45,543 nt of DNA, from contig JACPPO010000039.1 in assembly GCA_016190945.1 (NCBI GenBank), positions 1 to 45,543 on the forward strand. Reading direction: 5' to 3'. The position numbers were made by a program, and so were the translations under genes. Within the stretch, counting starts at the first letter, position 1. The number at the start of each line of letters is the position of its first letter. Shown piece by piece: positions 1 to 45,543 of the stretch. This DNA comes from Acidobacteriota bacterium (GTDB taxonomy: Bacteria > Acidobacteriota > Vicinamibacteria > Vicinamibacterales > UBA2999). Below the pieces are notes generated by a model. The model was not told where the DNA came from. It made no database searches and was given only the letters and a program-made list of their open reading frames with translations.

Positions 1-865
1 GGTGTGTGGCCTCCTCCCATTCGGCCGCGCGAATGGCGTAACGGGCCCGCGGAAACCGCGGCTTCAGCCCTCCAGCGTCGCGCGCGGTCGCGCCGCCGAA
101 ATGATCGAAATGCAGGTGCGTGGCGAGCGCGAGATCGATGGTATCGGCGCTCAGCCCGACATCGGCGAGCGCATGATCGAGGTGGCGCGTCCGGTCGAAT
201 GCGTAGATGTCGCGCATCTTGACGTCCATCTTGTCGCCTGCTCCGCAGTCGACGATCATCCGGCCCCAGTCGCCTTCGATGACAAGTGGCCGCATGCCAA
301 GCAGGATGCGGTTGCGCTCGTCTGGCGCCGCCTGCGCTGCCCAGAGCGGACGCGGCACCACGCCGAACATGGCGCCGCCATCAAGGCTGAAGAGTCCATC
401 GTGCACGCTGGCGAGGTCGAGATTTCCCCAGGCGATTCGCTTCGACCCGAGAGCGGACCGCGGCCGTGCGGACTGTTTCAGCTCCACGAGCACGCCATGC
501 GCGGCCGACGGATGGATAAACGCGACGAGCGCCGACCGGGCGCCCTGCCGGGGCTGCTCGTCGATCAGCCGGACACCGCGCGCCCGCAGGTGATCGAGCG
601 CCCCACGAAGGTCGTCCACGCGGAGCGTGATGTGATGAATGCCAGGCCCGCGCTTCTGGAGGTAGCCGGCAATGGGTGAATCCGGCGCCGTGGGCTCCAG
701 CAGCTCCAGCGCGCTCTGGCCGGCGGGAATAACGTGCGCCCGTACACCCTGCGCCCGCACTTCTTCCGGGGCCTCAATCTCCAGGCCGAGCGCGTCCCGA
801 TAAAAAGAGAGCGCGGCATCGATATCCTGCACCGCGATCCCGATGTGGTCGAGAACGGCTTTCAT
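1..865 (-). CDS. Methylmalonyl-CoA epimerase domain fused to a metallo-beta-lactamase-fold hydrolase domain (partial)
   Basis: The minus frame from ATG 865-863 stays open for 288 codons to the window edge, so the C-terminus is missing. Residues 1-130 are a VOC domain of the methylmalonyl-CoA epimerase type (N-terminus MKAVLDHIGIAVQDID). Likely metal ligands are H7, E54 in SALELLEP, H77/H78 and E128. This enzyme converts (S)- to (R)-methylmalonyl-CoA. A linker of about 20 residues leads into a second domain with the start of an MBL fold: LDGGAMFGVVPRPLW near 172-186 and the zinc motif HLHFDH at 250-255. The first MBL strand lies before the first internal Met (about 175), so an internal start would cut the fold. 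That argues for a true fusion over two overlapping genes. The ATG overlaps the meaB stop (ATGA), so the two are probably translationally coupled. The MBL substrate is unknown. Confidence 0.85.
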   Translation of the reverse strand, partial: MKAVLDHIGIAVQDIDAALSFYRDALGLEIEAPEEVRAQGVRAHVIPAGQSALELLEPTAPDSPIAGYLQKRGPGIHHITLRVDDLRGALDHLRARGVRLIDEQPRQGARSALVAFIHPSAAHGVLVELKQSARPRSALGSKRIAWGNLDLASVHDGLFSLDGGAMFGVVPRPLWAAQAAPDERNRILLGMRPLVIEGDWGRMIVDCGAGDKMDVKMRDIYAFDRTRHLDHALADVGLSADTIDLALATHLHFDHFGGATARDAGGLKPRFPRARYAIRAAEWEEATH

Positions 866-1809
866 CCTTTCAGTGCCTGCTTCATCAGTTCGGCGGCGGC
901 CGTGTATGGGTCGACCTCGCGCGCGGCGATGCGGTCGATGACGCGATCCAGTTCGCCGGCAGGCAGGAGGCGCTCGATGTGCTGCAGGAACCGGTGTGAC
1001 AGTAACTCGCGCAGGCGATATTCCTGGCGCGTACGCGTGCGGCGGCCGGACGCCTTCATCGAGTGCGCCTGAAACTCCCCGATCGCCGCCCGGAGTGCCG
1101 GGATCCCCTCTCCCGTCGTGGCGATTGTCTTCACGATCGGCGGCCGCCATTCCTCCGGCGCGGCCGCTTGCAGCGCCTGACTTGCCGCAATCGTCTGCAC
1201 GAGCCGGTCTGCGCCCTCACGATCGGCCTGGTTGACGACAAAGATGTCCGCAATCTCCATGATGCCCGCCTTGAGCGCCTGCACTTCGTCGCCACTGGTC
1301 GGCACCAGCACGACGACGGACACGTCCGCGGTTCCCGCGATATCGATTTCCCCCTGCCCGACACCCACGGTCTCGATAACGATCGTGTCCTTGCCCGACG
1401 CGTCCAGGATCACGGCGACGTCGCCGGTGGCGCGCGCGAGACCGCCAAGATGGCCGCGCGTCGCCATGCTGCGAATAAACACGTCGCTGTCGGAAAAGTG
1501 ACGGCCCATTCGTACGCGATCCCCCAGGACCGCGCCGCCGCTGAACGGACTCGTCGGATCGACGGCGATCACGCCCACCTTCTTGCCGTCCTTCCGAAGC
1601 TCTCCGGTGAGGCGATCGACGAGCGTGCTCTTGCCGGCCCCCGGCGGTCCTGTGATGCCAATGAGCTGCGCGCGCCCGGTCTTGGGAAAGATGGCCCGCA
1701 GCAGCTCCACGCCCGCCGGTGAGTCGTCTTCGACAAGCGAAATGGCGCGCGCTATCGCCCGCGCGTCACCCGCGAGCACGCCTTCGGCCAGGGTGGAGTC
1801 AGGCGGCAA
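862..1809 (-). CDS. meaB: Methylmalonyl-CoA mutase-associated GTPase MeaB
   Basis: This is a G3E-family P-loop GTPase that protects methylmalonyl-CoA mutase and gates delivery of its B12 cofactor. The Walker A motif is GPPGAGKST, after LIGITG. AVDPTSPFSGGAVLGDR and the switch region RSMATRGHLGG are typical of MeaB/ArgK. NQAD stands where NKxD gives guanine specificity. The open frame extends up to TTG 1860, but that would put about 60 nt inside the upstream dehydrogenase. The family normally starts close to the conserved LAEGVLAGD, so the start is probably TTG 1809, overlapping the dehydrogenase stop, or GTG 1779. No strong ribosome-binding site settles this. The gene sits between an acyl-CoA dehydrogenase and the epimerase fusion. 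The mutase subunits are about 34 kb away at 35541-37596. Confidence 0.93.
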   Translation of the reverse strand: MPPDSTLAEGVLAGDARAIARAISLVEDDSPAGVELLRAIFPKTGRAQLIGITGPPGAGKSTLVDRLTGELRKDGKKVGVIAVDPTSPFSGGAVLGDRVRMGRHFSDSDVFIRSMATRGHLGGLARATGDVAVILDASGKDTIVIETVGVGQGEIDIAGTADVSVVVLVPTSGDEVQALKAGIMEIADIFVVNQADREGADRLVQTIAASQALQAAAPEEWRPPIVKTIATTGEGIPALRAAIGEFQAHSMKASGRRTRTRQEYRLRELLSHRFLQHIERLLPAGELDRVIDRIAAREVDPYTAAAELMKQALKG

Positions 1810-2941
1810 GGAGCTGACGCGCGATGACCAGCCGCTGGATCTCGCTGGTGCCCTCGCCAATCGTGGTGAGCTTCACGTCTCGAAAGAACTTCTCCGCCGG
1901 GTAGTCCTTGATGAATCCGTAGCCACCATGGATCTGGACGCCGTCCTCCGCGACCCGCACGGCAATCTCACTCGAGTAGAGCTTGGCCATGGCCGCCTCT
2001 AAGGTCGTCCGCCGTCCCTGGTCCTTCATTGAGGCCGCGCGATACGTCAGCAGCCGCGCCGCCTCGATGCGGCCCGCGTTCTCCACCAGCTTGGCACGAA
2101 TGCTCTGAAAGGCGCCGATCGGCTGCCCGAACTGCCTGCGCACGAAGGCGTAGTCGCGCGCCGCTTCGTGCGCTCCCTGCGCGAGGCCCACGGCCAGCGC
2201 GGCGATGCCGATCCGGCCGGCGTCCAGCACCTGCAGCGCGTTGATGAATCCCTGTCCTTCAACTCCCAAGAGCTGCGACGCCGGGACGCGGCAGTTCTCG
2301 AAGATGACCTCGCTTGTCTCGCTCGCGCGCATCCCGAGTTTGTCCTCCTTCTTGCCGGCGCGGAAGCCCGGCGTTCCACGCTCGACGATGAACGCCGAGA
2401 TGCCGCGGCTTCCCTTTCCTCGGCTCGTCACCGCCATCACGACGATAAGGTCTCCCGACCGACCGTGCGTGATGAATTGCTTCGTCCCGTTGATCACCCA
2501 GCAGTCGCCTTCGCGCACCGCGCTCGTTCGCACTGCCGCCGCGTCGCTGCCCGCGGACGCTTCGGTGAGACCCCAGGCCGCCAGCTTCCGACCCGTCGCG
2601 AGCGGTACCAGATAGCAGCGCTTCTGCTCCTCGGTGCCGAAGGCGGCAATATGCGCGGCGCCCAGACCGTTATGCGCCGCCACCGACAGGCAGATCGACG
2701 GATCGACGCGGGCCAGCTCTTCGATGCAGATGCAGTAGTCGACAAAGGACATGGCCGCGCCGCCATATTGTTCCGGGAACTGGATGCCCATCAGGCCCAG
2801 CGAGGCGAGCTTCGGCGTGAGTGCCGGTGAATACTGCTGCGCCTCGTCCCATTCCCTGACATGGGGCCGGATCTCGCTCTCGGCAAATTCGCGGATGCCG
2901 CGCCGCAGCAGCGCCTGATCGTCAGTTAACTGCAGATTCAT
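1799..2941 (-). CDS. Acyl-CoA dehydrogenase (FAD), short/branched-chain type
   Basis: This is a 380-residue flavoprotein dehydrogenase oxidising an acyl-CoA thioester to the 2-enoyl-CoA with electron-transfer flavoprotein as acceptor. The three-part ACAD fold is complete: N-terminal helices (LTDDQALLRRGIREFAESE), the middle beta domain with LTEASAGSDAAA and WVINGTKQFIT, and the C-terminal helices with RRQFGQPIGAFQ and IHGGYGFIKDYP. The catalytic base is the Glu of GEGTSEIQR (about E363). I chose ATG 2941; an ATG two codons upstream (2947) is equally open. The gene heads the minus-strand set with meaB and the epimerase fusion, suggesting branched-chain amino-acid or propionyl-CoA catabolism. 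The exact chain-length preference cannot be read from sequence. Confidence 0.93.
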   Translation of the reverse strand: MNLQLTDDQALLRRGIREFAESEIRPHVREWDEAQQYSPALTPKLASLGLMGIQFPEQYGGAAMSFVDYCICIEELARVDPSICLSVAAHNGLGAAHIAAFGTEEQKRCYLVPLATGRKLAAWGLTEASAGSDAAAVRTSAVREGDCWVINGTKQFITHGRSGDLIVVMAVTSRGKGSRGISAFIVERGTPGFRAGKKEDKLGMRASETSEVIFENCRVPASQLLGVEGQGFINALQVLDAGRIGIAALAVGLAQGAHEAARDYAFVRRQFGQPIGAFQSIRAKLVENAGRIEAARLLTYRAASMKDQGRRTTLEAAMAKLYSSEIAVRVAEDGVQIHGGYGFIKDYPAEKFFRDVKLTTIGEGTSEIQRLVIARQLLAA

Positions 2942-2966
2942 GACCATTCATGGCCCGCACCGATCG

Positions 2967-2972
2967 TATCAT
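2967..2972 (+). promoter_or_regulatory. Putative -10 element (TATCAT) for a leaderless start
   Basis: TATCAT lies 5 nt before the ATG at 2978. That spacing would put the transcription start on or next to the start codon. No Shine-Dalgarno sequence is present. The divergent dehydrogenase starts only 36 nt away, leaving little room for a conventional leader. This is one of several similar sites in the window. Confidence 0.4.
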
Positions 2973-2977
2973 TCGGT

Positions 2978-3460
2978 ATGCACCCGATCCGCCTTGTGTT
3001 GTTCGCCACGCTTCTCACCGCCGCAACGTCGGTGCCCGCCTTCGCGGACGCGACGATCTTTGTTGGCAGCACCGCCACGCCGGCGAACCGGCCCGTGAAG
3101 GGGCTGGCGCTTGGCGTCGGGCTCCTGGTGGTTGGCTTCGAGTTCGAATTCGCCGATACCGGCGAAACGGTGGAGGAAGCCGCGCCCTCGCTCAGGACCG
3201 GGATGGGCAACGTGCTGCTGCAGACGCCGATTCCGGTCGCGGGGATGCAGTTCTATCTGACGACGGGCGGCGGCCTGTATCGCGAGCGCCTCGGCACGCG
3301 TCAGGAAACGCAGCTTGGCGTGAACACGGGCGGAGGCGCGAAGATCTCGCTGCTGGGCCCGATCCGGGCGCGGCTCGATTACCGCATCTTCAAGCTACGC
3401 GGCGAGCCGCTCCACTCGGTAGTGCACCGCGTCTACGCAGGATTGAATCTGGCCTTTTGA
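2978..3460 (+). CDS. Small outer-membrane beta-barrel-like exported protein, unknown function
   Basis: 160 residues. The N-terminus (MHPIRLVLFATLLTAATSVPAFA) is a Sec signal peptide with likely cleavage after AFA near residue 23. The mature part alternates hydrophobic and polar residues and is rich in Gly and aromatics. Examples are LGVGLLVVGFEFEFADTG, YLTTGGGLYRERLG, a predicted strand LDYRIFKLRG, and a C-terminal YAGLNLAF ending in Phe. That terminal pattern is typical of outer-membrane barrels recognised by the Bam machinery. The length would suit a small barrel of about eight strands. It is transcribed divergently from the acyl-CoA dehydrogenase and converges on the next gene across an inverted-repeat element. 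No specific ligand or family can be named. Confidence 0.78.
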   Translation: MHPIRLVLFATLLTAATSVPAFADATIFVGSTATPANRPVKGLALGVGLLVVGFEFEFADTGETVEEAAPSLRTGMGNVLLQTPIPVAGMQFYLTTGGGLYRERLGTRQETQLGVNTGGGAKISLLGPIRARLDYRIFKLRGEPLHSVVHRVYAGLNLAF

Positions 3461-3467
3461 GGATGCC

Positions 3468-3522
3468 TGTGGGGCGAGCCTAGCCAGGCTCGCCCGGCGG
3501 ACCCGACAGGGTCCGCCCCACA
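3468..3522. repeat. Nested inverted repeat able to fold as a three-way junction, between convergent genes
   Basis: Three sets of arms nest together. The outer arms are TGTGGGGCG (3468-3476) and CGCCCCACA (3514-3522). The first inner hairpin is GGGCGAGCC (3472-3480) with GGCTCGCCC (3487-3495). The second is GGCGGACCC (3496-3504) with GGGTCCGCC (3509-3517). The outer arms overlap parts of the inner ones, so folds may compete. The element sits between convergent genes and could end transcription both ways. It has no T-run, so it may instead be a REP-like dispersed element. Related GGCGGGTCC/GGACCCGCC arms occur at 12815-12870 and 27873-27898. Confidence 0.75.
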
Positions 3523-3542
3523 TGCAGCTTCTATCAGACCGT

Positions 3543-4184
3543 TCATCGCGCCGGCGGTGCGGGGCGTGGCGTTGGATCCGGCGTGATGAGCATCGGCGCC
3601 CCGGGCGGCGGGAGCGGCGGCGGCTCGACCGGCGTCAGGTTCAAGAGGCTCCCGCCCCCCGCCAATGCACCCGTGTACAGCTTCCAGATGCTTTGAATCT
3701 GATCCGGGTACGCGTCGCTCAAGATGCGCCCGAGGCCATAGTCGGCGTCGGCTACAGTGGGATCGATCACGAACACATAGAGCGCCGTGCCGTTCGGTCC
3801 CGGTTCCGTGGCCTTGAACACCCGCCAGCCTTGCGCTTGCGCGCGCACCTCCGCATCTGTCGACTTGTCGAACGCGGCCTGCAGGTACCCGATCACCATC
3901 TCGAAGTCGACGACGCGTTCCGGGCGCACCGCGTTGAAGATCATGCCCGTCCGCGCCGTGAATGTCCGTGCACCGAGCGACACTGGCGGCACCACAGGGG
4001 CGGGCACCACCGGCCCAGGCACCGCCGGCGCAGTTCCCACCGGAGGCGGCTGTTGAGGAGCGGGAGACGTGGGGACGGGCTGTTGAGGAGCCGGCACAGG
4101 CGTCTGCCCCGGCGCCGGCGCCTGCGCATGAGCGACAAGTCCCATCAGGAGCATCGCGGCAGCCGTCGTTGGTGCGATTCGCAT
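3543..4184 (-). CDS. Exported proline-rich protein, paralogue of the gene at 4291-4758
   Basis: 213 residues, no recognised family. The N-terminus MRIAPTTAAAMLLMGLVAHAQA is a signal peptide. A low-complexity Pro/Ala/Gln stretch follows to about residue 70, then a folded core (about 74-186), then a second Pro-rich tail (about 190-213). The core aligns with the neighbouring 155-residue protein. TFTARTGMIFNAV pairs with TFTGEMVVWAFAV, DFEMVIGYLQAAF with DYEQVVAKLKDAL, QGWRVFK with AGWKVMK, and DPTVADADYG with SPVVPDADYS. The two are therefore tandem paralogues, this one with added Pro-rich flanks that could reach across the cell wall or bind a partner. It is separated from its paralogue by a terminator-like hairpin. 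Confidence 0.75.
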   Translation of the reverse strand: MRIAPTTAAAMLLMGLVAHAQAPAPGQTPVPAPQQPVPTSPAPQQPPPVGTAPAVPGPVVPAPVVPPVSLGARTFTARTGMIFNAVRPERVVDFEMVIGYLQAAFDKSTDAEVRAQAQGWRVFKATEPGPNGTALYVFVIDPTVADADYGLGRILSDAYPDQIQSIWKLYTGALAGGGSLLNLTPVEPPPLPPPGAPMLITPDPTPRPAPPAR

Positions 4185-4200
4185 CTCAAACTACTCTCTA

Positions 4201-4239
4201 CACAACAAAAGCCACAAACGGCTGAAAGCCGCCCGTGGC
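4201..4239 (-). terminator. Rho-independent terminator between the tandem paralogues
   Basis: On the minus strand AGCCAC pairs with GTGGCT (4234-4239 with 4209-4214) and CGGCT with AGCCG (4226-4230 with 4218-4222) around a three-base loop. TTTTGTTGT follows directly (4209-4201). It lies downstream of the 155-residue gene and upstream of the 213-residue gene. Confidence 0.72.
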
Positions 4240-4290
4240 TCTGATCTCCTGGTACGGAACGGACTCCGGCGGTCCGCCGGGGCACGTCCG

Positions 4291-4758
4291 TTACTTCGAA
4301 AAGTCGTGCGTCACCGACCCCTGAACGAGGAAGAGCGCCGCTTTCAGGGATCCGCGATAGGCGTCGTAGAACGCCTGCTGCTCGGCCGGTTCCTTGAACA
4401 CCTCGTAGACGATGTTCACGATCGAGTAGTCGGCATCCGGAACGACAGGACTGATTACGTGGATGTAGAGAACGCTGCCGTCGGGCTGAGGCGCGGCGTT
4501 CTTCATCACCTTCCACCCCGCCAGCTGCTGCTTGGCCTCGGGCCGCTCAGACTTGGAGAGCGCGTCTTTCAGTTTCGCGACAACCTGCTCGTAGTCTGCG
4601 GTCTTGTCCGCGTTCACAGCGAACGCCCACACCACCATCTCACCCGTAAACGTGGTCTTCTGAGGCGCGGCTTGGGCGAACACGGTGCCGTGACCCTGCG
4701 AAAACGCCGGTAACAATACGATCCCGCCAGCTAGTAGTAACCCGACCAGTTGTCGCAT
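4291..4758 (-). CDS. Small exported protein of unknown function, paralogue of the gene at 3543-4184
   Basis: 155 residues. Signal peptide MRQLVGLLLAGGIVLLPAFS, with cleavage probably after FAQA near residue 30. The rest is one globular core of about 115 residues without Pro-rich flanks. It shares conserved positions with the adjacent paralogue: the initial TFTG strand, a central DYEQVV helix, GWKVMK, a VLYIHVI strand, a DADYS turn and a final helix-rich part ending VTHDFSK. A good ribosome-binding site (GGAGG, 6 nt before the ATG) supports the start. It follows hemW by about 27 nt and ends at a hairpin with a T-tract. No enzyme motif is visible. A periplasmic ligand-binding or structural role is possible but unsupported. 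Confidence 0.78.
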   Translation of the reverse strand: MRQLVGLLLAGGIVLLPAFSQGHGTVFAQAAPQKTTFTGEMVVWAFAVNADKTADYEQVVAKLKDALSKSERPEAKQQLAGWKVMKNAAPQPDGSVLYIHVISPVVPDADYSIVNIVYEVFKEPAEQQAFYDAYRGSLKAALFLVQGSVTHDFSK

Positions 4759-4785
4759 CTCAAGCCTCCGGGGAAAGCCGATACT

Positions 4786-5919
4786 CTACCGTACAGTTGA
4801 ACGGATGAAAACGGTCATGATCTCATGAGCAAGAAGCATTCCTGCCCGCGGCAGCCGCAATGACCCGCCATCATAAAGCAGAACCCCTTGATCCACGAAA
4901 GGCTGCAGCTCCCCACCATACCTGTCCCAGACGTCGACATCGTACCGCTTTTTCACTACTGGTAAGTCAAGACCGGCGTTGAGCCGAAGTCCGGTGAACA
5001 GGGCCTCTTCCAGCCGCTCCTCCGCCGACAGCGGCCGGTGCTCCGTGGCGACCGGTCTTCCAGCGGCGACGGCGGAGATGTACTCCTCCGCGGCGGACAC
5101 GTTCTTCCAGCGCGCCCCTGCCCGGGTGGAATGCGCGCCGCTTCCAACTCCGAGCCACTCGCCATCGGTCCAGTACTTCAGGTTGTGCCGCGAGTGGCGC
5201 CCCGGGCGTGCCACGTTGGAGATCTCATACTGCACGTAGCCCGCCTTGTCCATCCTGTCGAGGCCGGACAGGTACATCTCCGCTGCATCGTCTTCAGGAG
5301 CGAGGGACCACCGACCGCGCGCCATCGCGTCGCGAAGCGGCGCGTTGGGATGGATTTCGAGCAGGTACATCGACGCGTGCTCCGGACCAAGCGCGATGAG
5401 TCCGTCGACCGACTCGAGCCATTGCGCCACCCTCTGTTGCGGCAGCCACATCATCAGGTCGAGCGAAATGTTGTCGAAACCCGCGGCGCGAGCCATCCCA
5501 AACGCACCGACCGCCGTGGCCGCCGAGTGCAGGCGGCTCAGGCGCCCGAGCTCGTCATCGCGGAATGATTGGACGCCGTAACTCAGTCGGTTCACGCCGG
5601 CCGCCCGAAAGCCGTCCAACCGCCCGGGCGTCATCGTCTCCGGATTGGCCTCGAGCGTGATCTCGGCGTCGCTGGTAAGGGACCACGATTGCCGGCACGC
5701 CTCGATGATGGTTGCCACCTCCGGCGGATCGAGCAGCGACGGCGTGCCGCCGCCGAAGAAGATCGTGTCTGCCGGCGAGCCATCGGCCGCCCGCCGGATC
5801 TCGGTCAGCAGCGCGGCGACGTACCGCTCCTTCAGGCCTGCGTCGAAGAGGCCGCGGTTGAAGTTGCAGTAGTTGCAGATGGCCGAACAGAAGGGAATGT
5901 GGACGTAGAGGCCCAGCAC
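4786..5919 (-). CDS. hemW: Radical SAM protein of the HemW (heme chaperone / HemN-like) family
   Basis: 377 residues from GTG 5919. The radical SAM cluster motif FCSAICNYCNF (C11, C15, C18) follows LGLYVHIP directly, as in HemW. The aromatic after the third Cys separates this group from true coproporphyrinogen dehydrogenase HemN. TIFFGGGTPSLL, ITLEANPETMT and NRLSYGVQSF are diagnostic. The C-terminal part has the winged-helix-like HemN_C pattern (LEEALFTGLRLNAGL). HemW binds heme and is thought to deliver it to membrane enzymes. An ATG at 5970 is open in frame but would add MVGRTRGIII... unlike the family and overlap the upstream gene by 34 nt, so GTG 5919 is preferred. It lies just downstream of the DnaC-like ATPase. 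Confidence 0.9.
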   Translation of the reverse strand: MLGLYVHIPFCSAICNYCNFNRGLFDAGLKERYVAALLTEIRRAADGSPADTIFFGGGTPSLLDPPEVATIIEACRQSWSLTSDAEITLEANPETMTPGRLDGFRAAGVNRLSYGVQSFRDDELGRLSRLHSAATAVGAFGMARAAGFDNISLDLMMWLPQQRVAQWLESVDGLIALGPEHASMYLLEIHPNAPLRDAMARGRWSLAPEDDAAEMYLSGLDRMDKAGYVQYEISNVARPGRHSRHNLKYWTDGEWLGVGSGAHSTRAGARWKNVSAAEEYISAVAAGRPVATEHRPLSAEERLEEALFTGLRLNAGLDLPVVKKRYDVDVWDRYGGELQPFVDQGVLLYDGGSLRLPRAGMLLAHEIMTVFIRSTVR

Positions 5920-5936
5920 GCTACGATTCCAGCACG

Positions 5937-6800
5937 CTACGATGATGATCCCGCGCGTCCTCCCGACCATTTGAGGTCGGCCTTGCCATCGCCGCCGCGC
6001 TCCTTGATCTGCGCGCGCGCCTGACCCGTCGCGCGTGAGGGCAGCGTGGCCTTGCGCGACGCCTTGCTGCGAAGCTTCCAGAGAGTGACCAGGTCGTCGA
6101 CGCCGCCGTTCGGTGGCAACTCGCGATAGTCGGCGCCGTCAAGGTCCACCAGCTCGCACATCTCGTGGAGACGGGAGCGCATCCGGTAGCCGATGCGGAA
6201 CAGCAGAGAATCCGGATCGGTGATGTCGTCCCCCCGCTCTTCGTAGTTCGAGGTGAAGATAGTCGTGCGCTGCGCGCTGTAACGGGCGTTGACGATCAGG
6301 TTCAGGGTCTCCTCGACCCATTCCGACGTCTTTTCCGCGCCCAGATCGTCCAGTACGAACATGTCCGCTTCCATGACGGGCTTGAGTACATCCATCTCCG
6401 CCGTCTGGTTCACCGGGTCGTAGGTGCTCCGGATGACGCGAAGCAGGTCGCGAGTGTCGTAGAAGATCCCGCGGGCACCGCGCGTTGCAATCACCCGTCG
6501 CAGGATAGCCACCGCCAGGTGGGTCTTCCCCACACCCGGAGGGCCAAGGAGGAGCAACCCGCGGTCGACGACCGGAAAACCCTCCGCAAGACGCGTGGCA
6601 TGCTGCAGCGCCTTCGTGAGCTTCTCGTTGTAGGCGATGTAGTTGGCGAGGTCGCAGTGCTGATACCGGCGCGGGATGCGCGCCTCCGCGAGCAACCGCG
6701 CGGCTGCAGACTCGCGCATGCAGTCGCAGCGCGCGACCCGCGAGGCACCGTCGACCTCGATCGTCTTCCAACCGGTGTCGTCGCAAATCTCGCAGGCCAC
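5937..6800 (-). CDS. DnaC/DnaI/IstB-type AAA+ ATPase with N-terminal zinc-ribbon-like motif
   Basis: 287 residues. The N-terminus has paired cysteines (C3/C6 and C25/C27: CEICDDTG and CDC), as in DnaI/DnaC-type helicase loaders. The AAA+ core has Walker A GPPGVGKTHLA (86-96), Walker B MFVLDDLGAEK and sensor-like TTIFTSNY. The arginine-rich FRIGYRMRSRLHEMCELVDLDG matches the usual end of the domain (RxxSRL-type). A basic, low-complexity tail of about 50 residues follows. The family loads replicative helicase or acts as an IS21 partner. No transposase is near, so a helicase-loader role is the more likely, as inference. The gene lies downstream of hspR and its stop is 17 nt before the proposed hemW start. 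Confidence 0.85.
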   Translation of the reverse strand: MACEICDDTGWKTIEVDGASRVARCDCMRESAAARLLAEARIPRRYQHCDLANYIAYNEKLTKALQHATRLAEGFPVVDRGLLLLGPPGVGKTHLAVAILRRVIATRGARGIFYDTRDLLRVIRSTYDPVNQTAEMDVLKPVMEADMFVLDDLGAEKTSEWVEETLNLIVNARYSAQRTTIFTSNYEERGDDITDPDSLLFRIGYRMRSRLHEMCELVDLDGADYRELPPNGGVDDLVTLWKLRSKASRKATLPSRATGQARAQIKERGGDGKADLKWSGGRAGSSS

Positions 6801-6823
6801 GACGCGATCCTATCGTACTTGCA

Positions 6824-6858
6824 GACTTACTTTTGACTTTTGATTCTTGACTTCGAAC
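6824..6858. repeat. Degenerate 7-9 nt word repeat overlapping the hspR 3' end
   Basis: Read on the minus strand this is a run of near-copies of AGTCAAAA/GAATCAAA words (GTCAAG, AATCAAAAG, TCAAAAG, TAAG). It supplies the last codons of hspR, giving a C-terminus SKSRIKSQK. It is similar in style to the blocks at 27043-27161, 41791-41863 and 43057-43092. Confidence 0.5.
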
Positions 6859-7267
6859 TTTCAGCGTCAGAAGTATCGGTCGTGTGCCTTACGAGATCGG
6901 TCGGTGAGGACTTGACGAGCGCGGTGCTCAGCCGCTGCTCCCAGTCGCCGATGCCGCGGGCAAGTTCGCGCTTGACGTAATCCATGAACTCGTTGACTTC
7001 ATGCTGCATTTCTTCGATCTTGCGGCGCATGTTCAGGATGATCTCCACCCCGGCCAGGTTGACACCGAGATCGCGTGTTAGCGCCAGGATGGTTTCGAGC
7101 CGCTCCAGGTCCTCTTCCGAGTACAGGCGTGTGTTGCCCTCGGTCCGCGACGGTTTGAGGAGTCCCTCGCGCTCGTACAGGCGCAGTGTCTGCGGGTGGA
7201 TGTCATACTTCTGCGACACGGCGCTGATCATGTAATAGGCCTTGCCGCGCTCGGCACGCTTCGCCAT
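6827..7267 (-). CDS. hspR: MerR-family heat-shock repressor HspR
   Basis: 146 residues. The N-terminal winged helix-turn-helix (AVSQKYDIHPQTLRLYEREG) is followed by LLKPSRTEGNTRLYSEEDLERLETI, the HspR signature. A helical segment with NLAGVEIILNMRRKIEEMQ comes next. HspR represses the dnaK operon and uses DnaK as co-repressor. Its place as last gene after dnaK-dnaJ matches the actinobacterial arrangement, but no grpE is present here. ATG 7267 was chosen; a GTG one codon upstream is possible. It starts 3 nt after the dnaJ stop. The acidic/Ser-rich tail ends in residues encoded by a degenerate repeat. The likely operator lies before dnaK at 10368-10382. Confidence 0.95.
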   Translation of the reverse strand: MAKRAERGKAYYMISAVSQKYDIHPQTLRLYEREGLLKPSRTEGNTRLYSEEDLERLETILALTRDLGVNLAGVEIILNMRRKIEEMQHEVNEFMDYVKRELARGIGDWEQRLSTALVKSSPTDLVRHTTDTSDAESSKSRIKSQK

Positions 7268-7270
7268 CAC

Positions 7271-8350
7271 CTACCCCGGATGCTCGCGGACGTTCTCGCC
7301 GTTGATCTTGCCGAATTCCCGGAGCAACTCCTTGGAGCGTTCGTCGAGCAGCTTCGGCAGCATCAGACGCACCTCGACGACAAAGTCGCCGCGTCGCCCG
7401 TCGCGCGTTGAGGCCGCGCCGCGCTCACGAAGGCGGAACCGCTGTCCCGACTGCGTGCCCGGCGGCACCCGCAGGCGCGCGGATCCGTCGGGCGTGGGCA
7501 CATCGATGCGCGCGCCGAGCGCCGCCTCGTGGACCGCTATCGGAAGCACGATGTGCACGTCGTTGCTTTCTCGCCGGAACACGGGATGCGGCGCCACGTG
7601 CGCCGTGATGTACAGGTCGCCCGGGGGACCTCCACGGATGCCGGCGTTGCCCTTCCCCGCGACGCGGACGCGATCGCCGTCGCTCGTCCCCGCCGGGATG
7701 CGCACCTGCACCGTTTCGCTGCGCGTCTCCTGACCCGTGCCACCGCACGACTCGCACGGCCGCGGCCGCTGTTGGCCCGAGCCGCCGCACCCGGGGCAGC
7801 TGCGCGAAAACACCATGTGCACGCGCACGGACCGCACCGCGCCCGTTCCCTGGCAGACGTGACACGCGCCCGGGCTCATCCGCGTCCGGCCCGTGCCGGC
7901 GCAGGTGCGGCACGTTTCGCGGCGTGTCACCGCCACCGGTCGCGTCGTCCCCGCGAACGCCTCCTCGAACGCCACCTGCACGGCGTGATGGAGGTCGGCG
8001 CCGCGCTCGGGCGCGGGCCGCCGTGCGCCGCGATCGGCGAGGACCTCCGCGAAGAGATCGCCGAAGGTGGCGGAGTGATCCACGCCGCGCGCCGAGAAGT
8101 CGAAGCCCTCGAAGCCGCTGGTCCGCCGGGCGCCCAGGACTTCCGAGCCGGCACCCGAGTCGTACCGCGATCGCCGGTCGGGATCGATCAACGTCTCGTA
8201 CGCCTCGAGGATCTGCCTGAAACGCGCTTCCGCCATGCGGTCGCCGGGATTGATATCCGGATGAAACCGCCGCGCCAGGCGCCGGTACGCCCGCTTGATC
8301 TCGGACTCGGTCGCGCCAAGCCGCAGCCCGAGCACCACGTACAAATCCAT
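7271..8350 (-). CDS. dnaJ: Chaperone protein DnaJ
   Basis: 359 residues with the full type-I layout. The J domain (1-65) has HPD at 30-32 in RRFHPDINPGD. A G/F-poor linker follows. The zinc-binding domain has four CxxCxGxG repeats: CRTCAGTG, CHVCQGTG, CPGCGGSG and CESCGGTG. The C-terminal substrate-binding domains carry PAGTSDGDRVRVAGKGNAG and GDLYI. DnaJ stimulates the ATPase of DnaK and hands over unfolded clients. The linker lacks the usual long Gly/Phe-rich stretch and has instead an Ala/Arg-rich segment, which is common in these lineages. It begins 6 nt after the dnaK stop and ends 3 nt before hspR, so the three are almost certainly one transcript. Confidence 0.96.
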   Translation of the reverse strand: MDLYVVLGLRLGATESEIKRAYRRLARRFHPDINPGDRMAEARFRQILEAYETLIDPDRRSRYDSGAGSEVLGARRTSGFEGFDFSARGVDHSATFGDLFAEVLADRGARRPAPERGADLHHAVQVAFEEAFAGTTRPVAVTRRETCRTCAGTGRTRMSPGACHVCQGTGAVRSVRVHMVFSRSCPGCGGSGQQRPRPCESCGGTGQETRSETVQVRIPAGTSDGDRVRVAGKGNAGIRGGPPGDLYITAHVAPHPVFRRESNDVHIVLPIAVHEAALGARIDVPTPDGSARLRVPPGTQSGQRFRLRERGAASTRDGRRGDFVVEVRLMLPKLLDERSKELLREFGKINGENVREHPG

Positions 8351-8356
8351 GCAGCG

Positions 8357-10285
<1,929 letters not shown>

Positions 10286-10357
10286 GTCGTCGCGTCCTTC
10301 GCGCGCTACGTGCGGAGCGAACTGATGCAGTCCGCCGAGTGTATTTAGGCTTCTCTT

Positions 10358-10386
10358 ATTATTAAATCTGAGTGAGTCTCAGTCAA
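10358..10386 (-). promoter_or_regulatory. dnaK operon promoter with overlapping HspR-like operator
   Basis: On the minus strand TTGACT (10386-10381) and AATAAT (10363-10358) are 17 nt apart, a good vegetative promoter. The perfect inverted repeat CTGAG-N5-CTCAG (10368-10382) fills the spacer and touches the -35. HspR operators (HAIR, CTTGAGT-N7-ACTCAAG) share the TGAGT/ACTCA core but have longer arms and spacer, so this is a variant at best. No CIRCE element (TTAGCACTC-N9-GAGTGCTAA) was seen. The predicted leader is about 65 nt. Confidence 0.68.
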
Positions 10387-10449
10387 TGCTATGCGGCCGT
10401 CAGTGTCGCGACTGCGGACGTAAAGTTCAGCCAATCATTGAGTTGACGC

Positions 10450-10458
10450 TTGTTATAC
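10450..10458 (+). promoter_or_regulatory. Putative extended -10 promoter for the PBP1A gene
   Basis: TGTTATACT contains TG-N-TATACT, an extended -10 whose hexamer ends 15 nt before the ATG at 10474. No convincing -35 lies at the right distance. This points to a very short leader. Confidence 0.45.
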
Positions 10459-10473
10459 TGAACCGACCCAATC

Positions 10474-12792
10474 ATGAACCTCCCTGGGCCACACGGCGCG
10501 CCCCACGGGCGTCGGGTCGTCATCCGGGTCGCCCGGCAGGCGGGCCTCATCGTCCTTTTCGTCGTCGCCGCGCTGCTCGGCACGCTGAGCGGCGTCCTTT
10601 TCGCCTACGCCGACGATCTGCCCCAGATCAGCGCCCTCGACAGCTACCAGCCCAGCACGATCACCCGCCTGTTCGCGCGCGACGGGCAGGTCATTGGCGA
10701 ATTTGCCATCGAGCGACGCGTGGTGATTGGCTACGACGACATCGCGCCGGTGCTGCGCCAGGCGATCCTGGCCAGCGAGGACGCCGACTTCGAGCAGCAC
10801 TTCGGCCTCAGTGTGTCCCGCACCATCATCACCGCCGTCAGAGACGTGCTCTACCGACAGCGGGCGGGCGCGAGCACGATCACGCAGCAGGTGGCCCGCA
10901 TGCTGTTTCTGTCCGACTACGTGCGCGGCGGCGTCTTCGAGCGCTCTTTCGAGCGGAAGATCAAGGAGGCGATCGTTGCCGTCCAGCTCGAGAAGCGCTA
11001 CACCAAGCGCGAGATCTTCACCTTCTACGCGAACCACGTCACGATGGGCCATGGCGCATATGGCGTTGAGGCGGGCGCGCAGCTGTACTTCGACAGGTCC
11101 GCGCGGGACCTGACCGTGGAAGAGGCCGCCGCCATCGCGGCCATCGTGCAGACTCCCGCGCGCCTGAGTCCCTTCGTAAACCCGGACCAGGCGCTCGCGC
11201 GGCGCAACAACTACGTGCTGCCGCGAATGGCGGACGAGGGTTTCATCTCGCGTGAGGAAGCCGAAGAGGCCGCCGCACGTCCGCTGGTGGTGCGCGGTCA
11301 GCCGGCGCCGGACCGGTCGATTGCGCCGTACTTCGCGGAAGAGATCCGCAAGGCGCTCGAGCAGAAGTACGGAGCGGACGCGCTCTACCAGGCCGGGCTG
11401 CGGGTGCAGACCACGCTGGACGGCCAGCTTCAGGAGGCGGCCAATCGCGCGATCGATCGCGGATTGCGGCGTATTGACAAACGCCGGAGCGGTTACCGGA
11501 AGCCGGAGCGCAATGTGGTCGCGGAAGGGCAAGCGGTGAGCCGGTTCACGACGGCCCGCTGGGCGCAGCCGATGGGTGAAGGCGACGTCGTGCCGGCCCT
11601 CGTCACGGCCGTGCCCCGGCCAGGCGCCGGGACCGCGCGTATCCGTATCGGGCCGCACGACCTGGAGCTGCCGGCCACGGCGTTCTCCTGGACGAGGCGC
11701 ACCTCGGCGGCCGACCTGTTCCGCGTGGGCGACCTGATCGAGGTGGAAATCCGCACGGTGCGCGGCGGCGCGCCAGAGACCGTGGCCCTCGACCAGCCGC
11801 CACTGCTCGAGGGCGCGCTCGTGGCCATCGACAACCACAGCGGCGAGATCCGCGCGATGGTGGGCGGATTCAGCTTCGACCGGAGCAAGTTCAACCGCGC
11901 CACCCAGGCGCGCCGCCAGCTGGGCTCAACCTTCAAGCCGATCGTCTACACGACCGCCATCGATCGCGGCTTCACGCCGGTGTCCGTCTTTGTCGACGAA
12001 CCGGTGTCATTCGAGGCGGGACCCAACCAGCCTCCGTACGCGCCGATGAACTACGACCGCACATTTGCGGGCCCCGTCACGCTGCGCCGCGCGCTGGAGC
12101 AGTCCCGCAACATTCCCGCGGTGAAGGCGATGCTGGAGGTCGGCCCGCCGCAGGTCGTCGACTATGCGGCGCGGTTCGGCTTACAGGGAAATTTCCAGCC
12201 CTATCTGTCTCTGGCGTTGGGGGCGGCCGAGGCGACGCTGGTGGACGCAACCGCCGCCTACTCGGTGTTTCCGAACCAGGGCGTGCGGATGATGCCGTAC
12301 TCGGTGGTGACGATCGCGGATCGCGAGGGCAACATTCTTGAGCAAGACCGGCCGCAGGCGCACGAGGCGATCCGCGCCGACACCGCGTTTGTGATGACGA
12401 ACCTGCTGCGTGGGGTCATCCAGCGCGGAACGGGTGCGGCCGCCGCCTCCCTCGACTGGCCGCTGGCGGGCAAGACCGGCACGGTGGACGACTACACCGA
12501 CACCTGGTTCATCGGCTTCGATCCGAATATCACCGTTGGGGTATGGGTGGGCTACGACGAAAAAAAGCCGATCGGCGGCAGCAGCAACGGCGAGACCGGG
12601 GCCACGGCCGCCTTGCCGATCTGGATCGACTTCATGCGGGCGTATATCGACACGCGCGGCGATCGGAAGAACCCGCCGGAATTCGACGCTCCCGGCAACA
12701 TCGCGTTCGTGACGCTCGATTCCGGCATCACCGAAGCCTTCATCAACGGTACGCAGCCGCAGACCATCGACCGCGCGCCGGCGTCGCAGTAA
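10474..12792 (+). CDS. mrcA: Bifunctional penicillin-binding protein 1A (glycosyltransferase/transpeptidase)
   Basis: 772 residues. A cytoplasmic tail and one membrane helix (about 22-45) precede the GT51 glycosyltransferase. That domain has SEDADFEQHFG with catalytic Glu near 102, and GASTITQQVARMLFL. The enzyme polymerises lipid II in the periplasm and cross-links the peptides. The transpeptidase has the serine motif STFK (S485, K488), SRN (544-546) and KTG (667-669, in GKTGTVDDYTDTWF). An OB-like insert between the domains (about 340-440) is the usual PBP1A feature. All catalytic residues are present. It is divergent from dnaK with 188 nt between and faces a large inverted repeat downstream. 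I picked ATG 10474 because the tail length fits the family. Confidence 0.96.
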   Translation: MNLPGPHGAPHGRRVVIRVARQAGLIVLFVVAALLGTLSGVLFAYADDLPQISALDSYQPSTITRLFARDGQVIGEFAIERRVVIGYDDIAPVLRQAILASEDADFEQHFGLSVSRTIITAVRDVLYRQRAGASTITQQVARMLFLSDYVRGGVFERSFERKIKEAIVAVQLEKRYTKREIFTFYANHVTMGHGAYGVEAGAQLYFDRSARDLTVEEAAAIAAIVQTPARLSPFVNPDQALARRNNYVLPRMADEGFISREEAEEAAARPLVVRGQPAPDRSIAPYFAEEIRKALEQKYGADALYQAGLRVQTTLDGQLQEAANRAIDRGLRRIDKRRSGYRKPERNVVAEGQAVSRFTTARWAQPMGEGDVVPALVTAVPRPGAGTARIRIGPHDLELPATAFSWTRRTSAADLFRVGDLIEVEIRTVRGGAPETVALDQPPLLEGALVAIDNHSGEIRAMVGGFSFDRSKFNRATQARRQLGSTFKPIVYTTAIDRGFTPVSVFVDEPVSFEAGPNQPPYAPMNYDRTFAGPVTLRRALEQSRNIPAVKAMLEVGPPQVVDYAARFGLQGNFQPYLSLALGAAEATLVDATAAYSVFPNQGVRMMPYSVVTIADREGNILEQDRPQAHEAIRADTAFVMTNLLRGVIQRGTGAAAASLDWPLAGKTGTVDDYTDTWFIGFDPNITVGVWVGYDEKKPIGGSSNGETGATAALPIWIDFMRAYIDTRGDRKNPPEFDAPGNIAFVTLDSGITEAFINGTQPQTIDRAPASQ

Positions 12793-12840
12793 CCGACGCC
12801 GGCTGCCGCGAAGCGGACCCGCCGGACTTACACCGGAGTT

Positions 12841-12997
12841 CAGTTGTGTTGATCATGGCGCGGCGGGTCCTGTCGCCGGGTTGCCCCAGCCGTCCTCGGC
12901 GCCAAAACCATGACCACGGGTGAGGCGCCTGCGCGGCGGCTGGGGCGGCCCCACCCGGCGCCACCCGCTCGCGCCCGTGACGCTATCAACACAAGTG
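12841..12997. repeat. 157-nt multi-stem inverted repeat (candidate structured RNA, terminator or MITE-like element)
   Basis: Reading inward, five paired blocks stack around a 20-nt loop (12904-12923). TTGTGTTGAT (12844-12853) pairs with 12985-12994. GGCGCGGCGGGT (12857-12868) pairs with 12963-12975 with one bulged base. GCCGGGT (12875-12881) pairs with 12953-12959. GCCCCAGCCG (12883-12892) pairs with 12937-12946. GGCGCC (12898-12903) pairs with 12924-12929. That is about 45 base pairs in one hairpin. The outer block extends two more pairs to 12841 and 12997 past one mismatch. An alternative pairing competes with it: GGACCCGCCG (12815-12824) with CGGCGGGTCC (12861-12870). It lies between the convergent PBP1A and small membrane protein genes and contains no credible ORF. 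Confidence 0.8.
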
Positions 12998-13014
12998 ATC
13001 CCCGGATCCCCGGG

Positions 13015-13233
13015 TTAGGGATGCGGATGCTGGTGCGCGCAGACGACGCGCATGAGCGCCACCACCGCGATTGTCAGCCCGACTGCGGCGCCCACGCCAA
13101 TCAGGACCGCCATCGGGAAGAAGAAAACCGCGAAGATTAAGGGAATGAGCAGGATCCCATCCAGCGCCAGTATCCACCAGGCGCCGTCGGAACTGACGAG
13201 ATCGTCCAGGGAATGGAGCAGCGCGCCAATCAT
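13015..13233 (-). CDS. Small two-helix membrane protein of unknown function
   Basis: 72 residues. A very strong ribosome-binding site (AAGGAGG, about 9 nt before the ATG) makes this a real gene despite its size. Two hydrophobic helices are visible: about 17-39 (GAWWILALDGILLIPLIFAVFFF) and about 42-63 (VLIGVGAAVGLTIAVVALMRVV). They are joined by a very short turn, suggesting a hairpin in the inner membrane. The C-terminus is His/Pro-rich (CAHQHPHP) and could bind a metal, which is inference. It is not obviously in an operon. Downstream lies the large inverted repeat that separates it from the convergent PBP1A gene. Confidence 0.72.
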   Translation of the reverse strand: MIGALLHSLDDLVSSDGAWWILALDGILLIPLIFAVFFFPMAVLIGVGAAVGLTIAVVALMRVVCAHQHPHP

Positions 13234-13283
13234 GTGCCTCTCCTCCTTCGTGGCCCGCGGGACCTCGCCTTATTAGATGCCCC

Positions 13284-13317
13284 GGCCGGGTCTCCAATGC
13301 AAGTCCCGGCCTTTCTT
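13284..13317 (+). terminator. Hairpin followed by a T-rich tract
   Basis: GGCCGGG (13284-13290) pairs with CCCGGCC (13305-13311) across a 14-nt loop, with TTTCTT after it on the plus strand. No plus-strand gene ends nearby, so it may instead act after the minus-strand amidase, where the T-tract is missing. Function uncertain. Confidence 0.35.
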
Positions 13318-13339
13318 GGGGGGGCGGGTCCCGCCACAA

Positions 13340-15064
13340 TCAAGGAAAAAGGGCCGGCGCCACGCGGCGCCGGGTAGCCTGCTCAAAGGCGTAGGCGAGT
13401 GCGATGAGCCGAGGCTCACTGCACGCGGCGCCGCTGAAGCTCACGCCGAGCGGGGCCTGCCTGGCGTCGAAGCCCTCGGGGAACGGCGGTGACGGTGCGT
13501 TCGGCACCATCGCGAACGGAACCATGACGGTGGGATAGCCGGGCCTGGCGGCGATGGCCGCACCCATCAGGCCGGCAAACAGGAGGGCGTCGAGCCGGTG
13601 GGTTCTTACCGCTTCGTCGATCCCATGCGTGGCGCTGAGAAACAGGTCTTTTCGCAGGTCGGCTTCGTAGCGCGGCCGGTCCATTTCGACATCCATCTCG
13701 TCCGAGATGTCGAGATTCTCCTGGCCGTACTTGAGCGTCCCGGCGCTCTCATGATCAAGATTCCACCGTCGAAGCTCGGTAAGCGTCTTCACGGGCGCGG
13801 TGGGACCGAGCGAGGCGAGCCACGCGTTGAAATCGCGCTTCATCCCGTACTTGAGGACGACCGAACAGCCGCCGTCCTTCCCTTTGGCGCCTTCCAGGCC
13901 GGCGCAGATGTCCCACGCCAGGAAGTTCCTGGCCGGATCCGTGTCAAGGACGCTCGGAATGTCGGCCGGATCGATCACGACGGCGCCTTGGGCGACCAGC
14001 GTGGCAATCGCCTCATTCATTGCCTGACGCTGATCGGCGTCGAGACCCCCCTGTGTTTCACCGGTGCCGGGCGATGCAACGCGGTCGTAAAAGAACGCGC
14101 GCGGGATGCCGATGCGCGCCCCCTTGAGCGCGCCGGCGTCGAGGAACCGCGTGTAGTCGTGGCCGGGAGGAGGTGAGCAGGCTGGGGTGGCCGCGTCGTT
14201 CGGATCGCGTGAGGCGCCCTCCATGGCGCCCAGCAGCGTCGCCGCGTCCGCGACCGAGCGGGCCATCGGACCGGCCGTGTCCCGATCGGACGCAATGGGA
14301 ATGATTCCGTACCGGCTGACCCGGCCCACGGTCGGCTTGATGCCAACGAGCATATTCTGATTCGCGGGGCTGAGGATCGAGCCGGACGTCTCGGTACCGA
14401 CATTCGCGACCCAGAAACTGGCGGCAGTGCCGACACCGGAACTCGAGCCGCCGGTCGTCAGCGCCGGACGCCCGTCGGCCATCATCCAGCGCGGATCGCG
14501 GCGCGGGTCGTACGGGTTCATCCCGTATCCGGTCAGGCTGTTGTAGTTGGCCGGCATGCCGACGGTCACCCAGTTGGCGAGCTCGGTCATCTGCGTCTTG
14601 GCGATGATGATGGCGCCGGCCTCGCGCAGGTTCCTCGCCACGGTTGCCTCGTACGGCGGCACCAGCTCCGCAAACGCGAGCGCACCGCCGGTCGTCGGCA
14701 TGTCGGTGGTATGGATGTTGTCCTTCAGGGCGATCGGGATCCCATGGAGCGCCCCGCGGATTTTCCCCGCAGCGCGCTCCCGATCCCGCGCGTCCGCCTC
14801 CTCGAGCGCCCGTCGATTGACGGCGATGACCGCATTCAACCGATCTTCGTACAGCGCAATGCGCGTGAGCGATTGCTGGACAAGTTCCCGGGAGGTGGTC
14901 CGACCCTGCTCCATGGCCTGACGCATCGCGGCAATGGTCGCTTCGACCACGGAGAACGACGGGGGCGCTTGAGCGGAGATTGTGAGCGCCGCGACGCCGC
15001 ACAGAACCGCGAGCGAAAGCCGTCGACGGCTACTCGAGGACACAGGCGAAGCTCGCCGCCGCAT
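13340..15064 (-). CDS. Exported amidase-signature family hydrolase
   Basis: About 574 residues from ATG 15064; a GTG at 15130 is also in frame. The N-terminus has an Arg-rich start followed by LSLAVLCGVAALTISAQA, a signal peptide (possibly Tat-like because of the RRR), so the enzyme is exported. The amidase-signature Ser-cisSer-Lys triad is complete: Lys in GIPIALKDNIHT, cis-Ser in TTGGSSSGVGTA, and the nucleophile in GTETSGSI. PTVGRVSRYGIIP and DTAGPMARSVADAA are also typical. The family hydrolyses amide bonds, and relatives act on peptide amides, glutamyl or aryl amides. The substrate here cannot be assigned. It lies about 120 nt downstream of prfB on the same strand. Confidence 0.9.
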   Translation of the reverse strand: MRRRASPVSSSSRRRLSLAVLCGVAALTISAQAPPSFSVVEATIAAMRQAMEQGRTTSRELVQQSLTRIALYEDRLNAVIAVNRRALEEADARDRERAAGKIRGALHGIPIALKDNIHTTDMPTTGGALAFAELVPPYEATVARNLREAGAIIIAKTQMTELANWVTVGMPANYNSLTGYGMNPYDPRRDPRWMMADGRPALTTGGSSSGVGTAASFWVANVGTETSGSILSPANQNMLVGIKPTVGRVSRYGIIPIASDRDTAGPMARSVADAATLLGAMEGASRDPNDAATPACSPPPGHDYTRFLDAGALKGARIGIPRAFFYDRVASPGTGETQGGLDADQRQAMNEAIATLVAQGAVVIDPADIPSVLDTDPARNFLAWDICAGLEGAKGKDGGCSVVLKYGMKRDFNAWLASLGPTAPVKTLTELRRWNLDHESAGTLKYGQENLDISDEMDVEMDRPRYEADLRKDLFLSATHGIDEAVRTHRLDALLFAGLMGAAIAARPGYPTVMVPFAMVPNAPSPPFPEGFDARQAPLGVSFSGAACSEPRLIALAYAFEQATRRRVAPALFP

Positions 15065-15186
15065 TCGTGCCGCCGGTACCGTCCGACCTGGCGAGCTGGC
15101 CACAAGGGCAGGGCGGACGCGTGCCGGCACCGATCATTAGTGAGCCGTTGAACGACATCATGATTGCCACGCCCTGCGTATATACC

Positions 15187-16324
15187 TCACTCCTCGTCGG
15201 GGGGAGCGGGCGCACCGAGCGTACCGCTCGCCTTCTGCATCAGGTAGGTCTTGATGAATGGGTCGAGATCGCCGTCGAGAACGCGGTTGACGTCCCCGAC
15301 CTCCACCTTCGTCCGGTGGTCCTTGATCATCTGATACGGCTGCAGGACGTAGCTGCGGATCTGGCTGCCGAAGCCGATCTCCTTCTTCGCGCCCGCGATC
15401 TGGTCCAGCCGGGCCTGCTGCTCCTTTAGCTTCAGATCGAAGAGCCGCGACTTCAGGACCTTCATCGCCCGCGAACGGTTCTTGTGCTGGGATCGCTCGT
15501 TCTGGCAGGACACGACGATGCCCGTCGGAAGATGCGTGATGCGGACGGCTGAATCGGTTACATTGACGTGCTGGCCGCCGGCGCCGCTCGATCGGTAGGT
15601 ATCGATGCGGAGGTCCTTCTCGTCGACCTCGAGCTCGACATCCTCCGGCAGTTCCGGCCAGACAAACACCGACGCAAACGACGTGTGGCGCCGAGCCGCC
15701 GGATCGAAGGGTGAGATCCGCACGAGGCGGTGCACGCCCGCTTCGGCCGTCATCAAGCCGTACGCATAGTCGCCGGTAAGAGTGAGGGTGGCGCTCTTGA
15801 GGCCGGTGTCGTCACCCGGCTGATAGTCAACCACTTCCCGTTTGAAGCCGCGGCGCTCCGACCACTTCAGGTACATACGCAGGAGCATTCCGGCCCAGTC
15901 CTGCGATTCGGTGCCGCCCGCGCCGGGATGGATGGTGACGATGGCATTGGCGCGGTCGTGCTCGCCGCCGAGCATCTTCTTCGTCTCGGCCGCGTCGACT
16001 TCCGTCTGGAGCTCCTCGAGGCCGCGCGCGAGATCCGCGCTGACATCCTCCCCTGCATTCGCCCACTCGATCAGCACGCCGAGGTCGTCGGCGCGCCGCT
16101 GAAGCGACTGCCGCAGCGCCTGGTCTTCCTCCAGGCGCCGGCGGCGCTGCATCACCTTCTGCGCTTCGGCCTGGTTGCTCCAGAAGTCCGGCTCACCGAT
16201 GCGCTTCTCGATGTCAGCGAGCTGCTCGTCCAGACGGGCACCCTCAAAGATGCCTCCGCAGTTCCGTCGCCCGGCGCCCGAGGTCCTCGTACTGCCGTAC
16301 TAAGTCTTCGAGTTCGACTGCCAT
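15187..16324 (-). CDS. prfB: Peptide chain release factor 2, expressed by programmed +1 frameshifting
   Basis: Codons 1-26 run from ATG 16324 (MAVELEDLVRQYEDLG...) to CTT and an in-frame TGA at 16246-16244. Reading resumes in the +1 frame at 16245 (GAG GGT GCC), giving LEGARLDEQLADIEKRIGEPDFW and a 378-residue protein in all. RF2 hydrolyses peptidyl-tRNA at UGA and UAA. The stop-codon recognition tripeptide SPF is in RISPFDPAARRHTS, and the catalytic GGQ is in SSGAGGQHVN (about 249-251). Skipping the frameshift would lose the N-terminal helices. The ATG overlaps the lnt stop by one base (TGATG), implying coupling. The frameshift lets RF2 regulate its own level: scarce RF2 at UGA favours the shift. 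Confidence 0.96.
16244..16258 (-). promoter_or_regulatory. prfB programmed frameshift site with internal Shine-Dalgarno
   Basis: The minus strand reads CGG AGG CAT CTT TGA G. The internal Shine-Dalgarno-like GGAGG lies 3 nt before the slippery CTT, followed by in-frame TGA. This is the same spacing as the well-known E. coli site (AGGGGG TAT CTT TGA C). Confidence 0.95.
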
Positions 16325-17964
16325 CACGTCCTCCGTTTCGGTCTCTGTTCCGTCGGGCTCGCGGTGCCCTGATCGCGGCGGCGCAGGGCCCGGCCACTGG
16401 AGCGGGCGCCGCGCAGCCGGGCCCGCGGGAGCGTCATGAGTGCGGCCGCCGTCAACGCCAGCGACAGATAGGCGATCGCGTCGCCGATCGCCGAGTAGAC
16501 CGTGTGGCTCGTCAGGACGCGCACGTCCTCGACGAGACCTACCTGATCAAAGATAGCTGACTGCCGCACCACGCGTCCGTACGGATCGACGACCCCGCTG
16601 ATGCCGGTGTTGGCGGCGCGCACGAGATAGCGGCCCTGCTCGATCGCCCGCATCGATGCCAGCGCGAAATGCTGGTACGGCGCGGACGACCGCCCGTACC
16701 AGGCGTCGTTGGTAATCGTCGTCAATAGCTGGCTTCCGCCCGCCACCGCCTGCCTGATGAGCGACGGATAGACGACTTCGTAGCAGATCGCCGTGTTGAC
16801 CAGATGCGAGCCCACGGGCAGTATCACCATCGACGTGCCCGGCGCGAATTCGGCGAGTTGCTCGACCAGCGGCGAGACGAAATACAGCAGCTCCTTGAAC
16901 GGAATGTACTCGCCGAACGGCACCAGGTGCATCTTGCGGTATACCGCGGCCGTCTCGCCCGTGGGTGTGACAAGGAACGCGGCATTGAACAGGCGGATGA
17001 CGCTGCCGGTGCGGTCGACCTGGTCGCTGCCGAGCAGAATCGGCACCCGCACTTCGCGCGCGAGATCGCGCACCGCGGTCTCCCCCGCCTCGTCTTCCTC
17101 GAACATGAAGGGCGTGGCGGATTCCGGCCAGATGACAAACTCGGCGCCGCGCCGCACCGCGTCGCGCGTCATGGCGATGTAGGTCGTGAAGATTCGCCGC
17201 GCCTCGCGTGGATTCCACTTGTCCTCCTGCGCGATGTTGCCCTGGATCAGGGCGACGCGGAGAGGCGCTCCCTCCCGCGTCAGCGATCCGTCCACCACGC
17301 GACGCGCCCCCCATCCGCCGATACCGGCGAGCACGATAACCGTGGTGGCAATTGTGACGATCCGATCGCGTCCGCGCGAGAGGGCCGCGTACGCGATCGC
17401 CGCATTGACGAACGCGACGAGCGCGGAGAGACCGTACACGCCGAATACGCTTGCCAGCTGCGCCACCGGCAGGACGGTCACCTGGCTGTTGCCAAGCGGG
17501 ACCCAGGGGAACCCACCGAACAGATACCCCCGCGAAAATTCGGTGGCTACCCACGCGGCAGGCATCAAGAGCAGGGCGCCCGTGCCCGCGCGGTTCACCA
17601 GGCGCGCGGCGATCAAGGCGCTCAATGCAGGAAACAACGCCAGATACAACGCGAGCAGCAGCATCGCCACCACCGCGACCGGCATGGCGAGCCCGCCGAA
17701 GGTGCCGACGACGGTGCCGGTCCAGTAGAGGGTGCCGATGAAATACACCGCGCCCGTCGCCAGGCCCAGGGTGAAGGCGCGCAGCGGCGGCTGGCCAGCC
17801 GGGCGCCCGACCCCTTCGACTCCGCTCAGGGCAGGCCGGCCGCGCCAGCCGCTCAACGCGATGAGGAGCGGAACCAACGCGATCCACGCGAACGCCGGGT
17901 GACCGTATCGAGGAAAGCTGAGCGCGAGCAGCGCGCCTGAGAAGAGGGCTAGCGCGAAATCCAA
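16324..17964 (-). CDS. lnt: Apolipoprotein N-acyltransferase Lnt
   Basis: 546 residues. An N-terminal block of hydrophobic helices is followed by a nitrilase-fold periplasmic domain. The Glu-Lys-Cys triad is visible: E281 in VIWPESATPF, K344 in YRKMHLVPFGEY and C394 in NTAICYEVVYP. The enzyme adds the third acyl chain to outer-membrane lipoproteins. Two oddities. First, the only in-frame start near the conserved N-terminus is TTG 17964 without a Shine-Dalgarno sequence. A diverged copy of the same 5' region, with its own ATG, lies beyond the adjacent cassette at 18805-18918. Second, about 10 extra residues (RPALSGVEGVGR) near 43-54 come from a dispersed repeat inserted in frame. The stop overlaps the prfB start. 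Confidence 0.93.
   Translation of the reverse strand: MDFALALFSGALLALSFPRYGHPAFAWIALVPLLIALSGWRGRPALSGVEGVGRPAGQPPLRAFTLGLATGAVYFIGTLYWTGTVVGTFGGLAMPVAVVAMLLLALYLALFPALSALIAARLVNRAGTGALLLMPAAWVATEFSRGYLFGGFPWVPLGNSQVTVLPVAQLASVFGVYGLSALVAFVNAAIAYAALSRGRDRIVTIATTVIVLAGIGGWGARRVVDGSLTREGAPLRVALIQGNIAQEDKWNPREARRIFTTYIAMTRDAVRRGAEFVIWPESATPFMFEEDEAGETAVRDLAREVRVPILLGSDQVDRTGSVIRLFNAAFLVTPTGETAAVYRKMHLVPFGEYIPFKELLYFVSPLVEQLAEFAPGTSMVILPVGSHLVNTAICYEVVYPSLIRQAVAGGSQLLTTITNDAWYGRSSAPYQHFALASMRAIEQGRYLVRAANTGISGVVDPYGRVVRQSAIFDQVGLVEDVRVLTSHTVYSAIGDAIAYLSLALTAAALMTLPRARLRGARSSGRALRRRDQGTASPTEQRPKRRT
17811..17836. repeat. Dispersed CCTTCGAC...CTCAGGGCAGG repeat inserted in the lnt reading frame
   Basis: The plus strand carries CCTTCGACTCCGCTCAGG from 17813, continuing GCAGG to 17835. 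Its other frames encode the tell-tale peptides PACPERSRR and FDSAQGRP, which recur in proteins predicted from many environmental bacterial genomes (recalled, not searched). In the lnt frame it adds residues in a loop between the second and third predicted helices without a stop. Confidence 0.65.
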
Positions 17965-18035
17965 TAGGCCATTGTCGCCCGAAACAGCGCCACGGCCTGT
18001 AGTCCTTCAGATACCGCTGGTCCAGGGAGTCTCGC

Positions 18036-18041
18036 TATACT
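18036..18041 (+). promoter_or_regulatory. Putative -10 element (TATACT) for a leaderless cassette transcript
   Basis: TATACT is followed by exactly 6 nt and then the ATG at 18048, so transcription would start at the start codon. The -35 region is weak. The element sits between lnt and the cassette. Confidence 0.5.
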
Positions 18042-18047
18042 GGGGCG

Positions 18048-18269
18048 ATGAAGTCCGTTGCCGACGGTTTTCGCCAGGCCACGCGAGCCTCTGCCGCGGA
18101 CCTCACATCCGAGCAACGAGTCGAGCGGGCATTTCGGCTCGGCGATGACGATCTGCGAGCGTATGCCGCCTCGAAGAGCATCACCCTGGATGCCGCTCGT
18201 ATCGAGGTTGCGCGCCGGCGGTCCATGGGGCGTCGTCCGAGCACGTCCGCCAACGCCACCGGCCGGTGA
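18048..18269 (+). CDS. Small partner protein of a nucleotidyltransferase cassette (possible antitoxin)
   Basis: 73 residues, no recognised family. It is charged and mostly helical in appearance: LTSEQRVERAFRLGDDDLRAYAASKS, then LDAARIEVARRRSMGRRPS. Its basic, Ser/Thr-rich C-terminus may be unstructured. Its TGA overlaps the GTG start of the next gene (GTGA), the close coupling usual for antitoxin-toxin or two-subunit pairs. A -10-like hexamer 6 nt upstream suggests a leaderless transcript. An antitoxin role is inference from size, position and partner. No DNA-binding fold is certain, although the ALDAARIEVARRR-like helices could be a minimal one. Confidence 0.62.
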   Translation: MKSVADGFRQATRASAADLTSEQRVERAFRLGDDDLRAYAASKSITLDAARIEVARRRSMGRRPSTSANATGR

Positions 18270-18796
18270 CGCTCTTCGCTCAGATCATCGCGCTGTTCCA
18301 TCGCGAAGACATCCCATGCGCCCTCATCGGCGCAAGCGCCCTCGCCGTCCACGGAATCCCGCGTTCGACCTACGACCTCGACTTGCTGACGACAAGCCCT
18401 CGGGCGTTGGAGCCGTCGCTCTGGGAGCCACTGAGCGCGCACGGCGTGAGCGTCGACGTGCGCGCAGGCGACGCTGCCGATCCACTGCGAGGCGTGGTTC
18501 GGATGCAACAAGCGGGCGATCGCGATGTGGATGTCGTCGTCGGACGCCATCAGTGGCAGAGAGACCTTCTCGGTCGGGCGGTGCCCAGCCGGGTGCTCAA
18601 CGAAGATGTGCCGGTCGTCTTGAAAGGCGATCTCATTCTGTTGAAGCTGTACGCTGGAGGTCATCAGGACGTCTGGGACATCGAGCAGTTGCTCGCCGAT
18701 GCCGACCAGGACGTGCGGACCCACGTGGCTTCCCGCATCTCAGTCCTGCCCCCGGATTGCCAATCACAGTGGACCGAACTCACCCGTCGGCGGTGA
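18266..18796 (+). CDS. Nucleotidyltransferase-fold protein (possible toxin of the AbiEii/MenT-like kind)
   Basis: 176 residues from GTG 18266, overlapping the upstream gene by 4 nt. The nucleotidyltransferase core is clear. Helix-strand CALIGASALAVHGIPRSTYDLDLLT gives the Gly-Ser signature (G22, S24) and the metal-binding D37-x-D39. A third acidic residue is in RDVDVVVG (D87/D89). KGDLILLKLYAGGHQDVWDIEQLL is the helical tail seen in AbiEii-related and UbiB-neighbour nucleotidyltransferases that read a DxxDI motif. Such enzymes transfer nucleotides to tRNA or protein, and some are toxins neutralised by small partners. Whether this one is a toxin cannot be told from sequence. The cassette lies between lnt and a broken duplicate of the lnt 5' end. 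Confidence 0.72.
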   Translation: MTLFAQIIALFHREDIPCALIGASALAVHGIPRSTYDLDLLTTSPRALEPSLWEPLSAHGVSVDVRAGDAADPLRGVVRMQQAGDRDVDVVVGRHQWQRDLLGRAVPSRVLNEDVPVVLKGDLILLKLYAGGHQDVWDIEQLLADADQDVRTHVASRISVLPPDCQSQWTELTRRR

Positions 18797-18804
18797 AAGA
18801 GGCG

Positions 18805-18918
18805 TCAGTCCCAGGCGAATGGCGAATGGCCGAACCGGGAAAAGCTCAGCGCGAGCGCCGCGCCTGAGAAGAGGACTGAAGCCAGGCGGATTTGAGTTAC
18901 CCGGAGGAGTTCTGCCAT
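18805..18918 (-). pseudogene. Truncated second copy of the lnt 5' end
   Basis: The minus frame from ATG 18918 reads MAELLRVTQIRLASVLFSG, then AALALSFSRFGHSPFAW, then D and stop at 18805. It aligns with the functional lnt N-terminus (LFSGALLALSFPRYGHPAFAW). DNA similarity runs over about 70 bases (18808-18880 against 17884-17958) and ends abruptly where the cassette begins. The copies are clearly diverged, so this is an old or imported duplicate, not a fresh target-site duplication. Confidence 0.75.
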
Positions 18919-19026
18919 CGCTGGGCCGGCATCAAGCGGGACGGAACCAGGAAGTGCGATTCCCTGTATCATCTCCCTCGGGTCCGCTTTTCGACCCCCC
19001 CGCGACCCTTCCGAAGGAGACCAACG

Positions 19027-19320
19027 ATGCGGATGTTGATGAAGATCAGTATGCCTGTGGAGAAAGGAAACGAGGCGGCCAAGAGTGGGGCGCTCCAGCG
19101 GACGATCCAGTCCACCATGGAGGCGCTCAAGCCGGAGGCGGCGTACTTCTACCCGGAGGACGGCAAGCGGACAGCCATCATGGTCTTCGACATGAAGGGC
19201 TCGTGGCAGCTGCCGGCGACGGTCGAGCCCCTGTTTCAGGCCCTTGGCGCATCCGTTCATGTCACGCCCGTAATGAACGGCGAGGATCTGCAGCGGGGGT
19301 TCAAGGAAGCCGGCATGTAG
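19027..19320 (+). CDS. Small conserved protein resembling DUF3303/GYD-type dimeric alpha-beta proteins
   Basis: 97 residues from ATG 19027, supported by AAGGAG 7 nt upstream. An in-frame extension to 18892 has no ribosome-binding site and crosses the lnt remnant. The pattern is beta-helix-beta: MLMKISMPVEKGNEAAKSG, a helix LQRTIQSTMEALKPEAAYF, a strand YPEDGKRTAIMVFDM, and a final helix FQALGASVHVTP. This fits a ferredoxin-like dimeric barrel, as in GYD/DUF3303 proteins. No catalytic residue is known for these. It is followed 106 nt later by an SRPBCC gene on the same strand. Confidence 0.78.
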   Translation: MRMLMKISMPVEKGNEAAKSGALQRTIQSTMEALKPEAAYFYPEDGKRTAIMVFDMKGSWQLPATVEPLFQALGASVHVTPVMNGEDLQRGFKEAGM

Positions 19321-19426
19321 CCCGACCTCGCAGGTTCCGCGGACGCCGGTTTCCTTGGAGCCGGGGGCGGGTGATTCCGGTTCAGTGGGCGCCAAAGGGG
19401 TCGCCACATTTGCGAGGAGAGCGGAG

Positions 19427-19855
19427 ATGGGACAGACATATCAGTCCACCGTGATCAATGCACCAGTGGAGAAAGTCTGGCAGGCGGTTCGCGATTTCCA
19501 CGACATGAGCTGGGCTCCTAATGTGATCACGCGAGTTGAGGTGGTGGGGGACAAGAAAGGGGACGAGGTGGGCGCGCGCCGTGTGCTCAATGACGCCTTC
19601 CACGAGACACTGCTTGAGGTGAAAGACGAGGAACGGACCTTCCGATACAGCATCAACGATGGGCCCTCGCCAGTATCCAAGGCCGATGTGAGCCGCTACG
19701 TGGGCCGGGTGCAGATGCGGCCGGTGACTGAGGGAGGCGGCACCTTCGTGGAGTGGTCGTCTGCGTGGGAGCGGAACGACAAGGCCACCTCGGAGTTTTG
19801 CCACGGCATTTATGTGGCGCTCCTGGCTGACATGAAGAAGAGCCTCGAGCGATGA
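19427..19855 (+). CDS. SRPBCC-family (START-like) lipid/ligand-binding protein
   Basis: 142 residues from ATG 19427, preceded by GAGGAGA 7 nt upstream; the longer open frame from 19355 has no such site. The N-terminal strand YQSTVINAPVEKVWQAVRDF is the hallmark of the SRPBCC/polyketide cyclase-dehydrase superfamily. WAPNVITRVEVVGDKKGDEVGARRVL and GGTFVEWSSAWERNDK continue the antiparallel sheet, and the long C-terminal helix (FCHGIYVALLADMKKSLE) closes the cavity. Members bind hydrophobic ligands, and some catalyse ring closures. The ligand here is unknown. It may be co-transcribed with the 97-residue protein upstream. Confidence 0.85.
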   Translation: MGQTYQSTVINAPVEKVWQAVRDFHDMSWAPNVITRVEVVGDKKGDEVGARRVLNDAFHETLLEVKDEERTFRYSINDGPSPVSKADVSRYVGRVQMRPVTEGGGTFVEWSSAWERNDKATSEFCHGIYVALLADMKKSLER

Positions 19856-19942
19856 CGGCATCTCAGGGTCCGTCGTGTGGCGCGAGCGGCACGACAGCCT
19901 GCGAACACTGGCGCTAAAGGACTTTGCGAGAAACTAGCGACG

Positions 19943-20740
19943 CTACCGCGTGATCCAGGGCTTGAACTGCTCTTCTTTTTCGAGCCTGCCGGCCACCGAC
20001 TCCGCTTCGCGGCGATCGTTGTACTTCCCGACGCGCACGCGGAAGTTGGCCCCCGCCGTTGTGACAAATGCCGGATAGCCCTTGGTGCTCAGCCGGCGGG
20101 CGATGGCATTCGCCTCGGCCTGCTGGCGAACCGCGGCCACCTGCACCACGAAGCCGGTACCGGACGGCTCTGCCAGCGTCCCCCCCCCCGCTGCCGTCGC
20201 GGGCGCAGCGGCCACGGCTTGCGGCGCGACGGTGGGTGGCAATGCAACGGGTGCGGGCCGAGGCTCGACGGCGGGTGGCGGTGCAACGGGTTCGGGCCGA
20301 GGCGCAACGGCACCGGGTCGCGGCGTCACGGCAGCGGGCTTGGCGGCAGCGGGCGCCGGCCGAGCCGCCACCGCCGCAAGGCGTGGCGCGACGACCGGCG
20401 CGGGCAGATCAGCCGCGGGCTCGACCGGCGGCTTCAGCGTTTCCGCGGGCGGATCGGGATCTTCCAGGAGCGCAGGGTAAGTCAGGGTTTCCTGGGCGGT
20501 GGAGGGAACGGCGCCGGTGCTGGCGACTGCCTGCGCGGCGGGTTGCCCCTGCAGGGTCGCGGTGGGATCGAGACCGGCTTGTTCGGAAGAACCAATCGCG
20601 GATTCCGCGCGGGTCGGTACGCCCCGGCCGACCATCACGCCGCACAGGAAGATCACGACAGCCACCACGGTGGCCGCCATGAAGAGGAACACGAGCTGCT
20701 TCCCGTTCAGCTGAATCTCGTGAAATGCCTCATCCGACAT
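19943..20740 (-). CDS. Membrane-anchored SPOR-domain protein
   Basis: 265 residues. A short cytoplasmic N-terminus (SDEAFHEIQLNGKQ) precedes one transmembrane helix (about 17-40, LVFLFMAATVVAVVIFLCGVMVG). A periplasmic linker very rich in Pro and Ala (about 60-185) follows. The C-terminal SPOR domain begins TGFVVQVAAVRQQAEANAIARRL and ends YNDRREAESVAGRLEKEEQF. SPOR domains bind denuded peptidoglycan glycan strands at the division septum, so a cell-division or septal role is likely. The linker has repeated APRPEPVAPPP-like units, which accounts for its odd composition. I chose ATG 20740; a GTG lies one codon upstream. Confidence 0.88.
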   Translation of the reverse strand: MSDEAFHEIQLNGKQLVFLFMAATVVAVVIFLCGVMVGRGVPTRAESAIGSSEQAGLDPTATLQGQPAAQAVASTGAVPSTAQETLTYPALLEDPDPPAETLKPPVEPAADLPAPVVAPRLAAVAARPAPAAAKPAAVTPRPGAVAPRPEPVAPPPAVEPRPAPVALPPTVAPQAVAAAPATAAGGGTLAEPSGTGFVVQVAAVRQQAEANAIARRLSTKGYPAFVTTAGANFRVRVGKYNDRREAESVAGRLEKEEQFKPWITR

Positions 20741-20876
20741 CACTTAGCCGGTGCACATTTTAGCACGGCTGGGCCGTTCCGCCCCAGCGAAGAATAGCCC
20801 CAGCCAAGATCTCTGGCACGCGAAACTGGCAATCGGATCGGGGCGTTGCTGATGGTAGACTCCCACTCCGCATAGC

Positions 20877-21929
20877 ATGCCTCTTCCCCGGATGGCGCGT
20901 CGCGGCGGGGTGACGGGCCTGATGGTCCTGCTGGTGATCCTGGCCGGGCTGGTCTCCTACAAGAGCGCCGGCGCCGTTCGTGTCTGGCATAACGTCCGCT
21001 CGACCGGGACGCTGGCCGTCCGCGATGACGTCGTCCTGCTCGGGCTCGGCGATCCCCTTCCGGTGTTCTGGCAGGTGCTGAACTACCTCACGGTCGTCTG
21101 GCCCGCCCTCGTGTTCGGCATTCTCATTGCCAGCGCCGTGCGGGCATTCGTGCCGGCCGCCAGGCTGGCTGAACTGTTCGACGGCGCGCCAGTCCGTTCC
21201 CACGTTGCTGCAGGTCTGTCGGGATCGCCCTTGATGCTTTGCTCGTGTTGCGTCGCGCCGGTCTTCTCTGCCGTGTACGGTCGATCCTCGCGACTGGGAC
21301 CATCACTGGCAGTCATGCTGGCAGCGCCTGCGCTCAATCCGGCGGCACTGATCCTGACCTTCGCGCTGTTCTCCGCAACCATCGCCTGGTCGCGGCTATT
21401 GATGGGTCTGGCTGCGGTGTTCCTGGGAACCGCTCTCGTTGCACGGTTCTGCGGCAGCCGTAGCGCCGCAGCCGTCGGACCGGTCACGAGTGACACGACG
21501 AACGAGCCTGACGCCGAGCCACATCCCAGCGATCGCTGGTCCATCATCGCTCTTCTTCTCGCATCCTGCGTTCACGTGACGGTGCGAACGGTCCCACTGA
21601 TCATCGTGGGTGTGGTCATCGGAATGCTGGTGTCCAACTACTTTCCGGTCGCGGCGCTCACGCCATCGACAACAGCCGTCGCCATCGCGGTGACGGCGGC
21701 CCTCGCCGTGCTGGTGGCATTGCCCACGTTTTTCGAGATCCCCCTTGCGCTCACGCTGCTTGCCGCCGGCCTTCCAGCCGGGGCCGCCGCTGCGCTTCTG
21801 TTCGCCGGGCCGACCGTAAACCTCCCTTCGCTGTTGACGGTCGGACGATCGGCCGGCTGGAAGCCTGCCGTGCTTGTCGGATTGATGGTCTGGCTGATCG
21901 CGCTCGTGGGCGGGGCGATCCTGGGCTGA
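20877..21929 (+). CDS. ArsP-like permease (PF03773-type)
   Basis: 350 residues with about eight to ten hydrophobic helices in two halves split by a polar loop near 200-220 (TSDTTNEPDAEPHPSDR). The first half has SGSPLMLCSCCVAPVFSAVYG, which corresponds to the conserved CSCG-x-P region of ArsP-type permeases, here reading CSCC (122-125). LAAPALNPAALILTFALFS repeats the family's Asn-Pro motif. The second half has LPTFFEIPLALTLLAAG and GPTVNLPSLL. Some relatives export trivalent organoarsenicals through cysteine pairs, and many are uncharacterised. No ars regulator or redox gene is near, so the substrate is open. Confidence 0.8.
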   Translation: MPLPRMARRGGVTGLMVLLVILAGLVSYKSAGAVRVWHNVRSTGTLAVRDDVVLLGLGDPLPVFWQVLNYLTVVWPALVFGILIASAVRAFVPAARLAELFDGAPVRSHVAAGLSGSPLMLCSCCVAPVFSAVYGRSSRLGPSLAVMLAAPALNPAALILTFALFSATIAWSRLLMGLAAVFLGTALVARFCGSRSAAAVGPVTSDTTNEPDAEPHPSDRWSIIALLLASCVHVTVRTVPLIIVGVVIGMLVSNYFPVAALTPSTTAVAIAVTAALAVLVALPTFFEIPLALTLLAAGLPAGAAAALLFAGPTVNLPSLLTVGRSAGWKPAVLVGLMVWLIALVGGAILG

Positions 21930-22035
21930 CAACCGCGCGACCCGTGCCGGGCGGCTTGCCGGCATCCCTCTTCCGACTTCTCGCAACGCCTGAATTCGCC
22001 GGCCGCGCCCATCGGGACTGCCGGGGCAGCGAGGG

Positions 22036-23640
22036 CTAATGCAACGAATCGAGCAGCGCCTGCGCCTCGGCGTTCGCGGGGTCGCTCCACACCGCAATTG
22101 TCAACGCATCGATCGCGTCCTCGGGCCGGCCGGTGCGGAGATAGATGCGCCCGAGCAGCAAATGCGCCTGGCTCTCGTAGGGCGCGAGAAAGATGGTCCG
22201 GCGCAGATCGGCAATCGCGTCGGCGTCCCGTTCGGCCTCGAACAGGCGGCGGCCACGGTCCAGATGAAACGCAGCGATCTCGCGCTGGTCCCGCTGCTCT
22301 GCAGCCACGACGGCGGCATCCACGCGCAGCGATTCGGGAACGTCGATCTCCAGTCTCAACCGTTCCAAACCACGCGGCGCCGCGTTGGCCCCCGGCTGTT
22401 TCGCTTCCCACTCGGCGTAGGTGGACGATAGCCGCCGCGCAAGGTCCTTCTCGCGTGCGGCCTCCGCCGTGCTGCCCGTCGCCTGGAGTGCCACGCCCAG
22501 CACGTAATGCGCCTCATCGTCTGCCGGATTGCGCCGCACCGCCTCGCGAAGCCAATGGATGGCCCCTTGCGTATCGCGATCGAGCCAGAACGCGTATCCA
22601 AGGTTAAAGAACAGGTCGGCGTCGCTGCCATCCAGGGCGATCGCCTCGCCGAAGCGGGACACCGCGCGGCCGCCGGCTGCGGGCGGCGAAGCCGCCGCGC
22701 CACGACCAGTCGAAGCGCCGGCCGCACCGGCGGGACGGCGGAGCTGCACGACGCCGAGATTGTTGACCAGCGCGGGATCGGCCTTCGCGCGATGTAGCTC
22801 GATGAACGCGTCGAACGCTTCCTGGTACCGGCCGAGGTGCAGCATCGAAACGGCGGCGAAGAACCGCGCCCGCCGCGCGAGCTGATGATCGGCTGGCACC
22901 TCCCGGACGGCGTCCAGCGCCTGCTGGTGGTCGCCCTGGGCCGTGTGCACATCCCAGAGCGCGACACGGGCGCGTTGAAACGCCGGGTAGACCCGGAGCG
23001 CCTGGGTGAGAAAGGTAATCTGGGCCGTGGGTGCTTCCGCGAGCAGGCCCTTGATGTACTGCTCGAACGCGGGGAGTGGCGGGTATCCCCGGGTCAGCTG
23101 CTCGGCGGGGACGATCGGGTCAGACGCGGCGATTCGGCGTGCGATCCGTCCATAGATGCTCAGGAGATCGTCCAGCGGGCCGCGCTCGACCAGCTCGGGC
23201 GAGATGCGGCCGGTATCGAGGCGAATCGTTCGCGCGCGCACGACCAGGTCGCCTCCCTGCAGGTCGAATGCGCCCACGACGACCTGCGAGGCGCCCACAA
23301 CCTGTCCGAGGCGAATCACCGTGGCATGACTGAGCGTGGCCACGGCCGGCACTCGCAACCTTTCGAACGCGCGCACGCGGTCCTCGCGGCGCATGGCCGG
23401 CACGCCAAGCGCGATCAGGTCGTCGGTTACGAGCACGGCGGAGCCTTCGCTCAACCAGTACACCCGAGGCTCACCGGTGGCGTTCTCGAAAGGAACGACA
23501 AGCTGACGCGCCGTGGACGGTGCGGGCGCGGGCGTCACGGCCTGCGCCCCCACACCCGGTACCAGACACAACGAGACATCAGGCACCAGGCCCGCCCAGG
23601 CACCGAGCACGAAGCAGCAGGTCCCGACACGCCCCTTCAT
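22036..23640 (-). CDS. Exported TPR-repeat protein with an N-terminal TolB/CsgG-like domain
   Basis: 534 residues from ATG 23640, whose first bases overlap the upstream stop (ATGA). The N-terminus has a hydrophobic signal-like stretch (CCFVLGAWAGLVPDVSLCLVPG). A first domain (about 45-170) has LVVPFENATGEPRVYWLSEG, DDLIALG and GASQVVVGAFDLQGGDLVVRAR, like the TolB-N/CsgG-type domains of outer-membrane assembly proteins. The remainder holds several tetratricopeptide repeats, for example LFFNLGYAFWLDRDTQGAIHW, DDEAHYVLGVALQATG and SQAHLLLGRIYLRTGRPEDAI. Such proteins act as scaffolds. The coupling to the V4R-like gene suggests a shared role that cannot be named. Confidence 0.8.
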   Translation of the reverse strand: MKGRVGTCCFVLGAWAGLVPDVSLCLVPGVGAQAVTPAPAPSTARQLVVPFENATGEPRVYWLSEGSAVLVTDDLIALGVPAMRREDRVRAFERLRVPAVATLSHATVIRLGQVVGASQVVVGAFDLQGGDLVVRARTIRLDTGRISPELVERGPLDDLLSIYGRIARRIAASDPIVPAEQLTRGYPPLPAFEQYIKGLLAEAPTAQITFLTQALRVYPAFQRARVALWDVHTAQGDHQQALDAVREVPADHQLARRARFFAAVSMLHLGRYQEAFDAFIELHRAKADPALVNNLGVVQLRRPAGAAGASTGRGAAASPPAAGGRAVSRFGEAIALDGSDADLFFNLGYAFWLDRDTQGAIHWLREAVRRNPADDEAHYVLGVALQATGSTAEAAREKDLARRLSSTYAEWEAKQPGANAAPRGLERLRLEIDVPESLRVDAAVVAAEQRDQREIAAFHLDRGRRLFEAERDADAIADLRRTIFLAPYESQAHLLLGRIYLRTGRPEDAIDALTIAVWSDPANAEAQALLDSLH

Positions 23641-24221
23641 CCTGAGACCCCGGTGGGTCGCACCAGCACCACCATCAGACATTGACCCGCTCCTGTTGCG
23701 CGGCACTGCTCTGTACCCACCTCAACGTCGAGACCGAAGAGCATCATCAGCCGCCGAATCGCCGACGCATAGAATTCACAGAGCGGCTGTTCGACACGCT
23801 CGCGCACCTCGCAGAAAATGGAGCCGCGGATGTCGACCGCTCCTCTGCCCTTGTGCCAGCCGACGATGGCGCGGCTGCCGCGGTAGGTGCTGCGGACCAT
23901 CGAGCGGGCCAGGCGCATCACCAGACGCACGCGAAGGACCGGGGGCGCCGCCCGAATGGCGGCGCGCTTGAAGGTCCGCAGATCGGCGACCGTCCATTCG
24001 GCGGCGTACTCGCCGGCCCGCGCGGCAACGAGGCGGTAAGGCTCCCCTTCCTGGCGCAGAAAGCTGAGGACGGCGGCAAGCGGCGCGAGGCCGATCCGGC
24101 CGTCGCGCAGGCCGCTCGGGTTCAACCACGCCTCGTAGAACTCCAGCCGCGTGGGCAGGAGGTCCGCGATCGCCTGATGCAGGCTCGCGACGAGCAGCCG
24201 TCCGATACCGGTCTCAATCAT
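23637..24221 (-). CDS. V4R-like (4-vinyl-reductase fold) domain protein
   Basis: 194 residues. The C-terminal half resembles V4R/hydrocarbon-binding domains: DIRGSIFCEVRERVEQPLCEF, then helix YASAIRRLMMLFGLDVEV and EQCRATGAGQCLMVVLV. Conserved cysteines are C137, C148 and the C173/C181 pair. V4R domains bind small hydrophobic molecules or metal through such cysteines and are often fused to signalling modules. The N-terminal half (1-100) is helical and unassigned. The stop overlaps the start of the TPR gene. The ATG is only 6 nt from the divergent mobA ATG (CAT GTTTTA ATG), leaving no room for ordinary leaders. The V4R call is based on pattern, so moderate. Confidence 0.68.
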   Translation of the reverse strand: MIETGIGRLLVASLHQAIADLLPTRLEFYEAWLNPSGLRDGRIGLAPLAAVLSFLRQEGEPYRLVAARAGEYAAEWTVADLRTFKRAAIRAAPPVLRVRLVMRLARSMVRSTYRGSRAIVGWHKGRGAVDIRGSIFCEVRERVEQPLCEFYASAIRRLMMLFGLDVEVGTEQCRATGAGQCLMVVLVRPTGVSG

Positions 24222-24227
24222 GTTTTA

Positions 24228-24923
24228 ATGGATAGTCCGAACTGCTTGAGTACCGCCCACGACAAGCCTCCGCGCGGGAGCTTCGGGCCGCAGCAACGGA
24301 GCGGCCCGGCAGTAGCTTCGGCAAGACTTACCACTAATGGGAGCATTTCCTGGACAGCGGCCATTCTTGCCGGCGGACAGGCTCGGCGGCTCGGCGGCAT
24401 CGACAAGAGTGCCCTCGTGGTCGGCACGAGCTCGATCCTCGAGCGGCAACTGTCGCTGCTGCGCGGCCTCACCCCACACATCCTGATCGTCGCGAGCGAC
24501 CGTTCGCCCGTTCGGACCGGAGAGATCCGGGTGGTGGCCGATCGTATCGCCGGGGCCGGAGCGCTCGGCGGTCTTTACACGGCGCTGATGGACGCGCCCA
24601 CCGAACAGGTGCTGGTGATAGGCTGCGACATGCCGTTTCTGGACGCGCCGTTTCTGACATATCTCATGGAGCGAGGCAGGGACGCCGACGCCGCGGTGCC
24701 GCGCGACGCGCGCGGCCGTCATCCGCTGTGCGCCTCGTATGCGCGACGCATTGCCGGCCATCTACACGACTGCATCATGGCCGGGAATCTGCGCGTCGGC
24801 GACGCATTGCTGGATCTCGCGGTGCGTGAGCTCGGTCCGGATGAGCTGGCGCCGTTCAACCGCGATGGCCGACTGCTCCTCAACATCAACACGCCCGACG
24901 ACTATGCACGGGCGCGCGCCTGA
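24228..24923 (+). CDS. mobA: Molybdenum cofactor guanylyltransferase MobA
   Basis: 231 residues. MobA attaches GMP to molybdopterin to form the MGD cofactor in the cytoplasm. The nucleotide-binding start is AAILAGGQARRLGGIDKSAL. VIGCDMPFL holds the Mg-binding Asp, GRHPLCASYARR follows, and NINTPDDYARA ends the protein as in the family. The first 43 residues (MDSPNCLSTAHDKPP...) are an unusual extension before the conserved Trp-Thr-Ala-Ala-Ile start. No ATG, GTG or TTG lies closer to the conserved start; TTG 24246 is the only alternative. No molybdenum enzyme or other mob/moa gene is nearby. Confidence 0.9.
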   Translation: MDSPNCLSTAHDKPPRGSFGPQQRSGPAVASARLTTNGSISWTAAILAGGQARRLGGIDKSALVVGTSSILERQLSLLRGLTPHILIVASDRSPVRTGEIRVVADRIAGAGALGGLYTALMDAPTEQVLVIGCDMPFLDAPFLTYLMERGRDADAAVPRDARGRHPLCASYARRIAGHLHDCIMAGNLRVGDALLDLAVRELGPDELAPFNRDGRLLLNINTPDDYARARA

Positions 24924-25025
24924 ACCATCCGGAATCACCCACCGCGTGAAAAGCGTAACGCACGGACAACGCGATCGCAATTCGACGCCCTGGCCCGGTG
25001 GCCTGAGGCGCGACCCTGATGCCCG

Positions 25026-27011
25026 ATGATCCTGCCCGTTCATGAACGCGTGCGCGCGCACCTGACGCGTCTGCTGACCGAGCTCTACTCGCTCGACCGG
25101 GCAGGCGCTCCCGTTGTCGTCCTCGAATACCCGCCGAACCGCGACCTCGGCGATCTCGGCACGCCGGTTGCGTTCGAGCTGGCGCGGCGGTTGCGCAAGG
25201 CGCCCCGCGCGATCGCGCAGGAGATTGCCGGGGCGTTCGGCACGCTGGAAGGAGTGAGGCGGGTCGCGGCGGCTCCCAACGGGCACCTGAACCTCTTTCT
25301 CGAACGACGCGGCTTCCTGCTCGAGCGACTGGCGCCGGAGTCGGCCAAGCCGCGGCCTAGCGCGGCCAAGGCCATTGTCGAGCACACGGCGATCAATCCC
25401 AACAAGGCCGCGCACATCGGTCACCTGCGCAATTCCGCGCTCGGGGATACGCTCGTCCGCGTGCTGCGGTTCCGCGGGATTCCCGTGGAAGTGCAGAACT
25501 ACATCGATGACACGGGCGTTCAGGTGGCCGACGTGGTGGTCGGCTTCCGCGTGCTCGAGGGGAAGTCATTCGCTGAGATTCGCGAGCTCGCCGACTCGAC
25601 CCGCTTTGATTACTACTGCTGGGACCTTTATGCGCGGGTCACCGAGTGGTATGAGGAAGACAAGGATCGGCTGAAGCACCGCGCCGACACCCTCCACGAC
25701 ATGGAGCATGGCGGCCGCGACGCGGTGGAGATCGGCGCATTCATCGCCGATCGGATCGTCCGCTGCCATCTGAAGACGATGGCGCGGATGAATGTGGACT
25801 ACGACCTGCTGACGTGGGAAGGCGACATCCTCCGGCTGAAGTTCTGGGCGCAGGCGTTCGACGTGCTCAAAGCCAGTGGCGCCGTGTACCTGCAGACCGA
25901 GGGCCGGCTCTCGGGATGCTGGGTGATGGCGATTGAGGCGGACGCGGGGGCCGAAGCGGAGAACGAGACGGAAGAGCGCGAGAAGGTCATCGTCCGATCG
26001 AACGGCGTGGTCACCTACGTCGGCAAGGACATCGCGTACCAGTTCTGGAAGCTTGGATTGCTCGGCACGGATTTTCAGTACCGCATCTTCGCCGACGGGC
26101 CGCGCGGCCCGCTGTGGGCGACGTGCTCAACGGGCGGCGAGCGCGACCATCCGCGGTTCGGAGGCGCGGGCTATGTGTACAACGTCATCGACGTCCGGCA
26201 GTCGTACCTGCAAAAGCTGCTGAAACAGGCGCTCGTGGCCGCCGGACATCCCGAAGGCGCCGAGCGGTCGCATCACTTCTCGTACGAGATGGTGACGTTG
26301 TCCCACGCGACCGCGCGGGAGCTTGGGTACGCGCCTGCACCGGATCTTGAGGACGCCACACGTCCGTTCGTCGAGGTATCGGGCCGCAAGGGGCTGGGGG
26401 TGAAGGCCGACGACCTGCTGGACACGCTGATGCGCAACGCGAGCCGTGAAGTGGCCGCGCGCAACCCGGACCTCAGCGACAGCGAGCGCGAACGGATCGC
26501 GCGGACGATCGGGATCGCGGCGGCCCGCTATTTTCTGATCAAGTTCTCGCGCGGCAAGATCATCGCGTTCGATCTCGAAGAGGCGCTGAGCTTCGAGGGC
26601 GAAAGCGGCCCTTACATCCAGTACGCGGTCGTCCGCGCGAACAACATCTTCCAGAAGCTGCGGCAACGGGACAGCCTCGACGAGCGGACGCTCGTCGACT
26701 CGCTCAAGGACGTCCCCGCCGCTGAGCTCACCGGCGAGAACGGCAGTCACGAGCTCTGGTCGCTGGTGCTGGACGCCGCCCGTCTCGACGAGATCGTCGA
26801 CCAGGCCATCCGATCGCTGGAGTTCTCGGTGCTGGCGAAGTACGCCTTCTCGCTCGCGCAGGCGTTCAACGCGTTCTACCATCGCTCGCAGATCCTCAAC
26901 GAGGAGCGCGATGACGTGCGGCGGTGGCGCGCGGGCGCCGTGATCTACCTGCGCGACCAACTGACGCGCGCGCTCGATCTGATGGGGATCTCGGTTCCTC
27001 CCCGAATGTAG
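25026..27011 (+). CDS. argS: Arginyl-tRNA synthetase
   Basis: 661 residues. The class-Ia enzyme charges tRNA-Arg. It has the N-terminal additional domain (1-120, RDLGDLGTPVAFELARRLRK and PNGHLNLFL), the HIGH motif at 130-133 in NPNKAAHIGHLRNS, and NYIDDTGVQVADVVVGF. The anticodon-binding helices include SGPYIQYAVVRANNI. The usual KMSKS is replaced by GRKGLGVKADDL, as in many ArgRS. All expected parts are present and the length is normal for this branch. It begins 102 nt after mobA, and a word-repeat block lies between its stop and the next gene. Confidence 0.97.
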   Translation: MILPVHERVRAHLTRLLTELYSLDRAGAPVVVLEYPPNRDLGDLGTPVAFELARRLRKAPRAIAQEIAGAFGTLEGVRRVAAAPNGHLNLFLERRGFLLERLAPESAKPRPSAAKAIVEHTAINPNKAAHIGHLRNSALGDTLVRVLRFRGIPVEVQNYIDDTGVQVADVVVGFRVLEGKSFAEIRELADSTRFDYYCWDLYARVTEWYEEDKDRLKHRADTLHDMEHGGRDAVEIGAFIADRIVRCHLKTMARMNVDYDLLTWEGDILRLKFWAQAFDVLKASGAVYLQTEGRLSGCWVMAIEADAGAEAENETEEREKVIVRSNGVVTYVGKDIAYQFWKLGLLGTDFQYRIFADGPRGPLWATCSTGGERDHPRFGGAGYVYNVIDVRQSYLQKLLKQALVAAGHPEGAERSHHFSYEMVTLSHATARELGYAPAPDLEDATRPFVEVSGRKGLGVKADDLLDTLMRNASREVAARNPDLSDSERERIARTIGIAAARYFLIKFSRGKIIAFDLEEALSFEGESGPYIQYAVVRANNIFQKLRQRDSLDERTLVDSLKDVPAAELTGENGSHELWSLVLDAARLDEIVDQAIRSLEFSVLAKYAFSLAQAFNAFYHRSQILNEERDDVRRWRAGAVIYLRDQLTRALDLMGISVPPRM

Positions 27012-27042
27012 TACGGTGCGACGTGCGACGGTACATCCGATG

Positions 27043-27161
27043 GTGCGAACGTGCGAGGGTACGAAAGTGAGGTTCGACGGTGCCGTTGTGACAACGCACC
27101 GCCGCATCCCACTGTCGCACCCTCGCACCCTCGCACCCTCGCACCCTCGCACCCTCGCACC
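27043..27161. repeat. Large imperfect palindrome grading into TCGCACCC octamer repeats
   Basis: The left arm (27043-27089, GTGCGAACGTGCGAGGGT...) and right arm (27091-27137) match as an imperfect inverted repeat of about 47 nt, roughly 80 per cent by eye. It is centred on GTTGT-G-ACAAC (27085-27095). The right arm continues into six near-perfect TCGCACCC units (27115-27161), ending 10 nt before the next ATG at 27172. The block is in frame with that gene upstream of its start, giving a spurious HPRTLAPS-repeat extension. Confidence 0.82.
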
Positions 27162-27171
27162 AAGCATTGAT

Positions 27172-27855
27172 ATGCCGCTGATCGCCATCGCGCGGTGCAG
27201 CAAGCTGCCCGACTACGAGGCATCGGTTAGTCTGGCCGGCGGTACGCCGTGGGCGGTCGACCAGCGGACAACGCCCCCGGAGGACATTATCCGCGCGGCA
27301 AACGGACTCCTGCTGACTGGTGGCGGCGATGTGAACCCATCGATCTATGGTGAGGCAGCGCATCCCTCCTTTTCCGCGGCCGAAGCCGGTCGTGACGAGT
27401 ACGAGATCGAGCTGGTTCGGCGTGCGCTCGACGCCGACCTGCCGGTCTTCGCGATCTGTCGCGGCATCCAGGTGCTGAACGTCGCCCGCGGCGGCACGCT
27501 GATCCAGGACATCCCGGACCAGGTCGGCCGGAGCGTCGAACACAAAGTGCGCGAGCCACGTTCTGCGATTGCGCACAATATCCGGATCGCCGCCGGCAGT
27601 GCGCTTGACACGCTCGTAGGCGCGCGGCTCGAGGAAGGCGGCGATGTGCCGGTGAACAGCCGGCATCACCAGGCGGTCAAGACGCTCGGCGAGGGCCTGC
27701 TGACGACCGCCACCGCGCCCGACGGCGTGGTCGAAGCGATCGAGGATCCGACTCGCCGGTTTTGTCTTGGGGTGCAGTGGCACCCGGAGAACTTCCACCG
27801 GACCGGGGAGTTCAGGTCTCTGTTCGAAGGTCTTGTGCTGGCTTGCACACGGTGA
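27172..27855 (+). CDS. Class-I glutamine-amidotransferase-like hydrolase (PuuD/peptidase C26 type)
   Basis: 227 residues from ATG 27172. The nucleophile Cys is in PVFAICRGIQVLNVARGG, and the catalytic His-Glu is in LGVQWHPENF. LLLTGGGDVNPSIYGE and GRDEYEIELVRRALD are typical of gamma-glutamyl-GABA hydrolase and related C26 peptidases that cut gamma-glutamyl amides. The exact substrate is uncertain, and no puu or polyamine genes are adjacent. The open frame runs upstream through the repeat block, but that sequence is not family-like. No Shine-Dalgarno site precedes the ATG. Confidence 0.88.
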   Translation: MPLIAIARCSKLPDYEASVSLAGGTPWAVDQRTTPPEDIIRAANGLLLTGGGDVNPSIYGEAAHPSFSAAEAGRDEYEIELVRRALDADLPVFAICRGIQVLNVARGGTLIQDIPDQVGRSVEHKVREPRSAIAHNIRIAAGSALDTLVGARLEEGGDVPVNSRHHQAVKTLGEGLLTTATAPDGVVEAIEDPTRRFCLGVQWHPENFHRTGEFRSLFEGLVLACTR

Positions 27856-27872
27856 GACCCCGACGCCCGTAG

Positions 27873-27898
27873 GGCGGGTCCTGCTCCATGGACCCGCC
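27873..27898. terminator. GGCGGGTCC/GGACCCGCC hairpin between convergent genes
   Basis: GGCGGGTCC (27873-27881) pairs perfectly with GGACCCGCC (27890-27898) around an 8-nt loop, between the convergent hydrolase and vapC genes. It has no T-tract. The arm sequence recurs at 3468-3522 and 12815-12870, so it may be a dispersed element that also separates transcripts. Confidence 0.6.
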
Positions 27899-27900
27899 AT

Positions 27901-28314
27901 TCACAGGTCGCGCGGCAGCAGCTTCGGATTGCCCGGAATCATCACGGCTGCAAAGTGCCGGAGGTCAAGCGTGGCGATCGCCTTGGCTTTGATTCTGGTT
28001 GCGGTGGCGATCACGACCGCGTCGACCAATCCCATCCGCAGCGCCCGGTGACGCTCAGTCAGACGCCGCGCTTCATCCAGGTCGTCCTCATCGCCCCAGG
28101 ACACGCCGAACGTCCCATCCGCCAGATCCGTCAAGAACGCCTCCTGCGCACGCGGGCCGACGTGTGCGCCCACCAGATAATCCACTTCAGGGAGGATCGC
28201 CCAGGGCAGCACCCAGGCATCCCGGTCGTTCTCGTACAGCGTGCGCAGTGCCTTGTGATGACGGTCGCTGCGGTCGATGAGCGCGACGATCGCGCCGGTG
28301 TCGGCGACAATCAC
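27901..28314 (-). CDS. vapC: PIN-domain ribonuclease toxin VapC
   Basis: 137 residues from GTG 28314. The PIN fold holds the acidic metal-binding residues expected: D5 in MIVADTGAIVALID, E43 in LPEVDYLVG, D98 in GLVDAVVIATA and D117 in ATLDLRHF. VapC cuts tRNA or rRNA and is blocked by the partner VapB. The start codon overlaps the antitoxin stop (GTGA), the usual coupling that keeps toxin below antitoxin. A hairpin follows its stop. The first residues MIVADTG match other VapC proteins, so the GTG start is secure. Confidence 0.93.
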   Translation of the reverse strand: MIVADTGAIVALIDRSDRHHKALRTLYENDRDAWVLPWAILPEVDYLVGAHVGPRAQEAFLTDLADGTFGVSWGDEDDLDEARRLTERHRALRMGLVDAVVIATATRIKAKAIATLDLRHFAAVMIPGNPKLLPRDL

Positions 28315-28547
28315 CGCCGCTTGAGACCGGCCAGCAGCTCCTCGGCCCGCTCGCTCAGGTCGCCCTTGTGGCTGGCGCCGGCGCCCACGCTTCGCGCCCG
28401 GCGCGACGGCATCTCACTCGCGGCGTAGCGCGCCACCGCTTCGCGGACCAATTGCGCGGGCGCACAGCCGCGCGCGCGCGCAATCGCCTTCAGCCGGCGG
28501 TAATCCGCCGCGTCGAGGTACACAGTGGTCTTCTGACTTTCGGGCAT
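28311..28547 (-). CDS. vapB: Ribbon-helix-helix antitoxin VapB
   Basis: 78 residues from ATG 28547. The N-terminus (QKTTVYLDAADYRRLKAIARA) is a ribbon-helix-helix DNA-binding motif: a strand, then two helices reaching VREAVARYA. The basic C-terminal tail (SERAEELLAGLKRR) would wrap the VapC toxin. The gene precedes vapC with a 4-nt overlap. An inverted repeat (ATATGG-N3-CCATAT) covers its own start codon, which suits autoregulation. A TTG at 28589 is in frame, but the added residues do not look like the family. Confidence 0.9.
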   Translation of the reverse strand: MPESQKTTVYLDAADYRRLKAIARARGCAPAQLVREAVARYAASEMPSRRARSVGAGASHKGDLSERAEELLAGLKRR

Positions 28548-28589
28548 ATGGCTGCCATATATGGTGATAGATTCGACCGTGCCTGTCAA
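28545..28589 (-). promoter_or_regulatory. vapBC promoter region with an autoregulatory operator over the start codon
   Basis: The inverted repeat ATATGG-CTG-CCATAT (28546-28560) overlaps the vapB ATG (28547-28545), and the palindrome CCATATATGG (28555-28564) overlaps it. A consensus -35, TTGACA, lies at 28589-28584 on the minus strand. The AT-rich palindrome may supply a -10 at slightly long spacing. If so, the transcript is nearly leaderless and repressor binding would block both transcription and initiation. Confidence 0.6.
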
Positions 28590-28595
28590 CCCGCG

Positions 28596-29894
28596 TCACG
28601 GCGCGCTCGTTCGGGAGAAGGTGGCTATGGTCTCGACGGGTGCGGTGTTCGGAAACAGGTCGAAGCCGATCAAGTCGCCAAGCTCGTAGCCTAGGTCGAG
28701 CAGCATCCGGGTGTCGCGCGCCAGCGTCGCAATGTCACACGAGACATAGACGATCCGGGCCGGCATCCTCCGCGCGATCCCGCCCATGGCTTCCTTCGAC
28801 ATGCCGGTACGCGGTGGATCGGCGATGAAGGTCGCCTCCCTCGCAGGGAGATGCGGTGTGGCGAGAAACGACTCGACGCTGCGTCGCTCCACCCTGACGC
28901 GCGGTACGAACGGCTCCGCGTTCGCCTTCAGGTCGGCGCCGCTTGTCTGATCCCCCTCCACAAGCGTGACGTCTTCGGCGCCCGCGGCTGCCAGCGACAA
29001 GCCAAATAGCCCCACTCCGGCGTACAAATCGACGATCGGTCCCGATGGCACGAGCCCGGCGACATAACGCACGAGCGGTTCGAGCAAGAAGCGGTTTCCC
29101 TGGAAAAACGCGCGGGCATCGCGGCGAAGACGCAGCGCCGATGCTGAATCGCCCTCCCGCACGTGCAGCACGTCGCTCACTGACGGCACGCCCACAAGCC
29201 GCTCGGCGCCGGGCCGATCCGCGCGTCCGGCCGACAGCCCCGTCAGAGGACCGGCATCCGCGATCCGGCCAAACAGCGCAGCGTCGGTGCCCGCTTCCAG
29301 CTCAAGGTGGCACGCGCGCTCGTCGGCGGCGACGTTCTCCGCAATCTCCACGCCAGCAAGGCCGGCGAGGCGCTCCCGCGCGACGATGCGCTCGGCCGCG
29401 GCAATCCACCGAACGGTCTCCGGCAAAAGTTGTCCTGTGGTTCCCGCATCGCAGACATGATGCGTGCCCTCCCGGAGAAAACCGAGGCGGCCGCCCCGCG
29501 CGTGCAGGCGCGCGCGCATCCGGTAGCCGCGTTCAAGCGACGCCATGACAACGGGCGGCGCCGCCAGCGTCACACGTCCGATACGTCCAAGCGTCTCGCG
29601 AATGATCTCAGCCTTGAGGTGGAGCTGGCGCTCGTAGGCGATGTGTACGAACACGTTGCCGCCGCAGCGCCAGTCCGGTCTCCCCTCCCGCCGGTCCGCC
29701 GAGGGCGCGAGCACTTCAGACGCTTCCGCATACAGCACGCCGCGGCCGACGCGCTCGATCCGCGCCCGAATGCGCTCACCCGGAATCGCGCCCCACACGA
29801 GCACGGCCTGGCCCTCATGCCGCGCCAGCATCCTGCCCCCGGCGACGGCCTTCTCTATCTCAAGCGTGATCTCTGAACCGATTCCGACCGTCAT
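28596..29894 (-). CDS. RlmD/TrmA-family RNA (uracil-C5)-methyltransferase
   Basis: 432 residues from ATG 29894; an upstream start at 29951 adds nonconserved residues. An N-terminal TRAM-like domain (GSEITLEIEKAVAGGRMLARHEG) leads to a SAM-dependent methyltransferase. VDLYAGVGLFGLSLAAAGA binds SAM, DPPRTGM is motif IV, and the catalytic Cys is in YVSCDIATLARD, near the C-terminus. The iron-sulphur motif common in this family (CGGC...) is degenerate here (RCGGNVFVHIAYERQ), so the cluster is probably missing. Members methylate U1939 or U747 of 23S rRNA, or U54 of tRNA. The target cannot be chosen from sequence. Confidence 0.85.
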   Translation of the reverse strand: MTVGIGSEITLEIEKAVAGGRMLARHEGQAVLVWGAIPGERIRARIERVGRGVLYAEASEVLAPSADRREGRPDWRCGGNVFVHIAYERQLHLKAEIIRETLGRIGRVTLAAPPVVMASLERGYRMRARLHARGGRLGFLREGTHHVCDAGTTGQLLPETVRWIAAAERIVARERLAGLAGVEIAENVAADERACHLELEAGTDAALFGRIADAGPLTGLSAGRADRPGAERLVGVPSVSDVLHVREGDSASALRLRRDARAFFQGNRFLLEPLVRYVAGLVPSGPIVDLYAGVGLFGLSLAAAGAEDVTLVEGDQTSGADLKANAEPFVPRVRVERRSVESFLATPHLPAREATFIADPPRTGMSKEAMGGIARRMPARIVYVSCDIATLARDTRMLLDLGYELGDLIGFDLFPNTAPVETIATFSRTSAP

Positions 29895-29963
29895 AAGGCG
29901 CAATAGTGCGAACCTGCTCCCGACATCCTTTGTGTCGCTATCAGCGGGCAACGGGCAGTGGCA

Positions 29964-30024
29964 CCATGTGCGGAGAAAAAGCCGTTCTTCAAGGCTACGT
30001 TATGGCTTTTTCGGAGCCACATGG
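29964..30024. terminator. Two-part inverted repeat with AAAAAGCC/GGCTTTTT arms, likely bidirectional terminator
   Basis: GAAAAAGCC (29975-29983) pairs with GGCTTTTTC (30004-30012), and CCATGTG (29964-29970) with CACATGG (30018-30024). The loop is 20 nt. The A/T tracts inside the arms resemble a terminator that can work either way. It lies after the 239-residue gene on the minus strand and before the methyltransferase. Confidence 0.62.
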
Positions 30025-30070
30025 CGGCGCTGGCCGGCGTCAGTCCTGGCAACGCACGGGAACTCCGAGA

Positions 30071-30790
30071 TTAATCGAAGGCGATTGTCGGCAGGCGGAG
30101 GTGTTCGCGGATGAGGCGGTCGATGCACGCCCGCTTCGACTGTGGATAGACGGCGGCGGGCATGCGATCGCGGAAGGGTGCGAGCTGGACGTCCGCATCC
30201 GCGTCCAGGCGCTGCAGCGTTGGGGCGTCGCAGCCGGTGCGTGCCGCCTGCAGGAGGCGCACATCGAGGATGCGCAGCCGGTCGAGCAGCGCCCCGCGCG
30301 CTTCGCCGCGCAACCGCTTGGAGTCGGCCCGCGCCGCGTCAAGCTCCCGGATGATGTCGTCCAACGTCGCGTCGAGTGAGCGGCCCTCGCCGGCGCGCAA
30401 CGCGGTCAGCCGCGCGACGACTCGATCCAGATGCGCCGGCAGGGTCCCCCGTTTCCGCGCGGCGGCCGCGTCCTCGTCGGCTGCTTCCGCGGCCGCCGCG
30501 GTGACAGCTCCGACCCCCACCGCGCGTTTCCAATCGTCGAATACGTCCAGGACGTCCGCTTCGCAGAACTCGACGCGCACGGGCCTGCGGCGCGGTCCCT
30601 TCGCGTAGTAGCGCTCGAAGTACCGATCGATGCCGCGGAAGACGATCTTGATGGGTATGCCGCGCGTCGCCCAACCGCACACCTGCTCGAACGCGGGGCC
30701 CACGATGCGGATCAGATGACCGTCGTTCTTGCGGCACAGATAGGCCTCCACCTCACGGCAATATGACGTGGAGTGGTCGTTCACATCCAT
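30071..30790 (-). CDS. Unknown protein, translationally coupled to biotin ligase
   Basis: 239 residues, no family recognised. The first 90 residues look folded (YCREVEAYLCRKNDGHLIRIVG, then FEQVCGWATRGIPIKIVFRGIDRYFERYYAKG). This is an alpha/beta pattern with aromatic and basic residues that could bind nucleic acid or nucleotide. A middle Ala/Glu-rich stretch follows (about 94-115). The C-terminal half is charged and probably helical (LTALRAGEGRSLDATLDDIIRELDAARAD), possibly a coiled coil. Cysteines near 11, 19 and 38 might bind metal. Its ATG lies inside the last codons of birA (10-nt overlap), so expression is coupled. Function cannot be inferred further. Confidence 0.75.
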   Translation of the reverse strand: MDVNDHSTSYCREVEAYLCRKNDGHLIRIVGPAFEQVCGWATRGIPIKIVFRGIDRYFERYYAKGPRRRPVRVEFCEADVLDVFDDWKRAVGVGAVTAAAAEAADEDAAAARKRGTLPAHLDRVVARLTALRAGEGRSLDATLDDIIRELDAARADSKRLRGEARGALLDRLRILDVRLLQAARTGCDAPTLQRLDADADVQLAPFRDRMPAAVYPQSKRACIDRLIREHLRLPTIAFD

Positions 30791-31581
30791 CGCACCTCAC
30801 CAGCGGTGACCCGTGCGAGGCCTGTCTTCGTGCGCACCACGAGCGCGCCGTTATCGTCAATGGTGTCGGCCACCCCTTCGAGCACCGCGCCGGCAGCGTG
30901 CCACTGCACCCGGCGTCCGAGCGTCCCGGCCGCGCGGCCGCGCCAGCCGTCCACCACCGATTTAGTTCGACCGCGCTGAAGATCCTCATATCGCGCCGCG
31001 AGACCGCACAGACATTCGGCGAGCAGCAACCCGCGATCCACGGCCCGGCCCAATTCTTCTTCAAGGTTCGTGGCGCCGGCGGCGACCTCGGGCGGGTATG
31101 CCGCCGCGGACACGTTGATCCCGAACCCGAGGACCACGTACGTCCCTGCGGCGGGCGAGGTCCCCTCCGCAAGCACGCCGGCGACTTTGCGCCCGCTGAC
31201 GAACACATCATTCGGCCACTTCAGATCGGGGACGAGTCCGGTCGCGGCGTGAATGCCGTCCGCAACGGCCACCCCGGCGGCAATCGTCACCAGGGGCAGC
31301 GCGTGCTCCGCGGGCCTCAGGACCATCGACACATACAGCCCGGCCCCGGCCGGCGACGCCCAGCTTCTGCCCTGGCGGCCCCGACCCGCCGACTGGGCGT
31401 TGGCCACCACGACGCACCCTTCGCGGGCCCCGCGCTCCGCCAGCGTGGCGGCGAGGTCGTTGGTTGACGGTAGGTCCGGATACCAGAGAACCTGGCGCGC
31501 AAACGGGCCGAGGCGAGCCGCGGCGCGAGCCAGCGGCTCGACGAATTCATATGGCAGCGGCTGCGTGCGTGGATATGACAT
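30781..31581 (-). CDS. birA: Biotin-[acetyl-CoA-carboxylase] ligase BirA (no HTH domain)
   Basis: 266 residues from ATG 31581; a second start at 31608 is possible. BirA activates biotin with ATP and attaches it to the carrier lysine of acetyl- or propionyl-CoA carboxylase. The biotin/ATP loop GRGRQGRSWASPAGAGLYVSM and the signature LKWPNDVFVSGRKVAGVL are intact, and GFGININ-like GFGINVS follows. The protein starts directly with the catalytic domain, so it lacks the DNA-binding HTH of the E. coli repressor form. The C-terminal SH3-like domain ends VTAGEVRWM. Its end overlaps the unknown 239-residue gene by 10 nt. Confidence 0.95.
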   Translation of the reverse strand: MSYPRTQPLPYEFVEPLARAAARLGPFARQVLWYPDLPSTNDLAATLAERGAREGCVVVANAQSAGRGRQGRSWASPAGAGLYVSMVLRPAEHALPLVTIAAGVAVADGIHAATGLVPDLKWPNDVFVSGRKVAGVLAEGTSPAAGTYVVLGFGINVSAAAYPPEVAAGATNLEEELGRAVDRGLLLAECLCGLAARYEDLQRGRTKSVVDGWRGRAAGTLGRRVQWHAAGAVLEGVADTIDDNGALVVRTKTGLARVTAGEVRWM

Positions 31582-31603
31582 CGAGAGCTCGTCACCGAGA
31601 CAG

Positions 31604-31672
31604 GACACGAAGACACGGAGGCGCGGAGTTCAAAACAAAGAGGCTTTCTCCGTGTCTCTGTGGCTCCGTGGC
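31604..31672. repeat. Imperfect palindrome of CACGGAG/CTCCGTG-type words
   Basis: The left arm (31604-31628, GACACGAAGACACGGAGGCG...) and right arm (31648-31672, CTCCGTGTCTCTGTGGCTCC...) match at about 18 of 25 positions as an inverted repeat around a 19-nt loop (31629-31647). Both arms are built from near-copies of an 8-nt word. Similar CACAGAGACACAGAGG-like palindromes recur between genes of various environmental bacteria (recalled, not searched). It fills the gap between nadC and birA. Confidence 0.72.
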
Positions 31673-31692
31673 CCGTGGAAGCGAAGACTGTA

Positions 31693-32547
31693 TCAAGCAG
31701 GTTCGATTTCGAAGCTGAGATCGACCGCCGGCGCGGAATGTGTCAGCGCGCCAACGGAGATGTAATCGGCGCCCGTGGCCGCCAGCTCGCGCATGCGCGG
31801 CAACGTCACACCGCCGGAGATCTCGGTCTTGGCCCGCCCGCGGCAGCGCCTCACCGCCTCCACGATATCCGGGGTCGACAGGTTGTCGAGCAGGATGATC
31901 TCGGCGCCCGCGCGCAGCGCGTCGTCCACCTGGCCGAGCGTCTGCGCCTCGACCTCCGTGGGCATCTCCCGGTTGCCTTTGCGCATGCGCCTCACCGCCT
32001 GCTCGACGCCGCCGGCGAGGCGTACGTGGTTGTCCTTGATCAGGATGCCCTCGTCCAGGCCGCCGCGATGATTTACGCCGCCACCGACGCGAACGGCGTA
32101 CTTCTCGAGCGCGCGCAGGAGCGGAGTCGTCTTGCGCGTGTCGAGCACCGTCACCCGGCCGCCAGCGGCTTCCACGAACTGGCGCGTCAAAGTGGCGATG
32201 GCCGACAGCCGCTGGAGAAAATTGAGCGCGGTGCGTTCGGCCGTCAGCAGCGCGGACGCCTGGCCGCGGTACTCCGCGACCACCATCGCCGGCTCGCAGC
32301 GCTCGCCGTCTGCGCGCCGCACGTCGACGGCCACCCCTGGATCGAGCTGACGAAAGGCTTCGGACGCGATGTCGAGGCCCGCGATCACGCAGGACGACTT
32401 CGACAGAACGATCCCGCGCGCCCTCTGGTCGCGATCGATCACCGTCTCGGTGGTGACGTCGCCCCAGCCGAAATCCTCCGCCAGCGCCCGACGAACGATC
32501 TCCCGGTACATGCCGGGGTCGAGCGGCTCAAAGGGCATGGCCTTCAC
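31693..32547 (-). CDS. nadC: Nicotinate-nucleotide pyrophosphorylase (carboxylating)
   Basis: 284 residues from GTG 32547, overlapping the valS stop (GTGA). The enzyme makes nicotinate mononucleotide from quinolinate and PRPP in NAD synthesis. The phosphoribosyl-binding signature TRKTTPLLRALEKYAVRVGG is intact, followed by GVNHRGGLDEGILIKDNH. AERTALNFLQRLSAIAT and TEISGGVTLPRMRELAATG are also conserved. The length is normal. It is probably last in the long minus-strand operon starting at the mutase genes. nadA and nadB were not seen. Confidence 0.96.
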   Translation of the reverse strand: MKAMPFEPLDPGMYREIVRRALAEDFGWGDVTTETVIDRDQRARGIVLSKSSCVIAGLDIASEAFRQLDPGVAVDVRRADGERCEPAMVVAEYRGQASALLTAERTALNFLQRLSAIATLTRQFVEAAGGRVTVLDTRKTTPLLRALEKYAVRVGGGVNHRGGLDEGILIKDNHVRLAGGVEQAVRRMRKGNREMPTEVEAQTLGQVDDALRAGAEIILLDNLSTPDIVEAVRRCRGRAKTEISGGVTLPRMRELAATGADYISVGALTHSAPAVDLSFEIEPA

Positions 32548-35153
32548 GCGGCCGGCTCCTCGGCGAACTTCAAGTCGGGCTCCGTGACGTCGGCGAAGAT
32601 CAACTCGCGAATATGAGCAGCGGCCTGGAAATCCCGCGTCGCGGGATTGAGCGGCTCGAAGGCCGCCGGCAGTACCGCACGCGCGATGACCGCCTTGACC
32701 GGCTTCTTAGCCAGGGCCTTGATGCGCCGGATTTCCGCCAGTGCCAGCTGGCTCTGGAGGAACACATTCACCGCGGCAGCGTCGGCTCCGCCAATCGGCG
32801 CAACGATCTCGTCGCTGGTGGGCCACCTCGCCCGGTGAATCGACCCCGGACGCCACCAGGACCAGACTTCCTCGGTGACAAACGGCAGGTACGGCGCGAA
32901 CAATCGCAGGATTGCCGAGAGGGCCACGAGCATCGCGCTATTGGCCGAGGCCGCGCCTTCGGGGGTGAAGTCGCCGTACCGCCGCGCTTTCACCAGCTCA
33001 AGGTAGTCGTCGCAGAAGGACCAGAAGAAACGCTCGGTTCGTTCCAGCACTCGCGCGTAGTCATACGCCTCGAACTGCTCGGTCGATTCCCGAACGAGCA
33101 GCGAGAGGCCGCTCAGCATCCCACGGTCGAGCGGCTCGGCGATCCCACCCCGCCGCGCACGCGTGCGCGGCGGGGACCCCGCGTCCTGGTCGCGCGGCTC
33201 GAACGGCATCAGGATGAACCTTGCGGCGTTGAGGATCTTGATGGCCAGGCGCCGGCCGACTTTCATTTGCCCCGGGTCGAAGGCCGTGTCGGTGCCCGGC
33301 CGGCCGCTGGCGGCCCAATACCGAACACCGTCCGATCCATGTTCCTCGAGCAGGGCCATCGGCGTGACGACATTGCCCTTCGACTTGGACATCTTCGTCC
33401 GGTCGGGATCGAGCACCCATCCGGAAATACCGGCGTTGGTCCAGGGCAGCGAGCCGTGCTCCAGATGCGAACGCAGCACCGTCGCGAACAGCCACGTGCG
33501 GATGATGTCGTGCGCCTGCGGACGCAGGTCCATCGGGAAGACGCGGCCAAACAGGTCCCCGTCCTCGAGCCAGCCGCCCGCGATCTGCGGCGTGACCGAG
33601 GAGGTCGCCCACGTATCCATCACGTCCGGGTCGCCCACAAACCCGTCGGGCTCCCCGCGCTCCGACGCGACATAGCCGTCCGGCACGTCGGTCGAGGGAT
33701 CGATCGGCAGGCGCGATTCATCCGGAACCAGCGGACGTTCGTAATTGATGCTGCTGTCTCCGCGCAGCGGGTACCAGACGGGGAACGGCACACCAAAGAA
33801 CCGCTGACGGCTGATGCACCAGTCCCCCACCAGGCCGTTCACCCAGTTCTCGTACCGATGCCGCATGTACTCGGGATGCCATCGCAGCTCGCGGCCACGT
33901 GCAATCAGCTCATCCCGGTACTCCAGCGTCCTGATAAACCACTGGCGGCTGGTAATGATCTCCAGCGGCCTGTCGCCCTTCTCATAGAACTTCACCGGGT
34001 GCGTGATCGGCCTGGGCTCGCCCACCAGGTCGCCCGATTCGCGAAGCAGCTCGACGCTGCGGGCGCGCGCTTTCGAGGCGGAGAGATTGGCCAGCTGGTC
34101 GTAGGCCTGCTGCGCGCGTGCCGCATCGCGCGACTCCCAGCCGGCCGTACCCCAGGTGACGGGCCGAAGCGCGCCGTTCGGCATGATGACGGCGCGCACC
34201 GGCAATGCCAGCTCACGCCACCAGGTCACGTCGGTGATGTCACCGAAGGTGCAGATCATGGCAATGCCGCTCCCCTTGGCAGGATCGGCCAGCACGTGCG
34301 CGCGTACCGGCACCGACACGCCAAACAGCGGCGTCGTCACGTCCGTGCCGAACAGCGGCTTGTACCGCTCGTCGTCTGGATGGGCCACAAGCGCGACGCA
34401 CGCGGGAATCAACTCCGGCCTCGTCGTCTCGATCTCGACCGGTGTTCCACCCGGTCGCTCGAAACGAATCCGGTGGAAGGCGCCAGGCTGTTCGCGATCC
34501 TCGAGCTCCGCCTGGGCGACCGCGGTGCGGAAGTCCACGTCCCACAGCGTCGGCGCCTCGAGCTGGTACGCGGCGCCGCGCTTCAGCAGGCGAAGGAACA
34601 ACGTCTGCGAGACACGCTGCGCGCGCCGATCGATGGTGGCGTAGGTCATCGACCAGTCAACCGAAAGACCGAGATGACGCCACAGGCGCTCGAACGCCTT
34701 TTCGTCCTCCGCGGTCAGGCGGTGGCACAGCCCGATGAAATTGGGCCGGGACACCGACACCGCCTGCTTGCCAGGCTTCTCCGGCGGCTGAAAAGCGGGG
34801 TCGTACGGAAGCGACGGGTCGCACCGTACGCCGTAATAGTTCTGCACGCGGCGTTCGGTCGGCAGGCCGTTGTCGTCCCAGCCCATCGGATAGAACACCG
34901 CCCTGCCGCGCATCCGTTGAAAGCGGGCTATGACATCGGTATGCGTGTACGAGAACACATGGCCGACGTGCAGCGACCCGCTGACGGTCGGTGGCGGCGT
35001 GTCAATCGAATACACGTCGGTCCGCTCGCGGCGCCGGTCGAACCGGTACGTGCCGTCGGTCTCCCAGCGGGCGGTCCATTTCGCCTCGAGACCTTCCAGG
35101 GCCGGCTTGTCAGGAAGCGTGATGGGATAATCCGCGTCGCGTACGTCAGGCAT
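32544..35153 (-). CDS. valS: Valyl-tRNA synthetase
   Basis: 869 residues. The HIGH motif is HVGH (62-65) in PTVSGSLHVGHVFSYTHTDV, and KMSKS is at 587-591 in TKMSKSKGNV. WWREL and GDWCISRQRFFGVPFPVWY lie in the catalytic core, and the editing domain holds ETTRPELIPACVALVAHP. The sequence pattern (GWDDNGLPTERRVQNYYGV) is the actinobacterial/archaeal ValRS type, shorter than the E. coli enzyme. The C-terminal coiled-coil tRNA-binding arm of bacterial ValRS is absent. It overlaps the 130-residue gene upstream by 8 nt and nadC downstream by 4 nt. Confidence 0.97.
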   Translation of the reverse strand: MPDVRDADYPITLPDKPALEGLEAKWTARWETDGTYRFDRRRERTDVYSIDTPPPTVSGSLHVGHVFSYTHTDVIARFQRMRGRAVFYPMGWDDNGLPTERRVQNYYGVRCDPSLPYDPAFQPPEKPGKQAVSVSRPNFIGLCHRLTAEDEKAFERLWRHLGLSVDWSMTYATIDRRAQRVSQTLFLRLLKRGAAYQLEAPTLWDVDFRTAVAQAELEDREQPGAFHRIRFERPGGTPVEIETTRPELIPACVALVAHPDDERYKPLFGTDVTTPLFGVSVPVRAHVLADPAKGSGIAMICTFGDITDVTWWRELALPVRAVIMPNGALRPVTWGTAGWESRDAARAQQAYDQLANLSASKARARSVELLRESGDLVGEPRPITHPVKFYEKGDRPLEIITSRQWFIRTLEYRDELIARGRELRWHPEYMRHRYENWVNGLVGDWCISRQRFFGVPFPVWYPLRGDSSINYERPLVPDESRLPIDPSTDVPDGYVASERGEPDGFVGDPDVMDTWATSSVTPQIAGGWLEDGDLFGRVFPMDLRPQAHDIIRTWLFATVLRSHLEHGSLPWTNAGISGWVLDPDRTKMSKSKGNVVTPMALLEEHGSDGVRYWAASGRPGTDTAFDPGQMKVGRRLAIKILNAARFILMPFEPRDQDAGSPPRTRARRGGIAEPLDRGMLSGLSLLVRESTEQFEAYDYARVLERTERFFWSFCDDYLELVKARRYGDFTPEGAASANSAMLVALSAILRLFAPYLPFVTEEVWSWWRPGSIHRARWPTSDEIVAPIGGADAAAVNVFLQSQLALAEIRRIKALAKKPVKAVIARAVLPAAFEPLNPATRDFQAAAHIRELIFADVTEPDLKFAEEPAA

Positions 35154-35538
35154 GCTGCTTGTCGCGGATCCGGTCGATTTCTTGCCGGACGAGCCGCTCC
35201 GCCACCTCCGAGACCACCTCGACGACGACCGCGCGGACCGCGTCCGGCGCGAGACGCTCGATGATGCGACGGGTCAGGTCGTCCAGGAGCGCATCGGTGA
35301 TTCGCGGTTCACCATCCGTTGACGTCAGGCGCACGGGCCTGGCGCCGGGTTCCCCCTCCTCCAGCGCGAGCAGGGCGGCGAACGCCTCGGCGATCGGGCT
35401 CGGCGCGGGGGCCGTCACCTCGCTCGAGGGTTCAGCCGGGGGCGTGCGCGGCGACGCACTTAACGCCGCGAACGCGGAGTCGAGCCGGTCGAAGTACTCG
35501 TCGAGCGAATCGTTCGGGCGGTCCGGCGTATCGGCCAT
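35146..35538 (-). CDS. Unknown 130-residue protein with a helical C-terminal domain
   Basis: No confident family. The first third is acidic and contains NDSLDEYFDRLDSAFAALS. A Pro/Ser/Ala-rich linker (about 32-50) follows. The C-terminal 45 residues (ITDALLDDLTRRIIERLAPD, then VVSEVAERLVRQEIDRIRD) form amphipathic helices. They resemble the C-terminal oligomerisation segment of PopZ/DUF2497-type proteins and of several bacterial polarity or response-regulator proteins. That resemblance is suggestive only. It lies 2 nt after the mutase small subunit and overlaps valS by 8 nt, so it is in the operon. Confidence 0.72.
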   Translation of the reverse strand: MADTPDRPNDSLDEYFDRLDSAFAALSASPRTPPAEPSSEVTAPAPSPIAEAFAALLALEEGEPGARPVRLTSTDGEPRITDALLDDLTRRIIERLAPDAVRAVVVEVVSEVAERLVRQEIDRIRDKQHA

Positions 35539-35540
35539 GC

Positions 35541-35951
35541 TCAGGGGCTTTCAACTCTCGACCGGACGTTCTTCCTGATAAAGTCGACGACGTCCTGCAT
35601 CGGTGTGCCAGGAGGAAACATCCCGCGGACGCCAATCTCGTTCAGCTTCGGGATGTCCGCATCGGGGATGATGCCGCCAAGGACGACGAGCACGTCACGA
35701 AGCCCCCGGTCCTCCAGCAGCGTCATGACACGCGGGCAAATGTGCATATGCGCGCCGGAGAGGATCGACAGCCCAATCACATCCGCATCTTCCTGGAGCG
35801 CGGCCGCGACAATCTGCTCCGGCGCCTGCCTGAGACCGATGTAGATCACCTCCATGCCCGCATCGCGCAGCGCCCGGGCGATCACCCTGGCGCCGCGGTC
35901 GTGGCCGTCGAGGCCGGGCTTGGCGATGACGACGCGGATCTTGTGGTGCAC
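35541..35951 (-). CDS. Methylmalonyl-CoA mutase, B12-binding (C-terminal/small) subunit
   Basis: 136 residues. The cobalamin-binding domain is complete: [22 protein letters not shown] has D15-x-H17-x-x-G20, whose His is the lower axial Co ligand. LSILSGAHM and [14 protein letters not shown] form the rest of the B12 fold. It lies 13 nt after the large subunit, so the mutase is split in two chains, as in archaea and some bacteria, rather than one long polypeptide. The chaperone MeaB and epimerase are encoded at 1-1809. The complex interconverts (R)-methylmalonyl-CoA and succinyl-CoA. Confidence 0.95.
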
Positions 35952-35964
35952 GGCTTCCTGCCTA

Positions 35965-37596
35965 CTAGACTACGGGAATCTCTCCGTACTCACCCCAGAC
36001 ATCGCGCAGCGCGTCGCACATTTCGCCGACGGTCGCGTAGGCGCGCACCGCGTCGAGCAGCAGTGGCATCGTGTTGGCGCCGTTCGCGGCGCCCTCTTTC
36101 AGCCGGTCGAGCAACCGCCGGACCGCGGCGGTATCGCGCCTTGCCTTCACTTGCGCCAGCTTGGCCCGCTGCGTCTCGGCGGCGGACTGATCGATATACA
36201 GGATCCCGATTGGCCCCCCTGCGTCCGCAACGCACTCGTTGACGCCAACGATGATCTGTTCCCGTCTTTCGACCGCCTGCTGGAACGTGTAGGCGCTTTC
36301 GGCGATCTCTCGTTGTGGATAGCCGCGCTCGATCGCCTCCACCATGCCACCCATCCGGTCGATGATCTCGAAGTAGGCCAGCGCCTCCTCCTCCATATCG
36401 CGTGTGAGCTTCTCCACGAAATACGACCCGCCAAGCGGATCGACGACGTCGGTCACGCCGGTCTCGTGCGCGATGATCTGCTGCGTCCGCAACGCCAGCG
36501 TGGCGGCCTCGGCGGTCGGCAGCGCGAGCGCCTCATCCAGCGAGTTGGTATGGAGCGACTGCGTGCCGGCCAGGACGGGCGCGAGCGCCTGCAGGGCCGT
36601 CCGAACGACATTGTTATACGGCTGCTGCGCGGTGAGTGAGACCCCGGCGGTCTGCGTGTGAAACCGCAGCTGCCAGGAGCGCGGATCTCTGGCCTTGAAC
36701 CGGTCGCGCATCACGTGCGCCCAGAGACGGCGGGCGGCACGGTATTTCGCGATCTCCTCGAAGAAGTCGCTGTGCGAGTTGAAGAAGAAGGAGATGCGCG
36801 GGGCGAATTCGTCCACGTCGAGGCCGGCTTCTATGCCGTACTGGACGTACTCCACACCGTCGCGCAGGGTGAAGGCGAGCTCCTGCGCCGCGGTCGCGCC
36901 CGCTTCGCGGATATGGTAGCCGCTCACCGAGATCGTGTTCCACTTCGGCACGTGCCTGGCGCAGAAGGCGAAGATGTCGGTGATCAAGCGCATGGACGGG
37001 CGCGGCGGGTAGATGTACTCCTTCTGCGCAATGAATTCCTTCAAGATGTCGTTCTGAATCGTGCCCGACAGGGTTTGCCAGCCGGCGCCCTGCTGCTCCG
37101 CCACCACCAGGTACATCGCAAAGATCATTGCGGCCGGCGAGTTAATCGTCATGGACGAGGTGACCGCGCCGAGATCGATCCCGTTGAAGAGCGTCTCCAT
37201 GTCGGCGAGCGACGCGACGTTGACGCCACACTTGCCGACCTCGCCGAGCGACAGCTCGTGATCCGGGTCGCGTCCCATCAGCGTGGGCAGATCGAACGCG
37301 ACGCTGAGGCCGGTGCCGCCGGCCGCGAGCAGCTGCTTGTAGCGCTGGTTGGTCTCCTCCGGCGTCCCAAACCCCGCAAACTGCCTCATCGTCCAGAGCC
37401 GGCCGCGGTAGCCGCTGGCGTGGATCCCTCGCGTGTACGGGAACTCGCCCGGGTCGCCCAGGTCGCGCTGATAGTCAAGGGACGAGATGTCGGCGGGTGT
37501 GTAGAGCGGCGCGACGGCGCGTCCCGAGATGGTCGTAAACAGTCCGCGCCGCTCGGCACGCCCGGCGGACGCGGCGCCTGAGGTCGCGCGCTTCAT
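35965..37596 (-). CDS. Methylmalonyl-CoA mutase, large (catalytic) subunit
   Basis: 543 residues from ATG 37596; a TTG three codons upstream would overlap the predicted -10 element. The TIM-barrel substrate domain has [64 protein letters not shown] (with the catalytic His) and [14 protein letters not shown]. The C-terminal B12 domain is on the separate gene downstream, so this is the alpha/large chain of a two-subunit mutase. It is first in a likely five-gene operon (mutase large, mutase small, 130-residue unknown, valS, nadC). It is divergent from glutamate dehydrogenase with 29 nt between the start codons. Confidence 0.96.
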
Positions 37597-37604
37597 CCCG
37601 CTCA

Positions 37605-37618
37605 ATTCTACTTACAAT
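37605..37618. promoter_or_regulatory. Back-to-back -10 elements for divergent leaderless genes
   Basis: On the minus strand TAGAAT (37610-37605) lies 8 nt before the mutase ATG (37596). On the plus strand TACAAT (37613-37618) lies 7 nt before the dehydrogenase ATG (37626). Both would give transcripts starting at or within two bases of the start codon. The two hexamers are only 2 nt apart, so the promoters probably interfere. Confidence 0.5.
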
Positions 37619-37625
37619 GTGGGAC

Positions 37626-38876
37626 ATGCCCGACTCCGGCAGCATCTTCGGCGCGATGCTCCAGGAATTTGACGAGGCCGCCCGCATCCTCAACCTCGAG
37701 CCTGGCATCTGGAGGATCCTCACCCATCCAAAGCGGCAGATCACCGTCTCGTGTCCCGTGCAGATGGACAACGGCGAGATCGAGGTCTTCACCGGGTATC
37801 GCGTGCAGTACAACATCACGCTGGGCCCGGCCAAGGGCGGCATCCGCTATCACCCCGACGTCACTCTCGACGAGGTCACGGCGCTCGCGGCGTGGATGAC
37901 GTGGAAGTGCGCCGTGGCGCACATCCCGTTCGGCGGCGGCAAAGGCGGGGTGGTCTGCGATCCGACGCGCATGTCGCGCCGCGAGCTCGAGGCGCTGACG
38001 CGGCGCTACGTCGCGGAAATCATCGACGCGATCGGTCCGGAGAAGGACGTGCCGGCGCCCGACGTCAACACCAACGACCAGATCATGGCGTGGGTGATGG
38101 ACACCTACAGCATGCACGTCGGCCACACCTCCACGGCCGTCGTCACCGGCAAGCCGGTGGAGCTGGGCGGGTCGCTCGGGCGGCGCGAGGCGACGGGGCG
38201 CGGCGTGATGATCGTCACGCGCGAGGCCGCCAAGCACCTGGGCCTCGACCTCAAGAGCGCCACCATTGCGGTCCAGGGCTTCGGGAACGTCGGATCCGTC
38301 TCCGCGGACTTGCTTGCCAGGGCCGGCGCGAGGATTGTCGCCGTCAGCAGCTCGAAAGGCGGCGTCTACAACGCCAAGGGGCTGGACATCGCGGAGATGC
38401 TCGATTACGCCCGCGAACACAAGACGATCGACCACTTCCCCGGCGGCGAGTCAATCGACAACGAACAGCTGTTGGCCCTGGATGCCGACGTCCTGATCCC
38501 GGCCGCCCTCGAGAACCAGATCACGGCGGACAACGCCGGGACGATTCGCGCGAAGATCGTCACCGAGGGCGCCAACGGTCCGACGACTCCGGACGCGCAT
38601 AAGATGCTGCACGGGCGCGGCATCTTTGTCATCCCGGACATCCTGGCCAATTCCGGCGGCGTGACCGTCTCGTACTTCGAGTGGGTGCAGGACCGCTACG
38701 GCTACTTCTGGGAGGAGGAGGAGGTCAACGCGCGGCTGGAAAAGAAGATGCGCGAGGCGTTTGACGACGTGCTCCAGACGTCGCTGAAGTACAAGGTCGA
38801 CCTGCGCACCGCCGCCTACATTGTCGCGATCTCACGCGTCGGGACCGTCACCAAGATGCGCGGCATGTACGCCTGA
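37626..38876 (+). CDS. Glu/Leu/Phe/Val dehydrogenase (probably NAD(P)-glutamate dehydrogenase)
   Basis: 416 residues from ATG 37626; an ATG three codons upstream is also open. The substrate-domain lysines are all present: K70 in [12 protein letters not shown]94 in MTWKCAV and K106 in PFGGGKGGV. The catalytic Asp is in [12 protein letters not shown]. The Rossmann domain has VQGFGNVGS, the NAD-binding GxGxxG-type. The enzyme deaminates glutamate to 2-oxoglutarate, linking nitrogen and carbon metabolism. Length and the [25 protein letters not shown] segment fit the GdhA-type short form. It precedes a NodB-like gene by 32 nt. Confidence 0.95.
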
Positions 38877-38908
38877 GGCTGCGCACGATCCGCACATAGG
38901 GCCCATTC

Positions 38909-39622
38909 ATGTGGATCCTTACGGTCATCGGCTTCGGCGTGATGGCGCTGGCGCACGCCGCCCCGGCGCCGTTCCTGCTCGACAAGATGGCGGGCGATCG
39001 GGCCGTCTGGCACATGCCGCGCGACGCTCCGGCCACCGTGTACCTCACTTTCGACGATGGACCGAATCCGGCGACGACGCCGGACCTGCTCGATGTGCTC
39101 GCGCGCGAACACGTGCCGGCGACCTTCTTCGTGATCGACCGCCATCTTACCGATCGGACGGCTCCGATCGTGAGACGCATGTTCGCGGAGGGGCACGCGG
39201 TCGGCCTGCACTCGGCCTCGCGCCGCTACATGCTCCTGGACGCGGCGGAACTGGCGTCGACGTTGACCGGTGCCGCCGACCGCATCGAGATGCTGACGGG
39301 CACGCGGCCGTGTCGCGCCTTTCGGCCGCACGCGGGATGGCGCAACGGCGAGATGTACGTCGGTCTCCAGCGCAATGACTACAGGCTCATCGGCTGGGGC
39401 TGGATGCTGTGGGACTGGAACTGGTTCAAGCGCCGCACAGCCGACAGCATTGTGAAGCGGCTGGCCGCGCGCGTGGCGGCCGGCGATATCGTGGTCATGC
39501 ACGACGGCGACGAGTCGGCGCCGTTCAGGGATCAGCGGCAGACGGTCGTCGCGACGGCCCGTCTGATTTCAGCATTGCGCGCGCGCGCATTCCAGTTCGG
39601 TGTGGTATGTCAGAACGGCTGA
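38909..39622 (+). CDS. NodB-like polysaccharide deacetylase with altered metal site
   Basis: 237 residues. A hydrophobic N-terminal segment (MWILTVIGFGVMALAHAAP) serves as signal or anchor. The NodB motif TFDDGPNP gives D49 and D50. The second motif reads HSASR (101-105), so the second metal-binding His of the HSxxH consensus is replaced by Arg. The third motif is FRPHAGWRN, and VVMHDGD near the C-terminus is the usual catalytic His-Asp. The family de-N-acetylates chitin or peptidoglycan sugars with a metal. Lacking one ligand, this copy may be inactive, use another residue, or have another substrate. It follows glutamate dehydrogenase and converges on the VWA gene. Confidence 0.86.
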   Translation: MWILTVIGFGVMALAHAAPAPFLLDKMAGDRAVWHMPRDAPATVYLTFDDGPNPATTPDLLDVLAREHVPATFFVIDRHLTDRTAPIVRRMFAEGHAVGLHSASRRYMLLDAAELASTLTGAADRIEMLTGTRPCRAFRPHAGWRNGEMYVGLQRNDYRLIGWGWMLWDWNWFKRRTADSIVKRLAARVAAGDIVVMHDGDESAPFRDQRQTVVATARLISALRARAFQFGVVCQNG

Positions 39623-39626
39623 GTAT

Positions 39627-41777
39627 CTACGAGCCGACGCGCAGTGGGATGAGTGCCTTGGCCTCGCCGCTGGCGCCCCTGGCGGTGATCTCGACGAGGT
39701 ATTCGCCCGCGGCGACCGCAGCGAGGCCAAGGTCGATCTGGTGTGTGCCGCCGGCCGCTGCCGGGCCAACCGGCACGTCGGCCATCCTCTGGCCGTTGCG
39801 ATTGAGTAACGCCGCGGTCGGCGTGGCGTTTCCGTAGACATCAAACCGGATCAGCAGGCGCTCGGTTCGCGAAAACTCGCGTCCGACGGTCGGCACGGCG
39901 CCCGCATCCGCGGCAATCGCCTGGAAGTCCCGCGCGGTGCGCGCGCGATAGACCCGCGGCGTGCTGACCGCCGCGTCCGGCGACGTCAGATCGGGCACCG
40001 TGATGGTGCGAATCTCGCTATCGATCACGCCTCCGCCAGAGGTCGCTTCAACCGACATACGCAGTTCGAGCTCACCCGGCGCTGCGTCGAACACCAGTCG
40101 CTGAGGGCCGGGCGCGACCGAAACAGCGGACGCAGCTTCGCGCCCAGGCGAGACGGGCGCAACGTTCGGCGTCGGCGCCGCGTCGGGCACCCGGCCGCGG
40201 AAGACGAGGTCGCCCTTCGCATTCGCGGCGATGAGCGACACGCGGCCCGGCTGCCTTTGATCGCGGCCAACAGAGGGAGACCGTGGTGGCAGCGGCTCCC
40301 AGATCAGCGTGACACGCGTCTTCCCCTGCTCTCCGCGCGCCGTGCCCAGCCAGGTGCGTACGTACTTGCCGGCCTGCACCGACGTCGCGATGGAGGCCAG
40401 CGCCTGCTGAACAGGCTTCGGCGTATCCGGCGCCACCGTGTTGGCCCGGACGATTTCATCGGCCGTCAGCGCCCAGTACCCTTTGCGCGCCCGCACGTCC
40501 ATGTTACGGCGCTTCAGGCGCACCGTGATCGGATGGAACTTCCCGTCGTTTGGCGCCCGCGCCGAGTTGTACCCGATCAGGTAGTAGAAGCTCGAGTCGC
40601 GCACGATTTGCGCGAGGCCAGGCCCGAGATCGTTGCGGTTGACGATGGCGCGGCCGTCGGTCTCCTCGGCGAGCGAGCGCAGCGTGTCCTGCGTCATCTG
40701 CAGGGTCCGCCGATCCTGGTTCGGCCCGACAGCCTCGTCGATGCTGAACTCGAAGGGCGTCAGCCCGCGCGGATCCACGGTATAAATGGCGGCGTTGTTG
40801 CGGTTGGCCGCGGTAAAGACATCGCGCATCTGCGAGTACAGGTCCGATTGCGCGAAGAAGGACGCCGTTTCCTCCCGCTGGCTGTTCTCGCCGGTCATCG
40901 GACTACGCCCGCCCGGGCTACCAAGCGGCCCGACAGAGGCGTCGGCCGTCCGCAGCTGCGGCGGCAGCATCGCCGTCAGCCCTTCGCTGACGTAGATGAT
41001 CGCCTTGCGTCCCTCGCGCAGGCCGCCGAGACGCGTGGCGAGGCCCCGCAGCGCGGTCATCACCACCTGGTTGCGAATCTGCTCGACGATCTCTGACGGC
41101 GCGCGCGCGTACTGCTCCTCGAAGAGGTTGCGGGGCCGGTAGTCGAACTTGCGCCCCTCGAACCGCTCGATCGCGCCGATGACCGACGCGGGATTCCGCG
41201 TAAAGGAGATCCCGTCCACGGGCGTGAGCGGATACATGATGCCGATAAGGTCGTTGGGCCGGAGCTCGGTCTGCACAAACCGAACTAACGGCTCCTTGAC
41301 CGACACCGAATTGCCGAGCCTCACGTGGTAATCGTCGAGAAACAACACGAACAGCCGCACGTCGTCGCGCGCCAGCTCGATCTCTTCGTCGATGCGGTTG
41401 CGGAGCTCACGCGGCAGCGGCGCGCCCGGCGGCGGGTTGCCGTCCACGCGAATCAACCGGAACTGCTCGATCGCCTGCGGCCTGCCGTCCTCGAGCACCT
41501 CGAAGTCGGCCGCGGTCAGATCCGTGACCGGCTCGCCTTTCTTGTCGTGGACGATGACGTCGACGCGGACGAAATTGATGCCCGCGCGGAACGTGGGCTG
41601 CTGGGCCGCGTCGCCCTGAGGCGCCGCCGCGTCCGCCGGGGGCGTACCGGCCTGCTGCGCATCGGCGCCCCGGGCGGCACCCGATTGCCGCGCGGCCAGA
41701 GGAGGGCCGGTGCCGACCTCGACCAGACTGACGGCGAGAGCCAGAAGGAGTGCAACCGGCGTACGGGTCACTGGCAT
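39627..41777 (-). CDS. Exported VWFA-related acidobacterial-type protein
   Basis: 716 residues. The signal peptide (TPVALLLALAVSLVEVGTG) is followed by an Ala/Gln-rich spacer (about 35-65), then FRAGINFVRVDVIVHDKKGEPV and LTAADFEVLEDG, the opening of the 'VWFA-related Acidobacterial' family. The von Willebrand A domain continues LFVLFLDDYHVRLGN, but the usual MIDAS DxSxS is not kept. The YYLIGYNSARAPNDGKFHPI segment and a C-terminal beta-rich part with Ala-rich stretches complete the family length. Such proteins are abundant in acidobacteria and likely act at the cell surface, with no known partner. ATG 41777 is used; GTG 41771, 8 nt after a TATCAT, is also possible. Confidence 0.88.
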   Translation of the reverse strand: MPVTRTPVALLLALAVSLVEVGTGPPLAARQSGAARGADAQQAGTPPADAAAPQGDAAQQPTFRAGINFVRVDVIVHDKKGEPVTDLTAADFEVLEDGRPQAIEQFRLIRVDGNPPPGAPLPRELRNRIDEEIELARDDVRLFVLFLDDYHVRLGNSVSVKEPLVRFVQTELRPNDLIGIMYPLTPVDGISFTRNPASVIGAIERFEGRKFDYRPRNLFEEQYARAPSEIVEQIRNQVVMTALRGLATRLGGLREGRKAIIYVSEGLTAMLPPQLRTADASVGPLGSPGGRSPMTGENSQREETASFFAQSDLYSQMRDVFTAANRNNAAIYTVDPRGLTPFEFSIDEAVGPNQDRRTLQMTQDTLRSLAEETDGRAIVNRNDLGPGLAQIVRDSSFYYLIGYNSARAPNDGKFHPITVRLKRRNMDVRARKGYWALTADEIVRANTVAPDTPKPVQQALASIATSVQAGKYVRTWLGTARGEQGKTRVTLIWEPLPPRSPSVGRDQRQPGRVSLIAANAKGDLVFRGRVPDAAPTPNVAPVSPGREAASAVSVAPGPQRLVFDAAPGELELRMSVEATSGGGVIDSEIRTITVPDLTSPDAAVSTPRVYRARTARDFQAIAADAGAVPTVGREFSRTERLLIRFDVYGNATPTAALLNRNGQRMADVPVGPAAAGGTHQIDLGLAAVAAGEYLVEITARGASGEAKALIPLRVGS

Positions 41778-41779
41778 CG

Positions 41780-41785
41780 ATGATA
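41780..41785 (-). promoter_or_regulatory. Putative -10 element (TATCAT) for the VWA gene
   Basis: TATCAT ends 8 nt before GTG 41771 and 2 nt before ATG 41777. A transcription start 6-8 nt downstream would fall at the GTG, so the shorter leaderless form is possible. Confidence 0.35.
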
Positions 41786-41790
41786 CCCGT

Positions 41791-41863
41791 CAAAACCCAA
41801 ATCCCAAACCCCAAAACCCAAAGCCCAAACCCCAAAGCCCAAAGCCCAAAGCCTAAAGCCCAA
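41791..41863. repeat. Degenerate CCCAAA/GCCCAAAC word repeat
   Basis: A run of about ten near-copies of an 8-nt word (CCCAAAGC, CCCAAACC, CCCAAATC, CCTAAAGC) with almost no G or T outside the words. It lies between the divergent VWA and acyl-CoA dehydrogenase genes. It is open in frame with the dehydrogenase (spurious PKPKAQ-type residues) but upstream of its probable start. Confidence 0.8.
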
Positions 41864-41872
41864 CTGAGGAAT

Positions 41873-41878
41873 TATGCT
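41873..41878 (+). promoter_or_regulatory. Putative -10 element (TATGCT) for a leaderless GTG start
   Basis: TATGCT is followed by exactly 6 nt and then GTG 41885, so the transcript would begin at the start codon. It lies just after the repeat block. Confidence 0.5.
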
Positions 41879-41884
41879 TATCCG

Positions 41885-43045
41885 GTGCCAGAGCCCGATA
41901 CGACCCGCGGATTGACCACGCTCCACGAGGATGAGGCGCTGTTTCGCCACAGCGTGTTCGAATTCGCGGACCGCGAGATACGGCCGCTCGTCCGCGAGAT
42001 GGACGAGCAGGCTGCGATCCCCCGCCGGCTCATCGACAAGCTGTTCGACCTCGGCGTCATGGCGATCGAGATCCCCGAAGCGCAGGGTGGCGCCGGGGCG
42101 GCGTTCTTTCATGCGGTCCTTGCCGTCGAGGCGCTCTCGCGCGTGGACCCGTCCATTGCCGTCCTCGTCGACGTGCAGAACACGCTGGTCATCAACGCAC
42201 TGCTTCGTTGGGGCGGAGACGATCTCAAGCGCCGTTACCTCCCGCGGCTTGCGGGCGGCACGGTGGGCGCCTACGCGCTCTCGGAGGCGGGATCGGGCAG
42301 CGACGCCTTTGCACTCGCCACGCGCGCGGTCGAAAGCGCGGACGGCTTCGTCCTCAACGGCCGCAAGCTCTGGATCACTAACGGGAACGAAGCCGGCGTC
42401 TTCATCATCTTCGCGACAGCCAATCCGGAAGCAGGCTATCGCGGCATCACCGCTTTCCTCATCGAACGCGACTTCCCGGGATTCACCGTCGGAAAAAAGG
42501 AGGACAAGCTGGGCATCCGCGCGAGCAGCACGTGCGAACTGCTACTCGAGGACTGCCGCGTGCCTCGCGCGAACGTGCTTGGCGACATTGGCAAGGGTTA
42601 CAAGGTGGCCATCGAGACCCTGAACGAAGGGCGGATTGGCATCGGGGCGCAGATGATTGGCCTGGCGCAGGGCGCGCTCGACCACACCATTCAGTACACG
42701 AAAGAGCGCAGACAGTTCGGGAAGGCGATCGCGGACTTCCAGGCGGTGCAGTTTCAGATCGCCCGCGCGGCGACCGAGCTCGAGGCGGCGCGGCTGATGG
42801 TCTATAACGCGGCGCGGCTCCGAGACGCTGGGGAGCCCTTCGTGAAGGAAGCGGCGATGTGCAAACTCTTTTCCTCAGAAGTGGCGGAGCGCGTGACCTC
42901 GCTCGCGGTCAATCTGTACGGCGGTTATGGATTCGTGAAGGACTACCCGGTCGAAAAGCTGTATCGTGATGCCAAGATCGGCCAAATCTACGAAGGCACC
43001 TCCAACCTGCAGCTTCAAACGATTGCCAAGCAGATTCTGACCTGA
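41885..43045 (+). CDS. Acyl-CoA dehydrogenase (FAD)
   Basis: 386 residues from GTG 41885. The open frame runs upstream to 41750, but those residues come from a word repeat and are not family-like. The dehydrogenase part begins TTLHEDEALFRHSVFEFADREI. ALSEAGSGSDAFALATRA, GRKLWITNGNEAGVF and RRQFGKAIADFQAVQF are typical. The catalytic Glu is in IYEGTSNLQLQ near the C-terminus, and LYGGYGFVKDYPVEKLYRD precedes it. It is a second ACAD, distinct from the one at 1799-2941. Substrate chain length is not determinable. It converges on the membrane-bound synthase-like gene across a repeat. Confidence 0.93.
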   Translation: MPEPDTTRGLTTLHEDEALFRHSVFEFADREIRPLVREMDEQAAIPRRLIDKLFDLGVMAIEIPEAQGGAGAAFFHAVLAVEALSRVDPSIAVLVDVQNTLVINALLRWGGDDLKRRYLPRLAGGTVGAYALSEAGSGSDAFALATRAVESADGFVLNGRKLWITNGNEAGVFIIFATANPEAGYRGITAFLIERDFPGFTVGKKEDKLGIRASSTCELLLEDCRVPRANVLGDIGKGYKVAIETLNEGRIGIGAQMIGLAQGALDHTIQYTKERRQFGKAIADFQAVQFQIARAATELEAARLMVYNAARLRDAGEPFVKEAAMCKLFSSEVAERVTSLAVNLYGGYGFVKDYPVEKLYRDAKIGQIYEGTSNLQLQTIAKQILT

Positions 43046-43056
43046 TCGTAAACGCG

Positions 43057-43092
43057 AAGGTCAAGGGTCAAAGGTTGGAGGTTGGAGGTCAA
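43057..43092. repeat. Degenerate GGTCAAAGGTTGGAGG word repeat
   Basis: About five near-copies of a 7-8 nt word (GGTCAAG, GGTCAAA, GGTTGGA) between the convergent dehydrogenase and synthase-like genes. It has the same style as the blocks at 6824, 27043 and 41791, with a different word. Confidence 0.7.
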
Positions 43093-43098
43093 GTCCTG

Positions 43099-45543
43099 TC
43101 AGGATCCGGTGCGCGACCCCGAGAGCGAGCCATCGATATGCGCGCGGAGCTCGTCGATCGTCGCCGGCGATCCGTCGAACAAGTGTTCGGGATAACTCGT
43201 ATCCGCGATCATGGCCCGGTAGATCGCCGCGCTCTTGTACAGGTTCAGCCCGAGCCCGGCGAGGTACTGCAGTCGCAGGTTGCGGTCGGTATTGATGGCG
43301 GCGTCTTTCATCCAGTTTGCCATGTCCGCTCGGCTCCCCGCATAGGTCCCGAACAGCTCGACGGCGGAATTGATCCCAACCTGCGCGAGCGAGCCTCGGA
43401 TCCGGTCGCCTTCCGGCGAGTCGAGCCTGGCCTGAACCCGGTCGATGTCGATCCGGCGATTGCCGAGTTGCCCGAAGAGGACGAGGTCGTATCCCTGCCG
43501 GTCGACGGTGTTGGCGAAGACGGCGCCGTTCGGGAACGCCTCGAAGAATGTCCCGATCTCACTCTTGACCGCCGCGTCGGTGCTCTCGTAGAGCTGCACG
43601 AACAGCGTCACCACGCCCCCGGGATTGAGGTGCTCCTTAATCTCTTCGAAGAACTCCCGCGTGTACAGTGTGGCGGCGCCCTTGACCCATGGATCGAGTG
43701 GATCCGACGTAATCGCATCGAATGTCTCGTCCGTGGTCAGCAGGTAGTGGCGCGCGTCGTCCAGGTGCAGCCGCACCTTCGGGTTGCGGACCACGTCGAA
43801 GTTGTGCTCGGAGAAGTGCGTCGACACGACCTTCGGCACCAGCGGCTCGATCTCCGCGATCGTCTCGTCCCTGACGCGGGGATCGATGGACACGGCGCCC
43901 GCGGTGACGCCGGCCCCGCACCCGATCACGAGCACCTTCGCGGGGTTCTCCGGCACGAGCGTGGTGATGTGGCCGAGTACGCGCTGCAGCCTCATGTCCT
44001 GCGGTTCGCTCGACGCCTGCACCTTGCCGGCGTTGTGATAGTTCAGCACGCCGTCTGGCGTGCGCGAGACGGCGACCGCCGCCGTGACACCCTCACCCAC
44101 GTAGATAATCTGGTTGATGCCGGCCCAGGTGGCCGAATAACGGCCGTACGCCACCAGCAGGCCGGGCAGCGGGGGCACCACGCGCGCGAGGAGAATGGCA
44201 GCCACGCAAACACCCGCCACGAGGAGCGCCGCCGTGCGCACGCGCAGCTCGCCCTTCGTCTGGTCCGCGGGCGCGACCCCGACCAGCACCAGCACGCTTG
44301 AGATCGCGGCAAGTCCGATGAGCGCCTGTTGCGCGACCTGGCTGCCGACCGTCCCCACGAGCACTAATCCCGTGACAAGCGCGCCGACGATGGCGCCTAC
44401 GGTATTGGCGGCGTAGACGCCCCCGACGAGGCGTCCGGGGTCCTGCCCACGCACAGCCACCGCGCCGAGCGCCAGCGGAAAACTGGCGCCCCACAGCAGC
44501 GTCGACGGCAGCGTGACCCAGATCGCGCGCACCAGGTCGAGCTGGTAATTGAACAATGGACTGGTGGAGAGCGACGGGTTGATGGGCCAGTACGGGAGCG
44601 ACTCACCCGTGGTGTAACCGGCCCACGCGAGCGTCACGCAGAGTAGCAGCTGGCACAAGCCGAGCGCCACACGAGGGCGTGTCACGCGGCGCGCGAGCTC
44701 CGATCCAATGCTGCTGCCGATGCCGAGCCCGACGAGGAACACCGCCAGGATCAACGAAAACGTGTAGGTGGTGCCGCCGAACAGCAGCGACAAGATGCGC
44801 GTCCAGACGACCTCGGCACCGAGGGCGGTCATGCCGGACAAGGCGATCGTGACGTAGATGAGCGCCGACTCCGGCACCGTGGCGACAATCCGAACCTCGA
44901 CAGCCGGCGGAACGTACGGCACCAGCCGGGCAACGCCGAGCGCCAGGAGCCCGACGCCGGCATTGATCCCGACAGCCACGAACGTCGCGGCCGGCATGTC
45001 GAAGGTGGGCAGCAGGTAGAAGCCGGCGAGCACGCAGCCCATCACCGCGCCCGAGAGGTTGCCTGCGTAGAAATAGCCAAGCCACGACACTCCGGTCGGC
45101 GTGGTTTCCACCCACCGCGCGATGGCGGGCAAGGTGGCACCCATCAGGATCGTCGGCGGAAGCAGGCAGATACCCGCCACGATCGCGCGCAGGAACAGAC
45201 TCGCCTGCCCCGCCCCGGCAATCGTGGTGTACGCGCCGCCGATGAGCGGGACGACGAACAGGACGACGACGCCCAGAAGGCCGATGCCAAGCTCGAGGGC
45301 GGCGTAGACGCGCAGCGGGTGATGCCGCCCGCTGATGAACCGCGGCAGCAGCAGGCTGCCGAGGCACATGCCTCCCATGAAGGTGCCAAGGAGGATGCCG
45401 AGCGATACCGCAGAAGAGCCAACCGAGAGCTGCAGGAGCTGGAACCAGACGACTTCGTAGATGAGGGCCGCACAACCCGATCCAACAAAGAGCAGCAGAA
45501 GCGCCGGCAGCCATCGCCGGCCGGTCTCGAGGTCGGCTGCCGA
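43099..45543 (-). CDS. Membrane-anchored spermidine-synthase-like protein (partial, N-terminus beyond window)
   Basis: At least 814 residues; the frame is open to the right edge, so the N-terminus is missing. The visible start of the transporter-like part (FVGSGCAALIYEVVWFQLLQ, then MGGMCLGSLLLPRF) is typical of fused MFS/spermidine-synthase proteins. About twelve or more hydrophobic helices occupy roughly the first two thirds of the visible sequence. The C-terminal cytoplasmic domain has the SAM-type fold VLVIGCGAGVTAGAVSIDP, DDARHYLLTT and ITSDPLDPWVKGAATLYTREF. These are the polyamine aminopropyltransferase motifs. The role of such fusions is unproven. The domain may bind a decarboxylated or ordinary SAM. 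Confidence 0.88.
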   Translation of the reverse strand, partial: SAADLETGRRWLPALLLLFVGSGCAALIYEVVWFQLLQLSVGSSAVSLGILLGTFMGGMCLGSLLLPRFISGRHHPLRVYAALELGIGLLGVVVLFVVPLIGGAYTTIAGAGQASLFLRAIVAGICLLPPTILMGATLPAIARWVETTPTGVSWLGYFYAGNLSGAVMGCVLAGFYLLPTFDMPAATFVAVGINAGVGLLALGVARLVPYVPPAVEVRIVATVPESALIYVTIALSGMTALGAEVVWTRILSLLFGGTTYTFSLILAVFLVGLGIGSSIGSELARRVTRPRVALGLCQLLLCVTLAWAGYTTGESLPYWPINPSLSTSPLFNYQLDLVRAIWVTLPSTLLWGASFPLALGAVAVRGQDPGRLVGGVYAANTVGAIVGALVTGLVLVGTVGSQVAQQALIGLAAISSVLVLVGVAPADQTKGELRVRTAALLVAGVCVAAILLARVVPPLPGLLVAYGRYSATWAGINQIIYVGEGVTAAVAVSRTPDGVLNYHNAGKVQASSEPQDMRLQRVLGHITTLVPENPAKVLVIGCGAGVTAGAVSIDPRVRDETIAEIEPLVPKVVSTHFSEHNFDVVRNPKVRLHLDDARHYLLTTDETFDAITSDPLDPWVKGAATLYTREFFEEIKEHLNPGGVVTLFVQLYESTDAAVKSEIGTFFEAFPNGAVFANTVDRQGYDLVLFGQLGNRRIDIDRVQARLDSPEGDRIRGSLAQVGINSAVELFGTYAGSRADMANWMKDAAINTDRNLRLQYLAGLGLNLYKSAAIYRAMIADTSYPEHLFDGSPATIDELRAHIDGSLSGSRTGS

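Follow-up and report, generated by a model that had tools for sequence, protein, structure and literature searches.

A long hairpin of 157 nt (positions 12,841 to 12,997) lies between convergent genes in the window, a 45,543-nt contig of an acidobacterial genome, and holds no open reading frame. What kind of element is it? The first-pass annotation had offered three answers: a new RNA class, a bidirectional terminator or a palindromic mobile element.

The hairpin and its surroundings

Folding of the sequence showed that the nested hairpin with its 20-nt loop (12904-12923, flanked by two GGCGCC arms) is real and slightly larger than described, spanning 173 nt (12833-13005). The whole element has 68 predicted pairs and a predicted energy of -111.8 kcal/mol, and the sub-span 12841-12997 alone has 62 pairs and -101.5 kcal/mol. 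Compared with dinucleotide shuffles, the stretch 12800-13010 had a minimum free energy of -124.6 vs -95.35 +/- 4.75 (z -6.2), and 0/200 shuffles were as low. The same test with DNA parameters gave z -6.05, and the claim that the structure is far beyond chance thus held with RNA or DNA parameters. The placement between convergent genes was likewise borne out by gene calling, with PBP1A on the plus strand and a small gene on the minus strand. The features are as follows.

10474..12792, plus strand: class A penicillin-binding protein (PBP1A; Transgly and Transpeptidase domains, Pfam PF00912 and PF00905), the upstream neighbour, with its stop at 12792
12800..12826, no strand: short REP-like repeat, a separate family from the hairpin (DNA search of relatives)
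12833..13005, no strand: whole palindromic element (arms, core and loop), one copy of the family; fold z about -6, absent from the same junction in relatives
12833-12853/12985-13005: outer inverted repeat of 21 nt (inverted-repeat match)
12833..12860, no strand: left outer arm, which evolves fast and is the complement of its copy's right arm (arm comparison across copies)
12861..12971, plus strand in the model's orientation: conserved core, model R1, 111 positions, CGGCGGGTCCTGTCGCCGG...CCGGCGCCACCCGC (alignment A1)
12904..12923, no strand: apical loop of 20 nt, the core's most variable part (copy alignment and fold)
12972..13005, no strand: right outer arm (arm comparison across copies)
13015..13233, minus strand: small convergent gene of about 72 codons, its stop adjoining the element's right end (gene caller)
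13340..15130, minus strand: amidase gene past the small gene (Pfam PF01425)

Sequence alignable to the small gene also lies next to PBP1A in six relatives (G010, G012, G013, G004, G003 and G022). The REP-like repeat has 90-96% matches in G014 (many, partly in arrays with a spacing of 40-80 nt), G022 and G003, and it recurs elsewhere in the window's own genome at one site with one mismatch and five sites with two.

A second pairing (12815-12824 with 12861-12870) had been seen as competing with the main fold and likened to attenuators and switches. It does exist as sequence, because the separate REP-like repeat at 12800-12826 adjoins the hairpin and supplies the partner strand. However, no conserved competing fold was found: the best structure using it reached -103.5 kcal/mol compared with -124.6, a penalty of 21 kcal/mol, and an equivalent helix of at least 7 nt was missing in 90 of 108 family copies. 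An attenuator, switch or riboswitch was therefore rejected.

A dispersed family with empty sites

A DNA search revealed a second copy in the window's own genome and gave hits in 30 of 59 relatives, some of them to the adjoining REP-like repeat alone. Thirty-six copies were aligned (alignment A1, mean column identity 78%). The window core scored 116.5 bits against model R1, and the covariance model of the 111-nt core located copies in 25 of the 59 relatives, the richest of which has 22. The copy count proposed in the first-pass annotation thus showed that the hairpin is one copy of a dispersed repeat family, not a single-copy RNA gene. G016 has about 20 copies at unrelated sites, their cores being near-identical. 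Nearly all copies (99/108) overlapped no gene called by a simple gene caller. Their flanking genes were convergent in 33 cases, tandem in 48 and divergent in 7, a significant excess of convergent over divergent settings (33:7, p = 4e-5). Between tandem genes, the orientation of the element relative to its neighbours was 30:18 (p = 0.11).

The window junction is occupied differently in relatives. The six relatives named above keep PBP1A and the convergent small gene and lack the element. About 2 nt separate the two stop codons in G013; in G012 the spacer is partly masked as N, yet it is about 150 nt too short for the element when compared with the window; and in G004 a different palindrome takes the element's place. 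At the locus of one G010 copy, the genes directly abut in G000 and G013, while the place is taken by a CACAGAGG-type palindrome in G012, by a very long palindrome in G004 and by other sequence in G026; the G012 and G004 palindromes are both strong and unrelated to the element. Another G010 locus (L051) was uninformative as an empty site, its right flank not being adjacent in G026. Presence and absence at orthologous sites, a hallmark of MITE-like elements, was accordingly observed at two loci. Since the same junctions hold different palindromes or none, it appears that gene junctions in these bacteria repeatedly receive palindromic elements of different kinds, this family being one of them.

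Two palindromes were also noted individually. One of about 300 nt (L318 1775-2156, G004:C94) lies in a stretch with a predicted energy of -225 kcal/mol, and its two flanking genes abut in the window's genome. The other, a cousin-like palindrome TTCAGCGGGACTGACGC...GGGGCCCCGCTGA (L314 ~1187-1302, G010:C13), adjoins a G010 copy and has related stretches in G026 and G004.

Comparison of the copies revealed a conserved core and variable outer arms. The arms differ among copies of one genome yet match their partner inside each copy: in G036, L159 carries CGGAATGCAGAGCG on both sides and L160 carries CGACCGGTGAAGCG on both sides. When all copies are taken, the flanks of a copy have a longest inverted match of 5.56 vs 4.93 +/- 0.09 with shuffled partners; for G016 alone the excess was not significant (5.32 vs 5.15 +/- 0.25), and individual G016 copies show matching arms. 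Arm subfamilies recur over genera and families, and the element is inverted to its very ends, so that terminal inverted repeats are present. We considered whether the G016 arms were a pre-existing target palindrome and rejected this: all exact arm matches belong to element copies or deletion derivatives, and the arms are therefore part of the element. They often start where the flanking genes end, at the stop codons. In one copy near a contig end (L089, G016:C163:1-237), the flanks form an inverted repeat that extends tens of nt past the arms, either as a large inverted duplication or as an assembly artefact.

The core in G016 is far better conserved than the adjoining arms, which counts against a mobile element, because it would not be expected from plain decay after insertion. 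Constraint or gene conversion acting on the core, or alteration of the arms at insertion, may account for this contrast. The apical loop is missing or shorter in other copies, or holds other hairpins. REPs of the CCTTCGAC...GGGCG type are nested within the apical region at L208:3350-3497 and L024:17-166, and a CGGGTCCCCAGCGCGTGA...TCACGCGCTGGGGGCCCG palindrome is inserted in the 5' stem at L069:1499-1728 and in L067 (G047).

The distribution of the family was patchy, with 14 of 297 genomes positive in a phylum sample. Three copies were present in G010 and none was detected in its congener G026 with the covariance model. An exact-pattern scan of GTDB genomes, in which the 3' motif has a background of 6%, recovered cores bearing both conserved motifs (5' and 3') under the labels Krumholzibacteriota (7/9 hits) and Methylomirabilota (nzgw236, 6/9 hits), as well as Omnitrophota, Aminicenantes, Rokubacteriota and Dehalococcoidia, in two actinobacterial assemblies and in a closed chromosome. 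These cross-phylum carriers are mostly MAGs, whose labels may in part be mistaken, and a genome with one hit counts for less than one with several copies. Core conservation apparently spans genera, families and phyla. For MAGs labelled Acidimicrobiia (K_Offshore; VFZH records L195, L197 and L198), the public label seems wrong, as their apparent counterparts (e.g. G007) are placed in the window's acidobacterial family. Plasmid and phage collections gave no match to the element, and two pattern matches in viral contigs were dismissed as chance, as the 3' half was missing. A literature search on the core sequence and on dispersed repeats in Vicinamibacteria returned nothing relevant, and the family is apparently undescribed.

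RNA, terminator or mobile DNA

Covarying substitutions had been proposed as the mark of an RNA. The covariance model showed that the base pairs are well kept among homologues, and 11 of 22 consensus pairs show compensatory changes. However, template switching in DNA replication also yields compensatory changes (PMC8794818), so covariation in a long palindrome is no proof of RNA and the proposed test does not discriminate here. A more specific signal is wobble asymmetry, as an RNA under selection tolerates G-U pairs, which the strand opposite the transcribed one shows as A-C. Single stem mismatches under symmetric scoring comprised 187 G-U and 182 A-C, and Watson-Crick-defined columns 6 G-U and 11 A-C; there is no strand preference in the wobble mismatches, which is good but not conclusive evidence since the counts are not independent. 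With no excess of G-U over A-C, the covariation gives no argument for a stranded RNA, and the proposal of a new RNA class was not supported. Rfam contained no matching family, either at the gathering score or with E up to 10. A structured RNA (a regulatory RNA or 3'-UTR element) made from one strand and spread by selection on its function would fit the compensatory changes, the strongly conserved core segments outside the paired columns and the greater conservation of the core than of the arms in G016. We nevertheless consider it improbable, as neither strand shows the wobble excess, the orientation between tandem genes is not significantly biased, the sites are not kept among relatives, G010 has three copies and its congener G026 none detected, Rfam is silent and template switching accounts for the same compensatory pattern.

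The excess of convergent settings, the frequent start of G016 arms at stop codons and the very stable hairpin would all suit copies that function, whatever their origin, as bidirectional terminators or stabilizers of mRNA 3' ends, an action also proposed for REPs (PMC3733652). A GC-rich hairpin without a U-tract is not an intrinsic terminator, however: a U-tract followed the hairpin in only 2 of 108 copies per strand, which equals chance (shuffled expectation 2.4), and the intrinsic kind of bidirectional terminator was thus rejected. Moreover, the same junction in relatives manages without the element, many copies occupy tandem intergenic regions and the convergent bias is equally explained by avoidance of promoters. 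A terminator or stabilizer function is therefore very unlikely as the general explanation; the bias itself is consistent with either a passive refuge or a terminator-like effect.

The third option of the first-pass annotation, a palindromic mobile element, agrees with the many scattered copies, the empty orthologous sites and the patchy distribution, and a mobilizer was sought. Being palindromic, intergenic and dispersed, the element resembles a typical REP/REPIN whose mobility depends on a RAYT (Y1 transposase) encoded in the same genome. RAYT-like genes occur in 42 of the 59 relatives, and in G036 one is 1.2 kb away from a copy. Yet no Y1_Tnp was found in the carriers G005, G017 and G051 (97% complete, 5-7 copies each), nor in G000, and a model scan of 30 RAYT loci yielded no copy at a significant score. 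A RAYT was thus rejected as the necessary driver. The element also far exceeds the 20-40 bp of a REP and has no consistent GTAG/CGTC tag; a GTAG lies ahead of the core only in the majority of G016 copies and in some from G007, and the window copy and most of the rest lack it. Taken together, these findings make a RAYT-driven REP/REPIN highly improbable.

Target-site duplication was not evident either, as flanking direct repeats showed no overall excess (5.05 vs 4.89 +/- 0.09); single candidates were seen, e.g. GCTAAGC at L081. No recurrent neighbour gene emerged, only ordinary families in 3 genomes each. One contig labelled Gemmatimonadaceae (L260) has a core on either side of a Tn5-like transposase gene (1468-2898, plus strand), the two cores being inverted and directly adjacent to it (1270-3008); the gene encodes 476 aa with Tnp_DNA_bind and DDE_Tnp_1 domains. 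This arrangement could be taken to mean that the element is the solo or deleted end of a Tn5-like (IS4-family) insertion sequence. The transposase is absent from the element-rich relatives, however, its sole match being 29% identical and located in G033, a genome itself without a model hit. The insertion sequence was therefore rejected as the autonomous partner, and an origin of the family as its end is extremely unlikely; the single contig is most simply explained by a passenger insertion.

It is thus likely that the element is a dispersed non-coding palindromic DNA repeat that spreads between genes as a non-autonomous mobile element, consisting of a conserved core of ~110 nt and arms of 20-35 nt. 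Movement would most likely take place as a single-stranded or cruciform DNA hairpin, on which a putative enzyme, supplied by the host or by another element, may act in trans. Copies would survive mainly at the 3' ends of genes and at convergent junctions, where they do the least harm, and arm complementarity might be kept by hairpin-templated (quasi-palindrome) copying or template switching.

Relation to known palindromic repeats and significance

The element resembles the ERIC/IRU, RUP, Correia/NEMIS and other MITE-like repeats (reviewed in PMC2229807), which are ~100-200 bp long, mostly intergenic and dispersed, and form a long stem-loop without a transposase of their own; in size, copy number and intergenic location it conforms to this type. 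It is unrelated to them in sequence and hosts as far as searched, has no detected target-site duplication, and differs in a core conserved over genera, families and apparently phyla with arms that vary by copy. With REP, REPIN and BIME sequences it shares a palindromic, extragenic and dispersed nature, a frequent location downstream of genes and a presumed hairpin-based mobility, but these REPs are 20-40 bp long with GTAG or CGTC tags (PMC3733652, PMC8266576, PMC3116915), whereas the element is 140-180 bp long, lacks a consistent tag and occurs in genomes without a detected RAYT. It is neither a short tagged hairpin nor, in the loci scanned, a repeat that flanks a RAYT. The CGTC-tagged REPs are likewise dispersed palindromes with no dedicated transposase known, but have 8-9-bp stems and the CGTC tag and differ in length, sequence and hosts (PMC3733652). 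The best reading is a new family of the known REP/ERIC/MITE-like non-autonomous kind that prefers convergent junctions.

A bolder reading, which we regard as doubtful, is that the core, conserved across bacterial phyla, is copied faithfully while the outer arms are rewritten in each copy into new matching inverted repeats. If true, the element would spread without a RAYT, a transposase acting on terminal inverted repeats or target duplication, by a mechanism that templates the flanking arms at the insertion or repair step. For RNA-discovery screens the element is a warning that in a long DNA palindrome covariation alone is not evidence of RNA. A cross-phylum family of long palindromes, apparently undescribed, is added to what is known of little-studied bacteria from soil, groundwater and the sea, and the covariance model and precise empty sites provide a means to ask how such palindromes move without a RAYT.
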